Assembly (NCBI GenBank): GCA_003242955.1
Contig: QJPH01000269.1
Span: 1-40,403 of the forward strand
Source of the DNA: Candidatus Methylumidiphilus alinenensis
Lineage (GTDB): Bacteria; Pseudomonadota; Gammaproteobacteria; Methylococcales; Methylococcaceae
Direction of reading: 5' to 3'
DNA: 40,403 nucleotides
Every line of letters starts with the position of its first letter. Within the stretch, counting starts at the first letter, position 1. A model generated the notes under the pieces. The model was not told the DNA's origin. It searched no databases and saw nothing but the letters and a program-made list of their open reading frames with translations. The translations under genes were made by a program, and so were the position numbers. This document shows, in pieces, positions 1 through 40,403 of this stretch.

Positions 1-278
1 ATGTATGTACCTTGCAAAATAATATGACCTAAAAGTAACTCTCTGATATTAAAAATGCTGTATTGCAATTGTGAAGATAGATAACGATACCGTTGTTGTT
101 TTAAATATCATCCATTCCGCGAGAAAATATCCACCGGATTCCAAAACATAGCCAGAGGCTCTTGTGACACCCTCGTTTCGATGTGGCAGGGAGCAGTGAC
201 CAATGGCCAGAAAGAAGGTCTGGACATCTCCATGGCACTTCTTCACTGGTCACTGATCACTGGCAACTGACCACTGCC
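1..278. other. Non-coding left edge with short CACTG-type repeats
   Basis: I see no credible gene here. Near 190-275 there are several copies of short words such as CACTGGTCAC, CACTGATCAC and CAACTGACCAC, in both orientations. They sit exactly where homology to a nonribosomal peptide synthetase begins, so the repeat tract is a candidate junction for the loss of the upstream synthetase. Confidence 0.5.
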
Positions 279-1493
279 CTCGCCACTTTCCTCAAAGCCA
301 AACTCCCCGACTACATGATCCCCGCGAGTTTCATGATCCTGGACAGCCTGCCTTTGACCCCCAACGGCAAAATCGACCGCAAGGCCCTGCCCGCGCCGGA
401 TAACAATACCCGAAGCGAAAGCGCCCTGCCGCGAGATACCGTTGAATTGCAACTCGTTTCACTCTGGGAAACCGTCCTGAACGTGCCATCTGTAGGCATT
501 CATGACGACTTTTTCAGCCTGGGCGGTCATTCGTTGTTGGCCGTAAAGCTCATGAACCATATTCGGGAACAATTCACCGCACGCCTGCCCATAAGCGCAT
601 TGTTTCAACACACTACGGTTGCCAGTTTGGCAGAATTGTTACGGCAAGAAGGCACACGCCGTTTTACCGATCTGGCGCCCATACACAGCAAGGGAACGAC
701 CAACCCGGTTTATTGCCTGCCCGGAATTTTTGGTTCGGTGATGTATTTGTACCCTTTGGCTACTAGTTTAGGCGCGCAGCAACGTTTTTATGCCTTGCAG
801 ACTCCGGGGCTGGACGGTTCGGCAACGCTTGATACTATTGATGAGCTTGCCTGTCATCATCTTAAGCTGATGCAACAACAGCAAGCCAGCGGGCCTTACC
901 AACTGGTCGGGCATTCATCGGGTGGCCGGGTTGCCTTTGATATGGCCTGGCAACTGGAACAGCAGGGCGAGACCGTGTACTTACTGGCAATCATGGATGC
1001 GCACGCACCGGGTTTCAGGTCATTTAATTCAAGTGAGCTTGAGTGCCTAGTAGCCTATGTACAGATGTATGAACAGATCATGGGTAATAGCCTTAATCTG
1101 TCTTCAGAAACAATAAAAACGTTGCCGGACATTGAAACGGCGTATGCCGCAGTGGCGCACACTTTCCTGCAACATAAACTATTATTCGACCCCAAAGCGG
1201 CAGTTGACGAACTCAAGGCAATGGTCAACGTGGTTCGAATCACCGGGCAAGCGCTTGCCGACCACCCAATGCCCGGAAAATTGCGTTGCCCAATTCATCT
1301 GTTTCGAGCCAGCGAACAAAGCGCCGATGATGAAATGAACGATACCCGCGAAGCTTGGGGATGGGCGCAATACACTCACGCGGCGGTCACCGAACACTGG
1401 GTTCCAGGCAATCATCTGAGCATGATGTTTAACTCCCACGTTAAAACGTTGGCGGAAAAGCTGTCCCGGTATTTGTCGGACAAGCCAGTGTAG
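183..1493 (+). pseudogene. Truncated NRPS terminal module: A-domain tail, PCP, thioesterase
   Basis: This is the 3' end of a nonribosomal peptide synthetase. Recognisable sequence begins near residue 33 with the last adenylation motif (LPDYMIPASF, then NGKIDRKALP, whose Lys is the A10 lysine). A peptidyl carrier domain follows, with FFSLGGHSLL (phosphopantetheine Ser at about 117). The rest is a type I thioesterase with GHSSGG (nucleophile near Ser245), an Asp in IMDAHAPG and a His in GNHLSMM, so the hydrolase triad looks intact. Condensation and adenylation cores are missing. The first ~32 residues are low-complexity sequence from the repeat tract and are not NRPS-like. No promoter or good ribosome binding site is evident. 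I infer a decayed remnant. A functional stand-alone PCP-TE protein is possible but less likely. Confidence 0.8.
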
Positions 1494-1631
1494 TGCCCTA
1501 GCCCCCTACTGAAGAAAGAATCATTTCTGACTCGCGGGCGGGTGACATTATCATTTTGCGCTTACATGTCATGTCATGTCAGTTGCGCACAACGCGAGGG
1601 TTGGGTAAAAACAGCCAACTCCATCGCAAGC

Positions 1632-1723
1632 GTTCACTCCCCCTGTGACAGCGAGGGTGTCTCGCCCACTGAAATGGCGGCCAAGATAGCCGCGCTCCCA
1701 GGAAAAGACAGGGGGGAGTGAAC
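1632..1723. repeat. 92-bp nested inverted-repeat element
   Basis: The outer arms GTTCACTCCCCCTGT (1632-1646) and ACAGGGGGGAGTGAAC (1708-1723) are complementary apart from one extra G. Between them are smaller stems, GCGAG/CTCGC near 1651-1665 and GCGGC/GCCGC near 1677-1693. It lies between the NRPS remnant and the convergent DUF3422 gene. It could act as a bidirectional terminator or be a miniature non-autonomous element. A short tandem CATGT repeat precedes it at about 1565-1580. Confidence 0.6.
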
Positions 1724-1742
1724 TCTTACAATTATTAAGCCG

Positions 1743-3050
1743 TTATCTGTCATTCTGTTCCCGGTCTTCCTTTTCTATGGTTTCATGAATATGGACTACA
1801 CCTAGGTAAACAAAATACCCGATGATAGGGATCAGAAGCGCCAAGGCCAAGTCCGACTTGATATTAATGCCAATCGACTTGACTCCGGCAAGCACCAAAC
1901 CCAATAAACTTACTGCGGTATAGGTTATCGCCATCACTGACAATCCCTCAATGGCCTGTTGCAAACGCAGTTGCATTTTTGCCCGCCGGTTCAGGGATTC
2001 CAATATATCCTGATTTTGCTGTTTGCGGCGCACATCAATCCGGGTCAACAAGAGCTGGTTTACATTGGATATGCGCTGGGCCAACTGGTGCAGCCAATGG
2101 TCAACCGAATTGCAGGTGTTGACTGCGGGGCTCAGTCTGCGTTCCAAAAATTCAGTGAACGAGGGTACGCCCTCGATTTTGGATTCGCGAAGTTGTTCCA
2201 ACCGAATGTTGACCAGTGAGGCGTAATTGCGGGTGGCGTTAAAACGCGCATAGGTAGCGGAGACCTTGTTTTCAACGGTGGCGGCGAGTTGGGTCAACAC
2301 ATCTAGCAAGGCTTCGTCGGAGTGTCCGTCATCTTCGTCCAAGGCTGCCGTCAACTCGACCAATTGGCGGTCAGCCCTAGGCAGTTCAGGCATGATAGCC
2401 CTCGCCTTGGGCAAGCCAAGCAAGGCCAGCATGCGATAGGTTTCGATTTCCAAAAGCCGCTGCAAACATCGCCCCGCCTGGCCGGGGGCAAAGTGATGAT
2501 TGGCAATCAGCAAACGGCTGAAGCCATCGTCATGGATAATAAAATCACTATAGGCTACCCCGTTACCACCCGCGATTTTGCCGCCAATCAAACGGTTGCC
2601 GTCAAAATACCGGGGCAGATTTTCCGGGGAAAGGTTTAACTTTGAGGTTGAAGAATCAACAATCGCAACTTGGATGCCGACCAATAGCCGACCGGGCAAA
2701 CCTCGTAGCCAATCCTCTGGCACTGAAAGAATGGGAGGCTCTGCGAATGGGTCCATAAGGCTTGATTGCCGGATGAATTTGTAATGGGTATATTCTGCAT
2801 GTACCTCCATTTTGAAGCGAAATAGGCCGAAATCTATGGAAATGTCTTTGCTGTCCAGATTGACAGCATCCGGCCTGCCAAAATGAGTGCACAGCAAACG
2901 TAAATGCTCCGACTCCCTTAGCCTTTCCTCCCGATCAACCAATAAGGCAAGGTAAGAAACCTGTTCTGGTGGATTAAGTTCAAGATAAGGGCGGGCATGA
3001 ATATCATCATTGAGTAATTTTCGCTCAGGACATTCTGTCAGGTATTTCAT
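1743..3050 (-). CDS. DUF3422 family membrane-anchored protein
   Basis: This 435-residue protein matches the DUF3422 family from its opening (LLNDDIHARPY) onward. The long N-terminal part is cytosolic and rich in charged helices. Residues ~375-425 hold two hydrophobic segments (VMAITYTAVSLLGLVLAGV and ALALLIPIIGYFVYLGVV) that should anchor the C terminus in the inner membrane. The helical region before them (LLTRIDVRRKQQNQ) suggests a coiled coil. The family's function is unknown. The gene is divergent from the DUF4124 gene at 3109, with 58 bp between the two starts, so the promoters must share that gap. Confidence 0.85.
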   Translation of the reverse strand: MKYLTECPERKLLNDDIHARPYLELNPPEQVSYLALLVDREERLRESEHLRLLCTHFGRPDAVNLDSKDISIDFGLFRFKMEVHAEYTHYKFIRQSSLMDPFAEPPILSVPEDWLRGLPGRLLVGIQVAIVDSSTSKLNLSPENLPRYFDGNRLIGGKIAGGNGVAYSDFIIHDDGFSRLLIANHHFAPGQAGRCLQRLLEIETYRMLALLGLPKARAIMPELPRADRQLVELTAALDEDDGHSDEALLDVLTQLAATVENKVSATYARFNATRNYASLVNIRLEQLRESKIEGVPSFTEFLERRLSPAVNTCNSVDHWLHQLAQRISNVNQLLLTRIDVRRKQQNQDILESLNRRAKMQLRLQQAIEGLSVMAITYTAVSLLGLVLAGVKSIGINIKSDLALALLIPIIGYFVYLGVVHIHETIEKEDREQNDR

Positions 3051-3108
3051 CGTGCTAGACTGCTCTCGTTCGGCTTTTTTTTACATTATAACATTCTGGA
3101 GTGGTAGC

Positions 3109-3543
3109 TTGAATTTCCTTGTAGCAGCTATTATTTTTGTGTTAGTTTGGGGATGTGTCCAGGCCGATGTCTATAAATGGACCGATGCCAATGGGGAAGT
3201 GCATTACGGCGACTTGCCCGACCAGCCAAATGCGGAAAGAGTCATGACGAAAGGTCAGATTCAGCAGGAAGAAAACGCGGAGAAGGCCGGCCGGCAGACT
3301 AAAATGCCGCAAAGCCAGCCGGACGATAACCAAAAAATTCTGGATGAGATGCAGCGTCGGCATGCCGAATGCCGTCGTTACCAGAACCTTAAGGCCGATA
3401 TGCTGATGAATTCAGGGACACAGATACCTTACAGATACAATCGTCGGGGTTACGGCTACTGGAACGGTGGGCAAAATTCCAATGTCGATCTTATACGCTT
3501 TAGCGAGATTGAAGCCAACATACGAAAATACTGTCTTGAATAG
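3109..3543 (+). CDS. DUF4124 domain periplasmic protein
   Basis: I start this gene at the TTG at 3109 because a GGAG motif lies 7 nt upstream and the protein then opens with a clean signal peptide (MNFLVAAIIFVLVWGCVQA). A longer in-frame ATG at 3010 would run antisense through the start of the DUF3422 gene. The mature protein begins DVYKWTDANGEVHYGD, the classic DUF4124 motif of small exported proteobacterial proteins. The remainder (total 144 aa) is charged and ends in a Tyr/Gly-rich segment, RYNRRGYGYWNGG. Function is unknown; a cell-envelope role is inferred from export alone. Confidence 0.8.
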   Translation: MNFLVAAIIFVLVWGCVQADVYKWTDANGEVHYGDLPDQPNAERVMTKGQIQQEENAEKAGRQTKMPQSQPDDNQKILDEMQRRHAECRRYQNLKADMLMNSGTQIPYRYNRRGYGYWNGGQNSNVDLIRFSEIEANIRKYCLE

Positions 3544-3588
3544 AAAAAACGTGTAGGAAAATTTGAATCATTCCGAAAACGATGTAGC

Positions 3589-4605
3589 ATGGAGAAAAGT
3601 GTGAATAAATTAAATGAGGGCAATCCGCAAACGGAGCCAACTGGCCAGCGGTCCGATTTGGGCAAGCAACTTAGGCGCGCCCGTGAGGCAAGCGGTCTGT
3701 CTGTACAATCCGTCTCCGCCAGTTTGCATCTTACGCCGAGAATTGTCATTGCGCTGGAAGAGGGCGACTTCGCCCAGTTCCAGCCAGTGTATGTAAAAGG
3801 CTACCTGCGCAATTATGGACGCTTGTTGAATCTGCCGGTAGAACACCTGATCAACTCCTATGACCGGATTGCCCAACCGGCTCAGGCTCCCTTGCAGATG
3901 GCAATGCAGAATTCGAAAACATCAAAATCAAACGTGGTGTTAGTTCTACTGTTTGCAGTCATCGTGTTGACGGCGCTAGGGTTGATAGCCAGAAAAGTGA
4001 TGTTTCCCAGCGTAGAAACCCCAGAAACTCAATCTGGGGCGGATGCAAGCCATTTGCCCCTGTCGCCCATGCCTAGTGGGGATGTGAACACGATTGAAAA
4101 CTCTACAAAGCCGTCGGATGAATTGTCTGGCATCGATGGGATAATTGAGCAAAGTGGCAGGGTAAGCGGACAGCCTGATGCCGAAGTTCTTACGAACAAA
4201 ACACTGCCATCTGTCACCGTGGCGTATCCGTTTGTGGGCCCGCCGAAGCCTGTATCCAGTGACTCACAGGACGGAAAGCCCACCAATTCAAGCCCCCCAG
4301 CAATATTGGAAAACCCAACTCAAGTCAGGCAGCCTGACAACCAAGGGGCAGACACGATTGCCGTCCATCTCTCAGCTAGGGCTTGGGTAGGAATTCGCGA
4401 CCATGCCGGTCGCCGTCTTGTTTACAAGAGGCTACCGGCAGGCACAGAACTTAGCTTCTCGGGGCAGGCACCCTTCTTGGTCGTATTGGGCAACTCGTCC
4501 GCAACCAAGATACAGTTAAATGGCAAACCTTACCAACTGCCTAAGAGCAAGGCCGGGGCTACTGCCCGATTGACGGTAGGCCAAAATGAAAGACCGGGGG
4601 GGTGA
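3589..4605 (+). CDS. rodZ: RodZ-like helix-turn-helix and DUF4115 membrane protein
   Basis: The 338-residue product has the RodZ layout. A cytoplasmic HTH_25 domain spans residues ~24-95 (LGKQLRRAREASGLSVQSVS, then VYVKGYLRNYGRLL). One transmembrane helix follows near 112-132 (VVLVLLFAVIVLTALGLIA), then a Ser/Pro-rich periplasmic linker of about 100 residues, and a C-terminal DUF4115 domain (HLSARAWVGIRDHAGRRLVY). RodZ links MreB to the elongation machinery and shapes rods. In many gammaproteobacteria rodZ sits with ispG; neither ispG nor pilF is next to it here. The poorly conserved linker is normal for the family. Confidence 0.82.
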   Translation: MEKSVNKLNEGNPQTEPTGQRSDLGKQLRRAREASGLSVQSVSASLHLTPRIVIALEEGDFAQFQPVYVKGYLRNYGRLLNLPVEHLINSYDRIAQPAQAPLQMAMQNSKTSKSNVVLVLLFAVIVLTALGLIARKVMFPSVETPETQSGADASHLPLSPMPSGDVNTIENSTKPSDELSGIDGIIEQSGRVSGQPDAEVLTNKTLPSVTVAYPFVGPPKPVSSDSQDGKPTNSSPPAILENPTQVRQPDNQGADTIAVHLSARAWVGIRDHAGRRLVYKRLPAGTELSFSGQAPFLVVLGNSSATKIQLNGKPYQLPKSKAGATARLTVGQNERPGG

Positions 4606-4704
4606 GTATTTTTTTGGACTTATGGAAAACCTCGAAGGAAACGCTGTTTCATAACGATTTGTCTGAACAATCTTGTTAATCAGGTTCTTTAAAGTTAAGG
4701 ATTT

Positions 4705-7700
4705 ATGGCTTCCACGACGATCACGTTATACCTTGATGTCGTTTTTTTTATCTACGGCTTGTCTTTCATTCTTTTGGGCATTGTGGTGGTTACCAGGGCC
4801 AAGGAAGAAAGCCGTTTAGAATTAGCCCACTTTATCTGGCTGTTAGCCACCTTCGCATTTATCCATGGCGTTCTGGAATGGATGGGTCTTTGGGAAATAG
4901 TGCGCGGGTACAATCACACGCTGGCTTTGGCAAAGCCTTGCGTGCTGTTTGTCTCTTATGTGTTCTTATTTGAGTTTGGCAGGCGGATGCTTCGGGCTTC
5001 CCTAAAACCTGAAACACCTTCTTGGCTACCTGGGCTTGTGCTTTCCCGTGCCTTGCTTGCCGTTGTGGTCTATGCAGTACTTCTTGCGATAGGGTTTGCT
5101 GATGAAAAAGATCTGGCATTGGCTATCTGGTCGCGTTATCTACTGGGTTTCACCGGCTCCCTGTTGACAGGCGTTGGTTTCTTGCTTTATTGCCAAAACC
5201 GCATCCGTCCCGTACTTGCCACCAGCGATTTCAGGCCCATCCTCCATGCCTGCCAAGTGGCCGCTTTCACCTTCTTATTGTATGGGGTGCTCGCCGGCTT
5301 GGTCGTTCCACGTGCCTTGTGGTTTCCGGCCGACTGGATGAATAACGAGACTTTCGATGCCTTTATAGGTTTGCCCGTGGAGTTGTTTCGGGCCGGCTGT
5401 GGGATTCTGATGTTATTGTCAGTCGCCCAACTCTTGTGGGTTTTCCATATCGAATCCCATCAACGGCTACTGCAAAGCTTCACCGAGCGAAAACAAACCC
5501 AAGACGATCTGGATGCCCAAAATAAAACCTTGAATGCCATCACCTCGTCCACGCAGAATGCCATCGCCATGATGGATGATGAAGGAAAGATTTCTTTCTG
5601 GAACCAAGGCGCTGAAATGATGTTCGGGTATTCGACCGACGCAGCAATGGGTCAAAATCTGCATGAATTGATCGCCCCGGAACGCTTTCTGCCATCCCAT
5701 CGCGGAGCCTTTCCAATCTGGCAGAAAACCGGTCGGGGAAATGCGGTTGGTAAAACACTGGAACTCGTTGGTGTTAGAAAGGACGGGGAGGAGTTTCCCA
5801 TTGAACTTTCCCTGTCGTCGGTATTCCTACGGCAGCGTTGGTTTGCCGTCGGCATCATCAGAGACATCACTTCACGCAAGCAACAAGAGGTGGAGTTGAG
5901 TCAAGCCAAGCTGGCTGCCGAAACCGCCAATCAGGCCAAATCCGAATTCTTGGCTAATATGAGCCATGAAATCCGCACTCCGATGAATGCCATCCTAGGG
6001 CTCATCCAGCTAGTCCTAGAGACCCCGCTAAAACCGAAGCAATACGATTTTCTTCGCAAAGCCTATGCGTCGTCACGCGCTTTGCTAAGCATTCTCAACG
6101 ACATTCTGGACTATTCCAAAATCGAGGCAGGACGACTTGAGATTGAGCGTTTGCCTTTCCGGATCGAGGAAACCCTAAAGAGTGTTGCAGACCTTCATAC
6201 GGCAAGCATAACCGAGAAGGGGCTGGAAATTTTCTTGGAAATTGACCCCGCCATACCCGTCGAGGTCATAGGGGATGCCATGCGGCTTAGCCAAGTATTC
6301 AACAACCTGGTGGGCAACGCGGTCAAATTTACTGAATTCGGCGAAATTCACATCAAGGCGGAAGTGGCCCATGATGACGGCGAGACGGTAACTTTGCGTT
6401 TTGCCGTGCGAGACACTGGCATCGGCCTTTCCAAAAAACAAATGGATCGGCTTTTCCAAGCCTTTACCCAAGGGGATGGCTCGATTACCCGAAAACACGG
6501 CGGGACTGGCCTAGGACTGACCATCAGTCAGCGCTTGATTGGCCTGATGGGAGGTTCGATCAGTGTGTCCAGCACGGAGGGCGAAGGATCAACCTTTGCC
6601 TTCACCATTCAAGTCGGCGTGGGGGCAAGTTCCGTTGGCTACCGCGACCTGCGCCCTTTGGAATATTGCAAAATTCTTGCGGTGGATGACCAGGAAACCG
6701 CCCGGATTATTCTGAAGCAAATTCTGGATGCTTGGGGTTTGGAAACCCATACCGCCGCTTCTGGAGAAGATGCACTGGCACAAATTGAGGCGGCGGAACT
6801 CTCCCGCTGTCCGTTCGATGCCGTGCTGCTGGATTGGCGGATGCCAGGCATGGGAGGCTTGGAAGTTGCCCGATGCCTTCAGGATGATGCCAGACTGGGC
6901 CACCTTACCCATCCGCTGCTGGTGGTCATGATTACGGCTTATGACAAAGAAGAATTGCTTTCGCAAGTGGGGTCGATTCACTTGGACGGGGTATTGACCA
7001 AGCCAGTGATGCCTTCAGAACTTTTCAATGCATTGGTGAAAGGCAGTAACTCCAAACCGGTCGTATCCAGTATTGACTACAAACCTATTGACTACAAACC
7101 GACCCACAATCACCATGACTTTGATGGGGCACGCATTCTGCTGGTTGAAGACAACGCCATCAACCAGCAAGTGGCCGCAGAATTCCTTTCAAGGTTTAAT
7201 TTTAAAGTCACGCTGGCCAACCACGGGGGGGAGGCCGTTGATTGGGTCAGCCGGGAATCCTTTGATGCCGTGCTGATGGACCTGCACATGCCGACTATGG
7301 ACGGTTTAGAAGCCACCCGTCGCATACTCGAATTGCAAAACGGCCGGGATTTGCCAATTATCGCCATGACAGCGGCAGTGATGCCAGAGGACCGCGAGCG
7401 TTGTGCCGCTTGCGGCATGGTAGACTTTGTATCCAAGCCAATTGATCCAGACGAATTGTGCCTAGTTCTCCAACGTTGGATAAAGCCCGGTAGCGTGGGG
7501 CCACTACTAGTCACTGACTATGTGTTAGTGGACGGTAAAAAGCCATCGGAAGTTGATTTGCCGGATTTTCTGCCCGGATTCGACCTCGGCACAGCATTAA
7601 AACGCTTATGCGGGAACCGTCAGTTGCTGGCTCGTTTGTTGCTTGAGTTTGCAGAGGGGCAAGCCGGTTTTTTGGCGCAACTTGATGCCTTGCTGGATGA

Positions 7701-8148
7701 AGGCGATAATGCACAAGCGACCCTACTTCTGCATACGCTAAAGGGTGTGGCCTCTAACCTAGGCGCATCGGAATTAGCTCGATGGACACAGCAATTGGAA
7801 CGGGAAGTCAAGGCTGACCAGCCGCTAATTTCACGGATTCCCTTTGCCGTCGCACTCACTGACGCGACGGGTGCAATTTCCACCCAAGTTAGGCTCAACC
7901 AAAAAGACTTAACATCAGAAAGGCAGGACTTGAAAGCGTTGGCGGAACTATTGACCAGCGTGGCACCCTACTTGCGTGAACAAGAGTTGATCCCCGATGT
8001 TCAAATGACAGCTTTACAAACATTCGCCCAAAACGACTTGCCAGATTCACCGCTTGCCAAACTTATATACCAGATAAACCAATTCGACCATGCCGGAGCC
8101 ATGGCCACCATCACTCAACTGGCCACCACACTGGGTTTGGAGTTATGA
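4705..8148 (+). CDS. Hybrid sensor histidine kinase, BarA-like (7TM-PAS-HK-REC-REC-Hpt)
   Basis: This 1147-residue phosphorelay kinase has a hydrophobic sensor of about seven helices (residues ~5-250), a PAS domain (~275-395), HisKA with SHEIRTPMN (His ~421), and HATPase_c with NNLVGNAVKF, DTGIGL and GGTGLGL. It continues with receiver 1 (~656-775, Asp ~710 in LLDWRMPG), receiver 2 (~810-922, Asp ~859 in LMDLHMPT) and an Hpt domain (LLHTLKG, His ~1010). All phosphotransfer residues are present. The linker between the receivers holds a perfect 15-bp tandem duplication (7071-7100) encoding IDYKP twice. The stop overlaps the next start by 4 nt (ATGA), so kinase and phosphatase should be co-translated. 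The signal sensed is unknown. Confidence 0.93.
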   Translation: MASTTITLYLDVVFFIYGLSFILLGIVVVTRAKEESRLELAHFIWLLATFAFIHGVLEWMGLWEIVRGYNHTLALAKPCVLFVSYVFLFEFGRRMLRASLKPETPSWLPGLVLSRALLAVVVYAVLLAIGFADEKDLALAIWSRYLLGFTGSLLTGVGFLLYCQNRIRPVLATSDFRPILHACQVAAFTFLLYGVLAGLVVPRALWFPADWMNNETFDAFIGLPVELFRAGCGILMLLSVAQLLWVFHIESHQRLLQSFTERKQTQDDLDAQNKTLNAITSSTQNAIAMMDDEGKISFWNQGAEMMFGYSTDAAMGQNLHELIAPERFLPSHRGAFPIWQKTGRGNAVGKTLELVGVRKDGEEFPIELSLSSVFLRQRWFAVGIIRDITSRKQQEVELSQAKLAAETANQAKSEFLANMSHEIRTPMNAILGLIQLVLETPLKPKQYDFLRKAYASSRALLSILNDILDYSKIEAGRLEIERLPFRIEETLKSVADLHTASITEKGLEIFLEIDPAIPVEVIGDAMRLSQVFNNLVGNAVKFTEFGEIHIKAEVAHDDGETVTLRFAVRDTGIGLSKKQMDRLFQAFTQGDGSITRKHGGTGLGLTISQRLIGLMGGSISVSSTEGEGSTFAFTIQVGVGASSVGYRDLRPLEYCKILAVDDQETARIILKQILDAWGLETHTAASGEDALAQIEAAELSRCPFDAVLLDWRMPGMGGLEVARCLQDDARLGHLTHPLLVVMITAYDKEELLSQVGSIHLDGVLTKPVMPSELFNALVKGSNSKPVVSSIDYKPIDYKPTHNHHDFDGARILLVEDNAINQQVAAEFLSRFNFKVTLANHGGEAVDWVSRESFDAVLMDLHMPTMDGLEATRRILELQNGRDLPIIAMTAAVMPEDRERCAACGMVDFVSKPIDPDELCLVLQRWIKPGSVGPLLVTDYVLVDGKKPSEVDLPDFLPGFDLGTALKRLCGNRQLLARLLLEFAEGQAGFLAQLDALLDEGDNAQATLLLHTLKGVASNLGASELARWTQQLEREVKADQPLISRIPFAVALTDATGAISTQVRLNQKDLTSERQDLKALAELLTSVAPYLREQELIPDVQMTALQTFAQNDLPDSPLAKLIYQINQFDHAGAMATITQLATTLGLEL

Positions 8149-9359
8149 CTTTGGACAAGCAATATTTGGAAAAGCCTCTGATTTTGCTGGTGGACGACAT
8201 GCCAGCCAATCTTCATGTATTGATATCGGCCTTACGTGCAGATTACCGGATCAAAACAGCCACTTGCGGTGAAACAGCCTTGGAGCTGGCAAAGCGCCCG
8301 GATCGCCCGGATCTGATCCTGCTTGATGTGAAGATGCCCGGCATGAACGGTATCGAGGTTTTGCAGCATCTTAGGGAATGTCAGGAAACCCTTGACATCC
8401 CGGTCATCTTTGTCAGCGCGGATAGTTCAGAGCAAAGCCAACTCGACGGGCTGGAACTCGGTGCTGACGACTATCTCTGCAAGCCCACTGTGCCAGCCGT
8501 GCTGAAAGTCCGTGTGCGCAACTTGTTGCAACGCAAACGTAGCGAACAGGAACGCAACGAAGCCTATCGAAAACTGGCCGAGACGCAGCGACGGCTCTCC
8601 GAGGAAGTGGCAGAGGCGGCGAAGTACCTCCGCTCGCTATTGCCTAAACCCCTCAAACTGGGACCAGTCCGCGTCGATTGGCGATTCTTGCCGTCCACGG
8701 AATTGGGGGGGGATTCGTTTGGCTATCATTGGGTTGACTATGACCATTTCGCCGTGTACCTGCTTGATGTGAGCGGCCACGGGGTAGGGTCTTCGTTGTT
8801 GTCAGTGACAGTATTGGATGTGTTACGCTCTGAGGCTTTGCCCAACACCGATTTCAAAGACCCAAGCCAAGTGCTAAGGGGGCTGAATGCTGCTTTTACG
8901 GCAGAGTTACATGACGACAAGTTTTTTACCATCTGGTATGGTGTACTCTGCCAGAGCACTAGGCAACTAGCCTATGCAGGCGGCGGACATCCGCCGGCCT
9001 TACTGTTCAACGGAACCTGCATCAACGAGTCCAATCCAACACGTCTTGAATCCCAGGGAACGTTGATTGGCATAATGCCGGGGGAACAGTACGATACCCT
9101 AAGCCTTACCCTAAAGCCTAACGCAAAAATTTTTCTTTACAGCGACGGTGTTTTTGAAATCGAACAAAAGAGCGGAGAAATTTGGGAACTGGATAGCTTT
9201 GTCAGATTCATTTGTAGCTTGCCGCCAGACACTCCCGTGATGGACGCACTGCTTACCCACATTCAAGCACTGCAAGGGTCCGATCAACTGGGGGATGACT
9301 TTTCAATCATGGAAATCGATTGGTTAGGGCCGAAGGCCGGTGGATTCAATCCTAATTAA
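8145..9359 (+). CDS. Response regulator with PP2C (SpoIIE/RsbU-type) phosphatase output
   Basis: The N-terminal receiver domain (residues ~8-130) has the acidic pair in LLVDDMPAN, phosphoacceptor Asp ~61 in LLDVKMPG and the conserved Lys in LCKPT. A helical linker (ERNEAYRKLAETQRRLSEE) leads to a SpoIIE/PP2C phosphatase domain with metal-binding LDVSGHGVGSSL (Asp ~208), AGGGHPPALL, YSDGVFE and LGDDFSI. Proteins of this build dephosphorylate a STAS anti-sigma antagonist on command of a kinase. The immediate upstream kinase, overlapping by 4 nt, is the obvious partner. No STAS or anti-sigma gene is nearby, so the target lies outside the window or is different. The gene ends 41 nt before the HNH gene. 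Confidence 0.92.
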   Translation: MTLDKQYLEKPLILLVDDMPANLHVLISALRADYRIKTATCGETALELAKRPDRPDLILLDVKMPGMNGIEVLQHLRECQETLDIPVIFVSADSSEQSQLDGLELGADDYLCKPTVPAVLKVRVRNLLQRKRSEQERNEAYRKLAETQRRLSEEVAEAAKYLRSLLPKPLKLGPVRVDWRFLPSTELGGDSFGYHWVDYDHFAVYLLDVSGHGVGSSLLSVTVLDVLRSEALPNTDFKDPSQVLRGLNAAFTAELHDDKFFTIWYGVLCQSTRQLAYAGGGHPPALLFNGTCINESNPTRLESQGTLIGIMPGEQYDTLSLTLKPNAKIFLYSDGVFEIEQKSGEIWELDSFVRFICSLPPDTPVMDALLTHIQALQGSDQLGDDFSIMEIDWLGPKAGGFNPN

Positions 9360-9400
9360 TTTTACAAGCAAAGCAGGAAATCCTATGGGAGATACACAGC

Positions 9401-9787
9401 ATGGCGATTAAAAAAACCGCGCCGGACATCGGCAAACTCGACCGCATCGTGGCCGAAGCCCGACGCAATCAAGAAGAACGGGAGAAGGGCTACCGCGAAC
9501 AGGCACTGAAACTTTTTCCCTGGATATGCGGACGCTGCGCACGGGAATTCGAGCTTAAAAATTTGCGTGAACTCACCGTCCATCACAAAAACCACAACCA
9601 TGACGACAACCCACAAGATGGTAGCAATTGGGAATTGCTCTGCCTTTACTGCCACGACGAGGAACACCGCAGATACCTAACCGCAGGCACCTATGGCGGG
9701 TCGAATACGGACAAACCTAAAGACACTGGCGGTGGGCACAAAGCCTTCGCTGACTTGGCTGCTTTGTTGAATAAAACACGCACATAA
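9401..9787 (+). CDS. yajD: YajD-family HNH nuclease
   Basis: The 128-residue protein has two CxxC pairs (CGRC and CLYC) that should bind a structural zinc. Between them is an HNH core: LTVHHKNHNHDDNP, then NWELLCLYCHDEEH. This is the arrangement of YajD, a small conserved HNH protein of unknown biological role in gammaproteobacteria. The N terminus is basic and helical. The start follows a GGGAG motif at about 9388. It may be transcribed together with the signalling pair upstream, but a separate promoter is possible. It does not look like a homing endonuclease or part of a restriction system, since there is no partner gene. Confidence 0.82.
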   Translation: MAIKKTAPDIGKLDRIVAEARRNQEEREKGYREQALKLFPWICGRCAREFELKNLRELTVHHKNHNHDDNPQDGSNWELLCLYCHDEEHRRYLTAGTYGGSNTDKPKDTGGGHKAFADLAALLNKTRT

Positions 9788-9808
9788 TTCTACAAACCTG
9801 GAGAACAC

Positions 9809-10207
9809 ATGAACAAAACAATCACACTTTTACAGGCTCCCCTAATCTTAGCCTTATTGCTAAATTCAGCCTTTGCTTGGGCTTACGGCAGCGGCGGCGG
9901 CGGCACTGCCAGTTGCGCAGAGGCCAAATTTTACGATGAATCACCGGTTAGAAATTCCGAGCTAAAGTCAGTCAGCGAAATTGCCCTAGTCGCATCGGAC
10001 AACACAGAAATTTCGTCGTTGGAATTAAATGTCAACGGCAACCCGGTAAAGCCAGAAACAACCCAGCGACGGTCTGGGGAATGGGATTTGAAGGTCAAGC
10101 TGTCTCAACCCATCACCCAACCCGGCAAAGTTCGCGTTACAGTGGCTGCCAAATCCAAAGAAGGATGTTCGACATTTTTCCCGTACTTTTTGGTGGTTAA
10201 GCCGTAG
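9809..10207 (+). CDS. Small exported protein of unknown function
   Basis: I do not recognise this 132-residue protein. It has a clear signal peptide (ILALLLNSAFAWA, cleavage expected near residue 25), then a glycine run (YGSGGGGTASC) and a predicted beta-rich domain with two cysteines (TASCAEAKF and KEGCSTFF) that could form a disulfide in the periplasm. Phrases such as SLELNVNGNPV and PGKVRVTVAAKSKEGC suggest an immunoglobulin-like fold; this is inference. The start has a GGAG motif about 8 nt upstream. It lies 21 nt after the HNH gene and may belong to the same transcript. Confidence 0.75.
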   Translation: MNKTITLLQAPLILALLLNSAFAWAYGSGGGGTASCAEAKFYDESPVRNSELKSVSEIALVASDNTEISSLELNVNGNPVKPETTQRRSGEWDLKVKLSQPITQPGKVRVTVAAKSKEGCSTFFPYFLVVKP

Positions 10208-10220
10208 ACTAGCACCGTAG

Positions 10221-10253
10221 GCCGGAATAAGCCCGTTCACGGGCGTTTCCGGC
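10221..10253. terminator. REP-like hairpin between convergent genes
   Basis: GCCGGAATAAGCCCG pairs with CGGGCGTTTCCGGC around a TTCA loop, with one bulge. The hairpin lies between the stop at 10207 and the convergent protease gene, and it overlaps the last codons of that gene. It has no T-run, so it is more like a REP sequence that may serve as a bidirectional transcript end. Confidence 0.5.
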
Positions 10254-10725
10254 ATAAACTCTGCCAATAAGACAATTCTGGCCTTGCGCAGAGTAATTTG
10301 GCGAATTGCAGAGCCGCTTCAAGATTGGCTAGGGCAGAAAGGCTTAGACCTTCCCCTAGTTCAAAGCGCTCGCCACGGACGCTGAGCATGAACGAGGGCG
10401 GAGGAGGGCGGTGGTTGATCTGTTGATACACCTGCAACACCGCCGCTGGACTCATCGCGTGGGTAGTGTAACTGCGGTCTATTTCGGGTTGCAGAAGTGT
10501 GAATTCATAAGGCGGCGTGCAGGTGAGATGTGCATCAATGAACAACGCCAAATCACGCCCCTCCAAATCGAGCGCGTGTTCCACTTGGAGTTGGAAGTCG
10601 GTAAGGCATTCAATGCCGGAAACTGCCTCTGCCTCTAGGCGTTCCAGCAACATGGGCCCTAAGGCATCGTCGCCCCGGCTAGGATTGCCGTAGCCGAAAA
10701 TTAGAAGGGTTGGGTTAGTGGGCAA
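10237..10725 (-). CDS. hoxW: Hydrogenase maturation protease
   Basis: The protein (162 aa) begins TLLIFGYGNPSRGDDALGP, the signature of HoxW/HyaD-type endopeptidases. The conserved Glu/Asp that reads the nickel site lies in this motif and in LFIDAH. These enzymes remove the C-terminal peptide of a [NiFe] hydrogenase large subunit after nickel insertion. The likely substrate is HoxH, encoded 2.9 kb upstream on the same strand; hoxH and hoxW are neighbours in many genomes. The start appears to be TTG at 10725, since no ATG lies in frame between it and the upstream stop codon. The symbol is chosen from the hoxH context, not from sequence alone. Confidence 0.83.
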   Translation of the reverse strand: MPTNPTLLIFGYGNPSRGDDALGPMLLERLEAEAVSGIECLTDFQLQVEHALDLEGRDLALFIDAHLTCTPPYEFTLLQPEIDRSYTTHAMSPAAVLQVYQQINHRPPPPSFMLSVRGERFELGEGLSLSALANLEAALQFAKLLCARPELSYWQSLCRKRP

Positions 10726-10764
10726 ATGCTTCTTGGGCGATTTTTTTAAAGTTTATATTCATTT

Positions 10765-10998
10765 TTATGCGGTTAATTCCAGCCGACGTTCTATGCGGTC
10801 AAGGCGGCTCTCAAACTTGTCCAAACGACCGTGCATGATGGCTATATCGGCATGGATACCTGCCATCTGACCTTCGATGGAACTTAAACGTAGTCGAACA
10901 GATTCAAATTGCTCGTCCAACTTAATGCCTTGCGCTTTGATCTCGTTACGCAGCAACTTGAGATGTTCTAATATAAGGTTTTCAACATTGTCAGTCAT
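10765..10998 (-). CDS. Small coiled-coil protein
   Basis: This is a 77-residue, almost entirely helical protein with heptad spacing (LKLLRNEIKAQGIKLDEQ, then GRLDKFESRLDRIERRLEL). It has no signal peptide or membrane segment. Such small coiled-coil ORFs are frequent near toxin-antitoxin and Uma2-type genes in methanotrophs and cyanobacteria, but no function is known. It lies between the immunity-like gene (11023) and hoxW on the same strand. Confidence 0.65.
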   Translation of the reverse strand: MTDNVENLILEHLKLLRNEIKAQGIKLDEQFESVRLRLSSIEGQMAGIHADIAIMHGRLDKFESRLDRIERRLELTA

Positions 10999-11022
10999 AT
11001 AAGTTTTCCGTCAATGATCGAA

Positions 11023-11349
11023 TCAGGCGGCTTTTGCTAGTGTTTGATTCACAATATGCCAAAATACCGATACTTTTTCATGCTGCTGTTCAAATAAATC
11101 CTCAAAAAAACCGACTTCATTTAAAGGTGCGGGGTATGAATACTGCTCCCCGTCATCGCCAAATTCAGTTATCCATTCCATAGGCTGACTTGAGTCTATG
11201 ATATGAAATATTTCAGGAGGATAAAGATAGGGTTTCCCTGCATCATTTAACAGTCTATAGTCATCAGCTTCTATGCCTATGACGAAATAGGGCTGATTTT
11301 CCGAAAGATCGGGATAGCCCTGAGTGTTTGGTTTAAGTTTGACAATCAT
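11023..11349 (-). CDS. Probable immunity protein of a polymorphic toxin
   Basis: The 108-residue acidic protein (for example YFVIGIEADDYRLLNDAGKP and ITEFGDDGEQYSYPAP) is single-domain and has no signal peptide. Its start codon overlaps the stop of a degenerate toxin reading frame at 11346-11576 (TGA inside ATGA), the usual arrangement of a toxin C-terminal domain followed by its immunity gene. The immunity role is inferred from this overlap and the acidic character. I cannot name the family with certainty. Since the toxin has lost its 5' part, the gene may now be an orphan immunity gene that protects against kin toxins. Confidence 0.6.
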   Translation of the reverse strand: MIVKLKPNTQGYPDLSENQPYFVIGIEADDYRLLNDAGKPYLYPPEIFHIIDSSQPMEWITEFGDDGEQYSYPAPLNEVGFFEDLFEQQHEKVSVFWHIVNQTLAKAA

Positions 11350-11576
11350 TTTTCTCTGATCACCTTTAACTTGATTTCAAATCTGCCAATGCCATAATGC
11401 TCATACCAATGGTATTCACAAAACTTTCCTTGGTTCTCAAACAATGGGCCACTTTTTTTGACCCATTTTGATTTTTTACCACCATATTCATCGACGAGCC
11501 TTTGAACATCCCGAATACGCTCGCCTTTTGCGATTACTCGTGATTGGGCAATGTGTTCTTTACTGAGGTCGATGGG
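11346..11576 (-). pseudogene. Remnant of a polymorphic toxin C-terminal domain
   Basis: On the minus strand an open frame of 76 codons runs from just after a TAA at 11577-11579 to a TGA at 11346. It has no in-frame ATG or GTG. It reads IDLSKEHIAQSRVIAKGE, then RLVDEYGGKKSKWVKKSG and FCEYHWYEHYGIGRFEIKLK. The basic, aromatic C terminus is typical of a secreted nuclease-type toxin tip. The usual long N-terminal delivery region is absent, and a palindrome-rich stretch begins at once upstream. I call it a toxin tip stranded by deletion. The exact toxin family is not assigned. Confidence 0.6.
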
Positions 11577-11649
11577 TTATTTCTCCTGTTGAATATCGCT
11601 GGTTTAAAGGCTCATGCCGGTAAATTGGTGAAGCCGGACAAATGCGTTA

Positions 11650-11712
11650 CCGTGGGAGCGGTTTTTAACCGCGACTTTCGGCATCTGTCGCGGTTAGAAA
11701 CCGCTCCCACGG
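11650..11712. repeat. REP-like palindrome
   Basis: The arm CCGTGGGAGCGGTTT runs to ACCGCGAC, and after a short loop GTCGCGGTTAGAAACC runs to CCGCTCCCACGG. The arms pair over about 26 nt with a mismatch. The GTGGGAGCGG word is typical of dispersed REP sequences in gammaproteobacteria. Confidence 0.75.
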
Positions 11713-11786
11713 ATGCGTTTCACCTATTTTACCGATATGAGCCTAGCAAATACGACAAAGAACATCTTCCGCAAGTGCATCGTAGC

Positions 11787-11811
11787 CGGACGGGATTTGT
11801 AATCCCGTCCG
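11787..11811. repeat. Short palindrome, CGGACGGGATT type
   Basis: CGGACGGGATT and AATCCCGTCCG are perfect 11-nt arms separated by three bases. Together with the neighbouring REP-like sequences it forms a repeat cluster. Confidence 0.7.
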
Positions 11812-11851
11812 TAACGTTGTAGTTCGGCAGGCATGGTTGCACACACAAAAC

Positions 11852-12057
11852 GGGCCTTGGTCATCGTTCAGCCCACCAAGCAGGAGTGCGGCGACTCGTC
11901 CACCTTCCGAACCCAGCGGCGACGAGTGTTGTAGCCCGGATGGAGCCGCTTGCGGCGCAATCCGGGAGGTTGCCGACCACAAAACCCGGATTACGCCGCA
12001 AGCGGCTCCATCCGGGCTACGGAGTCACCCAATCGGGCTGAACGATGACCAAGGCCC
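11852..12057. repeat. 206-bp nested inverted-repeat element
   Basis: The outer arms are perfect 23-nt inverted repeats (11852-11874 and 12035-12057, core CCTTGGTCATCGTTCAG). Inside is a second, perfect 27-nt pair (11931-11957 and 11994-12020, core CGGATGGAGCCGCTTGCGG) of the common GTAGCCCGGATG REP family. The outer arms are also flanked by ACAAAACG on both sides in direct orientation. The whole looks like a REP pair embedded in a larger palindromic element. It contains no transposase. Confidence 0.75.
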
Positions 12058-12114
12058 ACAAAACGTAAGCAACGGGGTTACAAACCACGTCGCGCTTCGG
12101 AATGTCTGCCCAGC

Positions 12115-12882
12115 TTATTCTACTGAATTTTCCTCAATTTCTTCAAATAATTTCTGGTAGTCATTATTGTTCCGTAACTTATCCGAACACTCCCAAAGTC
12201 TTTCAAAATAACCTAAAAACAATTTGGCAATATACGGACTCTGTATTGCTATGTATCCTGTATCTTGTCCAAATTGAAAAGGATACCTAGTTATAACTTC
12301 TTGTCTATCAACAATAATAAAACTCATAAGAGGAATTTCATTGTAAGGTTTTTTGAAATACCCAGCGAAAAAATTTTTAGCTTTGTGGTTTATAACGTAT
12401 TCACGACCAAAATTCAATCGGTTTTTTCCGTATAATACACCAATATATCTTACTTTTACTTCGCCTGATAAAATGACATTTTCTCGCGCTTCCTCATAAC
12501 GCTTTCTAGCAGATGTATCTCCCGTTCGTCTGCGGTCAATACCCGCCATATCAAGAAAAGCCTTTGCCTCCCGAAATCTTTTTGCCTGATACAATACCGC
12601 TTCGTCATTCGATTGAAATGTTATGGTTTTTACTCCATGACTATTTGCTATAAATAGTTCTCTGACATCATCCAGTTTTTCTTCGATCTTCGCAATTTTT
12701 TTTCTTCTTTCAACAAGTTCGGAGGTCGCCAGCATACATACTAGGGCTAACAACGCCTCGGGTATTATCGAAGTAGGTAATATATTTAACCGAGATAGAA
12801 TAACAACTAGAACTCCTATAATGATAGTGAGTATTGAAATGATATTATCCCCAATAAACTCCCACGCTTTGCTGTATTTCAT
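12115..12882 (-). CDS. Two-TM membrane protein, AT-rich, unknown
   Basis: I do not recognise this 255-residue protein with confidence. Residues ~12-55 hold two adjacent hydrophobic helices (IISILTIIIGVLVVILSRL and IPEALLALVCMLATSEL). A coiled-coil stretch follows (ERRKKIAKIEEKLDDVRELF), then a soluble domain. The C-terminal half (MSFIIVDRQEVITRYPFQFG, then YIAKLFLGYFERLW) recalls the end of phospholipase D-like effector domains, but no HKD motif is present. The gene is clearly more AT-rich than its neighbours, a sign of recent transfer. The position beside a toxin-antitoxin pair and a toxin remnant suggests an accessory or defence-related gene; that is inference. Confidence 0.65.
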   Translation of the reverse strand: MKYSKAWEFIGDNIISILTIIIGVLVVILSRLNILPTSIIPEALLALVCMLATSELVERRKKIAKIEEKLDDVRELFIANSHGVKTITFQSNDEAVLYQAKRFREAKAFLDMAGIDRRRTGDTSARKRYEEARENVILSGEVKVRYIGVLYGKNRLNFGREYVINHKAKNFFAGYFKKPYNEIPLMSFIIVDRQEVITRYPFQFGQDTGYIAIQSPYIAKLFLGYFERLWECSDKLRNNNDYQKLFEEIEENSVE

Positions 12883-12930
12883 GTCATTCCAATAGGTCGT
12901 TTTCCCAACTCATATTAAAACCTTCATAAC

Positions 12931-13215
12931 CTAAGACAGTGCACGAAGAACTGCTTGGGGTTCTTTTGCTACCACATGCAGTAGAGCCAATGCAGGTCCA
13001 TGAGGTTTGCGGTCACCACGCTCCCAATGCCGAAGCGTTCCAAGACTGATGCAAAACTTAGCTGCAAACTCAGTTTGTGTAAGCCCCAGACTGTGGCGCA
13101 ATTGCACCACATCGATTTTTTCTGGGTGATAAGTGTTAGTCTGGATTGCTTGCCCTTCATTTAGAGAAATTGCCTCACGCAAACCTTGTGCAATGCTTTC
13201 AAATGCTTTAGACAT
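12931..13215 (-). CDS. higA: HigA/MqsA-type XRE antitoxin
   Basis: This is a 94-residue antitoxin with an N-terminal toxin-binding tail and a C-terminal Cro/C1 helix-turn-helix (VVQLRHSLGLTQTEFAAKFC, then LRHWERGDRKPHGPAL). Its start overlaps the end of the toxin gene by 8 nt, so the order is toxin first, antitoxin second, as in higBA loci. It should neutralise the toxin and repress the operon through the palindrome at 13566-13582. The E. coli-like symbol is given for family only. Confidence 0.85.
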   Translation of the reverse strand: MSKAFESIAQGLREAISLNEGQAIQTNTYHPEKIDVVQLRHSLGLTQTEFAAKFCISLGTLRHWERGDRKPHGPALALLHVVAKEPQAVLRALS

Positions 13216-13555
13216 GCTCTCTCTCTAGCGCAACTTGCACAAGTAAGCCGACCAGCTTAGCCAATTCGTTACGTTCAGATTTCGTGATATTCGATTTTTC
13301 ATTTTTCCCAAAAATAGTAAGCAAATAGAGTGGAATGCGTTGGTCATGGTAATAGTAAATGACGCGGACACCGCTACTTTTTCCTTTGCTGCCACGCGCC
13401 CAACGAATTTTACGGATGCCACCTGTGCCTTCCATGATGTTCCCTGCTCGTGGATGAGTCGCAAGATAATCAATGACGGACTTTCGTTCTTCTTCGTTAA
13501 GCAATTCGTTAGCACGCCAAATGTATTCTGGGAGTTCGGTGACAGTAGTAAACAT
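13208..13555 (-). CDS. higB: RelE/HigB-type toxin
   Basis: This 115-residue protein (ELPEYIWRANELLNEEERKS, then GIRKIRWARGSKGKSSGVRV and IPLYLLTIFGKNEKSNITKS) has the conserved core of the RelE/HigB-2 (Gp49-like) family of ribosome-dependent mRNA interferases. The basic residues in RKIRWAR and KGKSSGVR and the YLLTIFGK strand are typical. I start it at the ATG at 13555. A longer frame to 13609 would run through the promoter and over the end of hoxH. A -35/-10 pair ends about 8 nt before this ATG, so the transcript should be leaderless or nearly so. Confidence 0.85.
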   Translation of the reverse strand: MFTTVTELPEYIWRANELLNEEERKSVIDYLATHPRAGNIMEGTGGIRKIRWARGSKGKSSGVRVIYYYHDQRIPLYLLTIFGKNEKSNITKSERNELAKLVGLLVQVALEREHV

Positions 13556-13562
13556 GGTTGTT

Positions 13563-13590
13563 AGTGTAATCCAATGGATTACAGAGTCAA
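13563..13590 (-). promoter_or_regulatory. higBA promoter with internal palindromic operator
   Basis: Read on the minus strand, TTGACT (13585-13590) and TACACT (13563-13568) are spaced by 16 nt. The spacer and the start of the -10 box are covered by the palindrome GTAATCCATTGGATTAC (13566-13582), a fitting antitoxin operator. The expected start of transcription falls at about 13556, directly on the toxin ATG. The -35 box overlaps the stop codon of hoxH (13587-13589). Confidence 0.6.
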
Positions 13591-15071
13591 GAAAAAATCT
13601 TGCCGTCACTCCCCCTCGTCATCTTGTCAATCTGCACCCCATCCGCATCCAGCAATTCCAGTTCCAGCGGCATCTTGCCCAGCGCATGGGTGGCGCAGGA
13701 CAAGCAGGGGTCATAGGCGCGGATGGCAACTTCCAAATGATTGAGCAGCCCCTCGGTCAGTTCTTTGCCATCCAAGTAACGGGCGGCCACAGATCGAACC
13801 GCCTCGTTCATGGCTTGGTTGTTGTTTGTGGTTGAGACAATCAGATTGGCGCGGGTGACGATGTCATTCTCGTCAATTTGATAATGATGGAACAGGGTTC
13901 CACGCGGGGCTTCGATGACCCCCACACCTTCCCGGCGTTTCTCGCCAGTGGTCACCAAGTCGTTGCTGATCACATCGGGATCGTTTAGCAGTTCCTTGAT
14001 GCCTTCGGCGCTATACAGCATCTCGATCATACGCGCCCAATGGTAAGCCAGGGATTCATGCACTGGCAAGCCTTGGTTATGGGCCTTGAAGTCGGCTCGT
14101 GCGGCTTCCGCCAGCGGGGTGGTGATAAAGTCACAATTGTTGATCCGTGCCAACGGGCCAACCCGATACCAACCATTTTCGCGGCCAAGATCGACGATAT
14201 AGGGGAACTTCATATAAGACCAGGAACGCACTTCCTCGCGTAGGTATTGGGCATAGTTGCGGTAGTCCACATGGTCAAAGATGGTCTGTCCCTTTTCGTC
14301 CCTAGCCCTCAAGCCCCCATGGTAAAGGTCCAGCGCACCGTCTTGCCTGATGATGCTTAGGAAATTGGACGGGAAAACGCCAAAGTGGCGGTGGTATTCT
14401 TCGTTGGATAAGTAAATCTTTTTAATTAATGCGACAACTTCCCGTGACCACAGGATCATCTCGTCAATGTCCTTGAGCAAATAGTCGCGGTCATCAAGGC
14501 TAAGTGCCTTGTTCATGCCGCCGGGAATAGCCGCAGTTCCGTGTATGCGTTTGCCGCTGATGGCATGGATCACTTCTTGACCGAATTTGCGCAACCTGAC
14601 ACCTTTCAGGCCGGTGTCTGGGAATTCGGTCAATACATTGACGATATTCCGATGTTTGGCGGGGTCGTCGAAGCCAAACAACAGGTCAGGTGTGGACAGA
14701 TGGAAGAAATGTAGCGCGTGGGATTGCAAGGTTTGGCCCAAGTGCATCAAGCGACGCAGTTTGTCAGCCGCCGGGGTGAGTTGGTCCACGCCCACCAGTT
14801 GGTCAACCGCCTTGGCCGCCGCCAAATGATGGCTAACCGGACAGATGCCACACAAACGTTGAACCAGAACCGGGAGTTCCCAGTAGGGCCGGCCTTGGAT
14901 GAAGCGCTCGAAGCCACGGAATTCAACAATGTGCAAGCGGGCCTGCTTGACATGGTTTTCTTCATCCAGTAACAACGTCACTTTACCGTGGCCTTCCACT
15001 CTGGTGACGGGGTCTATGACAACACGTTTAAGTTTTTCAGGATTGGCAGCGGTTTCGAGATGTTCGTACAT
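13587..15071 (-). CDS. hoxH: [NiFe] hydrogenase large subunit, HoxH type
   Basis: The 494-residue protein carries both nickel-binding motifs: RLCGICPVSHH (Cys74, Cys77) near the N terminus and DPCLSCATH (Cys456, Cys459, His462) near the C terminus. About 32 residues follow the last His and would be removed by a maturation protease such as the one at 10237. The opening (KRVVIDPVTRVEGHGKV) and overall length fit HoxH of the group 3d NAD-coupled hydrogenases. The start at 15071 has GGGGAAG 4 nt upstream, while the longer frame to 15281 lacks such a site. The diaphorase and small subunits (hoxF, hoxU, hoxY) are not in the window; dnaA lies divergently upstream instead. Confidence 0.93.
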   Translation of the reverse strand: MYEHLETAANPEKLKRVVIDPVTRVEGHGKVTLLLDEENHVKQARLHIVEFRGFERFIQGRPYWELPVLVQRLCGICPVSHHLAAAKAVDQLVGVDQLTPAADKLRRLMHLGQTLQSHALHFFHLSTPDLLFGFDDPAKHRNIVNVLTEFPDTGLKGVRLRKFGQEVIHAISGKRIHGTAAIPGGMNKALSLDDRDYLLKDIDEMILWSREVVALIKKIYLSNEEYHRHFGVFPSNFLSIIRQDGALDLYHGGLRARDEKGQTIFDHVDYRNYAQYLREEVRSWSYMKFPYIVDLGRENGWYRVGPLARINNCDFITTPLAEAARADFKAHNQGLPVHESLAYHWARMIEMLYSAEGIKELLNDPDVISNDLVTTGEKRREGVGVIEAPRGTLFHHYQIDENDIVTRANLIVSTTNNNQAMNEAVRSVAARYLDGKELTEGLLNHLEVAIRAYDPCLSCATHALGKMPLELELLDADGVQIDKMTRGSDGKIFS

Positions 15072-15180
15072 TTGACTTCCCCTAGAGGCAAGAACGGGAT
15101 ACTTTAAAACTGTAGCAATCATACACCAAGCCTTGTTTGCATGACATGAAGCTTTGTTGCACAGACTTAAAAACACTTGC

Positions 15181-15189
15181 TGTGGATAA
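15181..15189 (-). promoter_or_regulatory. Perfect DnaA box upstream of dnaA
   Basis: TGTGGATAA is the exact complement of the TTATCCACA consensus. It lies 101 nt before dnaA, just ahead of a TAGAAT sequence (15203-15208) that could be a -10 box, so DnaA may repress its own gene here. I found only this one perfect box in the 218-bp hoxH-dnaA gap, so an origin at this place is not shown. Confidence 0.75.
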
Positions 15190-15289
15190 CTCCCCAATCG
15201 GTTAGAATGTGCGTTCACGATTCGACCTGTGGGATGGCCCGCCCGTGTTGCATCCCCATCATTGATTTTGAAATTAGCCAAGCCACCCG

Positions 15290-16624
15290 ATGAGCAACCT
15301 CTGGAACCTATGCATCAGCAAACTTGAAGGCGAGTTGCCTCCGCAACAGTTCAACACCTGGATTAGGCCCTTGCAGGCCGTGGAGAACGGTAGTGAACTT
15401 AAATTGCTCGCGCCCAATCGATTTGTGTTGGATTGGGTCAAGCAACATTTTTTCGACAAAATCGAAGAAGCCGTCGCCAACCAGCAAATTGAACCCAGAC
15501 CCAATATTGTGTTGGAGATTGGGAGCCGTCCATTGGATAATTCAGTCCGTGCGGATGGAAAGACAAGCTTTTCGAAAAAGCCGGTCGCCAGCCGTAAAAA
15601 TCAACCCAACAATCTGAACACAGCCTTTACCTTTGAAAATTTCGTCGAAGGAAAATCCAATCAACTGGCGAAGGCGGCTTCCGTGCAAGTGACCCAGAAT
15701 GTTGGTCGGGCTTACAACCCCTTGTTTATCTATGGCAGCACTGGCTTGGGCAAGACCCACTTGATGCATGCCATTGGCAACGAGATACTCGTCGGCAATC
15801 CGTCTGCCAATATCATCTATCTTCACTCCGAGCGTTTCGTCTCGGATATGGTCAAGGCACTGCAACACAACGCCATTAACGCGTTCAAAGAGTTCTACCG
15901 CACCGTTGATGCGTTGCTGATCGACGATATCCAGTTTTTTGCCGGCAAGGAGCGATCCCAAGAAGAGTTTTTCCATACATTTAATACTTTGCTGGAAAAC
16001 AAGCACCAAGTGGTCATGACCTGTGACCGGTATCCAAAGGAAATCAAAGGTTTGGAGGATCGCTTGAAATCCCGCTTTGGCTGGGGCTTGCCGGTTGCGG
16101 TGGAGCCGCCCGACTTGGAAACGCGTGTTGCCATCCTGATGAGCAAGGCCCAACATGCCGGGATTGAACTGTCCCCGGAAGTGGCGTTTTTTATCGGCAA
16201 GCGCATCCGTTCCAACATTCGCGAGTTGGAAGGGGCTTTGCGCAGGGTCATCGCCAATTCTCATTTCACTGGCAGGCCGATTACACTGGATTTTGCCAAG
16301 GAAGCGTTGCGCGACCTCATCGCCCTACAGGATCGCATGGTCAACGTGGACAATATCCAAAAGACCGTGGCCGAATATTTCAAAATCCGCGTCTCCGACC
16401 TGCTATCCGACAAACGCACCCGCACGATTACCCGCCCTAGGCAGATGGCCATGGCCCTAGCCAAAGACCTGACCAACCACAGCTTGCCCGAAATCGGCCA
16501 GATGTTCGGGGGGCGGGATCACACCACCGTGTTGCATGCCACCCGCAAGGTCGTGGAATTGAAGGAAAGCGACAGTAAATTCCAGGAAGATTATTCCAAC
16601 TTAATGCGTATACTTTCCAATTAA
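15290..16624 (+). CDS. dnaA: Chromosomal replication initiator DnaA
   Basis: The 444-residue protein has all four DnaA domains. Domain I starts [19 protein letters not shown], and a short linker (II) follows. The AAA+ domain III has Walker [11 protein letters not shown] and Walker [10 protein letters not shown] with sensor motifs. Domain IV has the DNA-binding signature [15 protein letters not shown]. It opens the origin and loads the replisome. dnaN follows after 22 nt in the standard order. Upstream, hoxH replaces the usual rpmH neighbourhood. Confidence 0.98.
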
Positions 16625-16646
16625 CACCATTCAGTCATCGGTTCAA

Positions 16647-17747
16647 ATGAAATTCAAAACCTCCCGAGAAAATCTTCTGATGCCCCTACAACAAGTGGTT
16701 GGGGTAATAGAAAAACGGCAGACCCTGCCCATTCTGTCCAATGTGTTGATCCAGCTTGCGGACAACCGCTTGGAGTTTACCGGAACCGACCTGGAAGTGC
16801 AGTTGGTGACGCATTCCGTAGCGGATTCGGGTGAAGACGGTGAAATCACCGTGCCCGCCCGTAAACTGCTGGACATTTGCCGCCTATTGCCCGACGGCAG
16901 TTTAGTCAATGTGGAATGCCGGCCAGACAAAGTGACGGTCCACAGTGGGCGCAGCCGATTCAGCTTAAGCACCTTGCCCGCCGACAACTACCCTGCTTTT
17001 GATATCAGCGCCCCGGAGGCGGAACTGACCCTCAGCAGCAAACTGCTAAAAAAGGCCATGGAAAAGACCCTTTTCGCCATGGCTTTGCAAGATGTCCGTT
17101 ATTACCTCAACGGCTTGCTGCTGGACCTTGACGGGCGATTGTTGCGTGCCGTTGCTTCCGACGGTCATCGGTTGGCACTTTTTGAGGAAATGCTGGAGGA
17201 CGTAGAATTCGAACCGCGCCAGGTCATCGTGCCGCGCAAGGGCATCATGGAGCTATATCGTTTGCTCAGCGACCAAGACGAACCCGTCACCTTGCTATTT
17301 GGTGCCAACAACATCAGTGTTTTGATGGGCGAACTCAGCTTCTCCGCTAAGTTAATCGAGGGGCGCTTCCCCGATTTCCGCCGCGTCATGCCTAGGGATA
17401 TTACCAAGATCGTCACGCTAGACCGGGAAACCTTCAAAGCAGCCCTGACGCGCGTGTCGGTGTTGACCGCTGAGAAAATCAAGGGTGTTAGCCTGGAAGT
17501 GAAAGAGGGGCTGATGATCTTGCAGTCGCAAAACCCCGAGCATGAAGAAGCCGAGGAAGAGTTCGAGGTTCACCTTGAAGGCGAGGGTTTGGCGGTGGGT
17601 TTTAATACCACCTACTTGCTGGATGCCCTCAACAATGTGGATTCCGAAGTCGTGACGCTGTCCTTCACCGACGCGGGCAACAGTTGCCTGATTGAAGACC
17701 CGCAAAATCAGAAGTACAAGTTTATTGTGATGCCGATGAAGCTTTGA
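16647..17747 (+). CDS. dnaN: DNA polymerase III beta sliding clamp
   Basis: This 366-residue clamp subunit begins MKFKTSRENLLMPLQQVVGV and ends with the conserved FIVMPMKL. Three repeated clamp domains of about 120 residues are apparent (first with LPILSNVLIQLADN, second with FAMALQDVRYYLNGLLLDLD, third with FPDFRRVMPRD). It tethers DNA polymerase to the template. It lies 22 nt after dnaA, presumably in one operon. The stop overlaps a TTG start of the next gene (17744), which is not recF as in most relatives. Confidence 0.98.
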   Translation: MKFKTSRENLLMPLQQVVGVIEKRQTLPILSNVLIQLADNRLEFTGTDLEVQLVTHSVADSGEDGEITVPARKLLDICRLLPDGSLVNVECRPDKVTVHSGRSRFSLSTLPADNYPAFDISAPEAELTLSSKLLKKAMEKTLFAMALQDVRYYLNGLLLDLDGRLLRAVASDGHRLALFEEMLEDVEFEPRQVIVPRKGIMELYRLLSDQDEPVTLLFGANNISVLMGELSFSAKLIEGRFPDFRRVMPRDITKIVTLDRETFKAALTRVSVLTAEKIKGVSLEVKEGLMILQSQNPEHEEAEEEFEVHLEGEGLAVGFNTTYLLDALNNVDSEVVTLSFTDAGNSCLIEDPQNQKYKFIVMPMKL

Positions 17748-18112
17748 AAGTGGTACGCAACATGGAAATCAGGAAAGAACAAATTGAGCAGATGATGCAA
17801 CTAAGACAGAAGGCATCTTATGAAAGGCTGCTCCGCGAGCTAAGGCGATCATCTCCGACAGCGGTCTCCCATTTGGATGACGAGCGTTTATTGGCGATTA
17901 TCGAGCAAGCGGCTAGGAAAGCAAAAGTTTATGGAATTAAAAACGGTGAGGCAACCACACAGTTTGTTAGAATTGCAGTTTTCGCCGGTCTGGACTTTGA
18001 TAAAGAACCTGCTATTGCCCAATATTTAGCGGCCCCAGAACTAGACCCGGACTATAAAATCACGTTGCTGGCGGAACTCGTTGCAAAGAAAATGCAAGAG
18101 ATTCCAAAATGA
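17744..18112 (+). CDS. Small helical protein of a toxin-associated type
   Basis: This helical protein of about 122 residues may start at the TTG at 17744, which overlaps the dnaN stop, or at the ATG at 17762. The body (LLRELRRSSPTAVSHLDDER, ARKAKVYGIKNGEATTQFVR and AGLDFDKEPAIAQYL) matches in pattern a group of small proteins I know as neighbours of secreted polymorphic toxins in many proteobacteria. Their role is unproven, with adaptor or chaperone functions proposed by position. Here too the next two genes look like a toxin and an immunity protein, 10 nt and 412 nt downstream. The family assignment is from memory of the pattern, so confidence is moderate. Confidence 0.65.
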   Translation: MKVVRNMEIRKEQIEQMMQLRQKASYERLLRELRRSSPTAVSHLDDERLLAIIEQAARKAKVYGIKNGEATTQFVRIAVFAGLDFDKEPAIAQYLAAPELDPDYKITLLAELVAKKMQEIPK

Positions 18113-18122
18113 GGAGAGGCAT

Positions 18123-18497
18123 ATGGCAGTCGCTATAGGTTTAGGCATTGGTGAGCTTGCCGTGCTCGCTGCAGGTGCTGCGGCTGCGCTATTTCTGACA
18201 AGTCCGCCTGGCCAGCGGGCGGTGCAAACCACCGCGAAAGAAATTTCGGATGCTTTAAGCAAGAGCGACGATACCGTCGACGTGGCTCCGCCCATCGCCG
18301 AATGTACCAAGCCCTGCCCTCCGTGCTCCAGTCCGTGCCCAGATCCGCCTCCACCACGAACTGACAGAGTGCCACCGTCCCGCCCGCATTATCCCTGCCC
18401 AGGCGACCACACCCATGTTTTTAATTACGTACAAAACCAAGATCCAACAACCTGCAAGTGCTTTTGTAACATAAAAGAGGAAGTCATTTGCAACTAA
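18123..18497 (+). CDS. Putative small toxin with Pro/Cys-rich tail
   Basis: The 124-residue product starts at the ATG at 18123 behind GAGGAGAG. Residues ~3-27 are a glycine/alanine-rich hydrophobic segment (GLGIGELAVLAAGAAAALFL), followed by a helical stretch. A linker repeats Cys and Pro (CTKPCPPCSSPCPDPPPP), and the compact C-terminal domain reads HYPCPGDHTHVFNYVQNQ and then TCKCFCN. Such a membrane-active helix plus a cysteine-rich tip resembles small effectors found with the upstream gene family. The toxin role is inferred from layout and the following immunity-like gene. The tip family is not identified and no catalytic motif is certain. Confidence 0.6.
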   Translation: MAVAIGLGIGELAVLAAGAAAALFLTSPPGQRAVQTTAKEISDALSKSDDTVDVAPPIAECTKPCPPCSSPCPDPPPPRTDRVPPSRPHYPCPGDHTHVFNYVQNQDPTTCKCFCNIKEEVICN

Positions 18498-18524
18498 CGG
18501 ATTTTTTTTAAGGGGGTTGGCATT

Positions 18525-19163
18525 ATGAATTCACCTGATGAACACATTGATGAGCAGATCATTGGTTATGATGCCCGTGAATACTGGCTTAACTTCGAGC
18601 AAAGTTGGACGGAACAGCGCAAACAGGGGTTTCTTTACCGCTTCGATATTCTCAAACCATTGTCGGTGGATACTCGAGTTTGGCCGACAATTTTTGAATC
18701 TGAGCAAAGGCCAGTGCCGATTGAACGTTTCGGCTTTCAAAATTCATGGGCCGATCTTGATACCTTGCGTTTAGGATTGAGTAGGGAGTATAAGTCCAAG
18801 CCAATGCGGGCTTGGCGCGTGGTTGCGATTACCCTCATGCAGGGTTCATACTGTGAAGCTGATGCAGTGCCTTGGCAGGCTCGTTTGCCGCCTGTCAATC
18901 CAGTGCAGCGGGACAATAGCTGGGAATTTTTAGGCTATGATGTCGCCGATCAATGGATGCTCAGCGTTTTGTCAAATTGCGGGTTTTTGCCGGGGATGGA
19001 TGAAGTAGACAAATTGCGTTCCGCTTGCGCCCCCCTACTCAACAAGTTTCATCTGTTTGGCAATTTAAAAGACGCAATATTTTTTAAAAAGTTTTCTGAC
19101 CGTCGCTTGAGGGACGACCATGCACCCTGTTTTGTCTATGGTATCTGGATCGTCAAAATGTGA
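18525..19163 (+). CDS. Putative immunity protein
   Basis: The 212-residue soluble protein has a good ribosome binding site (AAGGGGG, 8 nt before the ATG). It has no signal or membrane segment. The central stretch NSWEFLGYDVADQWMLSVLS and the closing APCFVYGIWIV are the most distinctive. In my memory these phrases recur in single-domain proteins encoded directly after small toxins. The gene lies 27 nt after the candidate toxin, and its stop overlaps the next gene's GTG start. The immunity role is inferred from position; I know no biochemical activity. Confidence 0.55.
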   Translation: MNSPDEHIDEQIIGYDAREYWLNFEQSWTEQRKQGFLYRFDILKPLSVDTRVWPTIFESEQRPVPIERFGFQNSWADLDTLRLGLSREYKSKPMRAWRVVAITLMQGSYCEADAVPWQARLPPVNPVQRDNSWEFLGYDVADQWMLSVLSNCGFLPGMDEVDKLRSACAPLLNKFHLFGNLKDAIFFKKFSDRRLRDDHAPCFVYGIWIVKM

Positions 19164-20068
19164 ACCATTCGCCTATCTTATTATTCAGTTCACCGCGGTC
19201 TTATTCCACAGTCACTTGTGCCATGCTAGGCCGGCACAAAAGCTTCTACGGTTTTCCCGAACTTAATCTATTTTTGGTCGATACGATAGACGAATTGCTA
19301 AATCTCGGTAATGGGCCAACCCCTTACTCATCGTCTTACCTCACAGGACTGCTTCGCACCATTGCCGAATTGAAATTCCATGGACAGACAGATGGAAAAA
19401 TCGAAGAAGCCAGAAAATGGATAACTTCTCGTTCCCATTGGACGACCAAGCAAATGTTCGATTACTTGTTGGATGGGATTGATGGCAAAACGGGAATCGA
19501 AAAAAGTCCCCGAACATGCCTATCCCAGAAATCGATTGACAGGGCGCTAGCCGGATACCCGAATGCGCGGATCATTCACATAACCCGCCATCCAGTATCC
19601 ACATTGAATTCCTTGATAACAAGCCATCAACAATATGCCGATGGACAATCCTTTGGCAATGATGCGGCTTGGTTGGCGAATTTCTATATAAGATTGTGGA
19701 TACGATCCCAGGAATTGATTCTGTCCACATTTAGAAGGATAGACCGTTTGCAAGCGTTTAGACTTCGTGGTGAGAATCTATTGTCACAGCCAGACCACTA
19801 TCTTGCGCGATTATTCGTTTGGTTGGGAAATAGCTTGGACATCCAATCGCTTGAAGCAATGAAACACCCTGAAAATTCACCGTATGCCTGCCCCGCGCCG
19901 ATGGGGATGATCGGAGATGGCGACCCACATTTTCATCAATCTCCGTATTTACGTATTCTGTCGTCTCTTGAATACCCCCGTTCGATGCCAGACTGGAGAA
20001 TCGACGCATCACTTATAGCGAAGGCAAATGAAATAGCGTCGATTCTAGGTTACGGTAAAGCATTTTAA
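19160..20068 (+). CDS. Sulfotransferase family protein
   Basis: The 302-residue protein shows the two PAPS-binding motifs of sulfotransferases: the 5'-phosphosulfate loop near the N terminus (LLFSSPRSYSTVT) and the 3'-phosphate motif (ARIIHITRHPVSTLNSLI). An intermediate ENLLSQPDHYLARLFVWLG also fits the fold. It should transfer sulfate from PAPS to an unknown acceptor, or act on a related substrate. The start is GTG at 19160, overlapping the upstream stop, so the gene is translationally coupled to the immunity-like gene. Why a sulfotransferase rides in this cassette is unclear. Confidence 0.75.
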   Translation: MNHSPILLFSSPRSYSTVTCAMLGRHKSFYGFPELNLFLVDTIDELLNLGNGPTPYSSSYLTGLLRTIAELKFHGQTDGKIEEARKWITSRSHWTTKQMFDYLLDGIDGKTGIEKSPRTCLSQKSIDRALAGYPNARIIHITRHPVSTLNSLITSHQQYADGQSFGNDAAWLANFYIRLWIRSQELILSTFRRIDRLQAFRLRGENLLSQPDHYLARLFVWLGNSLDIQSLEAMKHPENSPYACPAPMGMIGDGDPHFHQSPYLRILSSLEYPRSMPDWRIDASLIAKANEIASILGYGKAF

Positions 20069-20074
20069 CTACTT

Positions 20075-20123
20075 GGAGTGTCAAGGCTTGCCTTGACAGG
20101 CAAAGCGAGCTTTGCCACACTCC
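20075..20123. repeat. Nested palindrome, CAAGGCTTGCCTTG type
   Basis: The outer arms GGAGTGT and ACACTCC enclose two small palindromes, CAAGGCTTGCCTTG and CAAAGCGAGCTTTG. A related arrangement of CAAGGC/GCCTTG words recurs at 21960-22010. This one lies 7 nt after the sulfotransferase stop and may end that transcript. Confidence 0.65.
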
Positions 20124-20227
20124 ATGCGTAACATCAATAGGGGTTAGCCCTACACGAATGCGCCTTACCGCGTTATCGTTGCCCGACATTACGCAGGCAT
20201 CGGATATCATCTCGGTTACCCGTTTAC

Positions 20228-20265
20228 AAAAAAAACCGATGCCTTGGATTTCTCCAGGACACCGG
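20228..20265 (-). terminator. Rho-independent terminator of glnA
   Basis: On the minus strand, downstream of glnA, CCGGTGTCCTGG pairs with CCAAGGCATCGG (three non-Watson-Crick positions, mostly G-U) around AGAAAT and is followed by eight T. This is a standard intrinsic terminator. Confidence 0.8.
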
Positions 20266-20276
20266 CTTTATATTTA

Positions 20277-20298
20277 CACACCTGCCGAAGCAGGTGTG
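20277..20298 (-). terminator. Hairpin with UUCG loop after glnA
   Basis: Read on the minus strand, CACACCTGC and GCAGGTGTG form a 9-bp stem capped by TTCG, a very stable tetraloop. It sits 12 nt after the glnA stop, before the T-tailed terminator. It may protect the transcript 3' end. Confidence 0.6.
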
Positions 20299-20309
20299 CC
20301 GTATAGCCT

Positions 20310-21722
20310 TTACAGGCTATAGTACATGTCGAACTCGACCGGATGGGTGCTCATGCGGTAACGTGTCACTTCCTGCATTTTCAGATCGATATAGGCATCA
20401 ATCACGTCGTCGGTGAAGACACCGCCCTTGGTCAGGAATTCGCGGTCCTTGTCCAAGGTGTCCAGCGACAGGTCAAACGAGTAGGAAACCTGCGGAATGG
20501 CTTTTTCCTCTTCCGGCGGCAGGTCGTACAAGTCTTTGTCCATGGCATCGCCGGGGTGTATCTTGTTCTGGATTCCGTCAAGCCCAGCCATCAGCATGGC
20601 GGCAAAAGCCAGGTAGGGGTTGGCGGTGGAGTCGGGGAAGCGCACTTCAATGCGGCGGGCTTTGGGGTTCTGCACATAAGGAATGCGGATGGAAGCGGAG
20701 CGGTTGCGGGCAGAGTAAGCCAGCATGACCGGTGCTTCAAACCCCGGCACCAGACGCTTGTAACTGTTGGTGGACGCGTTGCAGAAGGCATTCAAAGCGC
20801 GGGCGTGTTTGATGATGCCGCCGATGTAATAAAGCGCGGTTTCGGAAAGACCGCCGTACAGATCGCCGGTGAATATATTCTTGCCGTCTTTTGCCAAGGA
20901 TTGGTGGACATGCATGCCGCTGCCATTGTCGCCGACTAGGGGCTTGGGCATGAAAGTGGCCGTCTTGCCGAAGGCGTGGGCGACATTCTGCACGACATAC
21001 TTCAACACCAATACTTCGTCGGCCTTCTTCACCAAAGTGCCGAATTGGACCCCGATTTCGCATTGGCCGGCAGTGGCCACTTCGTGGTGATGAACTTCAA
21101 CAACCTGACCAAACTCCTCCAAAGTGTTACACATGGCGGAACGCAAGTCTTGCAAAGAATCGACTGGTGGAACCGGGAAATAACCGCCCTTGACCCCTGG
21201 GCGATGGCCGATATTGCCATCTTCGTAGACCTTCTCGGAGTTCCAGCCGGCTTCTTCGGAATCGACCTTGTAGAAGGCCCCCTGCATGTCGGTACCCCAG
21301 CGCACGTCGTCGAAGACGAAGAATTCATTTTCAGGGCCGAAATACGCAGTGTCGGCGATGCCAGTGGACTTCAGATAGGCTTCGGCGCGTTTGGCGATGG
21401 AGCGGGGATCGCGCTCGTAACCTTGCATAGTGGTCGGTTCGATGATATCGCAACGCAGGACCAAGGTGGTGTCGTCAAAGAATGGGTCAAGTACGGCGGT
21501 GTCCGGGTCTGGCATCAGGATCATATCGGACTCATTGATGCCTTTCCATCCGGCGATGGACGAACCATCGAACATCTTGCCATCTTCGAACAAGTCTTCG
21601 TCGATAGTGGTGGCTGGAACCGTGACATGCTGTTCCTTGCCACGGGTGTCGGCGAAGCGGAAATCAACATATCTGACTTCCTTGTCTTTAATTATCTGAA
21701 GTACTTCTTTGGGCGTCGTCAT
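20310..21722 (-). CDS. glnA: Glutamine synthetase type I
   Basis: The 470-residue enzyme makes glutamine from glutamate, ammonia and ATP. Visible landmarks are [17 protein letters not shown] near residue 55, the ATP/metal motifs ([28 protein letters not shown]) and the adenylylation loop [10 protein letters not shown], whose Tyr is modified in response to nitrogen. Length and motifs are those of the dodecameric GS-I of proteobacteria. GAGGAAAAAAGC precedes the ATG. A candidate sigma-54 promoter lies upstream, consistent with nitrogen control, though no ntrB or ntrC follows. Downstream are two hairpins, one with a T-run. Confidence 0.98.
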
Positions 21723-21774
21723 GCTTTTTTCCTCAAGGGGTTATAAAATTTTAACTAAACAGGTTGATATGGAG

Positions 21775-21789
21775 GCAGAAATCATACCA
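21775..21789 (-). promoter_or_regulatory. Candidate sigma-54 promoter of glnA
   Basis: On the minus strand TGGTATGATTTCTGC keeps the GG and GC dinucleotides of a -24/-12 promoter at the right 10-nt spacing, though it departs from TGGCAC and TTGC at other places. It is about 53 nt before the glnA start. I could not see a convincing pair of NtrC sites. Confidence 0.35.
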
Positions 21790-21933
21790 ACCAACCAGCA
21801 CCTTTACATCCTGATTGGCGCTGATCTTTTTCCTGGCCTCCGCAGTGACCAGACTTTTCTATGCTCTTCCATGGTGCGTGATCCGCCATTATAAGGCAAA
21901 ACTGGAAAACTTCATGTGTTGGTGAATCTCTAG

Positions 21934-22060
21934 GGTGTGATTAAAAGTGATGCACGAGCGCAAGGCTTGCCTTGCCTGTAGATGCCCACGCAAGGCAGGC
22001 CTTGCACTCCCGGCGTAATTTTAAATACCGTCAGGTTCGAGTGCATCACTTAATCGCACC
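21934..22060. repeat. 127-bp nested inverted repeat that supplies a stop codon
   Basis: Outer arms GATTAAAAGTGATGCAC (to 21955) and GTGCATCACTTAATC (from 22041) are inverted copies of each other with one extra base. Inside are GCAAGGCTTGCCTTGC and GCAAGGCAGGCCTTGC. The right arm reaches into the end of the Nudix-ThiE gene: its last codons and TAA stop are part of the arm. No transposase is encoded. Confidence 0.65.
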
Positions 22061-23009
22061 CGAATCCCCGTATTCCGGCAACGCCCTGTGCCCCCTGTTG
22101 CCTGGCCTGCTCCAGATGGTCGCGTGTCATGCCGCCTAGTGCAAAAACTGGCAGATTGGCCTGATCCACCCATTCGCCAAATTGCTCCCATCCCAAGGGT
22201 TGGGCATCGGGATGGCTAATAGTCGGCAATACTGGGGAAAGTAAAACAAAATCAACACCGATTAATTCAGCTTGGCGGATTTCATTGGGGTTATGGCAAG
22301 ACGCAGCAACCCATGCCGCTTCAGGAAGCGGCCTATGCACCAAGGCCATTAAGCGCTGACTGTTCAAATGGACCCCCGCCGCCCCAGTTTGCTTGACTAG
22401 GCCAGGGTCGGCGTTAAGTAGCAGGGCCAGACCTTGATGCCGACAATAATCCACGGCGCGGCAGGTCAACTTCAGGTAAGCGGCTTCATCCGACGCACTC
22501 ACCCGCCATTGCGCCAAGGTGTAACCTTTCCCGCACAAGCGTTCGAGTTTGGCAAACAGGGCTTCCTCATCGTCAAGCCCCCCATTGACGATAGGATAGA
22601 ACCTAGGCAGCCTAGCCGCCGCAGCGATGGGCCGATTGGCCGCCGGGAAATCAAATTGGTGCAACTTATCGGGGGAAACCCAAAGAATCGGTTGGTTTTC
22701 AAGCCCTTGCGGGTTGCCGCCGAATGCATTCACTTGCCAAACGTCCAGCAACACCTGCCTATCCCCATAATCATGGCGTATTTTGATCAGCGGTGTGGCT
22801 TGTTCAACGGTGATTGACAATTCTTCGCGCAATTCCCGCCTCAGGGCATCTTCCGCTGACTCCATAGGCTCCACCTTGCCACCCGGAAACTCCCACAAGC
22901 CGCCTTGGTGCAAATGGTCGTGGCGAAGTGAAATCAGTATCTCGCCCTGCCTGTTGCGGACTACGCCGACGGCTACATGCAAGAGGCGAGGTTGCTGGAG
23001 TTGCTTCAT
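22050..23009 (-). CDS. mutT: Nudix hydrolase (MutT) fused to ThiE-like domain
   Basis: The N-terminal half (residues ~8-135) is a MutT-type Nudix domain with the box GGKVEPMESAEDALRRELRE followed by EEL. It is expected to hydrolyse 8-oxo-dGTP and prevent mutations. The C-terminal half (~140-319) is a thiamine-phosphate synthase-like TIM barrel (YPIVNGG, GAAGVHLNS, FVLLSPVLPT, FALGGM). This fusion is known in many gammaproteobacteria and the ThiE part is often considered a divergent paralogue, not the main thiamine enzyme. The last residues and stop codon come from a palindromic repeat, so the C terminus has probably been altered slightly. Confidence 0.9.
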   Translation of the reverse strand: MKQLQQPRLLHVAVGVVRNRQGEILISLRHDHLHQGGLWEFPGGKVEPMESAEDALRRELREELSITVEQATPLIKIRHDYGDRQVLLDVWQVNAFGGNPQGLENQPILWVSPDKLHQFDFPAANRPIAAAARLPRFYPIVNGGLDDEEALFAKLERLCGKGYTLAQWRVSASDEAAYLKLTCRAVDYCRHQGLALLLNADPGLVKQTGAAGVHLNSQRLMALVHRPLPEAAWVAASCHNPNEIRQAELIGVDFVLLSPVLPTISHPDAQPLGWEQFGEWVDQANLPVFALGGMTRDHLEQARQQGAQGVAGIRGFGCD

Positions 23010-23053
23010 GGGATAGGAAGATGCATTGGACTGGCAACTAAATAAAACATTTG

Positions 23054-23073
23054 TCTGTGCGCTAGCGCACAGA
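23054..23073. promoter_or_regulatory. Perfect 20-bp palindrome in a divergent gap
   Basis: TCTGTGCGCTAGCGCACAGA is a perfect palindrome followed by TAAAAAAAATTTTTT. It lies between the start of Nudix-ThiE (23009) and the small exported protein (23253), so it could be an operator. A related hairpin (CTGTGCGCC and GGCGCACAG) occurs at 28981-29004, which argues that it may be a dispersed repeat instead. Confidence 0.45.
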
Positions 23074-23213
23074 TAAAAAAAATTTTTTGCTGTACTGTAA
23101 CATTATCCGTGTATAACATATCCTTTGCTATTGGAATTTTTGCGCATCTTCGAAGTCGGTTGAGGCAATCTTTGCTAATGGTGTTAATTCGGATAGACCG
23201 AGCTGAAACCTTT

Positions 23214-23231
23214 TTTCGTCACTAGACGAAA
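23214..23231 (+). promoter_or_regulatory. Leader hairpin before the small exported protein gene
   Basis: TTTCGTC and GACGAAA form a 7-bp stem around ACTA, 22 nt before the ATG at 23253 and just ahead of the GAGGAG ribosome binding site. It may stabilise the leader mRNA. No known riboswitch is recognised. Confidence 0.35.
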
Positions 23232-23252
23232 CCTGATTACGAGGAGATAATT

Positions 23253-23621
23253 ATGAAACTGAAACACGCATTTGCGGCACTGCTGCTGTCGGCCTTTTCC
23301 ATCAGCGGCGCGCAAGCAGCCGGTTCACCGATGAATGAGGATTTTTCCGAGATAGTCGCGCTTTCCCAGAAAGCGGTCGCAACCGGTAAAACCGGTACTG
23401 TCGAAGCTTTTGCGGCGGACGCAGACGCAGCCTACAAAGCGTCAAAGGACAAACTGACGAGGGCGAATTCACCCGCCATGCAGCGTATTACCGGTAAACT
23501 GAAAAACGGCGCGAACGAAGCCAAAGCCGGTAAAGTGGCAGAAGGCACGGCAGCCATCGAAGAAGCACTGGCCATCATGAAAGAACCCCCCAAGCAACAG
23601 AAGTTTGGCGGCGGTTCGTGA
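23253..23621 (+). CDS. Small exported alanine-rich helical protein
   Basis: This 122-residue protein has a clear signal peptide (MKLKHAFAALLLSAFSISGAQA, cleavage near residue 22). The mature part is Ala/Lys-rich and predicted all-helical (EIVALSQKAVATGKTGTVEA, then AAYKASKDKLTRANSP and EGTAAIEEALAIMKE). Pattern and size recall small periplasmic metal-binding proteins of methane and ammonia oxidisers, but the histidines of that group are missing, so I do not assign it. A strong ribosome binding site (GAGGAG) and a perfect terminator at 23655 suggest a separate, well-expressed transcript. Confidence 0.8.
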   Translation: MKLKHAFAALLLSAFSISGAQAAGSPMNEDFSEIVALSQKAVATGKTGTVEAFAADADAAYKASKDKLTRANSPAMQRITGKLKNGANEAKAGKVAEGTAAIEEALAIMKEPPKQQKFGGGS

Positions 23622-23654
23622 TCGCGTCGCTTTTGCGGCAGTCCAGATGAGACT

Positions 23655-23686
23655 AAAGGGCGGGGATTTCCCCGCCCTTTTTTTTT
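23655..23686 (+). terminator. Strong rho-independent terminator
   Basis: AAAGGGCGGGG and CCCCGCCCTTT form an 11-bp stem with an ATTT loop, followed by a run of nine T in all. It terminates the small exported protein gene. It also borders the HicB remnant on its right. Confidence 0.9.
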
Positions 23687-23737
23687 GGGGTTGTCTGCGG
23701 CTTTTCCCCGTTCGGCGCAAAACTCAAGATAGGCATT
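23678..23737 (-). pseudogene. HicB-type antitoxin fragment
   Basis: On the minus strand this short stretch encodes NAYLEFCAERGKAADNPKKK, which closely matches the intact HicB at 24182 (VYLDFCAEHGKAPDNP). The rest of the gene is gone; the terminator at 23655 and a repeat at 23770 lie on either side. It is a remnant of a second HicB copy. Confidence 0.6.
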
Positions 23738-23769
23738 CGGCACTACGGGTTTCGGGCCGAGCAAGAAAC

Positions 23770-23983
23770 GCCGTCATTCCGGCCGGGATGCCGGAATCCA
23801 GCGCCATGGATGGTAACTTTCCGATTGCGCAAATGTTTGTTTCAAGTGACTTGGCAGTCCACAGTTTCACATCCTTGTGACTGGATGCATGAGGGACATC
23901 CGTGTCCTTCACCTTTCGGGCGGATAAGCCGTGCAAATCGGCTGTCCTGCCGATTTGTCCGGCAATCCCGGTCGGAGTGGCGG
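23770..23983. repeat. Dispersed inverted-repeat element, family A, copy 1
   Basis: The element runs from CCGTCATTCCGGCCGGGATG to CCGGTCGGAGTGGCGG, with partly complementary ends. It matches copy 2 at 33216-33358 along most of its length, including the words ATGGATGGTAACTT and TTGCGCAA. Copy 1 carries about 70 extra bases near its right end, with a small palindrome (CAAATCGG and CCGATTTG). It contains no gene. A partial relative is seen near 28957. Confidence 0.7.
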
Positions 23984-24011
23984 CATCCTAGCCAAAATGT
24001 GAATTGCCGAT

Positions 24012-24136
24012 GCTTTTATCCTAGCGTTGCGCCGTTGCGTGAGTAAAAAATCCTTGCCCAAAGTATAGCTAAGCAATCATGGCGAGGAAGAAGAAAGAAA
24101 GTCTCACGCAACGGCGCAACGACGCAACGTAAAAGC
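24012..24136. repeat. Inverted-repeat element, family B, copy 1
   Basis: Perfect 19-nt arms CGTTGCGCCGTTGCGTGAG (24025-24043) and the complement (24103-24121) enclose a core of 59 nt. Outside, GCTTTTA- and TAAAAGC-type ends extend the similarity. A second copy is at 34354-34471. The core of copy 2 is in the opposite orientation while the right outer end is the same. It contains no gene. Confidence 0.75.
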
Positions 24137-24181
24137 GGTAGTCAAAATGTCGGACACAACACAAACAGATGCCCGGCAAGG

Positions 24182-24523
24182 CTAAACTAATTGGCTAGAA
24201 AACCCAGACCCGGTAGTCAACCTGTCCACAATCCAAGCGTCCAAGTTCTTGTGCTCTTGCCTTGCCGCTTGAATCATCGCCGTTTGCAATTCGGGGGATA
24301 TATCTAAAACCAAATGCCCCGCATTGGGATTATCTGGGGCTTTCCCATGTTCGGCGCAAAAATCAAGGTAGACATCAACGGAAACTTGGAATTCCCGCTT
24401 GATCTCTTCTACGCTAGTGCCTTGAAAGGTAATGACATCGCGGGTGTTGATGATTTCGCCGTGAAATAATCCGGCTTCGTCGTCAAACTCCAACCGCCCA
24501 ATATAGCCTTTATATTCCATCAT
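24182..24523 (-). CDS. hicB: HicB-family antitoxin
   Basis: The 113-residue protein has the HicB fold. An N-terminal partial RNase H-like domain (YKGYIGRLEFDDEAGLFHGE, then VITFQGTSVEEIKREFQVSV) is followed by the conserved VYLDFCAEHGKAPDNP and a ribbon-helix-helix C terminus (ISPELQTAMIQAARQEHKN, then LDAWIVDRL). It should bind and neutralise HicA and repress the pair. It follows hicA with a 4-nt overlap. A fragment of a related hicB lies 445 nt downstream. Confidence 0.92.
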   Translation of the reverse strand: MMEYKGYIGRLEFDDEAGLFHGEIINTRDVITFQGTSVEEIKREFQVSVDVYLDFCAEHGKAPDNPNAGHLVLDISPELQTAMIQAARQEHKNLDAWIVDRLTTGSGFSSQLV

Positions 24524-24774
24524 GGTTTTATACCTGCTTCAATTAAGAATCTTCGCACGGATTTGACCGTGCCCCTGTCTGTTTCTTTGTGCGGGTGTGG
24601 CCGATGAAATACCGCCACTCGCTCGTTCAAAAGGATATTGACGCGGGAACCAGCCCCTTCCTTCACGATGGCTCCCAAGGCGATAAATAGGGTTTCAATG
24701 TCCCTCCAAAGAATGGCGGGACTAACCGGGTCGTTGAAAATATCCTGCAAGGTCTTTCTGTGCTTGCTGTTCAT
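24520..24774 (-). CDS. hicA: HicA-family mRNA interferase toxin
   Basis: This 84-residue toxin (KHRKTLQDIFNDPVSPAILW, then GAGSRVNILLNERVAVFHRP) has the double-stranded RNA-binding-like fold of HicA. The key His is in VFHRPHPHKETD, and VKSVRRFLIEAGIKP closes the domain. HicA cleaves mRNA and arrests growth. The gene is first in the pair, and hicB starts inside its stop (ATGA). Transcription probably starts in the 175-bp gap that leads to the SUMF1-domain gene. Confidence 0.92.
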   Translation of the reverse strand: MNSKHRKTLQDIFNDPVSPAILWRDIETLFIALGAIVKEGAGSRVNILLNERVAVFHRPHPHKETDRGTVKSVRRFLIEAGIKP

Positions 24775-24807
24775 GTGGTTGTGATTGCGCTAAGTTTTAG
24801 CCCATTC

Positions 24808-24836
24808 GGCGCAATACGGCTTGTGCCTATTGCGCC
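24808..24836. repeat. Short REP-like palindrome
   Basis: GGCGCAATA and TATTGCGCC are perfect 9-nt arms around an 11-nt loop, in the gap between hicA and the divergent SUMF1-domain gene. They might form a shared hairpin in the leader. No coding role is seen. Confidence 0.55.
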
Positions 24837-24949
24837 TACCGTGTTGCAAACCCTGTTACGCTTAGTATACTTGGAACTCGAACCTACCTCATTGCCCTTT
24901 TCACATGACGACACAAGAATGGGCAAAAACAAAGAACAAGGGGGCAAAC

Positions 24950-25756
24950 ATGGCTGAAATCACCATTCAAATACCCGCAGGCACGGTGTTTCGGGACAGG
25001 CTGAAAGACGGCAGCGAAGGCCCGACCATGGTGGTCATCCCGGCAGGCCATTTTATGATGGGCTCGCCGGAAGCAGAAAAAGATCGAATATCCAATGAAG
25101 GCCCACAGCATCGCGTGAATTTCGCCAAACCTTTCGCCATGGGCCGCGACCCGGTGACTTTTGACGAATACGACCGGTTTGCCCTAGCCGCCGGAAAGCC
25201 GTTGCGAAACGATCATGGCTGGGGCCGGGGCAATCGACCGGTAATCAGCATGGTTTGGCAACACGCCAAGGCCTACGCCGACTGGTTGTCTCAGCAAACC
25301 GGCCAGCGCTACCGCTTGCCCAGCGAGGCGGAATGGGAATATGCCGCTCGAGCGGGGACCACCACCGCCTACTGGTGGGGCGATGTTTTTGATGCTAATC
25401 GGGCGCATGCTAATCGGGGACTAAGTGCATCTGGTTTTCTGAAGTCGCTGTTTTCCGGCAGTAAGACGAAACATGTGGGCACTTATCCGGTGGACACTTA
25501 TCCAGCCAATCCCTGGGGCCTAAGGGATACGTCAGGCAATGTCTGGGAATGGACTGCCGATGGATGGCACGACAATTATGAAGGCGCCCCCGATGACGGT
25601 TCGGCTTGGGTGACTGGCGGGGACGCTGGTCTGCGCGTGTGGCGGGGCGGCTCGTGGAGCATCGGACCGGTCGGCGTCCGGTCCGCGTACCGGTTCAACC
25701 CGGACAACCCGGGAAACCCCGGCAGCTTCGGTTTTCGCCTCGCTAGGACTTTATGA
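24950..25756 (+). CDS. SUMF1/FGE-domain protein without cysteines
   Basis: The 268-residue protein starts at the ATG at 24950 behind AAGGGGG. It is a SUMF1 (formylglycine-generating enzyme-like) domain: VVIPAGHFMMGSPEAE, RLPSEAEWEYAARAG, LRDTSGNVWEWTADGW, VWRGGSWSIGPVGVRSAYR and a closing GFRLART. True FGE needs active-site cysteines, one of which usually sits just before RSAYR. Here that position is Val and the protein has no cysteine at all. So it is unlikely to make formylglycine; related non-catalytic or regulatory SUMF1 proteins occur in many bacteria. No sulfatase gene is nearby. Confidence 0.88.
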   Translation: MAEITIQIPAGTVFRDRLKDGSEGPTMVVIPAGHFMMGSPEAEKDRISNEGPQHRVNFAKPFAMGRDPVTFDEYDRFALAAGKPLRNDHGWGRGNRPVISMVWQHAKAYADWLSQQTGQRYRLPSEAEWEYAARAGTTTAYWWGDVFDANRAHANRGLSASGFLKSLFSGSKTKHVGTYPVDTYPANPWGLRDTSGNVWEWTADGWHDNYEGAPDDGSAWVTGGDAGLRVWRGGSWSIGPVGVRSAYRFNPDNPGNPGSFGFRLARTL

Positions 25757-25772
25757 CCCTTTGCCCTTTGCT

Positions 25773-25798
25773 CGTTCCCAAACTCCAGTTTGGGAACG
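25773..25798. repeat. Palindrome of the CGTTCCCAA type
   Basis: CGTTCCCAAACT and AGTTTGGGAACG pair perfectly around CC. It lies 17 nt after the SUMF1-domain gene and may end its transcript. Related sequences appear at 33383-33490. Confidence 0.7.
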
Positions 25799-25936
25799 GT
25801 GTCTTGGAATACAAAAGCTATGTTGACAGGATTTGGGTTGTCAGAGCGAACTGAAAATTCCCCCGCACACCCCTCCTTATTTACCCGCGCTTGCGCTACC
25901 ATGGACGCAATGTTTAACTGCAATGATCGGAAACCC

Positions 25937-26722
25937 ATGCTTGCCTACCCTAACATTGATCCCGTCGCCTTCAGCTTAGGCCCTTTGCACGTCCATTGGT
26001 ATGGCCTGATGTATGTAATCGGCATCGGCGGCGCTTGGTGGATGGCGCGTAACCGGGCCAACCGGGGCGATGTTGCCCTGACCGCCAACCAAGTGGAAGA
26101 TCTGATATTTTATTGTGCCTTGGGCGTGATTTTGGGCGGACGCCTAGGTTACACATTCTTCTACAACTTGCCTGCCTTTATCGAGCATCCCTCCATCATT
26201 TTTCGCATCTGGGAAGGGGGCATGTCTTTCCATGGCGGCATGTTAGGCGTGTTCACTGCCATGCTTTGGTACGGTCACAAGCTGGGGTGCGGCTTTTTCA
26301 CCTTGGCTGATTTCATCGGGCCTTTAGTGCCAATCGGGCTGGGTGCAGGCCGTATCGGTAACTTTATCAATGGGGAGCTTTGGGGTAAGGCCACTGACCT
26401 CCCATGGGCGATGGTGTTTCCGGGGGGTGGTCCAGAGCCTCGCCACCCCTCGATGCTTTACGAAGCCCTGCTGGAAGGTCCGGTGTTATATGCTGTTTTA
26501 AACTGGTATATTCGCAAGCCCCGACCGCGCATGGCAACTTCAGGGATGTTCCTGCTGTTTTATGGCGTGTTCCGCTTCGCCGTGGAATTCGTCCGATTGC
26601 CTGACGAACAGATCGGCTATCTGGCTTTCGGCTGGGTGACCATGGGTCAGGTGCTTACCTTGCCGATGATGTTAATCGGAATCTGGCTTATATACTTGGC
26701 CTACAACCGCCAAAACGATTGA
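25937..26722 (+). CDS. lgt: Prolipoprotein diacylglyceryl transferase
   Basis: Lgt transfers diacylglycerol from phosphatidylglycerol to the lipobox cysteine of prolipoproteins in the inner membrane. The start at 25937 (MLAYPNIDPVAFSLGPLHVH) matches the family N terminus; an upstream frame from 25790 has no such match. The 261-residue protein has about seven hydrophobic segments, the signature GRIGNFINGELWG and the earlier SFHGGMLG motif with its essential His. Length and motifs are typical. thyA follows after 91 nt, as in E. coli, where lgt and thyA form an operon. Confidence 0.96.
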   Translation: MLAYPNIDPVAFSLGPLHVHWYGLMYVIGIGGAWWMARNRANRGDVALTANQVEDLIFYCALGVILGGRLGYTFFYNLPAFIEHPSIIFRIWEGGMSFHGGMLGVFTAMLWYGHKLGCGFFTLADFIGPLVPIGLGAGRIGNFINGELWGKATDLPWAMVFPGGGPEPRHPSMLYEALLEGPVLYAVLNWYIRKPRPRMATSGMFLLFYGVFRFAVEFVRLPDEQIGYLAFGWVTMGQVLTLPMMLIGIWLIYLAYNRQND

Positions 26723-26742
26723 ATAAATTATGCGTAAATCCT

Positions 26743-26800
26743 GTAGGGGCGAATTCATTCGCCTATAATACATCAACTTGCCGAATGAATTCGCCCCTAC
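26743..26800. repeat. 58-bp palindrome directly before thyA
   Basis: GTAGGGGCGAATTCATTCG and CGAATGAATTCGCCCCTAC are perfect 19-nt arms around a 20-nt loop. This GTAGGGGCGAATTCATTCG word is known to me as a dispersed repeat in several bacterial groups. It lies between lgt and thyA, ending 13 nt before the thyA ATG, so the hairpin covers the normal ribosome binding zone. Confidence 0.75.
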
Positions 26801-26813
26801 GGCTATTTTAACC

Positions 26814-27608
26814 ATGAAACAATACCACGACCTGATCCGCCGCATTTTAACCGAAGGCAATGAGCAATCTGACCGCACGGGAGTGGGTACTTGGTCGGTT
26901 TTCGGTCACCAGATGCGCTTCGATTTGCGACAAGGCTTCCCCTTGGTCACCACCAAGAAACTGCATTTACGCTCTATCATCCATGAGTTATTGTGGTTTC
27001 TAAGGGGCGAAACCAATATCGCCTACCTCAAGGAAAATGGCGTTACCATTTGGGATGAATGGGCCGATGGAAACGGGGATCTGGGACCGGTCTATGGCAA
27101 GCAATGGCGCGACTGGGCCAGCCCGGATGGTCGCCACATCGACCAAATCGCGGCCTTGATCACGGAAATCAACAACCACCCCGCTTCGCGCAGACAAATC
27201 GTCACCGCCTGGAATCCCGCTGACTTGCCGAAAATGGCCTTGGCTCCCTGCCACTGCTTATTCCAAACGCTGGTAAGTGACGGTCGGTTGCATTTGCAAC
27301 TTTATCAACGCTCCTGTGATGTGTTTATCGGCTTGCCATTCAACTTGGCCAGCTATGCATTGCTGTTGATGCTGCTGGCCCAACAATGTGGGCTGGAACC
27401 GGGCGAATTCGTTTGGACTGGCGGCGATGTCCATATCTACAAGAATCACTTGGACCAAGTGCGCTTGCAGATTTCCAGGGAACCTTACCCGTTGCCTATC
27501 CTACGGATCAACCGCAAGTCACCAGCCATCGACCAATACCGTTTTGAGGATTTCGAGGTGATAGGCTACCAAGCCCATCCCCATATCAAGGGGGATGTTG
27601 CGGTTTGA
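26814..27608 (+). CDS. thyA: Thymidylate synthase
   Basis: ThyA methylates dUMP with methylene-tetrahydrofolate to make dTMP. The start at 26814 ([15 protein letters not shown]) gives 264 residues, exactly the E. coli length. Visible motifs are the catalytic Cys in LAPCHCLFQ, the dUMP-binding [26 protein letters not shown] and the closing HIKGDVAV. A start at 26778 would add residues that come only from the palindrome. The gene has no clear Shine-Dalgarno sequence, as the palindrome fills that region. Confidence 0.97.
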
Positions 27609-27614
27609 CCTATT

Positions 27615-27642
27615 TTGATAAATCCTATGACTGGCCTATAAT
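27615..27642 (+). promoter_or_regulatory. Sigma-70-type promoter of metK
   Basis: TTGATA (27615-27620) and TATAAT (27637-27642) are spaced by 16 nt, close to consensus. The 52-nt leader to the metK start carries the AAGGA site and no obvious SAM-riboswitch fold. Confidence 0.65.
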
Positions 27643-27694
27643 GGCAAACTTTAATTTTTTATCGTCAATTCAACTTATTTAAGGAATGACATCA

Positions 27695-28861
27695 GTGAGC
27701 AAAAACTTCATTTTCACCTCCGAATCCGTATCCGAAGGCCATCCTGACAAGGTAGCCGACCAGATTTCCGATGCCATCCTTGATGCCATCCTCGATCAAG
27801 ACAAGCACTCGCGTGTCGCTGCCGAAACCTTGACCAACACCGGGTTAGTCGTATTGGCCGGGGAAATCACCACCAGTGCCAATGTCGATTACATTAAAGT
27901 AACCCGCGATACGCTACGTGAAATCGGCTACGACAACACGGAATACGGCATCGACTACAAAGGCTGCGCCGTTTTGGTGGCCTATGACAAACAATCGCCT
28001 GATATCGCCCAGGGCGTCAACAAGGCTTATGATGACGATCTCGACCAAGGTGCTGGCGACCAAGGTTTAATGTTCGGGTTTGCTTGTGACGAAACACCCG
28101 TGTTAATGCCGCTACCGATCTACCTTTCGCATCGTCTTGTGGAACGTCAGTCGCAATTGCGCCGTTCCGGCGAATTACCCTGGCTGCGCCCCGATGCCAA
28201 GAGCCAGGTCACCGTCCGCTATGAGGACGGCAAGCCTGATGCCATTGATACCGTTGTAATCTCCACCCAGCATGCGCCGGATATTGATTTGCCGCAAATC
28301 CGCGAGGCAGTCATCGAACTCATCATCAAGCACATCCTGCCCCCGGAACTGGTCAAAGGCGAGATCAAATATCTGGTCAACCCCACCGGGCGTTTCGTAG
28401 TAGGCGGACCGCAAGGCGATTGCGGACTGACTGGGCGCAAGATCATCGTCGATACCTATGGTGGCTCAGCCCCCCACGGCGGCGGTGCTTTCTCCGGCAA
28501 AGACCCGTCCAAGGTGGACCGTTCCGCCGCGTATGCAGGCCGTTATGTGGCGAAGAACATCGTCGCCGCTGGCCTGGCTTCGCGTTGCCAGATTCAGATT
28601 TCCTATGCCATCGGTGTCTCCAAGCCGACCAGTGTGATGGTGGAAACTTATGGCACCGGCAAGGTCAGCGATGAACAGATCACCGAACTGGTGCTGCAAC
28701 ATTTCGACCTCCGCCCGAAGGGCATCGTCAACATGCTCGACCTGCTGCGCCCGATCTACAAAAAGACCGCCGCTTATGGTCATTTTGGCCGTGAAGAGCC
28801 GGAATTCACTTGGGAGAAGACCGACAAGGCCGAAGCACTGCGTTTTGACGCGGGGTTGTAA
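27695..28861 (+). CDS. metK: S-adenosylmethionine synthetase
   Basis: MetK makes SAM from methionine and ATP. I use the GTG at 27695, since AAGGA lies 10 nt before it and the protein then opens with the family start [19 protein letters not shown]. The ATG at 27686 is only 1 nt from that site. The 388-residue product contains [10 protein letters not shown], the P-loop-like [18 protein letters not shown] and the closing [12 protein letters not shown]. Length and motifs are normal. SAM demand is general, so there is no special link with the next gene fhcA. Confidence 0.97.
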
Positions 28862-28956
28862 AGCAAGCCTTTTACCCATCTCCAGCGGGAGAGGCAGGGG
28901 TGAGGGTGTCAAAAAAGTTAGCTGGTTCCAAGCTCCGGCTTCACATCCATTAGTGT

Positions 28957-29004
28957 TATTCCGGCAGGGACCGCCGGAATCTGTGCGCCTTAACGGGCGC
29001 ACAG
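28957..29004. repeat. Partial repeat and hairpin between metK and fhcA
   Basis: A short segment (TTATTCCGGCAGGGACCGCCGGAAT) with half-similarity to the ends of family A elements lies before a hairpin, CTGTGCGCC (28981-28989) with GGCGCACAG (28996-29004). The hairpin resembles the palindrome at 23054. The 259-bp metK-fhcA gap holds no gene, in particular no fhcB. Confidence 0.5.
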
Positions 29005-29120
29005 TCAATAAAGTCTAAAATCGGAATGACGTAATTGCTGAGACATCTCGCTAATCAGGAAACCGAATAAGCCAAATAGCCAACGAACAACGCAAAGAAC
29101 TCAACAGGAGAGTCACCACT

Positions 29121-30782
29121 ATGCTAACCAAACTCACCGGCGGCAAAGTCTATGACCCCGCCCACGGCATCAACGGCGAAATCCGCGACATATGGATTCG
29201 GGATGGTCGAATCGTCGCCAATCCTGGCGATAGCCAGCCTGCCGAAGAATATGACTTGCGCGGCAAAATCGTCATGGCCGGGGCCATCGACATGCACACC
29301 CACATCGGCGGCGGCAAAGTCACCATTGCCCGGAACCTATTGCCGGAGGATCATCGTGGCGATCCGGTCGAACGTGAAGGCTTGATGCGGGCCGGCTGCG
29401 GCCATGCCGTGCCATCCACGCTGACCACCGGCTACCGTTACGCGGAAATGGGCTACACGGCGGGCTTCGAGCCGGCGGTACTGCCCGTCAACGCCCGACA
29501 GGCCCACCATGAAATGGCCGATGTGCCATTGATGGACGTGGGCGGTTATGTGATGCTCGGCAGTGACGATTATTTCCTGCGCATGTTGTCCTCTGGCAAA
29601 ACCCAAGAAGAAATCAACAACTATGTCGCTTGGACTATTCATTCCAGCCAGACCATCGGTGTAAAAGTCGTCAATCCCGGCGGCATCAGCGCATTCAAAT
29701 TCAACCAGCGTAGCTTGGATTTGGACGAGCAGCATACTTACTACCATGTCACCCCGAGAAAAGTGCTGCAAACCCTAGCCCGTGCCGTGCATGAGCTCGG
29801 TGTGCCGCAGCCATTGCATGTGCATGGTTGTAACCTAGGGGTTCCCGGTAATATGCAGACGACGCTGGATACCATCAGCGGCATCGAAGGCTTGCCTATG
29901 CACCTGACCCATATTCAGTTTCACAGCTACGGCACGGAAGGCGACCGCAAGTTTTCCTCCGGCGCGGCGCAGATTGCCGAAGCGTTCAACAACAACAAAA
30001 ATATTACGATGGACGTGGGGCAGGTGTTGTTTGGTGCGACCGTCACCGCCTCCGGCGACTCGCAGCGCCAGTTTGCCAATTCCGCCCATGCCCACAACGG
30101 CAAATGGGTGATTATGGATATCGAATGTGACGCCGGCTGCGGCGTGGTGCCGTTCAAATACAAGGACAAGAATTTCGTCAATGCCTTGCAATGGGCCATT
30201 GGCTTGGAAATCTTCCTGCTCGCCGAAGACCCTTGGCGGATTTTCCTGACAACCGATCACCCCAACGGCGCACCGTTCACCATGTATCCGCATTTGATCA
30301 AGTTGCTGACGAACAAGAGCTTCCGCAATGACATGCTGGCAACCGTCAACCCCGATGCAGCAGCGTTGAGTACACTGGGAACGATAGACCGCGAATATTC
30401 ATTATACGAAATCGCCATCATGACCCGTGCAGGCGCGGCGCGGCTGCTGGGTCTGAAAGACCGGGGCCATTTGGGCGAGGGCGCGGGGGCGGACATTACC
30501 GTCTATACTGAACAAGAAGACAAGGAAGCCATGTTTGCCAAGCCGGATTATGTGTTCAAAGACGGCGAGTTGGTCGTCAAGCAGGGCGAAGTGGTGAAAA
30601 TCGTCTGGGGCAATGTCCACACCGTCAAGCCCGAATTCGACAGGGGTCCGGTCGAGAAAGACTTGAAGGATTATTACGACCGCTATCTGACGATGAAGCT
30701 GGATAATTTTATCATCCGGGATGAAGAGATTGAGGGGGATGGAAGGAGCAAGATTATTGTGCATCCGTGTGGAAGGGCTTAA
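29121..30782 (+). CDS. fhcA: Formyltransferase/hydrolase complex subunit A
   Basis: FhcA is an amidohydrolase-family relative of formylmethanofuran dehydrogenase subunit A. In methylotrophs it belongs to the FhcABCD complex, which releases formate from formyl-H4MPT through a methanofuran-type carrier. The metal-binding pattern AIDMHTHIGGGK (His59, His61) is visible, with later His in PLHVHG and MHLTHIQFHSYG and a closing amidohydrolase motif (GEGAGADITVYTEQED). The 553-residue length is normal. A GGAGAG site precedes the ATG. The usual order is fhcB-A-D-C, but here fhcB is absent upstream and fhcD lies 4.9 kb downstream behind accessory genes. Confidence 0.95.
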   Translation: MLTKLTGGKVYDPAHGINGEIRDIWIRDGRIVANPGDSQPAEEYDLRGKIVMAGAIDMHTHIGGGKVTIARNLLPEDHRGDPVEREGLMRAGCGHAVPSTLTTGYRYAEMGYTAGFEPAVLPVNARQAHHEMADVPLMDVGGYVMLGSDDYFLRMLSSGKTQEEINNYVAWTIHSSQTIGVKVVNPGGISAFKFNQRSLDLDEQHTYYHVTPRKVLQTLARAVHELGVPQPLHVHGCNLGVPGNMQTTLDTISGIEGLPMHLTHIQFHSYGTEGDRKFSSGAAQIAEAFNNNKNITMDVGQVLFGATVTASGDSQRQFANSAHAHNGKWVIMDIECDAGCGVVPFKYKDKNFVNALQWAIGLEIFLLAEDPWRIFLTTDHPNGAPFTMYPHLIKLLTNKSFRNDMLATVNPDAAALSTLGTIDREYSLYEIAIMTRAGAARLLGLKDRGHLGEGAGADITVYTEQEDKEAMFAKPDYVFKDGELVVKQGEVVKIVWGNVHTVKPEFDRGPVEKDLKDYYDRYLTMKLDNFIIRDEEIEGDGRSKIIVHPCGRA

Positions 30783-30791
30783 TTACTCAAG

Positions 30792-30992
30792 ATGCCTAGA
30801 AAAATTCGGGAGTTGATTCAGGCATTGGAACAAGCTGGTTTTGTGAACAGGGGCGGCAAAGGCAGCCACCGTAAATTTGTCCACCCCAAAGTGGGCAAGC
30901 CAATTGTGATTTCCGGCCAGACTGGTGATGATGTCCAATCCTATCAGGAAAAAGCAGTCAAGGCAGCGATAGAGGAGTCTATTAAAAAATGA
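30792..30992 (+). CDS. hicA: HicA-family toxin
   Basis: This 66-residue short HicA (IRELIQALEQAGFVNRGGKG, then HRKFVHPKVGKPIVISGQTG) has the Gly-rich loop and the catalytic His in SHRKFVHP. It is expected to be an mRNA interferase. It starts only 9 nt after the fhcA stop with no space for its own promoter, so it is probably read through from fhcA. The partner hicB overlaps its end by 4 nt (ATGA). Confidence 0.92.
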   Translation: MPRKIRELIQALEQAGFVNRGGKGSHRKFVHPKVGKPIVISGQTGDDVQSYQEKAVKAAIEESIKK

Positions 30993-31228
30993 ACGATGCC
31001 AACCGTTATGTCAAGATAGTAGAATGGTCCGACGTAGATCAATGTTACATAGGCAGTTGCCCTGGCCTATTTTATGGCGGATGTCATGGTATTGACGAAA
31101 AACTTGTTTTCGCCGAACTTTGCGAAATAGTTGATGAAACCCTAGAACTTTATCAACAGGATAACAAACCTTTACCGCCTGTGACGGCAGGCAGGGATTA
31201 TGCTGATAGGATGCTTGATGTTGCCTAA
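30989..31228 (+). CDS. hicB: HicB-family antitoxin, short form
   Basis: The 79-residue protein (YVKIVEWSDVDQCYIGSCPG, then LYQQDNKPLPP) is a minimal HicB: an RNase H-like beta-alpha domain without a full DNA-binding tail. It should neutralise the HicA encoded just before it. The missing ribbon-helix-helix suggests weak or no autoregulation, which fits with expression from the fhcA transcript. A 72-bp inverted repeat begins directly after its stop. Confidence 0.85.
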   Translation: MNDANRYVKIVEWSDVDQCYIGSCPGLFYGGCHGIDEKLVFAELCEIVDETLELYQQDNKPLPPVTAGRDYADRMLDVA

Positions 31229-31300
31229 TACAGCGTTTTTAACATCAAATTGTTACTTGAAAAACCCCTTTAGTTCTTCCTTGAATAGGAAAACGCTGTA
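31229..31300. repeat. 72-bp element with TACAGCGTTTT ends
   Basis: TACAGCGTTTT (31229-31239) and AAAACGCTGTA (31290-31300) are perfect inverted ends. The element fills exactly the space between the HicB stop and the ATG at 31301. The same end sequence occurs once more at 34763 before the gene at 34783. It has no coding capacity. The inner part may carry the promoter of the next gene. Confidence 0.6.
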
Positions 31301-31672
31301 ATGAGTACCATTATTCTTGACACCTTAGAATTCGCCACCAAATTAAAAGCGGGTGGTTTCACCGAACAACAGGCGGAAACCCAAGCCCGAGCCATTGCTG
31401 AAATTGTGGAGAAGCAACTGGCGACTAGGCAGGATGTTGAAGCATGGGAAGCCGATTTGAAGCGGGATATTCATGAATCGGAAAATCGGCTTGAGGTCAG
31501 GATCAAGGAACTGGAAATATCGTTGAGAAAAGATATTGAAGTCTTGCGGGCTGAGGTTAAAAGAGATATTGCCGAAACCAAAGCCGAGTTAATCCGCTGG
31601 GTGGTTGGAGTGGGTATCCTGCAACTGACCATTATCACGGCGTTGCTGCTTAAATTGGCAAATCAACTATGA
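31301..31672 (+). CDS. DUF1640-like coiled-coil membrane protein
   Basis: The 123-residue protein has the pattern of the DUF1640/CCDC90 family: LDTLEFATKLKAGGFTEQQA, then a long coiled coil (ENRLEVRIKELEISLRKDIE and LRAEVKRDIAETKAELIRW) and a single C-terminal transmembrane helix (VVGVGILQLTIITALLLKLA). These proteins form trimeric membrane-anchored stalks of unknown role in bacteria. The stop overlaps the start of the TPR gene by 4 nt (ATGA), so the two are co-translated. Confidence 0.85.
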   Translation: MSTIILDTLEFATKLKAGGFTEQQAETQARAIAEIVEKQLATRQDVEAWEADLKRDIHESENRLEVRIKELEISLRKDIEVLRAEVKRDIAETKAELIRWVVGVGILQLTIITALLLKLANQL

Positions 31673-33162
31673 AGTTAACTAATGCTGGAAAATTGAAGTT
31701 GTTGATAGTGTTCCTGCTGGTGTTGACTTGCACGGGTTGCGCACTTGTTACGAACATAAGCGAGGCACAGAAGTATGTACAGGCGGGAAAATACAAAGAG
31801 GCCGAACAGCTTTACCTGAAAGCTATCAACGAATTAAAAAGTGACAGCAGCTTAAAAGGGCAGATATATAACAATCTTGGTGTTATCTATGACAAACAAG
31901 GCCGGTATAAGGAAGCCGAACAAGCTTGGCTTAGAGCACTTGAGATAAAAAAGACCTCTGGCGAAGATAAATACCTTGCATCGGGATTTCATAATCTAGG
32001 TTGTCTATATCTTCAACAGGCCCGCTATAAAGAAGCTAAACAATTTATGCAAGAAGGCAATGCTATATGGGTAAGAACAGAAGGATCAAATTATATTGAT
32101 TTGGTTTCATCTTTTGACTCCTTAGCAGGCCTGCAATACCGGCTTGGAAACTACCAGGAAGCCGATGCTCTGGCTAAACAAGCACTTGCCATTGCAGAGA
32201 AACAATTATCATCACACCCCAAGTACATGGGATATGCCTATGGTGCATTTGGCGGAATTTATTATGACCAAGGCCGCTATACCGATGCAGAGAAGGCGTA
32301 TCAACAATCCTTGGGGTTTTTCCGGCAAGAACTGGGGGCTGAACATCCTGACAACGTAGAAAGCTTGACAGGTCTTGCCAAAGTTTATGCCGCTGAAGAT
32401 CGTAGCAGCGAAGCGGAAACGCTTTATCGACATGCTGCGAATATTGCCCAGAAATCCCTTAGCACTGCCAACCCCACGTTAGCCGACGCGCTTGACGGCC
32501 AGTCTGATCTGTATCGCAAACAGGGGCGGACTGTTGAGGCGGAGGAAAACTATAAGCGCGCCTTGATCATGCGTGAACAGATGATGGGCATGGAACATCC
32601 TGAGATTGCCAAATCTCTTAATAACCTAGGCGGATTGTACCTTGACCAACAGCGTTTGGCTGATGCGGAGCCGTTTTTTTTGCGGGCACTGGCGATGCAA
32701 GAAAAGATGCTTGGCTCGGAACACCCGAAACTTGCAGCAACACTGGACAATCTCGCCCAAGTTCGTGCCCGGCAGGGGCGGATGAAAGAATCAGATGCGC
32801 TTTACCAACGGGCTATAGACATACAGGAACGGGTTTTGGGGTCACAACACCCAGATGTCGCGCAAACACTATACAACCAAGGCGGGTTGTATTTCCAACT
32901 AAAGCGTTACCCCGGTTGCGAAGAGAATTTCCAACGCGCTTTGAGCATTCGCCAAGCTGCTTTTGGCGGTCACCACCCCGACGTGGCCCGCAGTCTCAAT
33001 AGCCTAGGCGTTCTATACGCAGTCCAAGGTCAGTATGCCAAAGCCGAGCCTTTGCTAACGCAAGCTGTCAGTATATTTGAGGCTGTTTTTAAACCTGACC
33101 ATTGGGAAATTGCTAAATGCCGCGAAGACCTTGAAAAGCTTCGTAAAGCTAAGGGACATTAG
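31669..33162 (+). CDS. Tetratricopeptide-repeat protein, probable lipoprotein
   Basis: The 497-residue protein begins with a short signal (LLIVFLLVLTCTGCALV) that has a possible, though non-ideal, lipobox at the Cys of TGC. It then carries about ten TPR units of the kinesin light chain type, spaced roughly 42 residues apart, for example GQIYNNLGVIYDKQGRYKEA and HPEIAKSLNNLGGLYLDQQR. TPR arrays bind partner proteins. It is co-translated with the DUF1640-like gene, so a membrane-linked pair is likely. No catalytic domain is seen. Confidence 0.9.
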   Translation: MKLTNAGKLKLLIVFLLVLTCTGCALVTNISEAQKYVQAGKYKEAEQLYLKAINELKSDSSLKGQIYNNLGVIYDKQGRYKEAEQAWLRALEIKKTSGEDKYLASGFHNLGCLYLQQARYKEAKQFMQEGNAIWVRTEGSNYIDLVSSFDSLAGLQYRLGNYQEADALAKQALAIAEKQLSSHPKYMGYAYGAFGGIYYDQGRYTDAEKAYQQSLGFFRQELGAEHPDNVESLTGLAKVYAAEDRSSEAETLYRHAANIAQKSLSTANPTLADALDGQSDLYRKQGRTVEAEENYKRALIMREQMMGMEHPEIAKSLNNLGGLYLDQQRLADAEPFFLRALAMQEKMLGSEHPKLAATLDNLAQVRARQGRMKESDALYQRAIDIQERVLGSQHPDVAQTLYNQGGLYFQLKRYPGCEENFQRALSIRQAAFGGHHPDVARSLNSLGVLYAVQGQYAKAEPLLTQAVSIFEAVFKPDHWEIAKCREDLEKLRKAKGH

Positions 33163-33530
33163 TCGTGTTCGTTCCCACGCTCGCCGTTAAACAAAAGTTC
33201 CGTCGAGCTAAAATGCCGTCATTCCAGCAGGGATGCAGGAATCCAGTGCCATGGATGGTAACTTGTAAGTTGCGCAAGTGCTTGATTAAGTGAATGTACC
33301 AACCCGCAGATTTACATCCCTGTAATCTGGATTCCGGCAATCCCTGCCGGAATGACGGGTTTTCAGCACTTGTGTTGGTTGGTTCCCAAGCTCCGGTTTG
33401 GAAAGCCTTATCTTGCAAGCTCCTGCTTGGCAGTTCTTCGGGAAGTTGGAGCTTAAAAACCCCCATTCCCAAGCGGAAGCTTGGGAACAAGAACCAACTA
33501 GAAATCAGTGAAAAATGACGGAGTGTTTAC
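33163..33530. other. Repeat-filled gap without a gene
   Basis: The stretch carries copy 2 of family A (33216-33358). After it come scattered CCCAAGCTCCGG and GCTTGGGAAC words (33383-33490) of the same kind as the palindrome at 25773. I see no coding sequence until the GGAG-preceded ATG at 33531. Confidence 0.6.
33216..33358. repeat. Dispersed inverted-repeat element, family A, copy 2
   Basis: This 143-bp copy begins CCGTCATTCCAGCAGGGATG and ends CAATCCCTGCCGGAATGACGG, so its ends are inverted copies. The interior matches copy 1 at 23770 in order and spacing, but lacks the extra segment of that copy. It lies between the TPR gene and the broken DUF4160 gene. Confidence 0.75.
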
Positions 33531-33863
33531 ATGCCCACCATCAGTATTAGACTTTATCGGAAACCTAGTTAGTAGTCCCGCCGTTACTGTGTTAGTTGAT
33601 GGTTTCCGATAAAGTCTATTTTCTATGGCATCGTCATTCAAATGTTTTGGAACGAACACGCGCCCCCGCATTTTCATGCGCTGTATGGCGAACATGAAGC
33701 ACTTATAGACATCAAAAAACTGGAAGTATTGCGTGGCAGTTTGCCGCGCCGTGCGCTCAATCTGGCATTGGATTGGGCGGAACTGCATCAACAGGCATTA
33801 TTGGAGGACTGGGCATTATGCGAACAGCTACAACAACCGAAACCCATCAAGCCCTTGGCATAA
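33531..33863 (+). pseudogene. DUF4160 gene interrupted by a 69-bp element
   Basis: DUF4160 proteins begin MPTIS..FYGI and carry a PPHFHA motif. Here ATG CCC ACC ATC AGT ATT at 33531 (GGAG 7 nt upstream) gives MPTISI, then the 69-bp element is inserted, and at 33621 the sequence resumes with FYGIVIQMFWNEHAPPHFHA and runs to the stop at 33863. Insert plus duplicated ATT is 72 nt, so the frame is kept, but TAG in the element stops translation after 13 residues. Without the insert the product would be 86 residues. A shorter protein from the internal ATG at 33642 is conceivable. The DUF2442 gene, a common partner, overlaps its end. Confidence 0.82.
33549..33617. mobile_element. 69-bp inverted-repeat insertion with ATT target duplication
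   Basis: Perfect 17-nt ends AGACTTTATCGGAAACC and GGTTTCCGATAAAGTCT enclose 35 bp. The flanks are ATT at 33546-33548 and ATT at 33618-33620. Deleting the element and one ATT restores the conserved MPTISIFYGI start of the DUF4160 gene exactly. It is therefore a very small non-autonomous element mobilised by an unknown transposase. No such transposase is in the window. Confidence 0.8.
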
Positions 33864-34141
33864 TACCTTCCGCACCTTGGCGGGTATTGAATATCAAAAT
33901 AGAACCCTGTCATCGGCTACAGGTGACTTTTATGGATGGTTCAACGGGCTGGGTGGACTTGAGCCAGTGGCTTCGTTCCGGGCGCATTGACGGATCGATT
34001 TTCGAGGCATTGCGCGAAGAGGATTTTTTTAGGCTTGCCGCTGTTGAATTAGGTGTCATCACATGGCCCAACGGGGCGGACCTGTCGCCTGATGCCATGT
34101 ATGATGCACTCCAACAGAGCGCGGAGTGGAAACCTAGCTGA
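33818..34141 (+). CDS. DUF2442 domain protein
   Basis: The 107-residue protein carries a DUF2442 domain (RLQVTFMDGSTGWVDLSQWL, then FEALREEDFFRLAAVELGVI and WPNGADLSPDAMYDAL). The family commonly sits beside DUF4160, and the pair is suspected to be a toxin-antitoxin-like module; function is unproven. The ATG at 33818 lies inside the 3' end of the DUF4160 gene (46-nt overlap). As the partner is broken by an insertion, the DUF2442 protein may be an orphan or poorly translated. Confidence 0.85.
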   Translation: MRTATTTETHQALGIIPSAPWRVLNIKIEPCHRLQVTFMDGSTGWVDLSQWLRSGRIDGSIFEALREEDFFRLAAVELGVITWPNGADLSPDAMYDALQQSAEWKPS

Positions 34142-34353
34142 GAAGTATTTTGGGTAGTGATTCAGACGTGGAGATGAGGTAGCGTGTTAAAAAGTTAGAT
34201 CGGCTCGTTTTAGCAGTTCACACTCAGTTTCGATACGCGCCCACCCTGACATGCCGCAGACGGCAACAATCTCCGTATCGAATGCGAACTGCAAACGCTA
34301 TACGCACTGCTCGGCTGGACATCGTTATCGCCTTATCGTTTACAGCCCACAAT

Positions 34354-34471
34354 GTTTTGCTCTTAACGTTGCGCCGTTGCGTGAGACCTTCTTTTTGCTT
34401 CCTCGCCGTACCGCTGTGGAGTCTGGCAAAGATTTTTTTCACGCAACGGCGCAACGACGCAACGTAAAAGC
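34354..34471. repeat. Inverted-repeat element, family B, copy 2
   Basis: Arms CGTTGCGCCGTTGCGTGAG (34367-34385) and TCACGCAACGGCGCAACG (34439-34456) match those of copy 1 at 24012, and both copies end ACGCAACGTAAAAGCGGTAGT. The core, however, matches copy 1 only when read in the opposite direction (for example GGCGAGGAAG and TTGCC words). Recombination between the arms would explain the flip. Confidence 0.75.
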
Positions 34472-34549
34472 GGTAGTGAGGAGGATAACATTTCAAATTG
34501 TAAGTTTGGTGGCGTTGGCACTATGGGCTAGGTTTTTCGTCCCCATATC

Positions 34550-34729
34550 CAGTATTGGAACACTACCCTTTGCATTGCGCCTGATTTGCCGGGTTGCAGC
34601 GCGGCGGGTGATACACCGATTGAGGCTATGCGGGAGATGCAAGATGCCATGGCATCTTGGCTACAAGCCTGTGAAAACATGAAGCGTCCGTTGCCTGTGT
34701 CGCAGGCAAAACCTCGCAAAGCCGCCTAG
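34550..34729 (+). pseudogene. HicB-type antitoxin 3' remnant
   Basis: The frame ending at TAG 34727-34729 reads PDLPGCSAAGDTPIEAMREM, then ASWLQACENMKRPLPVSQAK. PDLPGC..AGDT..EA is the hallmark of HicB antitoxins. The N-terminal strands are lost and no start codon fits, nor is there a hicA before it. Family B copy 2 lies 79 bp upstream, so a repeat-linked deletion is likely. Confidence 0.75.
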
Positions 34730-34782
34730 AACTCATGTAGAGTAAAATCGTATTTCTGTATATACAGCGTTTTCATGTTCAA

Positions 34783-35187
34783 ATGGACAATAGCAATTTA
34801 ACCCAATCCCGTTGCATTGATGCCGATGCTTTGGAGCCAGTCCGCAAGGGATACAGGTTCCAACTCACGCCCAGAATGCTAGGTCGTTTGGAGCATTTGG
34901 CGAAGGCGCGGTTTGAGGTTCGCCCGTTTGGAAGGGGTGAAATGGACGATTGGCGGCGGCTGTCAGTTGAGGATTGCCATGCCTTGGCGCAAAGCGTCAA
35001 TGCCAGTTCGCAAATTGAAGTGGCAATACCCGGCAGCGGGTATAATGTGATGACCTTGGCCCAAAGGGATTGGTTTGGCGAATCTGAGGACTTGACACCG
35101 TGGGTGGATTATTACATCAATGCAATTTATACCCAGTATCTCCGGGCATACCAGCGAGTGATAGATGAGCAGCATTACAAACGATGA
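34783..35187 (+). CDS. Hypothetical protein
   Basis: I do not recognise this 134-residue protein. It is soluble and acidic at its ends, with RKGYRFQLTPRMLGRLEHLA near the N terminus and DYYINAIYTQYLRAYQRVID near the C terminus; both look helical. There is no good ribosome binding site before the ATG, and a TACAGCGTTTT repeat end lies 20 nt upstream. It lies 18 nt before the Uma2 gene, so they may form a pair. Confidence 0.6.
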   Translation: MDNSNLTQSRCIDADALEPVRKGYRFQLTPRMLGRLEHLAKARFEVRPFGRGEMDDWRRLSVEDCHALAQSVNASSQIEVAIPGSGYNVMTLAQRDWFGESEDLTPWVDYYINAIYTQYLRAYQRVIDEQHYKR

Positions 35188-35205
35188 AAAAAGTGAGATG
35201 CCTTA

Positions 35206-35691
35206 ATGAACTGGCAAGAAGTATGTGATGATCCTACCCTTCGCGATTTACCTTACAAAATTGAATTGAATGAATGGGGGCAGATCGTGATGAGTCCGGC
35301 AACCAGTCGCCACAGTATTTTACAAGGCTTGTTGATCGACGTGCTTAACCGCTTGAAGAAGGACGGCCTAGTGTTACCAGAGTGTCCGATTCAAACCTCG
35401 AAGGGCGTTAAAGTGCCCGATGTGGTTTGGGTGTCGAGCCTGTTCTTGAATGAGCATGGCGATGAAACTCCGTTTGAAAAAGCTGCCGAAGTCTGCATAG
35501 AAGTGCTGTCTCCTTCAAATACTCAACAGGAAATGGAAGAAAAGCGTGAGCTTTATTTTGCGCGTGGTGCAAAAGAAGTGTGGCTTTGCGACGAGCAAGG
35601 CAATCTAAGCTTTTATGATTGCACAGGTCCACTGACAAACTCGTCTTTGTTTCCTGGCATAACGCGAATTGAATCCATACATTTACACTAA
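35206..35691 (+). CDS. Uma2 family (DUF820) putative endonuclease
   Basis: The 161-residue protein has the Uma2 PD-(D/E)XK fold. A substrate loop has SRHSILQGLLIDVLNRL, the core has VKVPDVVW (Asp) and VCIEVLSPSN (Glu), and then KRELYFARGAKEVWLCDEQG closes the domain with the conserved Lys/Tyr. These proteins are numerous in cyanobacteria and some methanotrophs, often near mobile DNA; nuclease activity is predicted but the role is unclear. It ends 28 nt before fhcD, so it is the last accessory gene inside the split fhc cluster. Confidence 0.9.
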   Translation: MNWQEVCDDPTLRDLPYKIELNEWGQIVMSPATSRHSILQGLLIDVLNRLKKDGLVLPECPIQTSKGVKVPDVVWVSSLFLNEHGDETPFEKAAEVCIEVLSPSNTQQEMEEKRELYFARGAKEVWLCDEQGNLSFYDCTGPLTNSSLFPGITRIESIHLH

Positions 35692-35719
35692 TAACTCATA
35701 ATAACTTTTGGAGAGCCGA

Positions 35720-36616
35720 ATGATTATAAACGGCGTACAGATCGACGAAACTTTCGCCGAAGCGTTTCCTATGCGGGCCACGCGGGTCATCATCACTGCC
35801 CAGAACCACAAATGGGCGCATATTTCCGCGCAGGCTTTCACCGGCTTTGCGACTTCGGTGATTGCATGCGGTTGCGAGGCGGGCATTGAGCGTGAACTCG
35901 ACCCTTCAGAAACACCGGATGGTCGCCCCGGCGTTTCGGCAATGATTTTCGCAATGGGCTGGAAGAGTTTGGCGTGGCAATTGGAAACCCGTTCGGGCCA
36001 GTGTGTGCTGACTTCACCCACTTCGGCGTTATTTGCCGGGATAGACGAAGGCGAGCCTATCCCGTTGGGTAAAAATTTGCGTTACTTTGGCGATGGCTTC
36101 CAGATTTCCAAACACATCAACGGCAAACGGTACTGGCGTATCCCAGTGATGGACGGGGAGTTCCTTACGCAAGAAACCACTGGGGTGGTGAAGGCCATAG
36201 GCGGGGGGAATTTCCTCGTGTTGGCCGAATCCCAGCCGCAAGCCTTGGCGGCATGCGAAGCGGCGATTGAGGCAATGAGGCAAGTGCCGAATGTCATCAT
36301 GCCTTTCCCCGGTGGCGTGGTGCGATCCGGGTCTAAGGTCGGTTCAAAGTACAAATCGCTGAATGCCTCCACCAACGACGCTTTCTGTCCAACCTTGAAA
36401 GGCCAGACCAAAACGGAACTGTCACCAGAGATCGAATCGGTGATGGAAATTGTGATTGATGGACTCACCGAGGAGGATATTAAAAAATCCATGCGCGCAG
36501 GCATTGCGGCGGTGTGCGAATTGGGTGCATCCCAGGGCATCCGGCGCGTTAGTGCCGGCAATTACGGTGGCAAGTTGGGACCGTTCCTGTTTCATTTGCA
36601 TGAAATCATGGCTTGA
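35720..36616 (+). CDS. fhcD: Formylmethanofuran:H4MPT formyltransferase
   Basis: FhcD/Ftr moves the formyl group between H4MPT and the methanofuran-type carrier within the FhcABCD complex. The ATG at 35720 follows GGAGAG and gives 298 residues, the normal length. Recognisable segments include MIINGVQIDETFAEAFPM, GCEAGIERELDPSETPDGRP, MPFPGGVVRSGSKVGSKYKS and GIRRVSAGNYGGKLGP. fhcC follows after 40 nt. The upstream neighbour should be fhcA but is a Uma2 gene, so fhcDC may now need their own promoter. The 28-bp gap is too short for a full one. Confidence 0.95.
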   Translation: MIINGVQIDETFAEAFPMRATRVIITAQNHKWAHISAQAFTGFATSVIACGCEAGIERELDPSETPDGRPGVSAMIFAMGWKSLAWQLETRSGQCVLTSPTSALFAGIDEGEPIPLGKNLRYFGDGFQISKHINGKRYWRIPVMDGEFLTQETTGVVKAIGGGNFLVLAESQPQALAACEAAIEAMRQVPNVIMPFPGGVVRSGSKVGSKYKSLNASTNDAFCPTLKGQTKTELSPEIESVMEIVIDGLTEEDIKKSMRAGIAAVCELGASQGIRRVSAGNYGGKLGPFLFHLHEIMA

Positions 36617-36656
36617 ATTTTTTGGTGCGCAATGCGTACCCTATGCGAGGATACCG

Positions 36657-37472
36657 ATGACTACACTATCGTTTGCTTTAAAAATTTCTTTGCAACAGCG
36701 TGTGGATGTTTCTCCGCTGACCCCGGATAATCTCGTTGGCAAATCAACAGGCGAAATAGCCGCCATCGAATTGCAAGCTGGCAACCGCAAGGTTCGTACC
36801 GATGAAATATTCACCCTTTCAGGCGACGACACACTAAATATTGTATTTAAAACAGCTTCGACCAAGTTGGATTATATCGGCAAGGGGAATGGCAAGGGAG
36901 TCATCACTGTCGATGGCGATGCCGGCGCCTATCTTGGCTTTCAATTGAAAGGTGGAATTATCAACGTGTCGGGTAGCGTTGGCGCTTATGCCGCTTGCGA
37001 AATGAGAAATGGAGAAATCAACATTGGCGGCAATGCCGGCGATTTTCTGGGGGCAGCCCTGCCAGGCAACAAGAAGGGCTTGCAAGGTGGTGTCGTCATC
37101 GTCAAAGGTAATGTGGGCGAACGGGTCGGAGACCATATGCGCAGGGGTTCCATACTCATTGAAGGCAACGCCGGAGCCTATCTAGGTTCACGCATGACCG
37201 CTGGTACCATCGGTGTATTGGGCGAGGTCGGAGCTTATCCAGGCTACGCGATGAAACGCGGGACCCTGCTACTAATCAAAGCCCCTGCGGCCATCCCTTC
37301 TACGTTTAACGACTGCGGCGCACATACCCTGGGCTTCCTGCCCCTGTTGTTAAAGGGCTTTCAGTCTTACAATACCCAATTTGGCGCGATGGCCGAAAAA
37401 GTCAAGCGGGTCCGGCGTTATGCCGGGGATATGTCCGGGGTGGGCAAGGGGGAAATTCTGGTGGTCATCTAA
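36657..37472 (+). CDS. fhcC: Formyltransferase/hydrolase complex subunit C
   Basis: FhcC resembles formylmethanofuran dehydrogenase subunit C and shares the glutamate-synthase-type right-handed beta-helix. The repeat GxxxGxxxG is visible over and over (GDAGAYLGFQLKGGIINVSG, GNVGERVGDHMRRGSILIEG, GNAGAYLGSRMTAGTIGVLG). The start at 36657 (GAGG 6 nt upstream) gives 271 residues; a longer frame to 36456 would overlap fhcD and is not conserved. It completes the A, D, C set in this window; B is absent. Confidence 0.94.
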   Translation: MTTLSFALKISLQQRVDVSPLTPDNLVGKSTGEIAAIELQAGNRKVRTDEIFTLSGDDTLNIVFKTASTKLDYIGKGNGKGVITVDGDAGAYLGFQLKGGIINVSGSVGAYAACEMRNGEINIGGNAGDFLGAALPGNKKGLQGGVVIVKGNVGERVGDHMRRGSILIEGNAGAYLGSRMTAGTIGVLGEVGAYPGYAMKRGTLLLIKAPAAIPSTFNDCGAHTLGFLPLLLKGFQSYNTQFGAMAEKVKRVRRYAGDMSGVGKGEILVVI

Positions 37473-37503
37473 TAAACAACATTTAATTAAGCAGGCAGTA
37501 TTT

Positions 37504-38691
37504 GTGGAATTCCGGGATTTTTTGGTTTTACTGGCGCACGGGGACGGTTCCGACTTATTTTTGACATCGGGTGCTTCACCGTCGGGCAAGTTTCAAGGAA
37601 AAATAATACCATTGGAGGTTGGAAAATTGACGCCAGGGCGGATCAGGGATATTGCCTATGGCATTATGAATGAAAAGCAACGGGCCGAGTTTGAAGTAAA
37701 GCCGGAAATGAATTTGGCCATCCAAGAAAAAGGGATCGGTCGTTTCCGCGTCAATATTTTCAAACAACGCAACAGTGTTGCAATGGTGGTTAGAAATATT
37801 AAAACAGACATCCCTTCGATGGAAACGCTAGGCTTGCCACCGATTTTAAAGGATGTGATCTTGTCTAAGCGTGGCTTGGTGCTTTTTGTCGGGGGTACGG
37901 GTTCTGGCAAATCAACCTCATTGGCGGCATTGATTGACCATCGAAATAGTACCATGGATGGTCATATCATTACTATTGAAGACCCTATAGAATTTGTGCA
38001 TCCGCACAAAAAATCCTTGGTCAACCAACGCGAGGTAGGCGTCGATACCGACTCGTTCGAGGATGCATTGAAAAACACCTTGCGACAAGCTCCTGATGTG
38101 ATTCTAATAGGTGAAATACGGGCAAGGGAGACTATGGAGCATGCCATAGCATTTGCCGAAACTGGGCATTTGTGTTTATCGACTTTGCATGCAAACAATT
38201 CCAATCAAGCCTTGGATAGAATAATCAATTTCTTTCCAGAAGAGCGTCGCAACCAATTGTTGATGGATTTGTCGTTGAATCTCCGTGCTTTCATTTCCCA
38301 ACGTCTAATTCCTTCAATTGATGGCAAGCGTGTCGCGGCCATTGAAATTCTATTGGGAACCCCTCTGGTCACTGATTTGATAAGGAAAGGCGATGTCCAT
38401 TTGATTAAGGAAGTCATGGAAAAATCAGAGGAATTGGGAATGCAAACCTTTGATGCCCATTTATACCATTTATACCGACAGGATAAGATAACCATTGATG
38501 AAGCCCTGCGTAACGCAGATTCCACCAACAACCTGAAATTAAGAATCAGCTTGAGTGAAAACTATTCAAATGAAGATGAGGCTCAAGATCACGATAGTAA
38601 AGGCAAGCCCGTACACCCGAGCCTGCAAAAACCAAAAGTAAAAACTGATGGTCTATCGTTAACCCCTATTCAAGATATCTCGAAAACTTAA
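37504..38691 (+). CDS. pilU: PilU-type twitching ATPase
   Basis: The 395-residue protein is a type IV pilus retraction ATPase of the PilT/PilU group: FVGGTGSGKSTSLAALI (Walker A), ITIEDPIEFVHPHKK, LRQAPDVILIGEIRARE (Walker B) and AFAETGHLCLSTLHANN. The N terminus DFLVLLAHGDGSDLFLTSG fits PilU best. I use the GTG at 37504 because the family starts at this point; the longer frame to 37381 lies inside fhcC. The C terminus has an extra ~45-residue acidic/basic tail. pilT, the usual neighbour, is not present, and the gene stands alone after fhcC. Confidence 0.9.
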   Translation: MEFRDFLVLLAHGDGSDLFLTSGASPSGKFQGKIIPLEVGKLTPGRIRDIAYGIMNEKQRAEFEVKPEMNLAIQEKGIGRFRVNIFKQRNSVAMVVRNIKTDIPSMETLGLPPILKDVILSKRGLVLFVGGTGSGKSTSLAALIDHRNSTMDGHIITIEDPIEFVHPHKKSLVNQREVGVDTDSFEDALKNTLRQAPDVILIGEIRARETMEHAIAFAETGHLCLSTLHANNSNQALDRIINFFPEERRNQLLMDLSLNLRAFISQRLIPSIDGKRVAAIEILLGTPLVTDLIRKGDVHLIKEVMEKSEELGMQTFDAHLYHLYRQDKITIDEALRNADSTNNLKLRISLSENYSNEDEAQDHDSKGKPVHPSLQKPKVKTDGLSLTPIQDISKT

Positions 38692-38733
38692 AGTGGGCGG
38701 CAAATAGTTATGGCAACGTTGTGAAAAACTTCA

Positions 38734-40403
38734 ATGACCAAGGAATTTAATTCAAGATATGGTCTGCTTTCATTCATAACGGAAGATTTCAGCTTTGGGC
38801 GTGGTCATCCCTTGCCCCTTGGAACCAGTATCCAGCGTGGTGGTATTAATTTTGCCATATTCTCTCGCCATGCCACGGAAGTGACCCTATTGCTGTTCCA
38901 GCCAGGCGTGGAAGCTGAAATTGCCGCGTTCCCTTTTGATTGCAAGTATAATCGGACAGGTGATGTGTGGCATGCCTTCATTACTGGACTTGACCCTGGA
39001 GTCGAATACGCCTATCGAATGGACGGGCCTAGGGCTATGCCTCATTGCTTCGACCCAGCATGGGTTCTTTCTGATCCCTATGCCATAGCCCTAAATGGAC
39101 GTAGGCATTGGGGCGATAGGACAAATCAACTTTCGGATTGTTTCCGCCGCGCTGTGTTGGTGGGCCACGAATATGATTGGGAATTTGACCAGCCTATCAA
39201 CCGCCCTCTTGCAGACTCGATAATCTACGAATTGCATGTGCGTGGCTTTACCATGGACCCATCGTCCAAGGTGTCACATCCAGGCACTTTTCGCGGCATC
39301 ATTGATAAAATCCCCTATTTAAAGGACTTGGGTGTCACTGCTGTCGAACTGTTGCCGGTGACAGAGTTCGACGAGTTGGAAAGCAATCGCGTAAATCCCC
39401 AGGATGGAACGCCGCTTTACAATTTCTGGGGATATCATCCACTGTCTTTTTTTGCCATTAAAGCGGCCTATTCAGCCGATAATACGCCGGGCAGCGAGGT
39501 CAATGAATTTAAAGACATGGTCAAAGCACTTCATAGTGCGGGTATAGAGGTTATTCTGGACGTTGTTTACAACCATACCGGCGAGGGAGATCATCGTGGG
39601 CCGGTGTATTCTTTGAAGGGGATCGATAAAAAGGTCTTCTATATGTTTGGGGTTGACGGACACTTTATGAATTTTTCCGGTTGTGGGAACACCGTCAACT
39701 GCAATCATCCGTTTGTGCGCAATTTCATCCTGGAAAGTCTTCGATACTTTGTCATGGAAATGCATGTCGATGGGTTTCGCTTCGATCTAGCTTCAATCTT
39801 GGGTCGTGATCAAAACGGGCATGTGTTGGCTAGTCCCCCATTGCTGGAACAAATTGCAGGCGACCCAATTCTGGCCAATACCAAATTGATTGCTGAGGCT
39901 TGGGATGCGGCAGGTTTGTATCAGGTGGGGAGCTTCCCAAATTGGGGGCGTTGGGCGGAATGGAATGGCCGGTTCCGTGACGACATACGGCGTTTTGTCC
40001 GGGGCGATCCAGGCATGGTTGGAAATTTGGCGACTAGGCTTGCGGGGAGTTCCGATCTTTATCAACTAGGGGGTCGGGAACCCAGCCATGGCATTAACTT
40101 CATTACCTGCCATGATGGTTTTACTTTGAATGACTTGGTGGCCTATAGCGAAAAGCACAATCTTTTGAACGGTGAAAACAATGCCGATGGCGATAATAAT
40201 AACCTTTCATGGAATTGTGGCACTGAAGGAGTCACGCAAGACCCGTCTGTCTTGATCTTGCGCGCACGTCAAACCCGAAATTTAGCGGTATTGCTTATCC
40301 TGTCGCGTGGTGTTCCAATGATTCTCGCGGGCGATGAAATAGGGCGTAGCCAGGGTGGCAATAATAACGCATATTGCCAGGATAACGCCATCAGTTGGTT
40401 GAA
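38734..40403 (+). CDS. glgX: Glycogen debranching enzyme GlgX, 5' part
   Basis: The reading frame starts at the ATG at 38734, the first start after an in-frame TGA, and is still open at the window end (556 codons). It encodes an isoamylase-type debranching enzyme: an N-terminal CBM48-like domain (GGINFAIFSRHATEVTLLLF), then the GH13 barrel with DSIIYELHVRGFT, VILDVVYNHTGEGD, HVDGFRFDLAS (nucleophile Asp), LIAEAWDAAG (acid Glu) and FITCHDGFTLNDL. It cleaves alpha-1,6 branches of glycogen, as expected in methanotrophs that store glycogen. The ribosome binding site is weak. The missing 3' end is due to the window limit only. Confidence 0.93.
   Translation, partial: MTKEFNSRYGLLSFITEDFSFGRGHPLPLGTSIQRGGINFAIFSRHATEVTLLLFQPGVEAEIAAFPFDCKYNRTGDVWHAFITGLDPGVEYAYRMDGPRAMPHCFDPAWVLSDPYAIALNGRRHWGDRTNQLSDCFRRAVLVGHEYDWEFDQPINRPLADSIIYELHVRGFTMDPSSKVSHPGTFRGIIDKIPYLKDLGVTAVELLPVTEFDELESNRVNPQDGTPLYNFWGYHPLSFFAIKAAYSADNTPGSEVNEFKDMVKALHSAGIEVILDVVYNHTGEGDHRGPVYSLKGIDKKVFYMFGVDGHFMNFSGCGNTVNCNHPFVRNFILESLRYFVMEMHVDGFRFDLASILGRDQNGHVLASPPLLEQIAGDPILANTKLIAEAWDAAGLYQVGSFPNWGRWAEWNGRFRDDIRRFVRGDPGMVGNLATRLAGSSDLYQLGGREPSHGINFITCHDGFTLNDLVAYSEKHNLLNGENNADGDNNNLSWNCGTEGVTQDPSVLILRARQTRNLAVLLILSRGVPMILAGDEIGRSQGGNNNAYCQDNAISWL

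Follow-up and report, generated by a model that had tools for sequence, protein, structure and literature searches.

Interrupted DUF4160 gene and the inserted segment

The window, the whole stretch of DNA analysed in this study, is 40,403 nucleotides long and contains a pair of overlapping genes on the plus strand. The first is a DUF4160 gene (PF13711; dhiT-like; 33531..33863), and the second is a DUF2442 gene (PF10387; dhiA-like; 33818..34141), which overlaps the end of the DUF4160 gene. The DUF2442 gene is open, and its start codon (ATG at 33818) was deduced from the open frame 33773-34141. In the dhiTA system, reported to be functional in Dickeya and E. coli (PMC8198452), DUF4160 is the toxin and DUF2442 the antitoxin. 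The gene order in the window is that of dhiTA, with the toxin first and the antitoxin overlapping. In Thermus plasmids, the corresponding pair was treated as a hypothesised toxin-antitoxin system, and single deletions did not affect plasmid maintenance in E. coli, as far as the accessible part of that report goes (PMC12724237). Judging from its family, the DUF4160 protein would be a toxin in this organism. Two imperfect inverted repeats (28 nt, 86%; 23 nt, 83%) lie directly upstream of the DUF4160 gene at 33207-33488.

The DUF4160 gene is interrupted after codon 6 by a non-coding segment of 69 bp (33549..33617, no strand assigned). Its first 17 nt (33549..33565, plus strand) read AGACTTTATCGGAAACC and its last 17 nt (33601..33617, minus strand) are the exact reverse complement of AGACTTTATCGGAAACC, leaving a middle of 35 bp. 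The segment is flanked on both sides by ATT (33546..33548 and 33618..33620, both plus strand), and the inverted repeat extends to 18/18 if the adjoining T and A of the two ATT copies are included. Inspection of the nucleotides thus confirmed the perfect ends, the middle and the flanking ATT described in a previous sequence-only reading. The same reading had regarded the segment as one of the smallest elements of its kind. This was not supported, because bacterial miniature inverted-repeat transposable elements (MITEs) are described as spanning approximately 50 to 600 bp in the consulted portion of PMC6382973, a range that includes 69 bp.

The insert of 72 nt (69 + 3) preserves the phase of the DUF4160 frame, as had been claimed. 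The frame from 33531 meets TAG, TAG and TGA inside the element; three in-frame stops, rather than a single TAG as first reported, disrupt it. The element has room for at most 23 codons. Downstream of it, the remainder of the gene is one open frame to 33863, in which the sole ATG is located at 33642, and the part from this codon matches PF13711 (6.7e-20). With the element in place, the frame of the dhiT-like gene is cut off after codon 6, and that of the dhiA-like gene is open. The locus is a clean case of a dhiTA-type pair with an interrupted putative toxin gene and a still open antitoxin gene.

A chance origin of the inverted repeat was rejected, as perfect 17-mer inverted pairs at a spacing of 0-100 did not occur in any of 50 Markov-1 simulated windows. 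The real window has five places with such pairs, the other four being other palindromic repeats. A sigma-70-like match (33526-33553, 9/12) overlaps the left end of the element, and this region contains two such matches versus a mean of 0.7 in shuffles.

Several other palindromic repeats were observed in the window. A 90-bp repeat of the GTAGCCCGGATG type (11931-12020) appears REPIN-like by eye, and this type is present at dozens of places in the source genome (80 matches counted strand-wise). Two copies of another repeat (24025-24121 and 34367-34456) have long perfect inverted ends, CGTTGCGCCGTTGCGTGAG, and a common right flank, acgcaacgtaaa. A 58-bp repeat (26743-26800) has perfect 19-nt inverted ends, GTAGGGGCGAATTCATTCG. 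This repeat survey scored 40 of 145 first-look candidates.

Empty orthologous site and dispersed copies

We compared the locus with those of other genomes of the genus. On contig C325 of a sister genome (G004), an orthologous stretch crosses the insertion point with a single ATT and lacks the element. In the 36 bases immediately to the right of the element, this stretch is 97% identical to the window; identity is 90% over 33779-34141 and 72% over 174 columns of the upstream flank. According to the alignment coordinates, the dhiT-like gene of G004 (L115/L121) carries a 130-bp deletion, which is not a multiple of three, and its dhiA-like DUF2442 frame is also broken; both defects are independent of the MITE. 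Thus, the same putative toxin gene is broken differently in the sister genome, and the antitoxin frame is broken as well. G001 contains an uninterrupted DUF4160 and DUF2442 pair with a start of the same kind, and two pieces from G003 run across the site and lack the element, though their frames have other irregularities. The right-hand part of the locus has some match in six of the seven genus genomes.

The insertion of the element into a DUF4160 gene with a 3-bp ATT duplication is upheld by the empty orthologous site, the uninterrupted homologues and the other copies described below. The absence of any other copy and uninterrupted homologues lacking the MPTISIFYGI junction had been named beforehand as refuting results, and neither was seen. 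The locus had also been described as an element caught in the act. The insertion is probably recent, since the ends, the duplication and the remainder of the gene are intact; the movement itself was not observed.

A search for other copies with 3-bp duplications had been suggested, and it detected them. In the source genome (G000; 6.57 Mb, 597 contigs), 24 places have full-length copies of 68-72 bp, and exact 3-bp duplications are present at 12 of them. Two pairs of contigs (C320/C85 and C296/C378) share flanks, giving 22 distinct sites. The exact 17-nt end was present in 7 of the 311 genomes of the order, namely all seven examined genomes of this genus. When the genomes of named species were scanned for both exact ends, 23 stretches were obtained, all in uncultured Methylococcaceae MAGs. 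No match to the element was detected among plasmids and phages by blastn (E up to 0.01), nor to the exact two-ended pattern in viral contigs.

We then collected sites from loci of the seven genus genomes, allowing up to 4 mismatches per end, a length of 60-80 bp and 15 bases of flank. Entries whose flanks were identical were first combined into one, and 2 of the remaining 61 were dropped because their flanks marked them as near-duplicates. The resulting 59 distinct sites, which are those in the loci examined rather than every site of the seven genomes, range from 66 to 72 bp, and 42 of them are 69 bp long. Exact 3-bp duplications were found at 28 of the 59 (AAT at 14, ATT at 12, AGT and AAA at one each), so that 27 of 28 follow the pattern A-N-T. 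In 2000 shuffles of the right flanks, exact duplications averaged 12.7 and never exceeded 21, and comparisons shifted by offsets of 1 to 11 gave 0 to 4 equal 3-mers. The other 31 sites differ at one base (18) or at two or more (13). Among the 23 loci that the scan for both exact ends returned, 6 have exact duplications, a smaller share than among all 59.

L103 and L107 are copies from one MAG with unrelated flanks and a single difference in 69 positions, a sign of fairly recent movement. A MITE was also observed near the start of a gene that appears ParM/StbA-like by eye, at C296:1075 and C378:1535 of G000 and at L102:844, in the same position each time; these copies have perfect ends, and their middles differ between genomes. 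At C394:385 of G000, this position has one MITE end only.

Over the 59 sites, the majority base had a mean frequency of 0.97 in one end, 0.98 in the other and 0.67 in the middle. Such a difference might arise if the element were domesticated, that is, kept as a functional hairpin or binding site. The values for the ends are inflated because the sites were picked by their ends, with up to 4 mismatches in each, and spread by a transposase keeps ends too. Furthermore, the element here interrupts a gene, and the window has no Rfam match at the gathering score. We therefore consider domestication very unlikely.

The elements constitute a new family of a well-known kind, the MITEs, found solely in a single genus of uncultured methanotrophs from lakes (7 of the 311 genomes of the order). 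Among the article titles returned by a literature search on MITEs in methanotrophs and Methylococcaceae, none concerns this family. Such elements are easily missed and are able to split small genes. The exact ends, the target rule and the probable transposase type of the family are now given.

Transposases with related ends

The ends were searched for in 61 genomes with at most 1 mismatch, and matches were obtained in nine: the seven of the genus, G043 and G030. G043 has a single end. G030, which consists of one contig and belongs to another genus of the family, contains 27 ends reading AGACATTATCGGAAACC, which are off at 1 of 17 positions; a reversed control pattern gave 1 match in this genome. 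The ends of the source genome and those of G030 differ at position 5. In G030, they bound an insertion sequence (IS) with an inverted right end; copies in which both ends are present measure 1005-1015 bp. Exact 3-bp duplications flank 13 of the 15 distinct copies with both ends and flanks that were counted from the 27 ends (AAT at 6, ATT at 5, ACT and AGT at one each), all of the form A-N-T. In this count, L141 has the same right flank as L132.

The IS of G030 has two frames, which overlap at a T run (read as A on the coding strand). Its transposase contains the domains HTH_Tnp_4 (PF13613; 4.9e-11) and DDE_Tnp_4 (PF13359; 6.6e-11). The NCBI model transpos_IS5_4 matched the second frame alone at 4.6e-10 with 39.3 bits, below its cut-off of 140, and the first frame alone gave no match to the NCBI IS5 transposase model. 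Domains, frames and duplications suggest that the mover of the MITEs belongs to the IS5 family, in an ISL2-like group; 3-bp duplications of the form A-N-T are typical of ISL2.

The MITE ends are identical to the ends of the G030 IS at 16/17 positions, and at 17/17 at one end of three copies. Four of the 59 MITE sites (L156, L172, L174 and L179) have the ATAATGTCT-type right end of this IS, and in L172, L174 and L179 the last 17 bases are the IS right end (17/17). Identity of this degree, and the existence of MITEs with the IS-type right end, would be expected if the MITE were an internal-deletion derivative (type I MITE) of an ISL2-like IS. To distinguish this from a MITE sharing only its ends with the IS (type II), the middles of five MITE copies were compared with two IS sequences, the G030 IS and a remnant in G001 described below. 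Similarity did not exceed chance in 9 of the 10 comparisons, and the best one (window versus G001 remnant) was equalled by 8 of 200 shuffles, a figure uncorrected for the number of comparisons. As the middle is unlike the IS, the relation runs through the ends, and an origin by internal deletion is unlikely.

It is also necessary to consider REPINs, which, like REP sequences in general, are short palindromic dispersed repeats. A REPIN is an inverted pair of REP sequences spread by a RAYT (Y1 HUH) transposase and is not known to make target duplications. The element resembles REPINs in its size of approximately 70 bp, its palindromic ends and its strong RNA hairpin (z of -5.6 to -8.7 for four folded strands, namely both strands of the window copy and one each of two other copies), and the source genome is rich in another repeat that appears REPIN-like by eye. 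This explanation is nevertheless highly improbable: 3-bp duplications, nearly all A-N-T, occur at 28 of 59 sites against the shuffle mean given above, the ends are common to a DDE-type IS making the same duplications, and the orthologous site has a single ATT.

Thus, the 69-bp segment is very probably a MITE that shares only its ends with an ISL2-like IS5 element and would be moved in trans by the transposase of such an element. As a non-autonomous DNA transposon, it comprises a pair of 17-bp ends with a short filler between them. A DDE transposase of the ISL2-like IS5 group (HTH_Tnp_4 and DDE_Tnp_4, in two overlapping frames) would bind the ends in trans and either excise the MITE or copy it. 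The MITE would then be joined to a staggered A-N-T target, and repair would produce the direct repeats. In the window, the element landed after codon 6 of the dhiT-like toxin gene; it stops this frame, and the dhiA-like gene is open.

The first frame of the G030 transposase was found (E <= 1e-15) in four of 38 genomes of the family: G030, G001, G013 and G022. The matches in G013 and G022, which are the examined genomes of genus g8, are 57-58% and 38% identical to it, respectively. The G013 match has the same coordinates as a plasmid match in Methylomagnum ishizawai. The IS ends in G013 (Methylomagnum) read AGACATTATTAAAAACC, and equal 3-bp flanks were seen in one of the six copies read by eye. 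The six copies (L124, L127, L130, L133, L136 and L139) are nearly identical, and each has an A after its right end.

Within the genus itself, the close relative of the G030 transposase that was found is decayed. It is located on contig C117 of G001, is 71 and 81% identical in amino acids over two pieces, one of which has a stop, and is accompanied by a related right end with 3 mismatches. We found no intact transposase with such ends in the genus. A search for a transposase with the same ends had been suggested; it yielded one with matching ends (16/17) in another genus (G030) and, in the genus of the MITE, this decayed relative. Transposases at 36-39% identity are present in G000 (C166), G005 and G004, and no such ends within 4 mismatches were detected beside them in the stretches examined; the G004 transposase runs to the contig end, so the absence of ends there is no proof. 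The C166 transposase of the source genome (38%) was considered as the mover and rejected, as no matching ends were present in 2505 bases with up to 5 mismatches allowed. Around it, the inverted repeats gave no clear pair of element ends. Transposase relics beside copies and solo ends were searched for by tblastn (E up to 1), and none were detected in 100 genus loci and the window, a set without the five loci retrieved by the transposase search. The source transposase of the genus has presumably decayed or been lost, or it is absent from the assemblies or from the genomes sampled.

Larger units and comparison with known systems

Two larger stretches of the source genome are bounded by a MITE and an inverted end. 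The first, C1:31501-32327 (L038 2502-3328), is 827 bp long, with a MITE on one side, a perfect inverted end on the other and ATT outside both. A complete yefM-yoeB toxin-antitoxin pair lies between the MITE and the inverted end, and the unit has no transposase. Homologous yefM-yoeB pairs in G006 and G001 lack the ends. Because the MITE of this unit is itself flanked by ATT/ATT, and only AAT is a commoner duplication, the unit may be two separate insertions. The second, C141:5729-5968 (L063), is 240 bp long and consists of a MITE and a further 171 bases that terminate in an inverted end (3 mismatches in 17), with AAT outside both. By eye, the added stretch contains a long imperfect palindrome. 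It is possible, though on the doubtful side, that the same ends also bound larger transposase-free cassettes and that the family thereby moves host genes; the 827-bp unit is the best candidate for such a cassette and the 240-bp unit the second. If this were true, one transposon family would both disrupt a toxin-antitoxin pair (the dhiTA-like one of the window) and transport another (yefM-yoeB).

The proposed mover can be compared with ISCaa2, ISCaa3 and ISCaa6 of Amoebophilus (IS5 family, ISL2 group), which are 914-991 bp long and have imperfect ends of 15/19 to 22/23 in the consulted part of PMC3196728. ISCaa2 and ISCaa3 have two frames with a predicted -1 frameshift, and the G030 IS also has two frames. 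A single ORF is typical of the ISL2 group according to the same portion of that paper, and ISCaa6 has one, unlike the G030 IS. In the entries seen there, the three elements are listed without direct repeats, which also distinguishes them from the G030 IS (PMC3196728). Unlike these elements, the MITE itself has no transposase.

Among MITEs, we compared the family with MITEAba12 of Acinetobacter, as described in the accessible text of PMC6382973. One difference is that the movement of MITEAba12 was seen in the laboratory. ISAba12, the proposed parent of MITEAba12, is present in the same genome (PMC6382973), and no intact parent was found in the present genus. MITEAba12 is larger, at 111-114 bp versus 66-72 bp, and target duplications are reported there for 40% of its 90 copies, compared with 28 of 59 sites here (PMC6382973). 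It is likewise small, non-coding and conserved mainly in its ends, and, in the same part of that report, its likeness to its IS is confined to the terminal inverted repeats, as in the present family (PMC6382973).
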